DNA of 64,000 bases from Plumapathes pennacea (Eukaryota > Cnidaria > Anthozoa > Antipatharia > Myriopathidae): assembly GCA_964036295.1 (NCBI GenBank), contig OZ038463.1:24105069-24169068 (forward strand), given 5' to 3'. Below are positions 1 to 64,000 of the stretch, in pieces. The position numbers were made by a program, and so were the translations under genes. Each line of letters begins with the position of its first letter. Within the stretch, counting starts at the first letter, position 1. The notes under the pieces were generated by a model, which saw only the letters and a list, made by a program, of their open reading frames with translations, was not told the origin of the DNA and did no database searches.

Positions 1-301
1 CAAGGCCAAATTTCCAAGCAAAATGGGAAGCAGTTTGCTACATCAGTTTGAAGCATCTGGAAACGTAACCTTGACGACAGCAAGAAATGGCAAGTTGCTG
101 TGCGGAGTCACACGCTCGCAGCATTGCCTTAAAACGTTGCGGAAGGTTGATTATTCTACTTTCAGTTCAATCTGTCCCACTATTTTTGTTGCGAGACATG
201 TTGCAAAGAGGCGTTACTTTGAACAAGGCCTTCGTTCGTCAGGATTTTTCAATTTGTACATTCCTGCTGAAACTAAACTTCACCCGGGTGTTTGTTTTCA
301 G
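1..301. other. Probable cadherin intron, no exon seen
   Basis: This is the sequence upstream of the first recognisable cadherin exon. An open frame runs through 23-307, but it has no family similarity that I can see. None of the GT sites I tried in it gives the splice phase (one leftover base) that the exon at 302 needs. I read it as intron. Confidence 0.4.
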
Positions 302-2029
302 GAGTGACCAAAGGTTGCCAATCAACCACAGTGTGTATTCCTGACCCATGCCCCAGTACCGACTGGTGCCATGACGTGTGGCGCGCGCATGTTTGCTTGC
401 CACGTCTCTGCAACAGCAGACCATGCATGAACGGCGGCTCATGTTACGAGGGTGTGGATAGCACCGGTTTTAACAAATATCGATGCGTCTGTCCCCCAAA
501 GTATCAAGGCGTTCATTGTGAAATTGATGGAGCTATCGTGGCGAGCACGCCGGACCCGACTCTTGAGAGCGGTCTAATTATCGGTGAGATTGTTTTACAT
601 AGTGACGTCACTGCAGCCATGTTGTAAGTTTTATGTTGTAAGTTTTATGTTGTAAGTTGCTGCAACATGGCCTCCAACATGGTCTGCGTGTTTTAAACTT
701 CCAGGCATTATTCGCCAAAAAAGCATGATTGCAATTTATAGGTTATGTTAACTGCTTACCGAACACATTCGAAATTCTGAATCACCCAGCATTTTCAAAA
801 CTTTAAAATATTTTCTTCGTCTGAAGTCAGTTTTTATGTTGTTTTCTACTTGCTTTAAAACTAAAAGTTGTATTTACGTGCACGTAGAATATTTCGTAAA
901 GCATGTTTCTATTGTTTGTTTTAATTAAAGTAACAATTTTACTGGATATGTTTATGTCAACTGTAACCAAATACAGAGACAGACAGAATCACAAGCCATA
1001 ACACATCACTGTGTTATGCGTGGATATTTTTGCTTTTATTCGATCTGCAGCAGTCGTATTGAGAATTGAGCTATTCATTTTGGAATACAGAGACGTTGAG
1101 ACCGAAAAAAGTATAAAAAGACAAAGTATTAAATGTCAAAAAAGATGTCTGTCAAGCTCGAACTATTTAAGTCATTGTGGCTCAGTAGAGTTTAACAACT
1201 GACTTTTTTTTCCGCTGCAGGTATTTGTGTGTTAATCGTGACCTTGATTCTGTCGGTGTGTTTGACAATAATACACATCAGATATTCCAGAGGCAAAGCA
1301 CCAGAGGCTACTGTCGACGAACAGCAATTCAAGCGGGACAATGTGGTCGACTATCACATCGAAGGGGGCGGGGAAACGGACGTTGACGATGACGGATCTC
1401 TCTTCAGAGATATGTTTCAAGTTTTTGGAGAGGCGCATACGCCGGAGAAAAAAGCTGCACGCAAACTGGTGACATTTCAACAACCTTATAGAACGCCACG
1501 TGATCTGGATAATTTCCCGGATGTCGCACACTGCACATGCGCCGAACCAGTAAACGCAGAAGTGAGTTGCTCTTGTGTTGCTGGATCACACAGCACAAAT
1601 CCATCGTCAGTTGCGTCGCAAGGCATCCTGGGCATTCGCAGAGAAAGCCCCGAAGGGAGAGAGGACGACAACAGTGACGTCATGAAGAGTGACGTCACCC
1701 ACAGCCACGTCGTAATTGAAACTAGTCGAAGACCCCCCAAACTTCAGCGCGCACGAAATTCTGCACCATGCGGCTGCAAAGCAAGCCTAAGCTCTCCAGA
1801 CACGCCGTCTCCAGTGCATTTTCTGCCAGTGGACGCGATTCAGCTCTATGCATTGGAGGGCTGTGGTACTCCTACAGTTTCGTTGAGCACCTTGGGACAA
1901 AGTGAGAGTGATTCGGCGGGGAGTGAGTTTCCATGGCAACACGAGTCTTTTGAACTGAAGAATAAATTTGACAGGCTTGACAGGATTTACGGTGGGGCTG
2001 ACTCACCCGATAGGTTTTCCTGGAATTGA
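302..2029 (+). CDS. Classical-type cadherin, C-terminal end (partial gene)
   Basis: Two exons are visible: 302-583 (after a TTTTCAG acceptor) and 1221-2029 (after CTGCAG). The phases agree, with one base left over at 583. The first exon encodes a cysteine-rich linker and an EGF-like domain with the core CNSRPCMNGGSCYEG. The join creates one membrane span, roughly LIIGICVLIVTLILSV. The cytoplasmic tail carries DNVVDYHIEGGGETDVDDD, which resembles the p120-catenin-binding juxtamembrane block of classical cadherins. It ends in SFELKNKFDRLDRIYGG, which resembles the beta-catenin-binding block (typically WGPRFKKLADMYGG). EGF modules close to the membrane are usual in invertebrate classical cadherins and absent from vertebrate E- and N-cadherin. 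The cadherin repeats must lie upstream of this window. The inferred role is cell-cell adhesion linked to actin through catenins. A Fat-type cadherin is the alternative, but the catenin-like terminus argues against it. Confidence 0.85.
584..1220 (+). other. Cadherin intron with triplicated donor-like repeat
   Basis: This is the intron between the two visible cadherin exons. It starts GTGAGA and ends CTGCAG. Just inside it, 619-660 holds three copies of a 14-bp unit, ATGTTGTAAGTTTT (the third copy ends GC). Each unit contains GTAAGT, a strong splice-donor consensus. The rest is AT-rich with no recognisable feature. Confidence 0.7.
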
Positions 2030-3085
2030 GGGGGAATCTCAATTACAGTTCTGCGCGCCGGAAATCCTCGGTCCACTATTTTCAGGGCCACCGAAAATGG
2101 AAATGGAAAATTTATTATTTGGCTTTAAATACTACGTCAGGTTGTTTTGCCTTCGATTTATTATTTTTATTGTGCTGGGAACCAAAACCAGCCTCACATT
2201 TTTAGATATTAACCTTTTTAAACAAAAACGACGAGTTGGTTGTTGGCTTTCCTCTTGGAAATAACGCCAGAAGTTTAACTTCTAATTTGTTATAATGTTT
2301 TTATTTTATGATTTCTTTTTCCCGTTTTACGTCCCGAATGAACGCCAACTAGGCGTCTAAATATGTCAATATTAGAGAGTAATTTATCGTATAAAGGGAG
2401 ACGTTTTATAAGCTCCGAAGGAGTCGATTTCTGTAAAAAATGATTATTATTTTTTTAGTTCTGTTGATCTCAATAGTTTTTGTTAGAAACAACTAAATTC
2501 AAATTTATTTTTAACTCATTAATTGACATAGATTTTAAAAAGCTCGTTGAATTTGTTATCCCATTGATTGTATATACATAAGGTTCTGATAAATTGCTCT
2601 AGACTGGAGCAGATGCGACATGATTAAGGAACCCAACTTTACTGGAACAATTGTATTTCTTCCATTCTGATGGAAAATCTAAATTATAGATAAATGTTTC
2701 GAATGGAGTTTCCGTAAAATCATGGTATTTTACTATTTAGGCCCGTTTTAAACGTCAATCAGTAGATGATTTTTTTAAACACGATACGAACTTTTCATGT
2801 GCGAACTCGGCGCAAATTAGCTCACACAGTGGATTTTGCTCATTTGCATTGAGTTCGACACATGCAAAGTTTGACGTATGAAACGTGTCTTATAACAATT
2901 TTGCATGAAAATTTAAACTTCCTATGCCATGGAAGAGACAACATTTCCAGAGAGTTGCTGTTCTGCCGCTTTTTTTTAGCGCTGGCCCTTTTACTGAATT
3001 ATACTCAAGTTGGTAGATGTCAGTGACCGTGAAGACCGCAAGACACTCGGACACTTTGTTAGTCAGTTTCAGTAAAGAACTCAGG

Positions 3086-3115
3086 TGGACCCCCTATCAG
3101 TTGATAGGGGGTCCA
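3086..3115. repeat. Perfect 14-bp hairpin
   Basis: TGGACCCCCTATCA at 3086-3099 is followed by GT and then by its exact reverse complement at 3102-3115. It is GC-rich in an AT-rich setting. It could be the tip of a foldback element, or a structured element in a transcript. Confidence 0.7.
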
Positions 3116-3892
3116 TCTCCTTTGGTCCCCGGATTTTGAGAGCATGGCTGTATTTAGCTGACTGTTTGATTAATATTTATGTATATCAGTTTTTTATTTA
3201 TTTAATGAGTTTGGTTGACAGCAGTAGACTACCATGCTTTCAAAAGAATGGGATCAGAATAGACAAAGATGGATTTTCCTAGTGATTGCCCACAATTTAT
3301 ACTTGTTTGCGTTCAGAATAGCTACTGCAGTCTCGGTTTCGAGGTTCAAGTAAAGCGTGTATTTATAGTAAGCTTGCGCGCTGCGGGTATGAAGCTACAT
3401 TCCATGACACGACTTTTGGTGTGTGCGTTCGCGTACACTGCTGCTGAATTCATTCTCTGAAAGTAATAAAACAACAGCATCATGCTGTAATGTTGAAGCT
3501 TCTCAGCGTTTATTAGGCGGCTGGAGGTAAAATTTTAGGGAAAAATGAGTTGAGGGCTGGAGGTTACAGCAGCGAAAAACATAAAACGCAGAAACGTCAA
3601 CGCGGCCTTGAGTAACAGAGGTTCAGCCCCCACGGACTGATGACGTCACGACTGATCCACTAATAGGGATATGAGAGTTTGTCAAATAACATTTTTACGC
3701 TTTCAGGCGTGCTTATAATAGAACTTACTCTTAAAGTCGTTCTGACAACAGAACAAGTCCTTACTTGCCGCTTATTATGACTTCCGAGGAGATTTGGCGG
3801 CGATTTTAATGGCGATTCTTTCCGATGATTTGGTTCGTGTAGGACTTTTTCTGTTGTTAGACCGATTTAAAAATAAGTTTTATTACAGAGCC

Positions 3893-3958
3893 GTTTTCGC
3901 ATGACTGTTGAAAGTAATCGTTTATTTACTTTGGTTTTGCGTTTGCTACGCTTTCCGA
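3893..3958. repeat. Dispersed repeat, copy 1
   Basis: About 66 bp, starting GTTTTCGCATGACTGTTGAA and ending near TGCTACGCTTTCCGA. A close copy with small indels lies at 45845-45915 in the RTK gene, in the same orientation. This copy sits about 100 bp upstream of the PIGT start codon, so it may contribute to that promoter region. Confidence 0.65.
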
Positions 3959-4059
3959 CTGGTCCGAGAAATCGAAGAAAGAGACTGGTACCCAGAGAAT
4001 TACTCTTCCGAAAGTCCTGGGACCAAGGAGCTTGGTAGCCACACCTGCCCTGATCCAAA

Positions 4060-7000
4060 ATGGCGGTCGGATGGATGGTGTGGTTGTGTTGTGTTTTAAG
4101 TCACAGTTTAACAGTAGCAAAGGAGGATGTTTTTCACGAAGAGCTTCTTTTGAAGCCTTTACAAACGGGCCACGTGTACGCCCATTTTCAGTTCACTACA
4201 GTGTGGAATGTGGACATAAGAAACCCCAAGGAATGTAAGTTATCGAATATGCCGTTGTCGAATCGATTGATAATCAGTGTGTGCACATCTTTATGGAATC
4301 AAGTCTAGATTTCTGAGTCACTGGTGATCTGTTTGAATCCTTGCCATAGTTTCCCACTACAACTTGTTCCCGAAGTCATTTGGCCAAATTGTCAACAAGT
4401 ATGCAGTAGAGGAGCTTCACCTGACATTAACACAGGGCCAGTGGCAGCATGAACAATGGGGGTACCCCACCCTGTCGGCACCCGTGGGAGCAGAGCTGTG
4501 GGTGTGGTTTCAAGACCAAGTCAACCAAAAGTTTGTAACCAACTCAATAGTTGTCATGACTCTTTGTTTGGTTTGAACACATTCATAATATTGTCCCTCG
4601 CTAACAGATACTGTCAATATCTGCACTTTCTGGGGAGTCACATTGTTCAAAGGGAGGCAAAAATAAGGACAAGAAAATCTATTTACATGGTTCACGTAAA
4701 AGAGAAGGGTCCAAAATTGTTGCTTGCTGAGAACATTTACACACTGACAGTCTACTGTACTGAACCTGAGGGAGAAAATTCACATCAGCTAGGTAGTGGC
4801 AAGACTCACAAATTCATGTAACCAGAGCTTAGAAATTAAAGTACGGCATGACATTTTTCAGGGTAGATGAGAAGTGGTTTGGTCTGACCCAGGCCTTGTC
4901 AGGACAGTTTTGTGCGTCACTGAACTTTATTGACCACAAGACAACAACAAGTCCACGGCTGTCATTCAGAAGAGAAGGTGTGGCTGCAGCCACCAGTACC
5001 AACTCATCCTTACTGCGTTATGCTGCTTTGCCAAGAGAAGTTGTGTGCACAGAAAATCTGACTCCATGGAAGAAGCTGCTGCCTTGTGACTCAAAGGTCT
5101 GACCTTTAGTTTACACCATACAATATCTACAGTGTATTGTGCAATGTCAGACCTGTCACCCCACCATGTTTGGTTGCCATGTATTATCATACAAATCATG
5201 CAGTCAAGAAACAAACTGAAGTTGTGTGAACTTCCTAGTGTTTTCTGGCCTAAACTAAGCCTGGTTACAGATACTTGTAGCAATATTAGTTTAATGGAGA
5301 TTTTCCAGCGTAACTGGCTTTTGACTGAGTGTGAATGAATAGTGGGTGATTCTCCAGAACAATTAATTCACATGTACTGTATGTAAAAATACACAAAATC
5401 TACAGTAGCAAAGTCTGTGAATGCTGACACTGATTATTTTGATATTTTGATGTCTTTATAGGCCGGCTTGTCTACATTATTTAACTCTCTGTTGCTCTAC
5501 AAAGTGAAGTATCACTCAATGGGAATTCATCTGCGGCCAATATGTCAGGTACAGCATGGTAACTCGTTTCTGTGTTTTGTAAGCAGCAATGTAAATAGAA
5601 AAACTGGTTAATTTGAGTAAGGCTTACTGTACTACATTGCAACATGGTCCTTGGCAAACAGAAATCTACTGCATTTTTGCAACTCAGACAGGCTGGTGTT
5701 ATTTGTACAGTACTTGGATGTGTTCATATTCCTGAATATAGTACTTTTATAGGTAATGAAATGTGTTTGAGGCAGTTGCTCACATGAACAAGAGTATTAC
5801 AGACTATACACTGTTGACCAGTGGGACCCCTGTAAAATAAGAGTGACATTCTGGCTTTTTATGTATGCTGTGGTTTGTCAAAAGAAACCTTTTATTCAAC
5901 TACTGTATCACAGCTAGAGAGTTTTCCTTGGCAATTTAATTGCAGCTGCACTCTACCAAGTCTGCCAACACCACAATTGTTTGTACAACTGTATGAATGA
6001 TTTTACACATATCACCTCCAATATTACACAGTAGCATTCAATAATATGTATGTAGGCCCATTAAAAACATGATCTGCTTTGTCAGCTGTGCTTTACTGTA
6101 CTTGACCACAGCAAGTATTTGGAATAATTAATATTGCTTTTGGCAGGATTCAGAGTGCACAAGTTTTGCTGTGGAGCTACTTCAGACAGTCTCCCTGGTG
6201 CTAGACCCCGTTCTACGAGGAAACCATGCAAACCAAGGTATGATGCACTGTAAAAGTAATTGTCTAATGAGCCCACTACCCCTACAAAGCCCATGCTAGA
6301 AATAAGATGTCATATGGACAGAAAGCTTAAGGTTGGTTTGAATGCCTAACTCTTTCCTGATTTTAATGCAATCTATTAGAGTTGACACGTGACAAATAAA
6401 ATGTGATTGATTGACAATATTGTTTTTGTTTCTATTCATTGAGTTTGACACAAGATGCACTTGTCAAGTCGGATTGTACAATATTTTTTAAAGTAAAAAT
6501 GTCTTGCAACTTGAACAGGCTGGTGTACAGTATCAGCTGTTTGTAAGGTGCAGGTAGTTGTTCAACAGATGCCAACAAAACTACCTGCAGCCAACAGACA
6601 ACAAAGAAAATAATAATTGATGAATCAAAGAAGCATTACTGAACAACCAACCAGGCAACAATATTGGAACTTTTGAGTTTTTGCAGCTAATTGCATCATG
6701 ACAGTATATAACCTTGACTGTTGTTCTCTATAGACTGGTCCTTGAGGAAGCTCTTTGGCCGCCCCATCAAGTCAAGTTGCCCTCTGGCATCAACCAGCAA
6801 GATATACCTGGATATCAGTACCAACAAGGTGCAGCAAAGTGGTTGAATACTGTTTGAAAGTCAATTAGTCTGTTAATGGACTCCTATGTAAGGCTGTTTA
6901 CTAGAAACCTACAGTAGTATTGCAGGAATGTGAATGACAATATTTATGAATGAAGTAGTCCATTTTCATGTTCTTGCGGGCCCCCTTGAAATTTATTAAC

Positions 7001-10000
7001 TCAGGTTTTTAATACCTGAAAGGTAGAGAACAGGAAATTGGATTGAAAAGCCAAGTTTGAGATTTAGAGCATAAAATCATCAATTTTGTTGGCACTCAGT
7101 TTGTATGCTACACTGTACATGTGGCCATGTATATTCAGCCTTACAAGCTCTCTTTTGAAAATGCTGCCATTTGAAAAATACACTGCATAACGAAATAAGT
7201 TGAGACATTGCAGGGTTATTACCTAATTTTGATGTATTTATTCATTGTTGGAGACACTGTACAATATGTAATTTTGATTGTTTGATGTATGAAGGCAACT
7301 GCAAGTGTGTTTACTGTATGTTCACAAACCTTCAAATGTTGTGTCTTGTGCATTTAGGTAGTCATGTCATTAGATGTAGTGTAAACGAATCTTTTCTTCT
7401 TGCAGAGTGTTGGATCAGAGTTTTCAGTCAGCCCTGCTCCCTCTGAAGTGGTGAGAAAGAGAATTTCTGATGATTGGCATCAGGAATTTGCACTGTATGA
7501 CCTTCAAACACTTGGTGAGATTACTGACATTTTGTAAATACTTGTCAGTTCTACCGTCTAACCTATTGGTATCTAACTACAGTATACGTCTCACTTTGAT
7601 TCCTAACTCCTTTCAATTTATTCACAGCACAGTCATTTGCCTTTAATAAGAATAAATATAGTCAGAAAACTAGTTTACGTCAGCGTGCAGTGACAGTTCA
7701 GATTTCGTGTCATTTTAAGTACAGTGGATACTTACCGACTTGATACCCAATGTCCTACAGACTGACCGACCCACCTGTGCACACGGACACAGTGAATTCT
7801 AGTCAGTACACGATGGTGACTACTGACTACTGTACACAATGTTTAGACTAATTTGTTTATGCAATCAGCCTACATTGTTGTTAAAGTGTTCTGTTACTAC
7901 ATTCTGTTTATTCTTATATAGTCAAACCAGGTGGTTCGGAGGCCGAATTCAACATTGTTGTCAAACGCAAGAGCAAGGCACTCCAAGGTACATCCAGGCT
8001 CTGGGTTTGAGAATAGTTTTTGCATAGATTCAGTCAAGTAGCCAAGAGGTCTGGGGTCGTGGGCCAGAATCTGTGATAAAGCTCTGAACCAGGAGGTCGT
8101 GGGTTTGATCCCCACAGCCCAGGAATAGTAGGGAGGGGGAGAGGTGGGGTTTCACTGAAGTTCACTGAACTTCATCCGAAATGCTTCTCTAAGCTTATTC
8201 TCGGCCGAAATTGAGTGAACGATCATCACACTGTACAGCAGATTCATATCCATGAAGATTTCAATGGTCTACCACGGTCTTCCATGTAAACAAAAGATTA
8301 TTTACATAATTCCTTTAGTTCTGATGGTAGACCGTTGGTTTTCCGTCAAAACAGGTTTTTGTTTTCGCCAATTAGCTTTAAAATAGTGAGAGTTTATTGA
8401 ACAAAACGTAACATACACGAAATAGCCTCCATAGTGTTTATTTCAGGCCGTATTTGTGGCAAACATACCATCAATTAATAACACACCGGAAGTAATATTG
8501 TACTAGTCTTATCCCGTCATTTCCGGAAATTTCAAATTTGATACAATTTGGAACATTAAAAGCTAATCGCCCCACCTCCAAAGAACCATGGGACTTATTT
8601 TTCCTAATAGAAGATAACACAGTGATGAATCATCAAAATTGAAAAAAGACGCTCTGAGCCAGCATTTTCGACACATGACTTTCAGACATCAAATGCAAAA
8701 GTAGTTGAGACACTGTGCATATTTTGAGCAATTTATCGGCTTTTAAGTTTTGTTCATTTCTGCCCCCCTCCCCCCGTCTCAATGTTGTTCGGGCCTGAAA
8801 TCTCGTTGTGCGATACTGGATACTCAACATTGAAATGGGGGAGGGGGGGAAGAGGGGAAGATGCTGTCAAACGAAATCCAGATAAGAGTGAGGGAATAGA
8901 AGAGAAGATTGGGTCTTTTTTTTGTGAGTGTCTCAACCATTTTGCATTTGATTGTGGAAAGGCAACACAGCTTTTCCCTTTTGACTTTCTATGGGTATTC
9001 CACCAGTGTCCCTAATTGGTAGACCACTAATAGTCAGCTAGAAGACAGACACTTCAATAAAGATTTTTTAATTTTAGAATACTGTAGCGTACAATGCTAC
9101 AGATCACAATCATTTGGGTATCATTATGTACTCACCCTTATATTGTTTTGATACGGTTTTTTTTTCTGGCATTTTAGGGGCTTGATACTTTATGTGTTGT
9201 TGTTGTTATTTGCAGGTGTTCCTCCTCAGCTGCATGCTCACCGTTTTGTGACTGGTAAGAAACCAAAACAACTAGCAAGTTAAAGTCTCGTGCATTTGAA
9301 AACACAAAACGAAATGAAACAAAATTAATGCACTATGACCATAGTAATCAGTTGTACAGTATATACAACATACACTGTATGGGTATGTGGTGTACACTGA
9401 TAAATAAATGCTACATAATACTCCACTTCTGTAGTTCATATCAGCTTTCTATTCCAGTGTCATCAAGGTTTCACAAAAGTGCCAAAGTCCTTTTTGCAAC
9501 CCCCAAAAACGCCTCTGCAACAAATGTATCAGTTATGAAGAATTGGATTAATTGTACACACTCATGTATACCAGATACTGTACATATTGTATCCCCAACA
9601 TGAAAGCGGGGTCCTTATTCAGATAACTAGGAATGCTATAGTCCGTATGAGCGGTAAAACGTTGAATGTATCCGGACGTTGCCGGGTATATGTGGATGTG
9701 CTGTTGAATGCCATAAAAGCGTGTTGGCATGTGTTGGTTGTTCTGGGGTGTTCGCCCTTTGCCTCTGCGCTCCAACGAAGTACCAACTTTCGAAACGTCA
9801 AAAAACAAGAACAGGCAATACATTTTTGCAAATTACTTTGACTTCTGATTGGTTGAGAGTGTATTCCTTGATTTCTGATTGGTTGAGAGTATATTCCTAG
9901 AGCCGTTTGTGATTTGATTTGGTTGAGTATTTACTTTGGTTTTGGTTTCCGAAAGTCATCCGAAAATCTCTTCTGTACATAAATGTGTAAGTCGTGCTTA

Positions 10001-13000
10001 CAGTACAGTACGAAAAGTTCGCATAGTAGTTCGCCTGCTTTCTATTATGTAAATAGAGATTATTATATACATACTGAGACATACTCACGAAAAAGCCATA
10101 TCGTAAAATTTCGTACGCAAATGAGTTCTAGCCAATGAGAGGCCGCGAACGACGCTTTTCACTCGTGAAAAAAATCGTTCGTCCAATCACAAGCTGCGAA
10201 CGACGATTTTTCACTACTTTTAAAGGGTTTCCCGGTCCCATCATAAATGTCTCAGTATGTATATAATAAACAGAAAACATCATGGAAAGTGCTTTGTACA
10301 GTTTTTATTCACTCGTTGTTTCGTATCATAAAACTCACTCGCTCGCAAAGCCTCGCTCGTTCGTTTTATGATACTTCACAACTCGTGAATAAAAACCGTA
10401 CGCGCGCACTTTCCATGAAGTAAATAGAGATTACTTCATGGAAAGTGCGCGCGTACGGTTTTTATTCACGAGTTGTGAAGTATCATAAAACGAACGAGCG
10501 AGGCTTTGCGAGCGAGTGAGTTTTATGATACGAAACAACGAGTGAATAAAAATTGCACAAAGCACTTTCCATGATGTTTTCTGTTTATTATATACATACT
10601 GAGACATTTATGATGGGACCGGGAAACCCTTTAAAAGTAGTGAAAAATCGTCGTTCGCAGCTGGTGATTGGACGAACGATTTTTTTCACGTGTGAAAAGC
10701 GTCGTTCGCGGCCTCTCATTGGCTAGAACTCATTTGCGTACGAAATTTTACGATATGGCTTTTTCGTGAGTATGTCTCAGTATGTATATAATAAAACCCT
10801 TTATAAAATAGATCGATGAAATACCAGGATTTCTTCTATTCTAAAAACTGATATTTTCATTGCGCTCGATATCTTCATACGTGAAGGAAAGAAACGATAT
10901 GTTCACTGTTCGCGCGATTATTGAAGACAGCAAGTTCTGACAGGAAATGAAGGATGTGGGACATGTCTTTGTTCTGGATATTTCATTGATATCTATATGG
11001 TTCGCTGCGCTTACTCGTGAGAGATATTATCACCCGCAGATAAAATTCGTATCTTCCGCGCGACCATGTAATATCCTCTATTTATTATATGACTGTGACG
11101 TAGTTTTACCATATAAGGTCGCAACAGAGTGCCGGTACGGGAGCGTATTACACACTTCAAATCCGTATTACACTGTAGAAAACCGGTTTGACCGGTTTAG
11201 ACGCGCGCGTATCACAAATGAATCAAAGATTTTTCTGAGTGCAAGGTAAAACGGTGCAACGAAAGTCTATGACTTTTCAGATACAAGACCCTTCCATCGA
11301 AAGAAACTGTTACTGGATAATTTGTCAAGGAATAGAAAGCACAGTTCAGTTGGTGGAAAGCGAACAATCGCCATGGACAAACGGCAGTTCTGACTCCGTA
11401 AAGTTTTCCGCACGATGCCGTCACTGTAAACACTGAAAAATGATTTTTGCCGTAAACGAACACTGTTTTCAGTGGTCCCTTTGCTGGAAGGGGTCTTAAA
11501 CTTTCTACAACCAGGCAGGAAATCGGTGAGTTGTTAATAATCTATAACTTGACAACGTGTCGGCGGTAAAAATCCTAGCTGTGTTATGAAAGTTTCAGAT
11601 TCTTCAACGTACACATTCGCTGGCTCTGTTCTTGTGTTTATTCTTTAACTACTCCGAGAAAATAAAAACCCTGTTTTGAGTACAAAGCTGCTTGCTTCTG
11701 AAGAACAAAAATGGTTAAAAGTTTAAGCGAAGTGATCGATTTCAACCGCTCGAAGCACGTTTGTTCGCTGAATATTTATTCTGTCGAAGCAAGTATTTTC
11801 GTCTCCAGCGCATTTATCTCAGCACATTTAATCTGAATTGAACTTCGATCATTTGTTGGCATAACTTCTTTAATTTTCTCTGTCAAGATTTTTAAATCGA
11901 TGACCGGATTGGAAGCTGTAAGTGAATCTTTGTGTACATGAGTGTGCGCACATTTTGCCTGGGATTGAATGAAAACAGTTTTGCTCGAAGTCTCTGTTTT
12001 ATGTTTGCTTAAATATATCTCATATAAAGGTAAAACTACGTCACAGTCATATAATAAATCCCTCATTCGATGGTTTAGCGCGTAATACGGGCCGGCATTT
12101 TACTCGTTACTCGCATTTTTCCTCGCCCCGCGGCGGGGCTCGGAAAAATACAAGCAACTCGTAAAATACCGGCCCGTATTACGCGCTAAACCATCGAATA
12201 AGATGTATATACAGTCGAACCCCGCTATTTCAAAGTCGCACGGGACATGAAAAAAGTTCGAAATAGCGGGGTTTCGAAATAGCCGATAGTAAATGACTGA
12301 AAAAAAAGATATCCACGAGGATTCGGCTTGACTTTGAAATAACGGTGGTTCGACTGTATACACTGTACCTACATGAAGGATACCGCAAGACGACTGCGTT
12401 GTATAGTACGTATACCTTGGCGCGCCCGGGATGAAATCGTCTTGCGGTATCATTCGTTTAGATCAGTATTGTCTCAGTATATAGGATGTTACATAATGGA
12501 AACAAGCGAACTCCTCTGAGCCCTGTATTCCTAGGATGTCGTCTGTAAAGTTGATTTATTGCACGCCGAACTTTGTTTGATAGTGACAATGTAGTTATGC
12601 TTCGTTCGTGATTTCGTGTTGGTTCTTTGCAGGTTACGGCGAGGAGATGGGAGGCATTACATGCATGCTTCATAACAACCACCCGACCCTCTCCCTGTCC
12701 GTCGTTTACCTTGCCACGTTTCCATGGTTCCTGAGAATATTCTTGCACACTTTGAGAATTGAGAGCAACGGAAAAGTCATTCAGCCAGGTAAAGGAAGTG
12801 TAGTCATGGTGAAGGTGATAAGGCCCCACCCCTCCCCCCTTCCCACCCTCCCTAGAAACCTCGGCCGTTAGTCGCGTCAATATTCATTGTGTTGCTGCTG
12901 TTTTTCTAGATGTACTGGACTTTGTCCCGGCCAAGGACCGTAAGAGGCCGTGCCTGCTGGAGCTGGTGTTCACTGTGGCGCCGCGCTCCGTCACGCAACT

Positions 13001-14531
13001 CAGCATTCAGTTTCAGCGAGGATTCCTCCGATGGACCGAGCATCCGCCTGACGCGCATCACGGATTTTACATCAAGTACGGTGCTATTTAGTGTGTGTCA
13101 GCGTGAGTGTGTTGTGTGACACGTCACGCGTCCTGCACCCCGTGTCCCTTGTCCCCTGTCCTGTATTACTCCTGCATTATTCGTGTGAGACGAATAACTC
13201 GTCATTTTTAGACGCACCTTAATATCTCGTATTTGTCTTGACGAATGATTAATTTCGAATTATAAATCAGAACGGTCAGTATTCTTGTTTTGCAACCAAT
13301 AATCGAGAAAGAAATCACGGCCATGTTGGTTTGCAGTACAATAGAGGCTGATGAGCAATTTTTTCTTAAAGTTCATCCAACATAGCCGCTATGACGTCAG
13401 GTGCAAACGAAAAATTGGTGACAGAGAACTCCACTTCCTACCAACGCCCAGGGCCCAGTTGTTCAAAGCTTGATTACTTCGTACTGCTGTACTTGTTTTG
13501 GAGTTGATCTGACTAGAAGATGAAACTCTCTCTCTGTGTCCGCAGTTCCGCTGTGATCTCTGCCAAGCTCACACATCCGCTGAACTACACCGCTCGGTCA
13601 CAGCAGACTTCGCTTATGTTCTCAAGGTATGACCTATCGACTCTTATGTTGCATTAGTAACGCTATTTAAAGAATATGTTCAAGGATACAACGCGTGACG
13701 TTACAAGTGACGTTTTACAGGTGTACGTCTTACAGAGACTTCCTGCAGTTAGAGTAGACGACTGAATGAACAGCAGCAACCAGGTGTCCATCTTACAGGG
13801 GTGTCCGTTAAGATAGTGTTTGGTCCCAAACGTACGCGCCTTAAGGCCCTGTCCACACTACGTATCGAAAGTTTTCCGTCTACACTATCGTTTTCGAATC
13901 GTTTTCGCTGTCCACACTAATACGTTGGACCGACCTAAAACGCTAAATGCCCGGATTGGGCATGCGCAGATTTCTTGACAGAGATCACATGATCATCATG
14001 ACGTCAAGCGTTTTGGAAAAGCGGCGTTTTCGCCGTCCACAACATAAACCGAAGTTTTCGAAAATATCCACTCTGGAGAGTGTTTTCGAAAATATCCGTT
14101 TTCGGTCACCGAGAACGCGTCTTGGTGTGGACGGGAGGCCAAAACGGATAAATACAGTAAATATCCGTTTTAAAACGAAAACGGATTAGTGTGTTCGGGG
14201 CATTAGATGTAAAATCGTATACCTTTCTCTTTTCAGTGGCGACGAGAACTCGCAAAAGGACAGCACATTTCTTCGTCTTCACACGGAGGCGGTGCTGATC
14301 ACTCTGCCAACACCAGACTTCAGTATGCCCTACAACGTGATCTGTCTCGCTTGTACTGTGGTGGCTATTGCTTTCGGTTCTTTCCACAACCTGTCGACAC
14401 GAAGGTTTGAAGCTGTCGACCCTAAAAAGCCGTCCGGCCCACTCGGAAAAATCAAGTCCGCTCTGAATAAACTGAAGACAAGGCTGTTTGGCCAGAAGGA
14501 CGACGTTTCGGAAGAGAAGAAGGACAACTGA
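4060..14531 (+). CDS. PIGT: GPI transamidase component PIG-T
   Basis: Thirteen exons join in frame: 4060-4234, 4350-4530, 4862-5096, 5462-5548, 6147-6237, 6734-6828, 7406-7514, 7922-7987, 9216-9254, 12633-12788, 12910-13075, 13546-13626 and 14237-14531. They total 1776 nt, or 591 aa (human PIG-T is 578). All junctions are GT-AG and all phases agree. Recognisable blocks are [46 protein letters not shown] and, near the end, [18 protein letters not shown]. The N-terminus is a signal peptide (about residues 1-20, hydrophobic [13 protein letters not shown]). The last exon holds the single C-terminal membrane span and a lysine-rich tail. From the family, PIG-T stabilises the ER-membrane transamidase (PIGK, GPAA1, PIGS, PIGU) that attaches GPI anchors. 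The start is the first ATG before the signal peptide, in an ATGGCGG context. Exon 9 is only 39 nt. Confidence 0.93.
8042..8120 (+). repeat. tRNA-like segment, probable SINE head or tRNA relic
   Basis: The sequence around 8090-8110 contains GGTCGTGGGTTTGATCCCCA, which resembles a tRNA T-arm and RNA polymerase III B box (GGTTCGANTCC). An A-box-like stretch lies about 45 bp upstream. A full cloverleaf is not convincing. It lies in a PIGT intron just after exon 8, so a tRNA-derived SINE head is the likeliest reading. Confidence 0.45.
8690..8950. mobile_element. Inverted-repeat MITE in PIGT intron
   Basis: The ends CAAATGCAAAAGTAGTTGAGACAC (left, 8690) and its near reverse complement (right, to 8950) form terminal inverted repeats of about 25 bp around a 261-bp body. 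The body has a C-rich run near 8763 and a matching G-rich run near 8836, so it can fold. There is no coding capacity. It shares TAGTTGAGACAC and the CAATGTTGTT core with the element at 15487-15748. Confidence 0.7.
10061..10793. mobile_element. 733-bp near-perfect palindrome (nested foldback element)
   Basis: Two arms of about 363 bp mirror each other around a 7-bp spacer at 10424-10430, with only scattered mismatches. The outer ends are TATTATATACATACTGAGAC and its complement. The same end motif recurs inside each arm, near 10249-10268 and near 10586-10605. Each outer 208-bp segment is therefore itself bounded by inverted ends, with a 317-bp palindrome between them. There is no open frame. 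I read it as a small transposon that inserted within a palindrome or doubled by inverted duplication, in the long PIGT intron 9. Confidence 0.85.
11081..12059. mobile_element. Pair of inverted repeats bounding about 980 bp
   Basis: TTTATTATATGACTGTGACG and the following TAGTTTTACC (from 11081) reappear reverse-complemented at about 12030-12059. The roughly 30-bp ends could be the termini of a non-autonomous DNA transposon. The interior shows no transposase. Upstream, 10960-11080 has repeat-like text (GCTCACTC-type hairpin-rich DNA), so nesting is likely and the exact boundary is uncertain. Confidence 0.5.
12065..12199. repeat. 135-bp GC-rich palindrome
   Basis: ATTCGATGGTTTAGCGCGTA at 12065 mirrors the sequence ending at 12199. 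The arms of about 65 bp meet at a CCCCGCGGCGGGG-like centre. It is a foldback element with no coding potential, directly abutting the inverted repeat on its left. Confidence 0.75.
12212..12356. mobile_element. Pogo/Tigger-like MITE
   Basis: The left end CAGTCGAACCCCGCTATTTC and the right end GAAATAACGGTGGTTCGACTG are imperfect inverted repeats, flanked by TA on both sides (12210-12211 and 12357-12358). The internal CGAAATAGCGGGGTTTCGAAATAG repeats the end motif. CAGT-initial ends with a TA target duplication fit the pogo/Tigger branch of Tc1-mariner (family knowledge). It is 145 bp and non-coding. Confidence 0.75.
12379..12451. repeat. Short foldback repeat
   Basis: GATACCGCAAGACGA at 12379-12393 is matched by its reverse complement at 12437-12451, with a 43-bp loop. 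It may be a small MITE or half of a larger one. Confidence 0.55.
13318..13480 (+). repeat. Dispersed repeat pair, copy A
   Basis: The block begins near GCCATGTTGG and includes ATAGAGGCTGATGAGCAATT and ATGACGTCAGGTGCAAACGA. A diverged copy in the same orientation lies at 14608-14780, just beyond the PIGT stop codon. It is probably a SINE- or MITE-type repeat rather than gene sequence. Confidence 0.55.
13843..14205. mobile_element. hAT-like MITE
   Basis: The left end TAAGGCCCTGTCCACACTA and the right end TTAGTGTGTTCGGGGCATTA are imperfect inverted repeats about 360 bp apart. The interior is made of repeated CGTTTTCGAAAATATCC-type blocks in both orientations, which is typical of non-autonomous hAT-like elements. 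It lies in the last PIGT intron. No clear 8-bp target duplication was found. Confidence 0.6.
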
Positions 14532-15486
14532 TGTTCTGGAGCAACTAGGGCTGTGGTAGGAGCTCTAATTCTTGGTTTGTAATCAATCCATGGAAACTCA
14601 GAATATATAGAAACTGCGGCCATGTTGGAGGATATTGGTTTCAAATACAATAGATTGAGGCTAATGAGCAATTTGTTTGTAAGAGTTACTCCAATACGGC
14701 CGCCATGCCGTCAGTTGCAAACGAAGAATAGCGGAGAGACTCGTCGCTGTTCCCTGATCTGGGGCCAATACATCAAACATTTTGCACGACGCTGTGTTTT
14801 ACAAGTTGGATCATTTTTCTAACTACAGAGACTTTAATCTGATGAAAGTCTATAAATAGGTATGGAAATAGCAGTATTTGACCGTGGTAATCGAGTTTTA
14901 ACGTGTGCGGAGAAATTGGTCCAACTTGTAAACTACACTGGAAAATGTCTGATTATTGATTTGATCCCTCTGGTGTTTACTGGCGTCGTACTGGCAACGT
15001 ACAGTACATTATAGAGGCAAATGCAGTTAGTTGTTGTATGGCCGGAGACAGCCACATACTAGCTGAGACGAAGTCAGAAACATTTGAAAACGTTTGGGTA
15101 AAATGCAGAGGCACTTCAAATGACAATCTGTTGCATGGTCGTTTCTTTAATTGGTTAAACGTTTACCTTTTTTAGTTAATGCAAGTATAACAAGGCCTTT
15201 CGTGGAATCAGCTCTTTGCGAGGGGTGCCTTGCTTCAGTCCGATCAAGACTAGCAGTCAAGAGTTTATTTCGGTTCGACGATCTTCACCTAGTGAATTGC
15301 AGGCGAAACTCCACGTCAAGGGAGAGGACATACAGGATACAAGTAATGCTCTGACCACATGGAGTTGGACATATCAATAGTTCCGCGGACATAATCTAAG
15401 TTATGCAAACAATAAAGCTTGCAGGATAAATCTGTTCACTTTGCAACACAAGCAGACCTATATAGTATATCAGCAGCTGGCATTAA

Positions 15487-15748
15487 CTACAACGGGTTGC
15501 AAAAATAGTTGAGACACTTATATTATTTCGGCCCTTTTTTCGATTTTGGACTCTTCTCCCCTTCCCCACATGGCAATGTTGTTTGAGCCCCCAAATCTGT
15601 TACACAGTATTACAGGATCAACATTGAAAAGGGAGCAGAGGAAGATGATCAGATTGAGCGCAATTTTACTTAAAGAGAAGGGAACAAACGCGAAATTTAG
15701 CATTTTTTTAAATGAACGTCTTATTAAAAATTTTGCAACTCATTGTAG
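15487..15748. mobile_element. MITE related to the 8690 element
   Basis: CTACAACGGGTTGCAAAA at the left end mirrors TTTTGCAACTCATTGTAG at the right end (15748), with TA at both borders. It is 262 bp, nearly the same as the 8690-8950 copy, and shares AGTTGAGACAC with it. It has no coding potential. Confidence 0.65.
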
Positions 15749-16520
15749 AAGTTTGCATAAAATTGCTCCGTAACACAAGGAAGAAATTCTGCTACAGGTT
15801 TTATGTACACTTTACTGAATACGTCTACTTTTGAAGAAAAGAAACTCATAAATTGCAGTACTGTGTTTCGCTAAATGACAATGGAAGTTGGTAATGAACG
15901 AGTTAGGTTTTTAAAACACGCTTTCAATGGGATAAAGTGAGCCCTCAAATAAAGCAAGCAAATTGGAAATGGGAGAAAGCGTTCACAACTGGGGAAAACC
16001 CTATGTATTTTTCACTATCAGCTCAGTGTTTAGCGAAATATTTTCTCAGGACGAGACATCAAGTCCAGTACAGTTATTGAGTTCTGTACAAACTTCTGAA
16101 TACAAGCGTGTATCTCACCGATATTTAATGCCATCGAAACATCCAATAAATAGTTCTTGTTTCATTTAATTTTTCGTTTCCTTGTTCACAAATTACCATA
16201 AATAGTTCCTTGAACGATCCAATGAGCATTTGTGGTCGGGGCTCGTGCTTTGCAGGTGCATCACTTGATCTGATTTATTACACCCTTTTGGAAGTTCCGG
16301 GGTCAAATTTGAAGCCCTAGCCCTAGTTTACGTGCTGTTAATCAACTTGGTTTGACGTCGGATGGCTTGCGTTGACTTTGATCAAGCTGACAGCTACACG
16401 CATGTTTTTTTACTGTTTGGCCGCCTTGTTTAAGGCTAAGGTAAAGCAGAATATAAATTTTACACAGTCTAATAATTATAAATCTACCCCTACCCCCAAC
16501 CCACCGAGACAAGTTGTGGT

Positions 16521-17004
16521 TTCGCATATAAACAGTTCACTGTGTTTAAAAACTATGAATAGTTGTCGCGCCCCAGGGGTATGGGGCGCCAAGTGTAAAA
16601 ATATTATTTAGCGAAATTTCAGCGATTTTTTTGTCATTTAAGCTACAAAGGTTTGACATTTATAAATAACTATATACTCGAGCTTCGCTCTCGCGCAACT
16701 GTTCGCTTCTCGGAACAGATAATATCCTCGGACAATTATCCGTGCATATTTCCTCGCCAAAGTTCGCATGTAAACAGTTCACTGTGTTTAAAAACTATGA
16801 ATAGTTGTCGCGCCCCAGGGGTATGGGGCGCCAAGTGTAAAAATATTATTTAGCGAAATTTCAGCGATTTTTTTGTCATTTAAGCTACAAAGGTTTGACA
16901 TTTATAAATAACTATATACTCGAGCTTCGCTCTCGGGCAACTGTTCGCTTCTCGGAACAGATAATATCCTCGGACAATTATCCGTGCATATTTCCTCGCC
17001 AAAG
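16521..17004 (+). repeat. Two-copy 242-bp tandem duplication
   Basis: Copies at 16521-16762 and 16763-17004 have exactly equal length and differ at very few positions (for example CTCGCGCAACTG against CTCGGGCAACTG). Each contains the inverted block GGGGTATGGGGCGCC and ends TTCCTCGCCAAAG. The last part of the unit (CTCGAGCTTCGCTCTCG onward) recurs inside the palindrome at 44376-44560, so the unit derives from a dispersed foldback family. Confidence 0.85.
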
Positions 17005-17430
17005 TAGTTTATTGTTTATATAAAATAACTATAATACTACGCGCGTTCTGATTGGCTAAATAACTGTGTAAGATGAGTGAAAACCTCAAAAACTCAAAAT
17101 GCTCTCAAACTAGGCGAAGTTAGATTTCCATGGCGACAAACGCTGTCCAACGGAAGTGACATCAAGAACGTATTCCGCGGTGTCAGTACATTCCAGGGAT
17201 AGCAACACGTTCAAAATAAAAATATATGAATAAATACGACAATCTCAAAGCTTTGACGGCGCTCGCAGCATCTGATACTTTTCTTGTTTAATAAGAACTA
17301 AAAAAAAAAAAAAAAAAAAACGGCTAGATGATAAACTTTGTATTCAGTCAACGCCCCACTTGGCAGAAGAGAAACTGGGAACTAATCCCCATCCCCACTC
17401 CCCTTCGTCATTTCCTCGACCAAAATACAA

Positions 17431-20400
17431 ATGGCGGACGTGCTTGACGAGCTGAGTCCACCAGACATGAAAGCTTTTCTGATTGTTAATCAAGTGAAAC
17501 GAGACCCGCACACTTGGAACGGACAAGGTAAGCACTGTCAAAGACAGCAGGACCAGATTTCGTAATCGTAAATAGAACCAACAAGCTGGGGGAAACCCCT
17601 GCGAATTCTTTCGCTTTTATGTTTGGCGAGACACTGACTTACGGAGTTCATTCGACTAAAATATGGACAGATATAAACTTCATAAATAACACAGCGTAAC
17701 ACTTCTATCAAAGCAGTTTATGCTGCTTGATTCCTGGTTTTGTTTCGTTTCGTTCCACAAATTACACAAGTCAAACAATAAGCAGCAAGACTGCATGACG
17801 TACAAGGATATGCTGATTTTTGTCACGTCCAGCACTTGATGTACTGGTGTTCTAATCGGAAGGGATGACGAAAATACGTTTCGGAGCCAAACTTTAAACA
17901 GATATTAATTAAAGAATGAACCCAGCGCTCTTTCACCTGCGACTGGTATGTGACATTGTTTCGAAACTGAAATAGCTGGTGGGAACACTGTATGCTGCTT
18001 TTGAAGAAGATGATGTTCTCTGGGGATTACCTTTGGAATAATATGCACACAGGGTTCGAAATATTTTTGTGCTCAGCGGTCCGAGGGACAACTATAAAGC
18101 ATGCTTTGGCTGCCCCACCGATTATTTCTTTTATAAAATAAGTAGTCAATAAAATACACGAAAAATTATATACGCCTGTAATATAGTCTCATCTAACATG
18201 GTTTTTTAGTCAATGAGAACGCTTGCAGCATCATAGTTAATTTATAAGATGGAATGCTTGTTTTAATATCGACTTTTTGCTTGTTATGATCAACTGAATA
18301 ATAAAAGAACTGAACACAACGTGGTCGCAGCCTGTGCTGCGGGGTGGCCCTACAGTAACATCAGGGCTTCAAGTCCCCTGGGGGTGGTAGTCAAGTCTTA
18401 ACTGGGGAATATTACAACATCTCTCCCCTAACAGGATTCAATGTATCTTTGAGGTTTCTTGACTGGTCTTCCAGACTTTGTTGTGGTAGGTGGATGTTCC
18501 ACTGTCTGTGGAGATTGCTCAGGTACTTCCAATGGTCTTGGTTCTGGTCTCACTGCATCAGGCGGCTTTGAATGCATAGTAGGAACACTTATCTGTGGAC
18601 TCATAGGTCGGTCATTTGGAACTGAGATGAGCTGTCGCCTATTCCGTCTGAAGACACGGCCGCGTTCATCCTGCACTAGGTAAGACCTTGGTAAGACTTC
18701 AGCTTTACGCCACTCGTGATCCCTGTTTGGTCGAATCCGCACCTTATCTCCAACTGCAAGTGGAGGTAAGTCTCTACTTTGCTTGTCATAGTTCTTCTTG
18801 GAACTGTTCTGGCGATCTTGAAGTACTTTCGCAACTCGATCGGGCTCAACCACTTGTGGCTGTAAGAGACGTCGATGGGTCGGTATCATAGTGCGAGTTC
18901 GTCGACTCATCAGGAGCTGTGCAGGGGATACACCAATATCTTCGAAAGGTGTATTTCGATACTTCAAGAGCCCTTCAAATGGGTCTTTGTTGTCTGCTGC
19001 AGCTTTCTTCAGAATACGTTTTGCAGTTTGTACTGCCCGTTCTGCAGCACCATTGGATTGAGGATACTCTGGTGAACTTGTTGTATGACGGAATCCCCAC
19101 TCACTGGCAAATTGTTTGAACTGGTGTGTAGTGTTGAATAAATTCCTGGTATTGCTGTACTGAGAACCATTGTCACTCACCACCTCATCCGGAATTCCAA
19201 ATCTTGCAAATATCTTCTTCAAGTTGTTGATGAGGCAAGTGGCAGTCTGCTGGCGAAGCAGTTCTATTTCAAAGTACTTTGAATAGAAGTCAGTGACCAG
19301 TAGGTATGTCTGGCCAGCAAATTCAAAGAGGTCTGTCCCGACCACTTGCCATGGTAATCCTGGAATGTCATGGGGATGCAATGATTCTTTCTGTTGTCTG
19401 TTGCGGAAGGCATTGCAGATGGGACAGGAGCTGACTTTATCTTTGATTTGAGATGTCATTGAGGGCCAGAATACGTAATCTCGGGCAAAGCATAGACTTT
19501 TGCTTTCTCCCATGTGTGCTCCATGGATTTCATCCAACACATCAGCTCTCAGTGATCTTGGGACAACTATTCTGTCAAGTTTAAATAGTAGTCCATCCTC
19601 TACACTGAGCTCTTCTCTGTAGCTCCAATACTCTTTGGCCAGTTCATCCACCTGGTCTTTCTCAGCAGGCCAACCCTTAGTGACATAGTCCATGACTACT
19701 CGTGAAGTCTCATCAGCACCTGAACTGTCTCTGAATCTCTGAAGTATGGTGGTTTCAAAACGAAGTTTCTCAATGAGATTGACTCCAATTACATCTTCAG
19801 GTGGGCTGGCTGGTTCAGTATCCTGGAGTGGTGCTCTGCTAAGACAGTCGGATAAGACCTGTTTCTTCCCAGGAACATATCGTACAATGAGATCATACTT
19901 GGTCAGTTTCAGGAGCATCCTCTGTAGTCGGGGTGGGGCATCATTCAGTGGCTTTTTGAATATAGACTCCAGTGGTTTGTGATCCGTTTCCACAATGACC
20001 CTGCGCCCATACATGTATGTGTGAAATTTCTGTGCTCCCCATACAATAGCCAACAGTTCTCTCTCAATATTGGCATACCTTGTCTCACAGCTAGTCAGTG
20101 TCTTTGAGCTGTATGCCACTGGTCTGCCCTCTTGCATGATCACTGCACCCAGTCCAGTGCTGCTGGCATCCACATTTAGAACTGTCTCTTTGCTGTTGTC
20201 AAAGTATGCCAGCACAGGTGCACTGGTGATGACTGTCTTCAGCTTACTGAAGGCCTCCTGTTGTGGTGTGTCCCACACGAATGCTGCATCTTTCTGGGTC
20301 AGTTGTGAAATGGGTCCTTGAAGATCAGCCTTGTGCTCAATGAATTTGTCTAGGTAGTTAAAAGTTCCCAATAACCGTAGCACGCCTTCCTTGTCTGTTG

Positions 20401-23400
20401 GAGCTGGCATTTCGTTGATAGCTCTGATCTTCTCAGGATCTGGCTTTAATCCTTCAGCTGAAAGGACATGCCCAACATACCCTACTTCTGGAACTCTGAG
20501 TTTGAGTTTCTTAGGATTGAACTTCAAGCCCACTTCTCGACTCTTGTCGAGCACTTCCATCAGTTTCTGGTCAATGTCTCTTTGATTATCACCATGTATC
20601 AGGAAATCATCTACAATTATTTCCACAGGAATTCCTGCGAAAAGTCTGTCCATCTCCCTTTGGTAGATTTCTGGAGCTGATGCAATACCAAAAGGGAGTC
20701 TTGTGAATCGGTAACGCCCCCATGGGGTGTTAAATGTGAGGAGCTTGGAACTTTCTTCATCCACAGGAAGTTGCCAGTATCCACTGCATGCATCAAGCGA
20801 TGTGAACATCTTCGCATTAGCCAGGCGATTGGCAACCTCCTCCACTGTGACCATAGGATAGTGGGGTCTCTTCAGTGCCTTATTCAGATCTCTGGGGTCA
20901 ATGCAAATTCTTACTTCTCCTTTCGATGGTGGAGTGTTTTTGCCTTTCTCTTTGCCTTTTCTCTTGTCAATAATTAACATTGAAGACACCCAAGGTGTAT
21001 GCCCTTCCTCTTTCACAATTATGCCATCTTCTTCCATCTCCTCAAGCTTTTCTCGTGCTGGTTCCAACAGAGCAACTGGGATTTTTCTGGGAGGGTGTAT
21101 CACTGGTGGCACTGACGAATCAATTTCCAGATGTACTTCATTGGGTAGTTTGCCAGGTTTGTAACTGAAACAGTCCTGATACTCCTTCAAAACTGCATCA
21201 GTTTTGAAGATACTCTGGTCTTCATCTTGTTTGGATGTTTCTGGGGTGGTTGGGTTAGGCCCATCTTCTGGGATGACTGGATTGGGCTCTGAGGAAGTTA
21301 TGAGTTGCAGGTTCATGAATCTCAAGACTTCTAAATCCAAACAGGCATCACAACTGAGCAAAGGTGTGAAGTCTCCTTCCACAACGAGGTACAACAAATC
21401 CACCTTGCGGTTCTTGTATACTGTGGGAAGGCGTACACAACCTTTTGGGTGTATAGGTTTGGTTGCAAGCCAGCCTTTCAGGGGTTGCTGAATTTTGCGT
21501 AGAGGTACCTTAGTGATTTCTTTATATAAGTGATAAGGGATAACTGTAGCCTCTGCACCTGTGTCTGCTTTGATTTGAACCTCCCTTCCAGCAATCTTGA
21601 CTGAGATCATGCTCTTACTTGTTTTCTTGAGATCAGAAACACTTGCCAATTCAATTGATCCAAAGTAAACATGCACATCCTGACTGCTGCTTTCCTCAGA
21701 CACATTCTCTTGTGCAACAGTGTCTACTTGTGAACTACTCTGACATACCTTTGCAAAGTGTCCCTGTTTCCTGCACTTCATGCATTTTTTTCCATAAGCA
21801 GGGCATCGGTTTGGTTGAGTAAATGGATGCTTGTATCCACAGAACTTACAAGAACGATCACGAGTAGTCTTCATGTGTTGTCCACGATCCTTCCATATCG
21901 GCTGAATTCTTGATGCACCTTCGGTACTTGAACGTGCTGGCGTGGCAAACTTATACTTCTGCAGTTCTGTGGCTTCGAATGTCCTGCAATAGTCATGAGC
22001 ACTCGCCAAAGTGAGATCTGGCTTCTTGAGCAACTCGCCTCTTAGGTCGTCAGACAGGACTCCTCCAACGACACGATCCCTAATCAATGAATCTCGAAGC
22101 TCTCCAAATTCACATGTTAGAGACAGTCGTTTGAGCTCACTTACGAAGCTGTCGATCCGCTCTCCTTCTTTCTGGTTTCGTTGATTAAATACTAGTCGCT
22201 CATATATCACATTCTTGGCCCCTTCACATAATTCTTTGAACTTCTTACAAACAACTGCATAGGAGTCGTTGCTTTCTTCTCCACTGTACACAAAATGACT
22301 GTACTCTTCAATGGCTTCTGGTCCAGCACAATTAAGCAACAGATTTACCTTTAACTTGTCCGGTTTATCGTCCTTCTCCTTGGCTATGAGGTAAATTTCA
22401 AATTGCATCAGAAACTTTCTCCAGTTTTCCGAAGCGTGTGCGTCCAGCACCAATGGACCAGGCTTCGACATGTTTCTTTCATCCATCTCGGGAATTATAT
22501 AGCAGGACGCCGCGACTCACTGTCTCTCGTGGCTGAGTAGGACTCGCTTACATTGCACGGCGTTCACAGCTGCCTTCGGACCTTGTATCCCACTGCTGAC
22601 ACCATGTTTTAATATCGACTTTTTGCTTGTTATGATCAACTGAATAATAAAAGAACTGAACACAACGTGGTCGCAGCCTGTGCTGCGGGGTGGCCCTACA
22701 GTAACATCAGGGCTTCAAGTCCCCTGGGGGTGGTAGTCAAGTCTTAACTGGGGAATATTACAACAATGCTAGCTTCCACTAACTTGGAAAGCAAGCCCTC
22801 TGCAGATACTGTTTCTACATCGAGCTGTTGGAACTGAAATGCTCATTCAAAACCGATTTTTAGTTGGTTACTTTCCGAGATCCGTTAATTTAAAGACTTT
22901 CATGTTTCTGGTTTCATCTTGTAAGTGTAGTAGTCCTCTCCACTCGATCATTGTACCGAATGAAGGACAACGCGGAAACTTAAGTATTTCCTTGTTTGAG
23001 TCAGCGGTCATTTCACAAAACTTAGGATTTTGTAGTTCAATGTAACGCTCGTAAAACTTTTAACACTTAACCCAGAAACGTAATGACTAGGACTCGATGC
23101 TCAAATAGTAGTTTACTTAGTTCGATGCATTCATTTATAACAAAACTTGTGTGTAAGCACTAAAACGAGGCTTGAAAACGATGTGAAAGGTGCAAAACTG
23201 CAAACCAAGTGAAGACTTGGGAAATAACAAAGTCTGTAACTATATATGTCTATGAACATCTGTTAAAATAGATTGTTGTTGCTGTCTGTCCAAACGAATA
23301 GCTCATCCCAAAAGGCAACAACAACAAAAATGGGAACGTAAGGTTTGAAAGGTGCGGTTCAGTCTTCTGAAAGTAAAGCTGTCATGGCTTAATTTCGGAT

Positions 23401-26400
23401 TCGAAGACGTACATGTTGGAAGTTTCATGCTGAATGTGGGACCAGTATTTCGGAGTGCATCGAAGGTTCATGAAAATACCTACTTAACTGACAACGAGCT
23501 GATTGAAACTTTAAAATTTGTGGCCATTGAAGGACACATTAAACAGAGTTGATTTGGAACTATTTTTGTGGCCGCTGCAATGCTAACTTTCGAAAGTAAG
23601 TGTTCTATGAAATATGAAAACGTCTGCGACTGCATCAGTTCTAATTTTGTTCTGTGAGTGGAATAAAGATAAATCAGCATATATATGTATTAACAACACC
23701 GACTAAAGTTCTGTCTGAAAATTTGTCCTTATCGTTTTCGGCGTGCGCGTAAGTTTCATACCCGGTATCTTGTGACGTTTATGACAAGCAACTAATTTTG
23801 TGACATCTGCATGTTCGTTTCGAAACTAGTGACCTTCTAATAATAACATATCATGAGATTCTTATCGTGCATTTCCAAATTTCTGAAGGAAACTGAAAAG
23901 TCGGACAGGAATCTGCGAATGGGGACTCAACTTGGCCGACTTGCACAAACACAGCTACGATGATCAGCAAATTAAAGTACTGTAGGTCTCAATCGATTTG
24001 ATTTCAGAAATCCGCGATTAATCTTGAATAAAGGTATTTCCTTACGAATACTGGCAGCTTCAGTTTCGTAACTAAGTTCGAAGCTTGTTTTGATTGGTCA
24101 CTACATCAATAGCTGTCCATCAAATTAATCAACTTTTAAAAACAGTACATTGTTATTCATTTTTTTGCATTTGCTTCGAAGCTCGAGGAGTCAAGAAGAG
24201 AAAGGTAAGAATAACCGCTTTTCGTGGAATTGTTTTCTTTCTATGAAACCATATACCATTCCAATTAACCACCCTGGGCATACTTAGAAAGGCACGTAGA
24301 GTCAAATTCATTTCCTTTCCCGTTTTTTTTCTGTGAAGGTTGCTTATGCTGCACAATCATATAAACAAGTTGTTCGGTAACGAAACCAAATGTCACCCTC
24401 CATTATGCGTTAGCTTCACCTTACACCGGCTAATGCAGGAGAGCGATATATATATATATACAAAGACTTGTATATAAAGAAATAATTTCAAGTGGGACTC
24501 TGTGCGGTGAAAAAAACTTTCGTTCACACTTAAGATTGATATGTTTCTCGTGAATGAAAGGCGACCAGAAAGAGAGTGATAGTCCGAAAAGACGATCCGT
24601 AATACACACAGTAGGTAATGTGGATTTAGTTAGTTTTCACCAGCTTTAGATCGCTTGTCGTTATAATGAATCACTGATATATCAAATCTATTACTCAGTG
24701 TCTCTATTTCAAGTGACGATTTGGTAGAAGCATCTTCAATGGGCTACTTTAGACTACTGTAAATCTACATTTCATATTTAATCGACGTAGGACTCTACAA
24801 AGGCCATTTAGGACGCCGGAGTATTCAAAGCTTTACTTGCAGTATTTTAAAATATATGCAACGAAACTGAAACATCCCAGACGGACATCTACGAATGCAT
24901 AGTCATAACTTTCATTTCTCGAGGTTAAATTGATGCTTAGTTGACTGCCTTGCACAGAAATGTTATTGTAATCAGTATATTACACTGTAGAATGAGTAGC
25001 ATCAGACGGCCAGTTGTTCATCTTCGCTTCCTCTAAAAATTGATGCCTTTTTGCTGCTTCAGTTTCGTAACTATGTATAGGAATGAAAAACACTGAAAAG
25101 CTCGTTGATTTGTCTATATACGTTGATTTTTCTATCAGAATATCCCATCTATGACACAGCACTTCCTTGTTTAACTATTTGCGTTTCATCTGCAGCTCAA
25201 AGAGTCAAGCAGAGAAGTTAAGGTAAGAATCTCTTACGTAGCCAGGAGTATCTGTTGTCAATCTGACCTGACCAACCTGGGCCGAGTGGGTCTCGAAAAA
25301 ACTAAATAATGTACTCTACCATTCTTCTTTTGAGCGTTTGTATTTTATGGAAATGGAAATGCTGACATGTTGAGCTCGTTTTTTCAAAAACTGTTGTTGA
25401 TGTTCTGAAACCTACCTGAAACCTTCCTGAAACCTATCTTCCTTATATTCCTGTGTATGGGCGCTTGGGATACATCTATTTAAGTGTGGCTTAATAACAA
25501 GATAACAACTGAAGTAAGGTCAATCACACTTTCCACCCTGTGATTCGGCTTGTTCACGAAAGGGCAGGCCGAAACGAATACAGTTTATTAAAATTATTGT
25601 TTATAATTGTCAATAATTGTGAAAACAAAAATTGAGAAATAAGGATTCGATATTGACAATGTTTCTACTTCTCTAGTCTTTATCTGGTATTTCGTTTCTT
25701 TTTTGTACTATATTTTTTCATTTCGTTTTTTCGTATTTCACTTCGTAGTTGTTTTTTTTTCTTAACATACTGTGACTGTCATCCTATCTATATGAGACTA
25801 TGCCTTACTGCAAACCATTGTTAATAGTGAGTGGTTTCTCAGCTCGATTGTAGACTACATGACTATGAAATATATGACTATTTCCTTTTCCCATTGTAAT
25901 AACAACCTAGGAAAAGACAGGCAATCTATTTATCTAGGTACGAGAGATAGTCGTATTCTTATACAATTGATTTAAAACAGCAGCCGTAATATTGTAGCAT
26001 TGTAGCTTCAAAGTTCACTCACTTTCTTTATATTGGCCATTCTCCTTGTGAAGACTTCCCACAAACGAAAAAGGAGTTTAGAGGCGATATAGAACTACAA
26101 TCCTGGCCAAAAGTCGTGGGACACTTAGCCTTTTATCTAAAAATTGTGACACTTTCCCTCTTCCCGCCCCCCTCCCCCCTTGCAATGTTGAATGAATGTG
26201 CTCAAAGTGCACTCCCTTTAAGCAACATTGTATGGGGGGGGGGGGGGGGGGGGGGAAGGGGGAGGACTAAGTTTCGGAAACAGGAGCCGCTTTCGTTGTT
26301 CAACAAGGAGTGGTGGTGAAAACATAGCATTTTTTCAGAGTGTCCCACATACTTTTGGCCAGGATTGTAGCACTAAGTTAGACATTGCAATAAATTTCGG

Positions 26401-29400
26401 TAGTTTAATTTTCTTTTGACATTTTTCTTATTTTTTTTTTTACACCTTGCATGTTTTGTTGTATCTTTGATTGGACAGTTATTTATGTGAGTCTAAGAAC
26501 CAATCACTGGATCTGACCGTTGCTATTATTCATGATAATGATTGAATGAGTGGATCAGCGAGAGCACTGAACATGGATGGTATTGACGCCGTGATCGTGA
26601 ATCCTAGTTTTGAAAGTGATAATTTTCCCAAAGTAGATTGCTTTTTCCGTTTCGAATGGACACCTACCAAAAATGCTCAGTACAATAAGCGGGTATTAAT
26701 CAGGGAGCAAGCCACGAATAGGAAATAAGCACGAGCAGGGTGGAAAAGCTAAGCGTTTAGTCAAAGGTCTTCAAAAATGAAGTTGCTCCGACATCAAGTT
26801 GCATAATGATAACTTTTGGTACCCAGGACGACTGCACTCATGATTCTCACTCAACTTGGGGATACTTTTACGACTGGTTGACAGGGGGCATGTTTTACCG
26901 TGCAGGACGCAATAGCAGTTGTACATTATGACCATAAACAAAGGAAACGGCACTCCAGAAGTCGAATGTCATGATATTTGACATTTTGTTTCGAGCGAGC
27001 ACGTGCTAGGTAGTTTAATTTTCTTTTGACATTTTTCTTATTTTTTTTTTACACCTTGCATGTTTTGTTGTATCTTTGATTGGACAGTTATTTATGTGAG
27101 TCTAAGAACCAATCACTGGATCTGACCGTTGCTATTATTCATGATAATGATTGAATGAGTGGATCAGCGAGAGCACTGAACATGGATGGTATTGACGCCG
27201 TGATCGTGAATCCTAAAAATGAACAATATTAAGTAGTACTGCACTTTAAAAGTGTATCTAGGATTCACTTATTGCAAACAGTGTCGAGTAAAGTAGCTTT
27301 GTGAAAGTAGCCACAGGTTTGGAAGTAAAAAGTGCTGTAGATCGGAAAGTAGAACCAGTTAAACTACTTTCCTTTTCGGAGCAGACGCAGCATTTACTCG
27401 GAAATCTCAGCTTACAGTAAACTAGGATTATTCCTTCCTTCCCCTCACTCCCAGGCCCCCGCCGCCTTTGTTTGTGTTTAAAGATGTGTAGAATTAGGAG
27501 TTCTTGGTCGCCTACTGAACATCTACTGGCTGATAGATAGCGGGTAGCGTTTACAGGATTAGCATTAAAGTACTTGTTGATTTTTTATTAATATTTCTTA
27601 CAATAGAATTCCAAGTAGATCTCGGTTTTCAAGAAGAGAAAATGCCTTTTTCTCCTCTAAGTTTTGTACTCTCACTACGTGAAGGGGTATATAGATTTTA
27701 TCCGATGCGTTAAGCAGATATGCACATACTTAATGTAAACAAGGCGGAACAAGGCGGATAATGAAACCCCTCCGCAAATTTGTAATTGTTTTAGGTGATA
27801 CGGACATCGTTGTGAAAAATCGCAAGATGAGCTCAGATCCTTCAGAGAAAAGTGGAGACAAAAAATCCGAGGGAGAGCTATACAGCAAGAATGGTAAGAG
27901 CTGTCAGTCGTCAGGAGATTTCGTCAAGGCCATTGAGCACCATAAGAAGCACCTGGAGATCGTAACAGAGATCGGAGACAAGCCAGGCGTAGCACAGGCT
28001 CATGGAAACCTCGGAGACTGTTATTATTCTTTGGGGAAGTTCCAAGAGGCCATAGAACAACATAGCATGCTCTTGGAAACCGAAAAACAACTTGGCAACG
28101 AGAAGGGCGAGGGACAGGCTTATTGCAACCTTGGTCACTGCTTTAGTTCCCTGGGAAAGAAAAACAAGGCCTACGAGTACCGAAAGAGGTTTCAGGAAAT
28201 CGGAACGAAACTTAGAGACAAGACATTCCGAGGAAAGGGCTACCGCGACCTTGGAGACTCTTATCGTACTTTGGGAAAGTACGAGAAGGCCTTAGACCAG
28301 CATCAGATGTACTTGGACATCTCAAAAGAACTTGACGACAGGTTAAACGAGGGGAGGGGTTATGGCAGAGTTGGCGACTGCTATTATTCTATGAAGGAGT
28401 ACGCCAATGTTGTCAAGTACAAAGAGGTGCAGCTGAAGATCGCAAAAGAAGTTGAAGACAAGGCAAGCGAAGGGGAGGCTTATGGCGACCTTGGAGACGC
28501 ATATCAGTTTTTGGGTGAGTACGACAAGGCCAAAGAAAACACCCAGAAGTGCCTGGACATCTCAAAACAGCTTGAAGACAAAGCAGGCGAAGCAAAAGCA
28601 CTGAGCATTCTTGGAAGGGTATACTTCAAACAGGAGGACTGCGACAAAGCAGAGGATTATTACAAGAAAAGCCTGGAATGCTACGAGAAAATGTTTGAAA
28701 CAGTCCCGGGCAGTTTTAAGAGCTCCATGCGCGACAACTTCATCAAGACCAATAAATTGTTAAAGGAATGCCTTCTGTTTCAAGACAAGACAGAAGAAGC
28801 TCTGGTCATTTCTGAACGGGGACGCTTGAGAGCCTTAGTTGACCCAATGCCACCCTATTATCCTATCCAAGGCACTGAGGTTACCGTGGCCCAATTGATT
28901 GACCTCCCTGGGATCCGTGAAGTTGTCAAGCTCCTGGACAGCACAGTGCTGTTTTATACTTTAACGGGATCGTTCATTAACACCTGGGTCCTGCAGCCAG
29001 ATGGAAAAATCACGTACAAGAAAGCCTTTGTGAAGCCCCAACCCAGGGAGTATCCATTACCAAGGACCCACGAAAATCCTTATGGGGAACTGGGTGCGCT
29101 GATTAGCAGTGCGAGAGAGCTACTTCGAGCAGGCCGCACTTCTCATATTGAAGATCGCTCACTGGCCTGTATTTACGGCCATGAGAGTGAGCGGCCAAGA
29201 CCAAGGCCGAACCCCATGTTTCCTTTTGCCATGATGCCGCCTTTTCAGAGCGTAAGGCCACCCATGTTTCGAAATGAGCCTGTTGCTCCTGTAAGCAAAC
29301 CAGCACGGGAGGAGCCTCCGCCCAAGCCAAAGAGCATCGATAAATATGAGTTGAAAAAACTTCAACAGTTACACAAGATTCTTTTGGAACCAGTCCTGGA

Positions 29401-30223
29401 GTCTGTCAAAGGGTCTCGATTGGTTGTCGTTCCTGATGACGCACTCCCTCTGATTCCATTTGCCGCCCTGGCGGACGAAGGCGGGCGTTACATAGGAGAA
29501 TCCATGTATGTGAGCTTGTTTCCGTCACTGGCTACAGCAAAGATGATCACAGAGCGCACACAAGAACCCGAAGACCCGTCCGCAAGTCCACTGATAGTGG
29601 GAGATCCAGAGCTGCCAAACTTTGACGACAGGGAAGACAAAATAGAAACGAAAAGGATAGAACAAGTGGATGCCCAACTCAACAAAATCGCCGAAATGCT
29701 TAAAGTCCAACCTCTCAAAGGAAAGAAAGCGACAAAAGATGCTGTTCTTGAACGACTCGACAGCGCCAGTCTGATCCACATCGCAGCTTTTGCAGATTTG
29801 GCAAAGGGAAACATCTTCCTTGCTCCGAGTCCTTGCATCCCGAAAAAGGAGGTTAGACAAAAAGATGTCACGCTGTCCGTCGCAGACATCGAACGCAAGC
29901 ATTTGAGAGCAAAGCTGGTTGTCCTCAGTCTCCGTCAGAGTATCCGTAGCGAGGTTAAACCCGAAAGCGTGATCGGCATCGCTCGTGCATTCCTCGGAGC
30001 TGGTGCCCGCGCGGTCATCGTGAACCTGTGGCAGCATAAGAACGAGGCTACAACCAGTTTCTTGGAAACGTTGTACAAGAACTTCACCGCTGGAGAAACG
30101 GCAAGCGAGGCACTGAGCAAAACCTTGAAGTATCAAAAGGCGACCGTGGATTTCTGGCATCCGTACCACTGGGCATCCTTTACCTTGATCGGCGAAGATG
30201 TGACTCCTTTCCCCAAGAAATAG
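17431..30223 (+). CDS. TPR-CHAT protein with degenerate CHAT active site
   Basis: Exon 1 is 17431-17527 (starts MADVLDELSPPDMK, donor AAG/GTAAGC). Exon 2 is 27795-30223, after a TTGTTTTAG acceptor. Both junctions are phase 1, giving about 841 aa. An in-frame ATG at 27761 lies on the intron side of that acceptor, and one at 27827 could serve as an alternative start. Residues about 60-320 are roughly six 40-residue TPR repeats (motifs such as GNLGDCYYSLGKFQEAIEQH), likely a protein-binding scaffold. A proline-rich linker follows (about 500-545), then a CHAT domain to the end, with GIARAFLGAGARAVIVNLW and FWHPYHWASFTLIGE. CHAT is a caspase/separase-fold protease family using a His-Gly and a Cys motif. 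Here the His-Gly position reads HIAAFAD and the Cys motif reads LSLRQS, so it is predicted catalytically dead. A polyadenylation signal lies at 30234. The 10.3-kb intron carries a retrotransposon. The exon 1 assignment rests on phase and context only. Confidence 0.8.
18259..18419 (-). repeat. 3' LTR of the gypsy element
   Basis: 161 bp, TG at 18259 to CA at 18419 on the plus strand. It appears identical to the copy at 22605-22765. It is flanked outside by ATGCT and inside by the polypurine tract. Confidence 0.95.
18420..18434 (-). promoter_or_regulatory. Polypurine tract of the gypsy element
   Basis: Read on the minus strand, TTAGGGGAGAGA abuts the 3' LTR. A purine run directly before the 3' LTR is where second-strand DNA synthesis is primed in LTR retrotransposons. 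Confidence 0.7.
18428..22486 (-). CDS. Gag-Pol polyprotein, Ty3/gypsy (Mag-like)
   Basis: 1352 codons with no stop. Approximate order: gag (1-200); two zinc knuckles (CKFCGYKH about 210, CMKCRKQGHFAKVC about 233); aspartic protease (IKADTGAEATVIP, Asp-Thr-Gly about 307); reverse transcriptase with IVDD about 625, where most families have YxDD; RNase H (NVDASSTGLGA about 772); integrase with an HHCC zinc finger (HGAHMGES to CPIC, about 987-1022); and a DDE core (GTDLF about 1052, VSDNGSQ about 1104, NGAAERA about 1149). Gag and Pol sit in one frame, so no frameshift is needed. The first ATG, 118 bp inside the 5' LTR, is the natural start. All key catalytic residues appear present, so it may still be active. 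It lies antisense within the TPR-CHAT intron. Confidence 0.95.
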   Translation of the reverse strand: MDERNMSKPGPLVLDAHASENWRKFLMQFEIYLIAKEKDDKPDKLKVNLLLNCAGPEAIEEYSHFVYSGEESNDSYAVVCKKFKELCEGAKNVIYERLVFNQRNQKEGERIDSFVSELKRLSLTCEFGELRDSLIRDRVVGGVLSDDLRGELLKKPDLTLASAHDYCRTFEATELQKYKFATPARSSTEGASRIQPIWKDRGQHMKTTRDRSCKFCGYKHPFTQPNRCPAYGKKCMKCRKQGHFAKVCQSSSQVDTVAQENVSEESSSQDVHVYFGSIELASVSDLKKTSKSMISVKIAGREVQIKADTGAEATVIPYHLYKEITKVPLRKIQQPLKGWLATKPIHPKGCVRLPTVYKNRKVDLLYLVVEGDFTPLLSCDACLDLEVLRFMNLQLITSSEPNPVIPEDGPNPTTPETSKQDEDQSIFKTDAVLKEYQDCFSYKPGKLPNEVHLEIDSSVPPVIHPPRKIPVALLEPAREKLEEMEEDGIIVKEEGHTPWVSSMLIIDKRKGKEKGKNTPPSKGEVRICIDPRDLNKALKRPHYPMVTVEEVANRLANAKMFTSLDACSGYWQLPVDEESSKLLTFNTPWGRYRFTRLPFGIASAPEIYQREMDRLFAGIPVEIIVDDFLIHGDNQRDIDQKLMEVLDKSREVGLKFNPKKLKLRVPEVGYVGHVLSAEGLKPDPEKIRAINEMPAPTDKEGVLRLLGTFNYLDKFIEHKADLQGPISQLTQKDAAFVWDTPQQEAFSKLKTVITSAPVLAYFDNSKETVLNVDASSTGLGAVIMQEGRPVAYSSKTLTSCETRYANIERELLAIVWGAQKFHTYMYGRRVIVETDHKPLESIFKKPLNDAPPRLQRMLLKLTKYDLIVRYVPGKKQVLSDCLSRAPLQDTEPASPPEDVIGVNLIEKLRFETTILQRFRDSSGADETSRVVMDYVTKGWPAEKDQVDELAKEYWSYREELSVEDGLLFKLDRIVVPRSLRADVLDEIHGAHMGESKSLCFARDYVFWPSMTSQIKDKVSSCPICNAFRNRQQKESLHPHDIPGLPWQVVGTDLFEFAGQTYLLVTDFYSKYFEIELLRQQTATCLINNLKKIFARFGIPDEVVSDNGSQYSNTRNLFNTTHQFKQFASEWGFRHTTSSPEYPQSNGAAERAVQTAKRILKKAAADNKDPFEGLLKYRNTPFEDIGVSPAQLLMSRRTRTMIPTHRRLLQPQVVEPDRVAKVLQDRQNSSKKNYDKQSRDLPPLAVGDKVRIRPNRDHEWRKAEVLPRSYLVQDERGRVFRRNRRQLISVPNDRPMSPQISVPTMHSKPPDAVRPEPRPLEVPEQSPQTVEHPPTTTKSGRPVKKPQRYIESC
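22585..22604 (-). promoter_or_regulatory. Primer-binding site of the gypsy element
   Basis: Read on the minus strand, TGGTGTCAGCAGTGGGAT lies directly after the 5' LTR. It begins TGG, complementary to a tRNA CCA end. TGTCAG plus GTGGGAT resembles the 3' end of animal tRNA-Leu (CTGACACCA). The tRNA assignment is from memory of the tRNA consensus. Confidence 0.65.
22605..22765 (-). repeat. 5' LTR of the gypsy element
   Basis: 161 bp, TG at 22605 to CA at 22765 on the plus strand, followed by the ATGCT target duplication. Identical by eye to the other LTR. Confidence 0.95.
22771..26097. other. TPR-CHAT intron, partly duplicated
   Basis: No recognised gene. It contains an ancient tandem duplication with a micro-exon-like motif (23880-24209 and 24860-25222). 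The rest is AT-rich without obvious structure. Confidence 0.5.
23880..25222 (+). repeat. Diverged ~1-kb tandem duplication with micro-exon-like motif
   Basis: Several landmarks appear twice about 1 kb apart in the same order: a GAAACTGAAA...CGGACA block (about 23890 and 24865), CTTCAGTTTCGTAACTA (about 24058 and 25060), and an AG-bounded purine-rich segment ending in a GTAAGAAT donor (CTCGAGGAGTCAAGAAGAG near 24182, CTCAAAGAGTCAAGCAGAG near 25196). The purine segments are 23 and 27 nt by best boundaries. Included between the TPR-CHAT exons they would break the frame, so they look like relics or noncoding splice decoys. Confidence 0.5.
26098..26367. mobile_element. Tc1/mariner-type MITE, copy 1
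   Basis: The ends CAATCCTGGCCAAAAGT and ACTTTTGGCCAGGATTG are perfect inverted repeats, flanked by TA (26096-26097 and 26368-26369). The body is 270 bp and includes a 22-nt G run (26234-26255) opposite a C-rich block near 26167. A near-identical copy lies at 35415-35683. Confidence 0.9.
26399..26606 (+). repeat. Direct repeat ~208 bp, copy 1
   Basis: Almost identical to 27009-27215, differing by one T in a poly-T run. It runs from GGTAGTTTAATT to GTGAATCCTA. There are no inverted ends and no gene, so it looks like a recent segmental copy. Short open frames within it are duplicated with it and are not supported as genes. Confidence 0.85.
27009..27215 (+). repeat. Direct repeat ~207 bp, copy 2
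   Basis: Second copy of the 26399-26606 sequence, 610 bp downstream in the same orientation, inside the TPR-CHAT intron. Confidence 0.85.
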
Positions 30224-30233
30224 AAGGTATTTC

Positions 30234-30239
30234 AATAAA
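30234..30239 (+). terminator. Polyadenylation signal of TPR-CHAT
   Basis: AATAAA lies 10 bp after the TPR-CHAT stop codon. It is a canonical signal, though unusually close to the stop, so downstream signals may also be used. Confidence 0.5.
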
Positions 30240-30990
30240 CAGCTAAAATAGCTGTAGAACAAAAGTAGAAATGGCAGTGAGCAAGTCTAGGCTGTGCTAT
30301 ATCGTGTTGTTGATAAATTACCCTTTTCTGATGGCATGTTATAGTCTGTCCGTAAATATGCTTGGCCCTTTTGTACCAAAGGTTTCACATGTACCAGGGA
30401 AGAAGTCTTCCTGCCAACAAAACGTTAATGCGTTTCTTATACAAGAAGAAACTTGAGCGCAATGGTCAGAACAGCTGGGTCGTGGATTCTGAAGCACGCT
30501 CAGCATATTTTTGGCATTTAGCATACTAATTGTAGTTGCATGGGGGGACTTTTTAATTATTTTTACTTATTATTTTTCCCGTTGACGGGTTATTCGTGAA
30601 CTCAACTCTGTGCCTTGATTGTGTTTTATTGGCAGGTCTTGCGTAACTGTTAACCAGTGGAAAAGAGAACCAATGGTCACGGATGTTTGAGGATTTGCCG
30701 CAAATGAGACAAGCTACGAATTTAACGTAAAGGACTGTAAATAAGTAGTCTCATTACAGCAGTTAACCCATCCACTTTTCACAAATCATTTTTTACCTAG
30801 TCTAACTTTAAACATTTTGATTTAATTTTGATGTAATTTGGTAAAGGTGTAAACAAGAAGAGCAGTAAAGACCTTTTGAAGAGTCAACCTCATTAATAAG
30901 ACACCCTTAGACTTTGAACGTATTGCGGAAGGTTAGCACTTTCTAGTTTCCTGACTTCCGACGTTCTCTGTTGAAAAGCAAAAACTAAAA

Positions 30991-31028
30991 CAGCAGCAGC
31001 AGCAGCAACAACAACAACAACAACAAAC
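30991..31028. repeat. CAG/CAA microsatellite
   Basis: Five CAG triplets followed by about seven CAA triplets. It is outside any recognised exon. Confidence 0.9.
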
Positions 31029-31680
31029 AAGAACTCACCTCTACAACAACAAATTATAGCCTTAGGTTCATTTGATAGTTCAGGAGTTGTATATTGTAGA
31101 CTGAGTTCAATTCGTCCTTGCCAGTGCAATGCTTTTTTTTTTAGTCTGTTATATTTTGATATAGCTTATTAGAAAACGCATATTTAAGCTTTTTATTAAT
31201 TCTTTTAATCAGACATACAGTTTTTTAGACTTCGGCAATTATAGCGGTCCAAAGATATTTTTTAATATCTTTAAAATTTGCTGGGTAAAAGCACCTGACG
31301 AGCATCTGAGTTTAAATAGTTTGACCGCTTTAAGTGCAGAGTTGAAACTGTCACATCGGGCTAAGAACGTGATTGAAATTCTAGTTCATTTTAAGTTTAA
31401 AGAAAGCAGTTCAACAGGATCATACAGTTTTACTTGAGAGGCTTATATTCGCACAAGGACTAAAGATACGCGAGAGCATTTAGACAGAACGCGTTTTGAA
31501 GGTTGTTCCCTTATACAGCTGAAATATACTTATTCAAGTTGATGGTGTTCAAGTATCAAATGAGATGTTTTTTTTTTTGGAGGTGAGAGAAAGTTGATTA
31601 TTCCATATGGTAGAATACGTTTATTAAGCGTGTGCATGACTGACAAGCACATCGCGGGCACGTTTTAGCCTCAGATTTTA

Positions 31681-31857
31681 GGCCTACTCCTGTCCTACAA
31701 AGTCGCCATGATTTAAAGCGACTAAGGCGACTTAAAGAAGTCTAGCAATTTTTACCCGGGCGACTTAAAAAAATCCAACTGGCCTAATTTTTTTCAGGAG
31801 GTTCTGTTCATTGCGACTTACAGCGACTTAAGGCAACTTTAGGACCCGGAGTAGGCC
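31681..31857. mobile_element. Short inverted-repeat MITE
   Basis: GGCCTACTCCTGTCCTACAA at the left mirrors GGACCCGGAGTAGGCC at the right, imperfectly. The interior repeats AGCGACTTAA-type blocks. About 177 bp, non-coding. Confidence 0.6.
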
Positions 31858-34800
31858 TGATTTTGCTTATTAAACTATGAGGCGATTAATACATTTTATT
31901 ACTGATCTTCGTAAAGTTCAAGTTCATTTTCAAGAACAATTATTTTGACACTTTCTTTGCATTTTTTTAATAATAAAAATTAAAATTGCTTCTTAGATTA
32001 TATGAGTTTGTGTCTTTATTTGATTTCGAGAGCGGTGCTAGGTAACCATAGTAACTGTTGCTTACGACAAGTAAAACCAAAATAAAACTAAATGAAAGAT
32101 TACAAGCAATGAGAAGAAAGCACGGCATACATATCAATACTACTTAGATAAAAATAAGAGGCCGCGCCTATCAAATGTGCGTGTTAAATTAAGTTAAATA
32201 AGAAACTCAGTCCATGCATGGATGAGAAGGCTGCCTACCGACAGCCAGGCTGCGCTAAACTTTTGATTTTGCGAACCAAAGATACATTAAAAGCATCAGA
32301 AACCGGTCCACAAACAGTTGAAAAGGCCCGTGCAAACGAATGCAACATGCTAGAGTCCGCAATTATGAGCCCGATAAAAATAGACGATGGAAAACGCGAG
32401 AATGGATCACAATTGCTGCTCTTACCGTCGCATAAAGCATTCAGTTTACAATGTTAGGCGATGCTGTACCAACATATTGCGTTCGTTTGCTCGGACCTTA
32501 AGAGATTAAAACAGTCAAACAAAATAATGATGAAATATTTGAAGAGTGGAGGAGGTTTTTCTGCTTCAAAAGACATCAAAGTAAAGCTGGCACTTCAAAG
32601 TACTCATTTAAAGTTATTGTAAAAGCGCGAAGAAATTAAAGCGCACGAAAAACATTACGGACTTCTTCAGAAAAATTGATCGAAACTAACTCTTACAGCT
32701 ATGACGTCAAGGGGCTGGGTCGGTTATTTAAACTATACGTTTTCTTTTCACAAACTATTTGATATAAAACCGACGTTGAACGTAAACAAGACAAGTCAGA
32801 TTTCCCAATAAAATAAAACAGAATAAACCAGAACTGAGCGGCGGCGTTGTCTGCAGATTTACTGCGGAAAGCATAACTACGGTATTCATACCCGAAAGTG
32901 GGGAATTTCAGCGCAAGATGTCATCACGAAAACGGTTTCATTTTCGACAGCATACTTTGATGTATATTTAAGCAGTATAACATGAGGTTCCATGTCTTTA
33001 TACTCTTATGTAAACACAAGGATGTTGAGAGAACACGAGAGAAAGTTCAAAATCATGAGCCGCTTCGGGGAGTCAAAACGCTCCTCGTTCAATCGGAAAG
33101 TCTGTTTCACGGCACTTTGCTCAAGTCAGTCCCTGAATGAAAACGGAGCATCACTCGCGTTCACTTGCATGGAAAAGTTGACAGACTGCTAAATGAGAAT
33201 TGAATTTCACAGTGAAATTAAATAAATATGTCGATAATAGTCCCGTTGTTTGTCAAGAATTTAAAAGAACCGGCGAGAATGTTTTGAGCCGTCATGTTTC
33301 AACTTTCAAGACAACGGTGTCACTCGACGTAAAAATGTCTGCACAACAGCACTTGTACATTTGTGGTTTGCTTTACTTGAGCATTACCTAAACTTTGCCG
33401 GACGGCAGTCAACTCCACTGGATTGATTCAACGGCTTTTGTGCCACCGAGCCGACAGCCGAGACGGACCCATTGGCGAAGACTGTTAGTCCCTTCATTAC
33501 TATAAACTACAATTATTTGTGTGAAACTGTGGCGATCTAAGCCGTCTAGTGACTGGCTACGAGCCACACATCATGGAGACGCTGGGTGAAGGTTAGAAAC
33601 TTTGGAGAATGTTCTTTGACTTTGTAATTGTTGCCTTTCGGTTTCCGATAAATTTCATGCGATATTCAGACATCTTTTCTTTACGCTGCACATGATTGGC
33701 ACACGGCTTCACTATTTGCTCTTATAGCCGACTGCAGTTTCTGTAACACATAAATTTTTGAAGTAGGGGACGACTCGCAGTCTCTTTTTTTCACGATTCG
33801 TCATTTCCATGTCTTTGTACCTATTCATAATTAAAATGGTTTTCTAACCAATCAGAGCGCGCGTAGTATCATAGTTATTATCCCCGAGCGAAGCGAGGGT
33901 AATAACCATGACGCTAATGCAGCAAAATCGCCCTATTTGAAGACTCCAAGCGGGTCGCCATCTCGATATGAGTTTGTTCGTGTGTCTGTTTGTCTGGCGT
34001 ACGACCTTGCCCCAGGGCCATCCGCGTTAAGCAACGGCAAAGGATCGATCACGTGTCCCGTTGTATAGTTTTACTGATACTCTGAATAAGATTGAACGAA
34101 GCAACATTTGAAAACTGAAAAACTTGGAACACAAAAATCTCGTGAAAATCGTCTTCAAAAGAGAAGGGAACAAGCACGGGCAAGGCGGAATCCGTCTCGA
34201 CAAAAGACGACAATCCTGTTATGACCGAAAGCATCATGAACAGAAGCGTGCTGAAGAAACGACTCCGCAAAGGAAACAGCGCTTGAAAGTAAATCGGGAG
34301 CTTCAGACGCCGTTTTGATCAGATACTTATTCAGAAAGGACAAGCAACAAAGGTCAGTCAGTGGAAATCAAACAATCACCATGACATATGTATTCTATCC
34401 CGTATCTTGTAACTCGATCACTTCAAGAATGTAATAAAATCTGTATGCTGATCATTTTCCCTCGAAGTATTGTTTTAATACGCTTCTGTCGCCAGTTTCG
34501 ACACCGTATTTGCTCAGAGCAATCGGAACTTGGAGTCTTGAATGATTTAGTCAGATGTCTTATTTTTTTCTTTCAAGAATAACTGTATCAAATGCTGTAA
34601 TCTGACATGCGGTGATTGCAGCGAGAATTGTTCACAAGCCCTGCGAAGTATGACTAGGTCGGAAACCCGTGTATAATTTGAAGTAAACCGTTCAAGTTTT
34701 GTTTGATTCTGGGAGAAATCATGCAGTTTTGAGCGGGTTCACATACAAAACAATTTGAGCCATTAAATATGCATGCCTGAGTCTGGTGCAAAGAGTCCAG

Positions 34801-35414
34801 AGTAAAAAAAATTGCACAGGAAGCCTATTTAATTGTACTGCCTATGAATTCAAAAATGGAAAATCACTGTTCTTTTTTTCCCGTATTACGGCGGCCGACC
34901 AACTTCAAATGTTAGTATTAAATTTTGAGAACGTGCTTGGCAGACTGTATGAATTAATTTGACGTGCGGACCGTGGGAAATACGTACTTCGTCACGCAAT
35001 CGACTCTTTTTTCAACGCAAAAGTAGAACACACACCATTCTTTTTCTCCTTCCTTTGCGTATAGCACTTGACTTCGAAGAAAAGATTGAGTCAACAGTTT
35101 GGTAAAACAAAGGCTGCTCTTGTTGAGCAGAACCAAAGTAGAAGTCCATTCGATGGCAGAGCGAGGGGTATCTGCGATTATCGTATTTCTAGTAAATATA
35201 TAGAAGTGCTAAGCTGAAGCCCGTACTATAAATGTAAACAGCAGGCTTTTAACATTTTTTGAAGTGATACACAAGGATATGGACTGCATAACTTGCATTC
35301 TCATCTCAAGAAATATCTAATCTGCACTCATTAGGCATATTGATTGTTTTTAACCTAAACAGTAGCAGAATTGTGATGTGCTTTCCAAACTCTATTTTGG
35401 CAATTATGATACTA

Positions 35415-35683
35415 CAATCCTGGCCAAAAGTCGTGGGACACTTAGCCTTTTATCTAAAAATTATGACACTTTCCCTCTTCCCGCCCCCCTCCCCCCTTGC
35501 AATGTTGAATGAATGTGCTCAAAGTGCACTCCCTTTAAGCAACATTGTATGGGGGGGGGGGGGGGGGGGGGGAGGGGGAGGACTAAGTTTCGGAAACAGG
35601 AGCCGCTTTCGTTGTTCAACAAGGAGTGGTGGTGAAAACATAGCATTTTTTCAGAGTGTCCCACATACTTTTGGCCAGGATTG
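35415..35683. mobile_element. Tc1/mariner-type MITE, copy 2
   Basis: Same ends and nearly the same sequence as 26098-26367, again with TA on both sides (35413-35414 and 35684-35685). It also carries a 22-nt G run (35551-35572). The high identity of the two copies points to recent mobility. Confidence 0.9.
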
Positions 35684-36090
35684 TAGTTTGTGTAGCTTAC
35701 GACAATCAAATCCAACTCCTCAAAATTAGCCGCCACAGTGGTTTAAGTGGTTTAAGCGGAGACCGTTGACAGTTTTAAAGGCTAGTCAATATGTCGGCAT
35801 TTTTTGGTCATTAGTTCGTGATTAACTTGTGGCGACTAATGACCTAAGCATTCGCAACCAGGCATCCTTATTAGTTTCTGAAAAGTTTTCCGAATTAGCC
35901 ATTATAAAATATCAACGTAAAGTGCTACAAAACGTTTTGCTCTTACAAGCAATTTAAACAAACGTTTCAACAAAACACCAATTTTGTGTTCCCGGTTCGG
36001 AAGGTAAGTTTTCTCTAAAGGAGCAGCAACATTAGCAGCAGTTGAAAAGATGTGTAATTGATTTTTTGAGAAAACTTGCTTCTCTCTAAA

Positions 36091-36605
36091 GATCCGTTTA
36101 CACAGGCGATTTTTGATGCGATTTCAGCGACGATTTTCAAGCGATTTCAAATCGCGCGTGTAAACTACCGGCGATTTCATGGCAATTTTATTGCGATTTC
36201 ATTGCAATTTAGTGGCAATTTGGTTGCAATTTTGCAGTATGCACAGGCACCGAGTTAAAATGCATAGCGCTATTATCAAAAAGAATTACTTTTTTCACAT
36301 AGACATGGAAGGTCGAGCAAAAGAAAAGTGAAATTGAGCACTGCCTGTTGTGTGGTCTTGCTCGCCGTCGAAGAAACGTCGAAGGCAGCGAGAAATATGG
36401 ATTAAGCTGTGGATTCTTTCTTTTTGCAGTGGCGAAATTCCTCTTCTTTAATGTTCCATTCTTCTTCAATTCATGTTCCCCGACAAATCGCCACGAAATC
36501 GCAGGTAGTTTACACGTGCGATTTGAAATCGCATCAAAAATCGCCACCTAAATCGCACCAAAAATCGCACTAAAATTGCATCAAAAATTGCCTGTGTTAA
36601 CGGGC
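36091..36605. mobile_element. hAT-like MITE
   Basis: GATCCGTTTACACAGGCGAT at the left and ATTGCCTGTGTTAACGGGCC at the right are inverted repeats. GCGATTT/AAATCGC units are scattered through the arms. TCTAAAG and CTTAAAG at the borders resemble a decayed target duplication. Confidence 0.65.
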
Positions 36606-37751
36606 CTTAAAGAAAACCAGTTCTTGTAATCGTAATTGATAATGATTGCCTTCCCAAACTTTTGGCCATTATGACGTAATTCTTGAGATGCTCCAGGTTT
36701 TTCTTCCTATACCTCATTGGCCCTGAGTCCAAATGAGTTAAAAACTGGGAAATTTTGTTCAGAGGTTCGTTTAATTGTCCTCTTCATTTGGCATCGGTTT
36801 TAGTTACAAACAGAGCTGATGTGTGATGTGGCGTCCATTGCTAAAACTAAATGTAGAAGACGAAAGGCTTGCGTAAATAACATGAAATTTAAAGCTTGTC
36901 TTATCGTCGTCGTGCTCTTGCGTGCAATTTCAAATGGTTCACATTTACGTTGTTGCTATAACGTTGACGGTATGCAGTACAGTGGAACCTCCCTGTGCGA
37001 CCACCTCACGTAAGCGACCACCTTCGTTAAAAATAGCAAACTGCTGTTTGTCGGTAGCGGGTTGGTAACACCTTTTCAGAAACCGCGACCGGTTGAAACA
37101 ATGACACCTAAGACGAAGGGTTTTAATTAAATACAACAGCACAAAAACCGATGTTGCCACAGTGGTACAGCCCTGTATCAGGATGCAGTTGGAACCCCCT
37201 GAGCGACCATCTCTACCTCCCAAACTTTTGGTTATTATAATATAACGTGTTTTTTGTCTTATAAAATATCAAGGTAAAGCGCTGAAAGGAGATATTATGA
37301 ACCTTGATGTGATCAAATTCAGCTTGCTGTTACGTGAGCTTAATTTGATGTATTAGGATCGAAAAAATTAGTGATATGTAAAAAGATATTTAATGTGTGG
37401 TAGTATTTACTGTAATTTTCTAGGAGGACTTGTTTCTCCTTTAAAAATAGTTCTTTTTGAATCGTAATAAATCGTCCTCTAAAAATGTCCATTATAATGA
37501 TGTATTTCTTGAAATATTCCAGCTTTTCTTACTCTGCCTCAATGGCCTTTAAAAGTAACTAATACATACTATTTAATAGATTATAATGAAAAACAATTCT
37601 TGCGATTTCACTTTTTGAACCAAAGACTAAATGACATTTTCAGAAGCAGAAAGCTCTCATCTTGCTCTACGCTGCTCCCTATGCACTTATATCAGTGTAC
37701 TTTAAATGGCTTTAAAACTGCTAAAATGTGATCATACGATTGCTACAAGTA

Positions 37752-37764
37752 CATAATAATAGTG

Positions 37765-37818
<54 letters not shown>

Positions 37819-38240
37819 GTAATAGTAATAATAATGTAATATTTATACAGTGTGAAAACACTGTTATCAATGGAGGCCCTGTTAAAAATAGATAAAAAAT
37901 AAATTCAGTAAATTGAAAATGAGTAAATAGACTTAAAATAGAAAAAAATAGACTTAAACTGACTAAAACTAGTACAAAATTGTCAAGAGGACGAAAAAGG
38001 TTTATAGATTTTACTACGCGTTGTTGTACGCCACTGCTCTTAGATAATAAAAAGATCTTCTGGCAACTGCGAGCTTTAGGTGTGGCAAATGAATTTTTTT
38101 TTTGGCCCTGGTACAAGTGCACTGATTCGTTTAAGTTAAAATACCCATTAAAATAGGGCGGGACTAGTCCCTTGAGACACTTTTTTTGCAAGAGTTGCAG
38201 AATGCACCTCTCTTCTCTAACTAAATAAACTTTCATGTGC
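37752..38240 (-). mobile_element. LINE 3' remnant with triplet-repeat tail
   Basis: On the minus strand an open frame carries KGLVPPYFNGYFNLNESVH, resembling the extreme C-terminus of non-LTR retrotransposon ORF2 proteins (the GLxPxYLxxLF...VHxY region). It then decays. The strand continues into ACACTGTATAAATATTACAT and a long (ATT)n tract at about 37752-37835, which looks like the 3' tail of a 5'-truncated CR1/L2-type LINE. There is no reverse transcriptase core, so it is dead. Confidence 0.6.
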
Positions 38241-38264
38241 ATTTAATTTGCAGGCACTTCAAAA

Positions 38265-41104
38265 ATGCTGATTTTTTTGAGTTACGTGATGTTCATGTTG
38301 TTTCCTGGACGTGCGGTAAGACATTCAATGACTTTTACTTGTTAATATTTTGCGACTGTCGTAAATTAAATAGATATGAGAACTATAAAGTAAAATTGTA
38401 TTTCTTTTATAATGAGAAGTATTGTATCGTCGATGTTAAAATACACCCAAGAAAGAAACTGTTATCAGTAACAAACCGTTTTGTTTAAAAACGTCACAAG
38501 ATCCAAAAAGACGCGGCGCCCGCAAAATTCAAATCTCAAAATGGCTTATACGTTTGTACGATTTTTTCATGAACTAAAATAAAGTTTCTCCTTTTAGTAT
38601 ACAAAATTTTAATTTAGACTATATATTGCCAACAAGTTAATTATTGACAATTTACCCCAACACCCGGGGTTTCCTTTAAGAAAGGGAACTAAACCGGCAT
38701 AGGCTGAATGACCGACAGACAAAGTAGATTAGTTCCAACCAGCGACTCAAAGATAATATGTTTCACATCAGCTCAACAGCTTAAATACAATATGAAAGCT
38801 AACGACATTAAAATCAGGCTAGAGTCATGGCGGTATTTGTAGGGAAACAGCAAACACCACCAAGACTACCCGGAGAAACGATTTTAATGAATTGCCTGCA
38901 GTCACACAGCGGTCAAACGCAAAAAGTATAGGTAATCGCATGATTTCGAGTGCAATTTGGAATAAATTAGCACGAGTAAATTTTTCAAAGACCACAAAAT
39001 TGCACGAGCGCCGCGCGAGTGCAATTTGTGGTCTTTGAAAAATTTACGAGTGCTTATTTATTCCAAAATTGCACAAGAGATCATGTGATTACTTGTTAAT
39101 AACATGCATACAATAATACGTCGCACAATCCTTTTAAATTTCTCGCAAACAGAATCGGAATCGTCCTGGAGGAATGAAAACATGCCCTTTTGTTTTGTTT
39201 GGCTTCGCAAGTACGCGCGCCAGCTGTAGGCATTTTTTTAATTTCAAATTTCTGCACTGTTAATTTCACATTTTGGGATAAATTGACGTGCGCTCAGCCA
39301 ATCAGAATGCAGAAATTATTGTATGCATGTTATTATGGCGGGAACAGTTTGCTCAAGCGCCGCACTTGTGAGAGCTGTGAGGGCTACATTGCTGTTGCGT
39401 AGAAGCCAAAAGTTGAGGTTTTAGCGCCGCTATAAGGCTAATAAACATCACAGATTCTTTCATGTATGTTGCGGTCAAACGATGTAAAGGCCAGTGTCTG
39501 TCAGAACCAACAAACAATCTGTAAGACTGTTCGATAGCCGGACAGCTAAGTGGATTGGGCTTCCCGATGTAAAATTTTGTTTTTACTGCAGTTTGCGGTT
39601 TGTGTTTCAAGGGTAGCTGTTCATTAATATTTCTTTGGGCATCTTTAAGCGTTTATTTCACCACAATCACAATTTACCTAAAACATTTGTAAAATGGAAA
39701 TTTTTGGTCAAATGAAATTCATTTTTCTTCCAAATAAGACGAAGAGCATTATACATTTAGTATTTCCAATTTGTAGGTCACAACAGTTTTTGTCGTTTTT
39801 CGGAGAAAATGTAGCTTTTTGACTTTTAACAGTACATCCGAGAGTTATGCTGCAGCAAAAATAGACAAGCCGTACCTAATTAAAGCAATATTAAAGTTGA
39901 TGAATATTTTTAAAGCAGCTCTATTTGTATGGCTTTCATGTTAGGTGTCAGACGAACTCTACCCGATATCCGTAGCCGAGGATATTGTCCAGAACCAGCT
40001 GGAATGGTCTTCAGATAATTACACTGAACTTATTCAAGAACAACCATATGACGAGGCGTATGTATTAAGAATTCTGTACACTTTCCCATAAAATACTTAC
40101 AAAATAAGGATCTCAGGGAGATTCTTGTTCTTATTTTGACTGGTTCATAACTATACTATGCGATTATTTCCTACATGAAAGGGTTCAATTATTTCGTAAT
40201 AGTACCAGCTTAAACCAATCAGATTTCAAGAAAAAACTCACAATAGAAAAATAATAAAATCAGGGGGCTGTATAAACGATGAAAGACTTCTTCTATATTT
40301 TACAGATTTCCAGCCTCGAAATTGCGTCTGAATGACCCCAGGGACCAAGCCGACCTCACCTGGATAAAAACTAACATTGTAGATCGCTACAAATTTGTGA
40401 AAGATATCGAGAAAGATATGTGGATCAGCAACCCAATTTTAAAAAAGATCTCGGAACCCCTGAGTTTTATTGCCGCTGCAAGTTGAGTGAAACAGATCTT
40501 TGACCGAATCAACGATTGGGAAACTACAAAAGGAAAACCTGAATTCCGTACAGAGCATAGCTGTATTAATCTCTTATACATCACAGCCGCTAGATATCTT
40601 TTAGTGACCCATATTATTTACGTGCAAAGCAGTAACAAGTTGATTCCTTGTCTTAGAACGAGTGACCACAAAACAGCGATACCTGATTCTGGAGTGTGCT
40701 ACCCTGAACCTTATGGGAGCGCCTCTTGCACCTCGTACTATGACGTTGGCCTCATTGGAAAAGATGCTGGGTTTCTTACAGAGAAGTTTAATGCCTATTT
40801 TGAAAGTGTTAATGGATTTGGAAAACCCTTGGAACTTGTGTTCGACACCAATGTCTACGCTTTCACACTGGAGTTCGCTATGCCATTTATGTTTGCCAAA
40901 CTTCCAGTTAACTTTGGTAGCGATGTAGCGAAAAACGTACAAACGGTAAACTTCAAAATGCAGGAATTGGCAAGCGCTTACTTCAAAGTTTTCAAGTACA
41001 ACAAAAATTTCTTTACAACGATGGTGACTGGTGCTAAAACAGCAATGACAGCCGCAGAATCCAAGAGTAAGCTGGAGTTTTGGCTGAATGCCTTCGTGGT
41101 TTAA
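38265..41104 (+). pseudogene. Putative secreted protein gene with an in-frame TGA, unknown family
   Basis: Three exons fit by phase: 38265-38315 (a signal peptide, MLIFLSYVMFMLFPGRA, donor GCG/GTAAGA), 39945-40057 (acceptor ATGTTAG) and 40306-41104 (acceptor TTTACAG). The frame then runs to 41104 except for one TGA at 40484-40486, after ISEPLSFIAAAS; translation continues as VKQIFDRINDWETT. With the stop the product is about 114 aa; without it about 320 aa. The long downstream frame with balanced composition and several cysteines suggests the stop is recent, or a sequencing error. A 14-nt intron removing it is too short to be real. I do not recognise the family. No selenocysteine context is seen. 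Low-complexity DNA and a palindrome fill intron 1. Confidence 0.45.
38947..39074. repeat. 128-bp palindrome
   Basis: GAGTGCAATTTGGAATAAAT at the left is mirrored by ATTTATTCCAAAATTGCAC at the right. The arms of about 58 bp share AAATTTTTCAAAGACCACAA. The centre is near 39012, GCGCCGCGCG. Foldback element in intron 1 of the secreted-protein gene. Confidence 0.75.
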
Positions 41105-42231
41105 GTGCTCAAGTTCCGATGAGATTTGGGGGCTCGCTGAACTCTCTCAAAGCCCTGAGAACAGCTCATAACAATGAGTACCTAAAAATACGTGAAAGAG
41201 ATGCCTGTTAAGGGAGGATACAATCCAAACTTTCTAGGTAATTACGATCACAACCAACCTAAAGTATTGCATTGCGCCAACAATGTATTGGCGCTCCAAT
41301 GGACTTTGTAAGGCAGAGTATTCAAGTGTAGTTCCTGTTACATTGTGAATTTCAATAACGGTTGCTTATACACTGCAAATGTAAGTGAACCCGCCATGTA
41401 GTGTACACAAAATACATATCTGTAACTCTTCAGTTAATGTAAGATTGACCTCGGGCCTTAAGGTATCACCCCCTAATAAGCCATACGGGTTTTAATTTTT
41501 TTACTTGACAAAAAAACAAAACAAAGTAACATAAAACATTGGCATGCAATATATCAAAATGGATATTGAGCTTGGGGGAACCTATTGCGCAATCAGTGAC
41601 GTCATATTATATATATATATATTTTACTTAATCTCCTTCAATTTGTAACTAATCAGAACGAAACCAACAGCATATAAAAGAGCTAATGTGGGTCTACAAA
41701 AGTGTCTCAGAATAAAAAAAGTTTGCTTCAAACTTCTTTTATGATTTTTTTTAATGTAAACTGTGAAAATTTCTTACATTATTAAATTTCAAAAATCATA
41801 AAAAAAGTTTTGAATCAAAGTTAAGAAAAAAACTGAGATACACTTTTTTAGACCTCCATGAGCCCTTTCAAATGCCGTTAGTTTCGTTCCAATCAGTTAA
41901 AAATTGAGGGAGATTAAGTTACGTTTGCCATATTTGGTATTAACGACAGACATTATTAGAAGCAGCTAGATAATTTAGTAACAAATAATTTAATATATAG
42001 TATGCCTATGTTAAGTCAATTGATGCCATTTAAATAAAATTCTGCTGGAAAGGGGTCATTTAGGGAGGGGGTGATAGTGCAATGAGAAAACTACATAACA
42101 TTGAGTATTTTCCATAAAATGTAGCACCTGTAAATAATAAAAAGACTTTGTTTCTTCTAGTCAGACCTCTGTCCACGCACCGTATATAAAGTCGAATTAA
42201 CTTTAAGAAGGAGAGAAGGCTCAAACAAAGT
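41105..42231. other. Intergenic region upstream of the RTK locus
   Basis: Mostly AT-rich. It holds a foldback element at 41626-41920 and the start of a duplicated promoter-like block (about 42050 onward) that recurs at about 42510. No exon recognised. Confidence 0.5.
41626..41920. repeat. 295-bp imperfect foldback element
   Basis: ACTTAATCTCCTTCAATTTG at the left is reverse-complementary to the right end (AATTGAGGGAGATTAAGT). An inner pair, GTGTCTCAG...AAAAAAAGTTTG, also mirrors. Non-coding, probably a MITE. Confidence 0.65.
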
Positions 42232-42297
42232 ATGAACGTTTTTCACTGTGGCAGTCTGTTAATACTTTCTTTGTGTTCTTTGGTGAGAAGCAAATAA
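42232..42297 (+). pseudogene. Decayed copy of the RTK signal-peptide exon
   Basis: MNVFHCGSLLILSLCSLVRSK then TAA. The functional exon at 42666 contains MSAFHCGSLLILSLCSLVRS followed by EQVY. The flanks, including a TATAAAGTCGAATTAACTT block, match for about 250 bp (about 42050-42310 against 42510-42760). The duplicate keeps the donor context (CTACC/GTGAGT), but GAA or CAA has become a stop. Confidence 0.8.
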
Positions 42298-42665
42298 GTC
42301 TACCGTGAGTATCACGACGATAGTACGGACTAGAAGTATTCAAGTAAGAATGAAGGAATACTAGATAAGATGAATAGTGAATTTTTACATTCCATACACC
42401 CCTCCCGTTTAGCCCTTTAATTCATAAGCATAGCGTCGTAAGATCAAAATGATCAAACTCGCCCAACCCCATCCCCACACCCTTCCCACTCCTTAGTTAA
42501 TAAACCTCGGGCCTTAAGAGTGCAATGAAGGAAAACTACATAAAATTGAGTATTTTGCATAAAATATAGCACCTGGTGAAAATAATTAAAGCCTTTATTT
42601 CTTCTAGTCAGGTCAATTTTTCCGCGCTCCACATATAAAGTCGAATTAACTTCAAGAAGGAGAAA

Positions 42666-45600
42666 ATGCTCAAGCAAAATATGAGCGCTTTTCACTGTGG
42701 CAGTCTATTAATACTTTCTTTGTGTTCTTTGGTGAGAAGCGAACAAGTCTACCGTGAGTACCATGATTTTGTTACAGGCGTATTTGTGAAGCATACGCAT
42801 ATGCAGGAGGATGGAATCTTCCCCTTTATTTTTTCGTTTTACGTGTAAACTTGCTCTACCGATACTACTAAAATCTAAGAGGATAAGTTTCAAATGCTAA
42901 AAATTAATTGCAACAGATTGAAGTAAACCGTTTTGCCCTTTGAAGCAGCCAGAAAATGTCCAGCAGAGGTTGTTATCAATTTTATTTTCGAAAACGATGC
43001 AAGTAAAGGCAGCGTTTATTGTACCACAGTTGTTAAAAGATCGAAATGATAAACAGCTCAAACTGTCAACATTCAAAGCTAGAGTTGTCTCAAGCCACGT
43101 ACGTGAGTAGACTTCATAATTAGTTACGAAGAACACTTAGCATCTGGCGTTTGTAGTTTTGTGATGTCCTGAGAGTAGATGCTATATTTAGTTATAGTTT
43201 AAAAAGAAAAGCGATGAAACAGAATCAAACCGCTAGAAAACTAAGGCTAATGCGTTTCAAAAACTTTCAATTTCAAAAAGCTCCCTTTGCGCCTGTCCAT
43301 ATACCAATCCTCTATTTCCGAGTCACCCACTCTAATTTGTTTTATTTGAAGACGCATCCATTTTCGAAACTCTCCACTTTGGGAGATTTATTGAAAAACC
43401 TTCGATTTAAAGTCATCGTTTTATTGTGGACAGAAAACAATACGCACAAAAAAGTATTCTTTCTCAAACGAAAATGGATTAGTGTGAACGACGGCTATAC
43501 AATAGAAAAGATGTACAAAAAAGTCTACTCCGCTATGCACCGCGTGCTTTTCGTTTGGGTTTGTATATCATAAGAACAAACACTTTGCAAGTCAGGAATC
43601 TGGTGGTAACACTTATTTCACATCTTTTTTTATTATCCGCAAAAGGCGCTGCGTAAAGAAACACCTGTCAGAATAGAAACATGACAAAAAAGAAAAAAGA
43701 TTTTGTAGGATTGCGTTCAAACCTACTGATAGCGAAATACTCATTTTAACCATTTTCCTTTTTTCTTAGATGCTTGTGGGGATTCTCCGATTAGAACTGT
43801 CAACAATCTCTGTGTAGAGCCCAAAGTGAAGAGCTGTAACCAAACCAAACTTGAGGGAGTGCTCTTAGTTTTTCGAGATCAAGGAAGCGAATGGAACTGC
43901 ACAGACGAAGAAATGCAATTCCGATTTGGTTTTGACAGCATCATAGTTCATAAGTGCAGCAACATGATGGTTTGTCCTCAAGGTACTGCAGCAGGTGGTC
44001 TGTTTAACTCATTATCTTTATCATCAATCAATCAATCTTTATTGCCACACATTTACAACCGTTTGCCTAATCTTAATCATGACCCATCAAATATTTCCCC
44101 CCGCGCGTGATTGGTAGAATCGTGACACGTGACCGAATAACGTCCGCTCGTGAGCGGACGTTATCAGCGAATAACCCCCGCCTGGCGAATTAACGCTGTT
44201 TATTGACAATATCCGAACACAGTTCTATTTGTTTAGTCACAAAAATCATTACAAGACGACTACTGAGGAGGACATCAATTTATTGGTCGAAAATGCAGTT
44301 CCAGAAAGCACTAAAAAAGCATTACAGTTTCCGCGCCGTTATTTGCGCTGCGAGAGGAAATATTTGAAGGATAATAAAGACAATAAACTACTTTTGGCTT
44401 CGGAAATATGCACGGATAATTGTCCTTGGACATTATCTGTTCCTCGAAGCTCACAGTTGCCCTCGAGCTTCGCTCTCGGGCAACTGTTCGCTTCTCGGAA
44501 CAGATAATATCCTCGGACAATTATCCGTGCATATTTCCTCGCCAAAAGTAGTTTATTGTTTATATATTTAGCAGCAGGAGATCTCTGCAAGCTTGTTTAA
44601 GCTTTTCTAAGGAGATTCCCTTTCATTATAAATATACAAAGTAACAAATGTTATTATATTACTATTATTATTTTACTCTGCTTCGTCCAGCGCTAATCTT
44701 TTGCATTCAACTACGAAACATAATATATTACCAGACCTGTATAAACACGTTTTATCTTTTTCCTGAGGTGTGACGATGACCCCACGTGTTTTTTCTCGGA
44801 ATTTAGGTTTATTTCTTATGCGTATCCCTAATATTAGTTATGGTCATGTCACACGAGGCAATTTTCCCTGCAGCTTGTCTCACAACGCTGAGGACAACAT
44901 TGCGAGAAAAGTTGCAAAGTACATGTTACACGTTGCAGTAAGGCCACGCACACGAAAAACAGGAGACTCTTCTAACAACTTTTCCTGCAACTTGTCTCGC
45001 ATTTTTTTTTTGGTGCGCATTGCCTTTATTTTGTCAAGTTAGGAATTTTGTTCTGTAGTGGCTTGAGTATCATTCATAGCTTGATCCTGGATGATATTTC
45101 TGGTTGTCATTATTTGTAGATACCCATACAAATATAATGTTTATATCCTTGCTAAGGCCCAGTTCCGGTGCCGAACTTTTCATAAGCCGAACTCAATGCA
45201 AGTTAGCGTCATTTACACTCACCTAGAGTTACGTGAAGCGGCAAGTTTATTATCCAGTGTATTTGTATCTGGACCAAATATGGCAGGTTTGATATTCACA
45301 TCTAACAGTATTTTTCTTTCTTTTGTTATTTTGGTAAAAGAAGAGAAAGCCGTGTATGATAGCCTGGTTCTCAGAAAGAACGGCTGTGACCCAGAGATTA
45401 CCAAGTTTAACAGGTACGAGGCTATTTGCCATCTTAATATCATTTTGCATAACTTGCTACCATCGTTTTCAACCGGGTTCCGAGTGGGTTGCAATAGTTG
45501 ATCAACCAAACTAAACCGAAAATGGTTGATTGCCAAAAGAACACGTAAAATGCCAACCTACACTTCTATCAAACACACTTCTATCAAACTCCACTCAATC

Positions 45601-48600
45601 CTCACCATTACCATAGTTTGCGTCCACAAGTGTTACAACGTTTATACAGAACTGAACCTGACATACTTTGTTTTTGTCTTAAACAAAAGATTACCTACTA
45701 GGCTGCTTCAAAACAGAAAGACAGGATACTGCATCCATCCAAGGGGTGGATTAGCAGAAGATGGTGTTGACCTGCACTTCTGGCATAAGTGCGAGGACGA
45801 AGACCGCCTTAGATTGATATTACTCAAATTAGGTAAATAGTGACGTTTTCGCATGACTGTTGAACAGAAAGTAATCGTGTGATTACTTTGGTTTTGCGTT
45901 TGCTACGCTTTTCGAATGATCCTAACAAGTTTAGCAACATTTCTGGCCAATCAAGAGCAAAAACGAAACCTGGTTGCGATATTCTCACGCAGGAAAGTAG
46001 GTGGCGATGGCATGTTCTCGCACTGCTGATTGGTCAGTAAACCAATCGCAATTACTTGGTTTTGGTTTTGCTCGTACTTCTAATTGGTCGGACGTGTTTT
46101 TGCTCGCCTCATTGTTTGGCTCTGTGATTGTTTTGGTTTTGGTTTTTGACTGTTATTTGAAAAGCGCTCAACGACAAAGAATAATGATATCTTAATATAA
46201 GAGTGAATACAAACCGGATTTTGTATGGGCCATTTCCGAAATTCCTGCTGCAATTGAAATATTTGTTCTATTTTCCAGATTGACTATCATTCGCACATCA
46301 AATTGCGCAAGAGCACACGAGACAACAGTAATAACTACAATTCGATGGAAATAACGTATTTTATTATACAAAACAGATTGTACGCATGCTCCGATTGATC
46401 GACTTAGCAGTGAATAACTTACTAATAAACCTCAGTGCGGTAATTTATGGAATTTTGTCTTTCCTCGGTCCGTAACTTACGGTACGCACTGCGCACGCGG
46501 TTAATAAGGTTTATTTATTTCCCATTACAGAATCAGCTTCTCCTAAGTTTAAAATCGCCAACTGGCAGATTTTGGATAAAAATAATGTATGGGTAACATG
46601 CAACTCCGACAAGCAATACCTACAGGGCATGTGGAGAAGCGCGTATGTGCCAGGATCGCATGAGCTACTGCGTCTGATTGAGTACGGAGGGTGCTCTAGT
46701 GCACCGAAACCTTACACAGACCAAGATTCAGATTGTGTAGATGTCGACTGGTCTTTGATACTTAACAGGTAAAATTATCGTCTTGTTTTTGTATTAATCA
46801 CTGCACAAACCATGCAACACGCTTTAATCATATTATAATAATATATTATTAATAATATTTATTGACTTCATTTGAAAAATGGTTTGATTCGTGATAATGA
46901 TGTTGTCTCAGTTGGAACCCTAGTCTGTCTATAACGTAATGATTCAGTGTAGTTTAAAAAAATAGGGCACTTCTGGCTAGGTTTGTTCGAAAATCTTAGG
47001 TACTCATATAACAAGCGCCATTCACGCCGCATTACATTTCAGTTATTTGAGCTAGCTTTACAAATTTATATGTTTTGGACAAATTCCAGATGTTGTTTTT
47101 CATTTCATTCATAATCGAATCAAAAATTAATGTGGATCTGTTCATTAACCTAAATGAAAGAAAACAGGTAAATCCCCTCAAGAAATGACTTCGACGTTAA
47201 CATTCAAATATGTCTTGCTCTAAAAGATGTTACATTTTGCCTTATCTTTTTGCATGTTGTAATAGTTGTTTTATACACTCCAGATATAACGTATGGGCCA
47301 CCTGTCCCTCTGGGCGTTTCCTTCAAGGTTTCTACAAAAGTAACGATCAGTGGCTGCACAACATTGAAACTGGAAGGTGCTGCAAACCCGTAGATCATCC
47401 TAAAAGCTGGGGAAATTGCTACGATCACGGCGTTTCACTGACATTTTATGACAAAGGCTGGAGTTTCTGCAAAGAAGGGTTCTACTTGGCGGGGATTTAC
47501 AAAAGCTACTGCAACGAGATTATCTGTATTGAGACGTTCAAGTGCTGCCGAACGAAAAGTAAGCACATTAAAAATGGGGCTGATTCACTTTGGTAATATC
47601 AAAACCAACCAGAAGGTTTGGTGGGTATTGTTTCAGTTATTCAGTTAACAATGTGAATCCATTTGCTTCTTCGTTTGTTCATTTGTTTACCTCGGAGACG
47701 GCACACATAGGCACATCGTGCGTTTTTGCTGCTTTCAAGCGCCTTTTGTACTCACTTTTTTAAATGATCATTGCTAGTTGTCAGATAAACACTGCGGCTA
47801 CCTGGAAAGAATGCTCAACCTTATTTTCGAGATCTTTCATTTTGATTTCACAAATGAAGGAAAAGGAAAGAATATTTGTATGGCTTTGTCTTGTTTTATT
47901 GCTTTTCGCTTATTAGATAAACGTTTCCTCTTATCTTCTGTACAAATTAAGACGCAATTGCAATTGCAACTGTACTATATGTTAACTGAAAGATTTACCC
48001 ACCACCTTGCACAGCGGCCAGGATATGAATTTGGATGTACATCTGAGGATTAGTATAAATATTTCTTGACCTCCCATATAGAAACAGAAGATGCATTTGG
48101 AGTGACAATCAAGGAAATAAAACCACATGATTGCCAAACTATCAAAATTTCCTGGGAGCCTCCCCTGATCCAGTCAGGTCCAAAGGTCACGGAGGTGGAT
48201 GTCGCTATTAAAGAAGAGGTCTTGGGCAAGTGGATTAAGAATTACTCAGCACCAGTGTTTTCTCAAGAATTAAATATATCGGGCCTTAAGGTGGGAGAAA
48301 ACTACACGGTTCGTGTCTCTGCTACGAACGAATGCGAGGAAAGGGAATCATCAGCTCCAGAAGTTATAAGGATGGAACCAACAGGTTGTACTGTGTGTAT
48401 ACATTTACAGCAGCTCATTTGAATAACATTGGCAAAGTATCAATTTCTCTAATTGAATATTGAAACAATGCTTATTCAAAATACTTTTAATTAATGTCAA
48501 ATGCTCATTCCAAAACTACTGTAGAACCCCGCTATTTCGAACTGTCAAGGGAAGGGAGAAATAGGTCGAGATAGCAGGAAATTTCCACCAAGTTCATTTC

Positions 48601-51600
48601 CAAGGGAAATTGAGTTTGAGTTCGAGAAAGCGGGCTTCTACTGTAACTTAATTAAAATAGAGATACGTCATGTTCTGTTCTCCAATATTTTCGTGTTGGA
48701 AACTGACTTCTCGTGGGCTCAAACATTATTTTATCTTTCCACTTTTTTCAGACTTACCTGATGGAGTTCGATCCATGTACACCGACGTTAAAGGATGCAC
48801 AGTACTACTGCTGTGGGCATCACCAAACACGACCTGTCCTATCACAGGCTACGTAGTTCACTACAGAGGTCTGCAGGAAAATGGTGTTCAAGAAAATTGG
48901 ACTCAACATTACATAGACGATGTCACAGCTACAACTTATAACCTTACTTTGCACTGCGGAATGCGCCACGAAGTGGGTATCGCCATAAAGAACATTGTTG
49001 GAGAGAGTCGGCTTTTAACTCAAGTCATTGGTAAGCTTTCATCATGATTTTCGAAATTATCCGTGTATAAGCTGTGTGATTAATAATGGTAATAGGACTG
49101 AGTGGAATCCTATTTGGTCTGTAATCATACTCGTGATTACGAAATCGGACGACCGCGCTTCGCGGGAAGTCCTCTTACCAATTAATCATAAATATTACAA
49201 TTTCTGAGAATGAAATGATCATATAGCTTCAGCGTCTTCTGCTGTGCTATCATAAAAACAAAGCATCAAGAAGTACTTCATCGCCGATCGATTTTAACAC
49301 GCGCGTACACACGGCTCGGCGTTTGTAAACACGCCGCTTGTTCGTAGTCATCTAGCTCTCAGTTATGTCAACTTAAAATACTTGAGAGAAACAAGAAGCT
49401 AATTTACTCAATGATTTGAGTTGAATGCGGACTTTTGAAGTAAAAGTAAATAATGTGTAAGTTCTGTACACTCAGTGAAAATCAGTAAACCCATCACGAA
49501 CTCACAAATTGAAAGACAGTTTCTTTCGACTTTTCAGGTTTACATTTTTAAACATAACAGGTGCTTTGAAACTCAGAATACTAGTTTATTTTTTCACAGA
49601 AGTTTACAAGGCATGGCAAAGGAAATATTCAAGACCAAAAAAATCTGTATCTATGGGCCTTTTATTCCTGGCTGTAGCGTTTAGGCATAGAGTGGCTAAG
49701 GAAATGAAATCCGATCACGTGGTTTGTCTATAGACGCCATTTTTTTTTCATAGAAACAGCTCAGGCTTTATTTGCATAAAACAGTGAGTTTTGAATCATA
49801 ACGATATTCTGTAAATTTTCCTTTAAGTTGAAACCCGAAAAAAGTAACCCCGTTCTTGGTTCTCTCTTAGATCTGCCATCGGATCCTACGGACAGCAGTT
49901 ATTTTGGTAAGTTTTCTATTTTAAAATATTGGATGACAAAGTATATAAGACATGGATTATATTTGGTAAAACTTGCATCTGGTAAATTTCTTGGATATTT
50001 TTAGGCCCAGCATATATTAATTGTTTTCACCCGAAAACCACAGCGTAGATATCATGACAATTGGTCAAAGAAGTCCCCTCTAGCTCTAGGATTTTGAATT
50101 TTGATTGACGTGTAAGCAAAAATACTATATTTTGATTGGATAATGTTCACGTGCAAGCGGCGTGGAAGCCTTTCTTTTCTTGGCTGAGTTTCAAAGTATG
50201 AACGTGAGATTTTTGTTGATGTATACTTGCGCTCTTGCGGTTTTTGTTCATTATATTCACTTTCGCATTTTTCTTCGTCCACCTGGTTAAAACTAAGCGA
50301 AGGAAAGCAAACATAATCAAACGATACCATTTCGACAAGCTGAAGTGGGGCCCGGCTGGGTCTTTCAGCTTTAACATAAGCTCATCAAGCAACCGTGAAT
50401 TCGTCAAAACCGCGGTGATAATAGCTCAGAATGAAACAGGCCGACTGGAAATTTAGAAAGCTTGGTAGAAGAAACGCAATTTAGAAGACGAAAAACAGGT
50501 AAGTAGTGAAGCGCAGGCTAGATTAATCGTGGCCTGCGATTAGAAACAAATGTTCGAAGTCAAACTGTCAAAACAATTATGCATGAAAATGAGATATGTC
50601 ACGCAATTACTCCCAAACTCAAAATGTAGACTCTGTCATCCTTTTGAAGCAAATGTACGAGTGTTGTAATTATAACTTATAGTTTAATCAGGTTCATTTG
50701 AGTAAATCAAAAGCCAAGTTCCCCATACTGTATAATATCTTTTCGGGTGAGAAATTGAAAGAGAAAATTGAAGTTGATCACTCTTGGGAGTCTCGCTCTA
50801 GTCCAGAGATTGTTTATTCAACAATTCATATAGTGCGTGCGGACACTTGCCACACCAAACTTAAGTCCCAGCATCTGTCGCGTTTTCACGCGACAAAACT
50901 TGTTTACATCTGGTACTGACACGACGTCAGTCGTGATTTCGTCAATCACTGATTACGAAGTTAAGTTCCTGGTTGTTGCATTGCCAGAAATCGTGGACAA
51001 GATGGCGAACGCGCGTGCGCAATGCAAGCGTAATGGCGTCGATACAGCATAAGAAAATGTATGAGAATGTTCAATTTTCGCAAATATATCATTATACATA
51101 TTAGATTTCCACGGTGCCAGCATCTAAACTTGATGAGTGTCGATCGAACAACATAAATAACACAAAAGCAGGTACTGAAACGGAGGCTTACCCACTTCCC
51201 GAGACGAGTGCATTCTCTGCCTGTTTCTCTCCACTTTTCTCATACATTTCCTTATAATCTGCCTCAAATAGCTTCCGGTATTCGTCAACTAACGGGAGAG
51301 CACGACTACGTAGTTCAAGTGCCAGCTTCTGAATATGTTCAAGAGTGTTCGATGTCTTCAAATCGCTCGTAAAAGGCCTGATAATTCCACGCCAAAGTTC
51401 TTCCACAGACGTACTTTTATCCGCAATTTATCGTGAAATCGGCCGCCATGTTTACATGTTCGACTACGGAGGTAAGCGAGAAACAGAAGCCCAATGACTG
51501 CACAATCTCACAGCAGCCGCCATGTTTACTTTTCTTCATCTAGCAATGATTTCTGGGATTTAATTTAGCTCCCAGGCCGCCACGATTTAAATAATTTGCC

Positions 51601-54600
51601 AGGAGATTTGGACGAGGCGATGTCATGGCTGTTTAATACAAGAGGAGACATAGAATGGAGCTTGGAGTTCCAGGAAAATATTCACATTTACTGTACTCGC
51701 CACTAAAGTGCTTTTTCAGTAGAAGTAAGATCTCTGCATTAACATAGTGCAGCTTTAGTGAAGTTTTGGAGTGACCTTAGTGACAATTCTTGGTGTAATA
51801 AGATACACCACTGACAAGTTAGCGCAGGCTCAAAATGTCCACCATCTCTGGCAATGTGGGCATAGAATGGCGCAGTAAATAAACCCGATCACGTGTTTTA
51901 TCTATAGACGCCATTTTTTAAATAGAAACAGTTCAGTTTTTGTCAACATGAAACAGTGAGGTTTGAATCATAGCAATATTCTGTATTTTTCCTTTGAGTT
52001 GAAACCCGAAAAAAGTAACCCCGTTAGATCACTTTTCTTGGTTATCTCCCAGATCTGCGATCGGATCCTAAGGACAGCAGTTATTTTGGTAAGTTTTCTA
52101 TTTTAAAATATTGCAGACAAAGCATATAAGACATGGATTATATTTGGTAAAACTTGCATCTGGTAAATTTCTTGGATATTTTTTACATCTGGTACTGATA
52201 CGACGTTAGTCGTGATTCCGTCAATCACTGATTCCGAAGATGACCAATTGTAATAAATGATGAGAAAGACCAGACCAAAGGAGGAAGAAAAAACATAGAC
52301 GTTGCCAATCTGAAAGGTTGTACGAAGACACTTTCAACCAACTAGAATTCAAAGTAGTTTGCGATTGGTTTTGCATCTCCACTTAATTTCTTGCGTGAAA
52401 AAATCGAAATTGGACTTCTTGTTCCTAATTGGCCAAGAGAGCTGCTAAATACCGATCCCGCTTCCACCGTAGTGGTTGCAACTTGGGCTACCTGTAGATC
52501 CTCGCAGGTATCAACTGGCCTATTTTTAGTATTATTGGACCAATCAGGAAGCGCAGCAGACGCAAAGCCAAAAGCAATCGACAGTCATCGTATTTAGTCT
52601 AGATTGCGAAGCAGACTGAAACCAGTAAAGCACCAAGATGAGGACTGGGGATGACTCTGTACAATGGATAAACATCACACTATTATTCCAACTTCCAAGA
52701 AGAATATTTCAAAATGTGCTACTAATTCTATTTTTTACTGCAGGTACAGCTACCATTGTTGTGGGCTGTTTTCTGTTCTTTGTAATCAGCTGTTTTGCAG
52801 CTTGTTTCGTCATCAAGAGAAGAAGACGAGAAGGAGGGTAAGAAATCAATTAAATTGGACATGATTGAAAAGCAAGGATCACGCTTCCTCTTGTTTACTG
52901 TCAGGTGCAGGCTTTTCTAGCTAAGATAACTTTATAGCTAGTCTAATAATAATTTTATATGATAAAAGGGGGACTACTCGTAAAAGCCCTGACGGGTTTA
53001 TATGGTTCTCCTCTCTACACAAGACTGTATATATACAACATGTTACACTGTATGCTTTCAAAGAGAATAATATAAGACATTCATTAAAGACATTGATTTC
53101 ATGTCCCATGATCTGTTTTGACTTCTTTTGTTCAGGAAAAGAAAACCCAGATCAACGATTGAAGTTTTTGACAAGTGGGAAATTCTTCCAGAAAACATGA
53201 CCTTTTTGGAAGAACTGGGAGAGGGTGCTTTTGGTAAAGTTCACAAAGCTACCCTGGAGAGAATGATCGTTTCTCGGGATTTAACTTGCGAGCTAATTAC
53301 CGTAGCTGTCAAGAAATTGCGAGGTGAGCGACGAATCTCTGTTTGAGAGTGAACTTTTAGTCATTTTCTATTCTTTTTGTCTATTTTCTAACCCTTTCTC
53401 AATGTTACAGATAAGAGCACTTTGGAAGACAAGATATTGTTTGAGAAAGAGATTGATTTGATGAAGAGGATTGGAAAACACAGGAACATCGTCAGCATGA
53501 TTGGTTGTGTCACTTTGTCTGAACCAATGCAGCTGATTCTCGAGTATGTACCACATGGAAACCTGCTGGAGTGGCTGAGAAGAAGAAGGGCGAAGGTGAG
53601 CTAATGATTGATTGAATAGATGACGAGTGGAGAGTGGAGCCAAAAGGAATGTTTCAAAATTTATTGCGCCGCGTATCTATCCGGGGCACATGAATCAATA
53701 ATAAACTAACGACTGCACCTATTAAAAATACAACAATATTTTGTTCTTCAAAAACGTTTTGTGTTTGATTTAACAAAGCTGGAAATTTTAGTCTGAGAAG
53801 CTCTCGGTAGATACCTGTTGAACTGAACACTCGAACAGAATAAATAGGACACTTCATTTCTAAAAGCTAGAAAAAATAGTTAAGAATAAAACTACTCACA
53901 GGAGTTGAACTAGACAGTGTTTGACATTGTTTACATTACTTACTTCATAACATATTTTTATCGAGTATTTTTCGTTTCAAGACCATGTTTAAGAGTTATA
54001 TACTTTTCCTCGTTTCACAGATTGTCAATTATTATGAAAATATTCGAAAGAAGGATGACGAACCCCAGTGTCATTTTGACGGAAATCATAAGGACAATTC
54101 CGTGGCAACTGGTGCAGAAAAGCTCGACCAAAATAGTCTTCAATGTGTTGCTGCTACAGATGATAGTTGCAGTGGGGATGTTACAAACGACTGGCGTAGC
54201 AGTGACCCATGCAAGCCCAAGGGTCTCAGCGCTCTTAAAGATCAAAGTGATGACGGCAATGAGGCTGCTTTTGCCAGGGACCACCCTTCCCCTACCCAGG
54301 AAGTAACTTGTTCTGGACGCATAAATCTTGCCACGATGGACGATTCCGAGGTTCCTGTTGTGAACATAGATGCCATTGAGATGACACACATCAGGACAAA
54401 GACTTCCAGCTTAAGGATTATCAAGGAAAATAAGAGCGAAAACGACTCGGTCTGCTCCTCAGCAAAGAAACACCCAGACGAAACTGACGTTGTGAGATTT
54501 ACTGATTTGCTCAGCATTGCCTGGCAAGTCGCCCAAGGCATGGTACGCTCTTTTCCTCTCTTTAAGAAGCAAAGTTAAAGATCTTAACTTATCGAATGTC

Positions 54601-57600
54601 GGTTATGTTTCACATTTATTTTGGGTCCCCGATTTTTGCACATGCACAATTTTATTGACATGGACCAGTTTTTTGTAATCTTATTATAATATTGATAGCT
54701 TATAGTCGTAAAGTTAAGTTCCTGTGCTTTTAAAGCGCTTGTGCAAGGACCAGCTCCAGTTACATGTCTTTAGTTTGATTATTTTTTATAATCCCCCCTC
54801 TCTCCTCCCCCTCGTTAAAAATGCCCCCTTAAAAGTAGTATAAAGTCACAAACATTAGAAACGCTTCTGAATATAGACGTTTTGGCTCATTTTCTAGGAA
54901 TACATGTCTGCGAGGGACTTTGTCCACCGTGATCTGGCAGCAAGAAATATTCTTGTTGGTGATAACAGAACCGTCAAGATTACCGACTTTGGAATGACTC
55001 GCAATTTGGATGAAGAAATTTATGAGATCAAACACAGAAAGAAGATTCCAATAAAGTGGATGCCTCCCGAGACGCTGCAGGAGCTTGTGTTCACAACAAA
55101 AAGCGACGTGTAAGTAAAAAACAATAACAACAACAAAGAGCAACGTGAAAGTAAACAACATCAACAACAAAAAGCGACGTGCAAGTAAACAACAACAATA
55201 ACAACAGAGAGTAAACTAGGCTTGCGCAAACACTAAAGGAACGCGGCCAATTTAAGGTATCAGGATACCCTCCGGACTTTGCCAGATTCGAAAAATGTTT
55301 TTTTGGCTTAACGAAATTACTACATGTTTTACCTTGTGTTTCTGAAAAGAAAATTTGGATACCTATTTTTTTCCCCGAGATATTTAAACGAAAGGATTTT
55401 ATCTTTCTCTCTCTCGCCGGAAGCTACCTGTCAACAGATCGTTAGTATCACCCGTAACTGCGCAGTATGCGGCTTGTGTGTCAGTCATGCAAAACAATAA
55501 AGTACAAATTTTAGCCGCGCGACCGGTAACGCATGACTAACAGCAAATCTGCAAGAATAACGAAATGCCGCAAGAAATCTTTCCTTGCACGCCTTTGTGA
55601 ACGCTTTTCTATGTTTACGCTGAAACAAATTAAATATAACCACGTGAGCGACGAAATGTCACAACGTGTGATTCTTGCACAATGCCGATTTATAAGCCTT
55701 GAGCAGCACGTGGACCATGCTCGATGTGGTGGCTCAAGAGCACTCCTGCTTTTCGCAGCTCTCTTTTTAGAACGAGTTTGTCGTTTGCTTGAACTCATTC
55801 CGAATTCCAACTGTGGCTGCAAAAGGTTGAATTGGTGTTGAGTGGTGAGTGCAACTGTGAAGGGAAAATAGATGTTGCGAAACTTACCCGAACGAAGCAT
55901 TGATGTCCGTAGTTATACATGGCGGTCTTTTGTGCTGCGTGTTTCAATTACCTACAAGATGCCTGGAAAGCCTCTATGCGAAAGCACTAACTGCGGTGTT
56001 TTGACAGATTGCTGACAGATGAGGCGATATGTAAACAGGTTTCCGGCTCCCTGGTCAGAATCTTTAAATGTGTTTTTCTCGGTGTTTTCAAAACGCGGAA
56101 AAGTGTTTCTTTCGGAAACCTGCATTTCAATGGATTTTAATCGATTGGCTTGAAACTTGGCAAATATGTGAATCAATATCAAAGCTACAAAAAGGTGTCT
56201 CCGATTTTATTTCTTTGTTTTCGTTCGGAAGATATTTCCACTTTTGTCTTGCGCGTAGCTAGAAATATGATCGGCCAACTTTAAAAGTCAATAACTTTGT
56301 ATATGGACAAGATATCAAAATTCGGAGACACCTTTTTTTTCTTCATTTTGTCAACAGTAGGCTGAAACAATAAATAATCAAATCGGGTAAAATCCAAGTG
56401 ACATTAGGCTTTTTTAATGAGGCAGGGTCAAAATTCACTCGGAAGCTGATAACTTTCTTTCTTTAGCAAATTCAAAAAATATAAAGCTTTAACCTAAATC
56501 TGTGATTGTTGAGCTTTCAGAAAATATATACTTTATTATTAGTTAAATGTAACACTAGCGCGAAAAATGGGTTTGAACGCATGTCGTTCACGAGGGTATC
56601 CTGATACCTTAACACAAAAACAAAACCGTACGCCAGTTTGTGGTGGGTGCATTTTAATACGGATAACTTTTAGACATTGTTCTTATCTCCCTACAGATGG
56701 TCCTATGGAATATTTTTGTGGGAGATAACCACGTTCGGTAAGTCTCTATACGTTGCATGTCCACGTGTTCAACTGCTCATCATCATAAATTGTGCTCACT
56801 TTATTTGTAGGTGTTATACCCTATGCTGGAGTTGACAACAGGGAAATCAGCCAGCTTCTGAAATCTGGGTATCGCTTGCAGAAGCCAGAGATGTGTTCCG
56901 ATGAATTGTAAGTAAAATCTTTCTCGAAGGAACTATTCTGAAATAGCCAAATAATTGCTTAGATGATTGCGTAGCAAACGCATAAGCAAAGAAAACAAAC
57001 TGTCTTCTGGCATTTATCCGAAGACCTTTACACTCTTTCTGGTTGTTTTTAAACATTTGATTTAATTTTTTTTGAGTGAAACTACACGTGACGCAATAGC
57101 ATGTTAACCCTTTCACTCCCAAGAGTGATCAACTTCAGTTTTCTCTTTTCAGTCTCTTACCAGAGATATATAATACAGTATGGAGAATTTGGCATATGAT
57201 ACTTTGGTCAAATGACAGTTGATTATAACATTAATTCTCATTTTATCATTCACACATGTTTTTATTTTATGGTTGGATGAATTTGTATTTTGAGCGTGGG
57301 AGTGAAGGGGTTAAGTATTTGTTTGGAAATCAGTTTGAACAAAATGGTTATCTTTTTATCGAAGCAGTCCTCAATCAAAATGTTCTTGAAAGTGAAAGCC
57401 CTGTTCTCCTACTAAATATTCCGATTGGTAGTGGGAGTTCCCGTAACATTTTCAAGGGAAGTTTAAATTTATAAGCAAACAACATAAGTATATAACGAAA
57501 TATAACAAATTTAAGCCAAAGTTACTAGCACCAGTTAAATGTAAGTGAGAAGATGCTTCTTAATCGAGGAAATATTGTGACTTTCATGCGATATAAGACA

Positions 57601-57933
57601 AACGGACAAACAAACAAACAAACAAACAAATGGACTACCAAGTTGACCCAAGCTTTCGAATCGCGTTGGCCAACCGTCTTAAAAATTTAGATTAATTTTT
57701 TTTCAAGTTTGTAAGTTTTAAAATAAATGCTGTTAAAATACAGGTATGACATCATGAGGCAGTGCTGGAGAGAGAACCCAGCTGAGCGACCGAACTTTAC
57801 ACAAATTCGGGAGAGACTGGAGACGACAATGCAGGAGGACATGCCGTATATAGAGCTAATAAGGCAAGAACATGACGTCATTTCCTGTGTGGACGATTAT
57901 GAAGACCCCGGACCACAGACGACGCCACTGTAA
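42666..57933 (+). CDS. Receptor tyrosine kinase with lectin-like, cysteine-rich and FN3 ectodomain
   Basis: Exons 42666-42753, 43770-43982, 45341-45413, 45702-45832, 46531-46768, 47284-47558, 48082-48384, 48752-49030, 49871-49906, 52053-52088, 52744-52837, 53136-53323, 53411-53595, 54021-54542, 54898-55109, 56697-56737, 56811-56907 and 57744-57933 join in frame: 3201 nt, 1066 aa (1054 if one 36-nt exon is skipped). Order: signal peptide; two modules with CVEPK/CIHPRGG then C-x-DE (beta-trefoil-like lectin, inferred); three W-x-x-C / L-x-G-x-Y repeats with CC pairs; two fibronectin III domains; membrane span (TIVVGCFLFFVISCFAACFV); kinase. Catalytic motifs are intact: GEGAFGKV, VAVKK, HRDLAARN, DFGMTR, PIKWMPPE (usually MAPE). 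Exon 54021-54542 adds a kinase insert of roughly 140-150 residues. Tail tyrosines (YIEL, YEDP) could dock SH2 proteins. Probably a cnidarian FGFR/VEGFR-like RTK; ligand unknown. Confidence 0.88.
44137..44164. repeat. Perfect 13-bp hairpin
   Basis: ATAACGTCCGCTC, GT, then its exact reverse complement GAGCGGACGTTAT. It lies in RTK intron 2, beside a larger foldback element. Confidence 0.7.
44376..44560. repeat. 185-bp palindrome
   Basis: Left arm ACTACTTTTGGCTTCGGAAA mirrors the right arm ending CGCCAAAAGTAGTTTATTG. The middle is CTCGAGCTTCGCTCTCGGG. The right arm is shared with the tandem unit at 16521-17004, tying both to one foldback family. Confidence 0.8.
45845..45915. repeat. Dispersed repeat, copy 2
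   Basis: Matches 3893-3958 with small insertions (GTTTTCGCATGACTGTTGAA at the start). It begins only 12 bp after the end of RTK exon 4 (45832), so it is intronic. Confidence 0.65.
48519..48643. mobile_element. Pogo/Tigger-like MITE
   Basis: CTGTAGAACCCCGCTATTTC at the left and AAGCGGGCTTCTACTG at the right are inverted ends, each flanked by TA. The end sequence is related to the 12212-12356 element. About 125 bp, in the intron between the two FN3 exons. Confidence 0.65.
49094..49190. repeat. Foldback repeat in RTK intron
   Basis: GGTAATAGGACT near 49094 pairs with AGTCCTCTTACC near 49180, with an inner pair around CGACCGCGCTTCGCGGGAAG. Small non-coding foldback. Confidence 0.5.
49871..49906 (+). 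other. 36-nt juxtamembrane exon, copy 1
   Basis: Encodes DLPSDPTDSSYF in phase 1-1, between the second FN3 exon and the membrane exon. It has good splice sites (CTTAG acceptor, GTAAGT donor). It is part of the RTK gene and is duplicated with about 270 bp of flanking intron at 52053. Confidence 0.8.
51192..51421 (-). other. Candidate antisense coding exon, unknown
   Basis: A minus-strand open frame contains SVEELWRGIIRPFTSDLKTS and a charged, helix-forming stretch with LALELRSRALPLVDEYRK. It ends at a strong donor (SGSG then GTAAGC) at 51192. An ATGGCGGCC sits 30 bp upstream, next to a CpG- and GCCGCCATG-rich block (51440-51540), but in a different frame. It could be the first exon of a gene nested in the RTK intron, or a fragment carried in by a repeat. 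No family recognised and no acceptor exon found. Confidence 0.3.
52053..52088 (+). other. 36-nt juxtamembrane exon, copy 2
   Basis: Encodes DLRSDPKDSSYF in phase 1-1. Compared with copy 1, only P-to-R and T-to-K differ, and the splice sites are intact. Both copies can be included without breaking the frame, so they could be constitutive or alternative. Confidence 0.8.
55252..56612. mobile_element. TTAA-flanked element with 17-bp terminal inverted repeats
   Basis: GGTATCAGGATACCCTC at 55256 is matched exactly by its reverse complement ending at 56608. TTAA lies on both sides (55252-55255 and 56609-56612). The 1353-bp body has no recognisable transposase; frames near 55533-55900 are not convincing. 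TTAA target sites are typical of piggyBac elements, though the ends do not begin with the usual CCC. It lies in the RTK intron between the activation-loop exon (54898-55109) and the exon that completes the SDVWSYG motif (56697-56737). Confidence 0.8.
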
Positions 57934-58794
57934 ATAATTAATTTTAGACTGTTAAGGTAAAACGCAAAATGTTATCGAACTTTATGTGGATATGCTGGAA
58001 GATGTAAAAAATGTGTTGCGGCTGACATTTCTAGCGTCGTTTCTTTGCCAGAGCGTTCTTTTGATGAGTTTACAGACTAAAGAAATCCAGTTCACATGCA
58101 GATTGGTTGACACACTGTTCCAGGTAAAACTAATCCGGGATCCTTCCTGGGTTGGTAGATGAGTTAGTGCGCATGCGCGGCATGCCTTTCCTTCAAGAGT
58201 GTGAAAGGTCGGAGAGGGGTTTGGGTCGAGATTGTCTAGTGCCAAGACCCCCTCTGACCTTTCGCGCGCTATGTACAAGCTGTGATACATAAAAAGCAAC
58301 CGATACCTGCATTTGTGTACCTTTCATAGTCTGTGTCAAAAACTGAACAGATAGAAAGCTATTATATGTTTAATGATTACCAGTGAGCTTTCTACTATTG
58401 TGTACAAATATAAGCACTAAATAGCGCAAGGCTAATTATTATGAGAGGCGGGTAAAGACTTGGAACAACAGATGCAAATTATGAAAACAACTTTTATTCA
58501 CTTACAGAATAATAGTAACTATAGCGGGACCCCATAAAATACGAGGAAGCTTGCTTTAGTAACAAAAGAATACATTACTTTCAGAAGTACTTGTTAACCT
58601 AGAAACAACTAAAAAGTTGATCTAGCTTGGTGACACATTAAATTTAAAATTAAAAGTACGGATCTCGTACAAGACAGTTAACAAAAAACCACCATGCACG
58701 AGAAAAAAAAAAGAAAACAACAACAAGTAGTAACATAAACAAAGTAACAAACATTATAGGACAATAGCAATGTCAAAACTAAATACTAACCACG

Positions 58795-59681
58795 TGTTAC
58801 GGAAGAGATTTCCACTATTTTACTATAACTTTTATGGGTTATATTTTGGGTAATATTTAGTATTTAGTATTTACTCACTCAACTATTTAGATCAACTTCA
58901 CAGTGTAATTTTAATACTATTTAGAGTTTTCATTACTATGTCCACCTGCTACTGATACCGATCACGTTAGTTAATCTCCGTTACCTTTAGTACTAATGAC
59001 CTTTTACCTTTTGGCCAATCACAAATGGCCAGAGCTTAGTAAGTGTTCGTTATTTAAATTAGTCTCTGGCTGAGTTTAGCGTATATTTGCATTTCTGGAA
59101 TTAACCTTATTGTTTAGCTTGTACTTAATCTGGAAAGTGTGAAAATCCCATTAAGTTGTTTACGACCAAGTTCTGGCTCTCCTTAGAGGCGGAGCCTACC
59201 TGGAACAGCGTCATTACGTAATGTTGATTTTCTAATATTCGTTGTTAGGTACTTTTACTGGTTTTTACTGCTTAAGACTTTATAATTTTTACACTGGATA
59301 GTAGCCCGTAATTTACTTTACCACTGTTCTTAAATCTAGCTTATTCCGTTTACGCGTAACCAGTTTAAAAAGCTAAAGTTAAGGTTTTTCCTTAGTGTGT
59401 ATGTTATTGAACATCTGCTGCTTCGTAGTCAAGTTCTGACGTAAGCTAGTCTATCATTGGCTCGAAGTAGTGATTGACGGCCAAAAGTGTCATGTACGTA
59501 AGCATCACTACTTAAGGCGAAGCACACCCTTTTCATCAGAGTTTACAGTTAGTTCTAGAGTTGGCAACTTGCAACTCTAGTTGAAGTCAATAAATTGGTG
59601 TTGGGAAAAGAAGAAGGCCTCCGTTCCTGATCCTCCGGTACCTCTCCGAGCAGCCACAGCGAGTAGTTTTCCTTCGTATCA
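58795..59681 (+). mobile_element. Solo LTR, 887 bp
   Basis: It begins TGTTACGGAAGAG and ends TATCA, with CACG on both sides (58791-58794 and 59682-59685), which fits a 4-bp target duplication. AATAAA at about 59589 sits near the 3' end as expected for the R region, followed by a GC-richer U5-like stretch. No second copy or internal domain is present, so it is a recombined remnant. Family unknown; TGTTACG starts occur in gypsy-type LTRs. Confidence 0.65.
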
Positions 59682-60681
59682 CACGAAAAAGCAACGTCAT
59701 GTTATGAACAAATTTGTTGTTTAGTCCCAAACGAACGCGCCCTAATTGAAATATGCAAAACAGTGGACAGAGTTCAACGTTATGAAATCTAATCGTAGTT
59801 ATCTACGGTGCCCAGGGCCATGCAATTCTTTTGTTTTGCCTCAGCGATTCGTAACTTTGAACTTGCAATTCGCTGCTTTGAAACTCGCGATTGCTACTTC
59901 GAACTCTGTGATGCAGTGCTACTTTGAAACTTTGAATTCTTCGCAGTTCGACGTTGCGAATCGCGAAACACGATTTCTAAAAATTATTTTCGATTGAACG
60001 GAAATGTGTGGGAAATAAATTAGTGTTAAGAATTTTTACTCCGGATTATAGTAGGAGGATATAATATTAATTCCATTAAAACCCTAAACTGTTTTCCACA
60101 CACTTGTCGAAAAAAAAAATTTATATTGGCCGAAAGAAAATGGAAGATGAAGAAAAAGATGCCATGTGGTTCTTAGATCTCAAATTGGTTGTTTTTAAAG
60201 TAAGATCACCATGCAGATTATCAAACACGACGGCTGTTTGCCAGCGACTTGCTGACGCGTTTGTAAATTTTAATATATCGTGTTGTCCGCCTAAAGCTGT
60301 ATTGCTAACATGACACGCATATTCCCCAATTGAATATCTTACGTACCAAATAGCACCACCTGCTTAGATTATCATAATGAATAAATTATTTGTCATAAAT
60401 TAATTTGTTTTCATGATTCCGTGCACGTGGAGTTGACTATAGATTAGTGAGAAGGAAGGAACACTGCTGGGGGCCAGATGAAGTCTTTACACTGTCAAGT
60501 TCTACTTTTCCTTTGTTTGAGTTTTCGAGTGAGAAGTGATGACTATCGTAAGTACACTAATACGGTATTTAGTCATGATATAAGCCACGCTCTGATTGGT
60601 TGAAAAGCGTGCTTCATAACTTTATTGTGCACGCCCGTGCTTTTGGCGCGGTGCCATGAAGGTCAAACAATCAGTGGCACC

Positions 60682-61104
<423 letters not shown>

Positions 61105-61289
61105 TATATATATATATATATTTTGGTGTGTGTGTGTATGTATGTATGTATGTTATAATCCTCGCGGCGACGTTATAGATCGAACTGCACCTATCTCTTG
61201 CATAAAGAGGCGTAATACTGTTATCAACTCTGTGTTTGATCTCCTAAAACTGTAAAGCGTATCGCGACGAACTTTTACGCGTTTTGCAG

Positions 61290-64000
61290 CTGAGAGCACA
61301 TTGGAAGACAAGAATTTATTTCTTAAGGAGATTGACTTGATGAAGACAATCGGAATACACAGGAACATCATCAGTATGATTGGCTGTCACTTTGTCTGAA
61401 CCACTACAGCTGATCCTTGAGTATGTACCACATGGAAACTTGCTAGAGTGGCTCAGGAGAAGAAGGGCGATGGTGAGCCATCTATTCTCTTGAACCTGCT
61501 GCTGTGTAATAAAATGATTTGAATAAAATAATCTGTGGGTGAGTGTCTACGGACGGGGATGCTCGTCGGGAACTTTCGTTTTGACCCTTAAGAGGTACCA
61601 AAATAGGCGTGGCTCGAGCTTACTTTGACCTCTGAAAGGTATCATTAAAAGCATACCAAGAATTTGAAGTTTTTATGGGGCTGCAGTGACCCATACAATA
61701 AAAGTTCGTTCAACAGACACCCGACCCTAAACAGTATCACGTCACACAAAAATGCTAGAGTTTGATGTTGAGCACCCTAAACGGTACCAAAACCTGTGAC
61801 TTTGTTCCCTAAGAGGTTCTACGAACATTCCCGTCCTTTTTTATATGGGAGTCCCCCACCCTCCGGGCTCCACCCATGTCTCTATTTACTCCAATAAAGG
61901 ACGAGCGCTCGAAACGTCAGCTTGAACCACTCCATGCGTCGTTTTTTTGCCTCAAACTTGAGTCGATGTATTGTAAAATATGTAAACTCAGTACTTTGTC
62001 TTGCAGAATCTCCACTCCTATTATAATCTCCAAAATAACGATGACAATCGCTCATTTGGGTGGACTTGCGTGGACAGTCCCAGGGAAATTGATGTTGTTG
62101 ATTTACTGGCTAGTGTTGAAGCGGAAAGTATTGTTCTTCCTTTCTTCCTGTGTCTCTGCTCTTTGGCGATGCAACGAAGCTGACAGGGATGCTTTGCAAG
62201 TAGTGGAGGATATTGATCCTAAGGACGCAAGGTGCACTGATGACACAAATAACGCTGTTGATGCCAATAGTACAGACAATAGTAGTAGCAATACTGACAC
62301 CTGTGGTCACGGCGCTCAAGGAGACATTGGCAGAAATATCGGACAAGATGGCCGCCCCGCATGCGCATTGACGCACACAATCCGTTGGCTCTCTCTCAGA
62401 TCAATAAAGGAAAATGTATGGGAGAGATCACAAATTGCATAATTACTTGTTCCTGACGAAAAACCGGTAAAATGTCCAGCTCGCTAGTTGTAGTTATGAC
62501 TTAAAGACATCGTTTTAACCGTAGCTCGGTACAGTATTTCGAGTCCTTCATTCTTCTTTCGAGCGGTAAAACTCACCTTCATTTCACGCTCTGTGAGCAC
62601 ACTGTTTCTTTGTAATTTTCGCAATTAAGCTACATTTCAAGTCCCGTCTTCCGATGATTTGCTTGTGTCGGGTACAGTTTGCTCAGCTCGCGATATCGAG
62701 TCGAAGCTTTATAGAGTCCGTAGAGCCCAAAATGACCTTCGTCTTTTGAGCTTTAATCTCTTCTCTAAGCCAAAATATATTGCCATGTTTCCTCTAACTC
62801 GATGCCATTATGGAAAGCCCGTAGGCGAAGAAACCACGACCGTGAGATCAATCTGCCATGTTTTCTGGCCGCCATGTTTTGTTATGTCAGTTCCTAATCC
62901 TCCTCAGTCTTAAGTAAGGGTGCCTGACTGTTTTGGTAGGAACGGGGAGGGTTTTTGTGGAGTTTTTGCCGATTTGCAGGACAGTCATGTCAAAGCTAAT
63001 TTTACAGACTATGACAGTTATTCGCTGCAGGAGATCTAGTGCAATGTTAACAAAACATATTTCTAGCTTTGGGAAGCACTGTCCAGCTATTACAATCAGA
63101 ATCACAAACGCTGACATTTGTTGACACTGTTCTTGGTCGTTATTTGTACCGAGCAATCAAATCTGGCAGTTTCCCAACGTTTCCATACTATTATTAATGG
63201 AAGTATTTCGAATCTAAAATTGATAAGCGCTGCTTGTAATGTACTAAAAATGCTTAATACACTCTTCTGGCCAACTTTCTCGCACAATTTAGCGCTTTAT
63301 TGAAAAACTAAGGGAATAACCGCTGACATCGGCGTGCGGGCTAAAAATGTCCAACATTTCTCCTGATGTTACGCTGATGCAAATAAGGATGATGATGTCA
63401 TCGGGGCTCTCCTCTCTTGTGACGTGTCAGGATCCCGCTCTGAAGTGTGTGCTCTCTGTGCGATGGTTAGTTCCCAGACCAGTTCCCCTGTTGCGTCCTG
63501 GAATGTCGACAGATTTAGCGGCGAAGATTCGGCCTGCTCTGTACTGGAGTTCGATCGAGACGAAGCTGATCATGAAATAGTGCGCTTTCCTGACATGCTC
63601 ACCATCGCGTGGCAAATTTCACAAGGCATGGTAAATTATACATCTTCCATTTGCCGCATGTAATATGATTGAATGAAAGAAAACTAACTTGTATTACTGC
63701 AACAGTCCATAACAAAATAATAAGAAACAATTTGAAGCCGGCATCCGGGCATCTGAAGGAGCGGTATAACGAAAGGCTTCGCTATAATTGCTTGAAGTGT
63801 TACTACCTTATCGTCCTTTAGGAATACATGTCTGCGAGAGGCTTTGCCCACCGTGATCTGGCAGCGAGAAATTCTTGTGGGTGATAATGGAATTGTCAAG
63901 ATTACAGACTTCGGAATGACTCGGAATTTGGATGAAGAAATTTTCCAACAAAATGGATGCCTTCCGAGACGCTGCAGAAACTTGTGTTCACAACAAAGAG
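61290..64000 (+). pseudogene. Broken tandem copy of the RTK kinase exons (partial)
   Basis: Copies of four RTK segments in the same order. 61290-61472 matches exon 53411-53595 but is 2 nt shorter (GGCTGTCACTTTG against GGTTGTGTCACTTTG), which shifts the frame. About 62007-62415 is a diverged kinase-insert start (NLHSYYNLQNNDDN against the NYYENIRKKDDE region). The block ending at 63630 (PDMLTIAWQISQGM) matches the insert end. 63822-64000 matches the HRDLAARN exon but loses 2 nt after AGAAA (LAARN then a shift) and about 24 nt before the KWMP motif. No copy of the glycine-loop exon is seen upstream, so the ATP-binding lobe is missing. It is dead as a kinase and continues past the window. Confidence 0.85.

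What the first reader, a model, noticed from the sequence alone, without database searches (positions are those of the whole stretch)
27795..30223. CHAT protease domain with both catalytic positions replaced
The His-Gly position of the CHAT motif (usually H-x-A-x-H-G) reads HIAAFAD: Phe at 29789-29791 and Ala next to it. The Cys motif (usually LSACQS or LSCCHS) reads LSLRQS, with Arg at 29933-29935. CGT for Arg is one transition from TGT for Cys. The rest of the domain (GIARAFLGAGARAVIVNLW) is well kept and the frame is open over more than 800 codons. This pattern suggests a pseudo-protease kept for binding or regulation, for example as a decoy for active paralogs, rather than a decaying gene.
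Basis: partly seen in the sequence, partly recalled or inferred. Interest (0 to 1): 0.72.

Follow-up and report, generated by a model that had tools for sequence, protein, structure and literature searches.

The report
Dead CHAT protease in a coral-like genome
One member of a huge family of caspase-like proteins in a coral-like animal genome has lost both residues needed to cut proteins, yet the gene is still intact, which suggests it now works as a binding or regulatory protein rather than as an enzyme.

The parts
27761..30223 (+). TPR-CHAT pseudo-protease gene, main open frame (820 aa from ATG 27761; other possible ATG 27827)
27795..27795 (+). possible first base of an exon after an AG acceptor (TTGTTTTAG|GTG); unproven, and out of frame as a coding start
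27878..28696 (+). tetratricopeptide repeats, TPR_12 type, about residues 40-312 (limits approximate, by eye from Pfam and phmmer stretches)
28697..29353 (+). linker between TPRs and CHAT (residues 313-531), with a low-confidence Pro-rich insert (about residues 460-513)
29354..30220 (+). CHAT domain, residues 532-820
   Evidence: PF12770 E 3e-45 at 532-812; model close to Csx29, separase and caspases
29789..29794 (+). His-Gly position replaced by Phe-Ala (residues 677-678)
29933..29935 (+). catalytic Cys position replaced by Arg (residue 725)
30041..30043 (+). Asp of the W-x-x-x-D motif, kept in 97 of 97 own-genome rows and 14 of 14 plasmid rows, replaced by Asn (residue 761)
30234..30239 (+). 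AATAAA close behind the stop codon, possible polyadenylation signal

Best explanation
The gene encodes a TPR-CHAT protein whose CHAT domain can no longer cut peptide bonds by the family's His-Cys mechanism. It descends from an active TPR-CHAT protease of the same expanded family, lost both catalytic residues and several neighbouring ones, and has been kept under purifying selection as a folded protein. Shown: the residue losses, the intact frame, dN/dS well below 1 against paralogs, and that no other of 155 places read lost both. Predicted: the fold. Inferred, and my choice of mechanism: the TPRs still bind the kind of ligand or partner that active family members bind, and the dead CHAT domain takes part in complexes with active TPR-CHAT proteins or their clients and tunes their activity, much as the pseudo-caspase FLIP(L) tunes caspase-8. 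About 0.93 that it is catalytically dead, 0.8 that it is a retained functional protein, 0.4 that it regulates active paralogs; the confidence below is for dead and retained together.
Against: No expression, no orthologue in another species, no second individual. Selection is relaxed: longest end branch of the tree (0.96), and in codons where three paralogs agree the gene's own branch shows 0.15 nonsynonymous and 0.42 synonymous changes per site in CHAT (68 codons) against 0.03 and 0.31 on the L025 branch (46 codons); linker dN 0.63-0.72 is above or at the top of the active pairs, 0.30-0.64. If 15 of the 68 columns are lost at random, both dyad positions are among them with p 0.046, so a loss aimed at the dyad is only weakly supported beyond general relaxation. 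The neutral simulation has no indels or mutation bias. dS above 1 is near saturation. No active partner lies nearby: among the matches listed the nearest other CHAT on the same contig is over 5 Mb away, unlike the cyanobacterial pairs.
Confidence: 0.72

Rival explanations
1. Structural scaffold without any tie to active CHAT proteases: the TPRs do the work and the dead CHAT domain is a folded end cap.
Against: CHAT dN/dS 0.23-0.32 and 53 of 68 near-invariant CHAT columns kept, more than an idle cap would seem to need.
Confidence: 0.3
2. A gene at the start of decay: function was lost recently and the frame has not yet been hit.
For: Longest end branch of the tree; more nonsynonymous change on its own branch than on an active one; frames with in-frame stops occur in the family.
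Against: Changing 15 of 68 conserved codons neutrally needs roughly 0.1 substitutions per site (my estimate), at which 0 of 400 simulated frames stayed open. Three copies flagged with an in-frame stop keep the dyad (L022, L048, L102).
Confidence: 0.15
3. Substrate decoy: the dead domain binds but does not cut the substrates of active paralogs.
For: A common fate of pseudo-proteases (general knowledge).
Against: Conserved residues beside the dyad changed too (E684N, G728I, G730S, G736S, D761N), so the cleft is probably remodelled; this is read from sequence, since no coordinates were available for measurement.
Confidence: 0.12
4. Non-canonical catalysis by other residues (migrated dyad).
For: Cys692 and His538, 673, 714, 759, 800 and 803 exist in the domain.
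Against: The only Cys lies in the stretch SPCIPKK between the two motifs, not at the family position; its distance to a His could not be measured.
Confidence: 0.03

Closest known systems
Coral TPR-CHAT (TTC28-like) expanded family
   Same: TPRs then one CHAT domain; hundreds of copies in this genome (304-366 first-look candidates); expansions reported for Acropora, Montipora and Pocillopora (passages of PMC12314368, PMC9145168, PMC6208414).
   Different: 152 of 155 other places read keep the His-Cys dyad; this one lost both residues.
Csx29 (TPR-CHAT of Craspase)
   Different: The Craspase TPR-CHAT has an active dyad H585/C627 and works in a CRISPR complex (PMC9729208, passages).
Eukaryotic separase
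   Different: Active enzyme; 17% identity in that alignment; no shared role shown.
FLIP(L) pseudo-caspase
   Same: Catalytically inactive paralog of an active caspase-fold protease (PMC7586951, abstract).
   Different: Death-effector domains rather than TPRs (recalled); regulation of an active partner is shown for FLIP(L), only guessed here.
Cyanobacterial pseudo-orthocaspases
   Same: Caspase homologues with the HC dyad replaced and widely kept in photosynthetic bacteria (PMC6426788, abstract).
   Different: p20-domain family with Tyr-Ser replacement, not CHAT.

Membership tests
TPR-CHAT (TTC28-like) family | TPR array followed by a single C-terminal CHAT domain | tested here: met
   PF13424 E 3.8e-45, PF12770 E 3e-45 at residues 532-812
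TPR-CHAT (TTC28-like) family | falls among the own-genome family by phylogeny | tested here: met
   nested among 94 own-genome rows, 16-row set with SH-aLRT 97; long branch, quick search
Active CHAT proteases (His-Cys dyad) | catalytic His of the HxAxHG motif | tested here: not met
   Phe677
Active CHAT proteases (His-Cys dyad) | catalytic Cys of the LSxC motif | tested here: not met
   Arg725
Caspase/separase fold | predicted fold matches solved CHAT, separase and caspase structures | tested here: met
   [not shown]
Pseudo-proteases (kept inactive homologues) | lost catalytic residues with an intact gene under purifying selection | tested here: met
   intact 820-codon frame, CHAT dN/dS 0.23-0.32 against five paralogs; no orthologues available
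Pseudo-proteases (kept inactive homologues) | no proteolytic activity and a shown regulatory or binding role | not testable with these tools
   needs bench work
FLIP(L)-like regulators | binds and modulates an active paralogous protease | not testable with these tools
   no interaction or expression data

The most novel reading that the evidence does not exclude
Pseudo-CHATs are a recurrent class that I found no report of. In the coral-like genome the dyad was damaged in at least three lineages as I read them (window gene both residues; L241/L249 Cys to Pro; L207 Cys to Ser), and in cyanobacteria a TPR-less pseudo-CHAT clade sits just before a CHAT gene with an intact dyad. Dead CHAT subunits would then be built-in regulators of active CHAT proteases, as FLIP(L) is for caspase-8.
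Probability: 0.3. Interest if true: 0.72.

Novelty: new variant of a known kind. Interest (0 to 1): 0.45.

Why it matters
Corals carry hundreds of TPR-CHAT genes whose TPR and CHAT functions are not well understood (PMC12314368, passages), and it is open whether they act as proteases. That the dyad is kept in 152 of 155 other places read suggests that most are under selection as enzymes, and an exception that lost both residues but stays intact gives a natural inactive counterpart to test against. A TPR-bearing CHAT protease activates a gasdermin in a fungus (PMC12881547, passages), so a dead member is a candidate brake. The cyanobacterial pseudo/active gene pairs make the regulator idea testable in bacteria.

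Tried and rejected
Close relatives outside the genome: viral contigs with the whole protein and genome contigs with the CHAT domain gave no relative, phage records none. Viral contigs with alignment A1 gave three loci (L113-L115), not used further. A second dyad: only one Cys in the domain. A young-duplicate or allele explanation: best paralog about 45% identical over 508 aa and at most 59% over the catalytic 130 aa. Literature for an inactive CHAT: 'chat domain'+'catalytically inactive'+'protease' gave one paper, judged unrelated from its listing; 'TTC28'+'CHAT'+'catalytic' none; 'TPR-CHAT' or 'pseudoprotease' (30 of 340 listed) and 'chat domain'/'pseudoenzyme'/'caspase' (20 of 65 listed) showed no pseudo-CHAT in the rows listed. 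Whether vertebrate TTC28 keeps the dyad could not be tested; one TTC28 paper searched for CHAT, caspase and protease had none.

Limits of the counts. The census is not a random sample: it was drawn from the best-scoring candidates of three searches (135 of 317, 85 of 366 and 150 of 304 scored), not all of which were read, so strongly degenerate CHATs are under-represented. Of the first 97 loci two pairs are the same place (L018/L027, L019/L035), hence 95 + 60 = 155 places; the conservation count used all 97 rows. The tree used 94 of those rows after identical rows and rows with a stop inside the CHAT match were left out. In one search the linker pair L025-L058 (13 codons) is left out of the ranges I quote.

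Full report
What is there. The + strand frame 27761-30223 codes for 820 residues (829 codons from the preceding stop). Pfam finds TPR repeats over residues of about 40-312 and a CHAT domain at 532-812 (E 3e-45). The start 27795 is one base out of frame and can only be a guessed splice acceptor (TTGTTTTAG before it). An AATAAA follows the stop at 30234.

How unusual is it? The window lies at C2:24105069-24169068 of an unnamed 290-Mb genome in 24 contigs. With hundreds of CHAT copies (317 first-look candidates, 366, 304) it resembles stony corals, where 276 and 304 copies are reported in two Acropora and up to 362 in a Pocillopora (PMC12314368, passages); the species itself is not known to me. 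I read the catalytic part of 155 other places: 95 (97 loci, two pairs being the same place) and 60 more. 152 have His and Cys. Three lost Cys only: L207 (Ser, C2:33522508, frame 189 aa), L241 (Pro, C11:5763392, frame 1144 aa) and L249 (Pro, C11:5790378, frame 582 aa). None lost His. Among the places read the window gene is the only one with both lost. The sample favours high scorers, so degenerate copies are under-counted.

More than two residues changed. Of 68 CHAT columns that are at least 95% one residue in the 97 rows, the window gene differs at 15 (L633I, A636V, E639Q, H677F, G678A, E684N, C725R, G728I, G730S, G736S, D761N, M768L, F771L, L775F, P806S); the next worst row differs at 7 of 69 and the median is 1. 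Eight of the 20 such columns in the three motif loops changed against 7 of 48 elsewhere (Fisher p 0.03, loops chosen after looking). If 15 of 68 are drawn at random, both dyad positions are included with p 0.046. The excess at the active site is therefore modest; the whole domain is relaxed relative to the active copies.

Is it decaying? The nearest paralogs are only about 45% identical over 508 residues and at most 59% over the catalytic 130. In the tree (98 rows) the gene sits beside 14 rows that carry the dyad (SH-aLRT 85) with the longest end branch, 0.96. By Nei-Gojobori counts CHAT dN/dS against L025, L026, L030, L033 and L037 is 0.35/1.27, 0.32/1.37, 0.34/1.45, 0.37/1.33 and 0.40/1.26, ratios 0.23-0.32. 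Seven pairs of active copies give 0.14-0.26 (0.25/1.21, 0.20/0.83, 0.21/0.82, 0.24/1.75, 0.25/1.29, 0.24/0.92, 0.14/0.63). In codons where three paralogs agree, the gene's own branch has 0.15 nonsynonymous and 0.42 synonymous changes per site in CHAT (68 codons) against 0.03 and 0.31 on the L025 branch (46 codons). In the linker its dN is 0.63-0.72, against 0.30-0.64 in six active pairs. So purifying selection persists but is relaxed, in the linker as well as in CHAT; dS above 1 is near saturation and these are paralogs. Simulated neutral drift of 0.05 per site leaves the 820 codons stop-free with probability 0.005, and of 0.1 in 0 of 400 runs (no indels modelled). Losing 15 of 68 conserved codons by drift needs roughly 0.1 (my estimate). 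Conversely, three places flagged with an in-frame stop (C9:10992026, C11:5208005, C2:9412957) keep the dyad (L022, L048, L102).

Mechanism. Shown: loss of the dyad, intact frame, dN/dS below 1. Predicted: fold. Inferred: the protein binds rather than cuts. Because conserved residues beside the dyad have changed too, I think a partner-binding role (mixed complexes with active TPR-CHATs, or with their TPR ligands) is likelier than trapping of uncut substrate. [quoted passage not shown] I found no report of it for CHAT in the searches, which list only part of their matches. A TPR-bearing CHAT protease activates a gasdermin in the fungus Podospora anserina (PMC12881547, passages; the genus name in full is recalled).

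A precedent found on the way. Of the 80 best cyanobacterial CHATs (503 relatives found, 80 kept) 75 have both residues and 5 do not: L135 Tyr/Cys, L166 His/Ala, L182 Gln/Cys, L188 Met/Cys, L190 Asn/Gly. The five form one clade (SH-aLRT 99) and differ from the other rows at 7-14 of 88 near-invariant columns (the 75 others: median 1, maximum 9). Read from the first Met they are 296-469 aa long, and Pfam finds CHAT but no TPR in 5 of 5. Behind L190 and L188, after 12 and 17 bases, a gene begins whose first part is TPRs in 2 of 2 tested. In 5 of 5 genomes another CHAT match follows on the same strand within about 3.1 kb, and all five of these have the dyad. These genomes hold 39-69 CHAT matches each, often clustered, and the five pseudo-CHATs are one clade, so this is one inherited arrangement and not five independent ones. 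Still, it shows that pseudo-CHATs can be kept for long beside an active-looking one. The window gene has no such neighbour: the nearest other CHAT listed on its contig is more than 5 Mb away.

Verdict. A well-supported pseudo-protease in a known, expanded family: a new variant of a known kind. Its function is open, and I would not claim more than the regulator idea as the likeliest of several.

Noticed in passing
L135, L166, L182, L188, L190 (cyanobacteria): A clade of TPR-less pseudo-CHATs with drifting dyad residues (Y/C, H/A, Q/C, M/C, N/G), each followed on the same strand by a CHAT match with an intact dyad in 5 of 5 genomes.
   Followed up: partly
L241 (G000:C11:5763392-5763772) and L249 (G000:C11:5790378-5790758): Two neighbouring own-genome CHATs with Pro at the catalytic Cys position and intact His; the first lies in a 1144-aa open frame, a second pseudo-CHAT lineage.
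   Followed up: partly
L207 (G000:C2:33522508-33522858): CHAT core with Ser at the Cys position in a frame of only 189 aa, inside a cluster of copies with the dyad; perhaps a partial gene.
   Followed up: no
window 26423-26606 and 27032-27215: A 184-base direct repeat, 98% identical, spaced 609 bases, just upstream of the gene.
   Followed up: no
window 18428-22516, - strand: Single 1362-codon frame with reverse transcriptase, RNase H and integrase domains, a Gypsy-like retrotransposon polyprotein.
   Followed up: no
window 277-2029, + strand: EGF-like exon followed by an open stretch with a weak cadherin-tail match below cut-off, possibly the end of a cadherin-like gene.
   Followed up: no
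window 48054-49047, + strand: A fibronectin type III match at 48054-48419 and a weaker FN3-like match below cut-off at 48661-49044.
   Followed up: no
[not shown]
   Followed up: no
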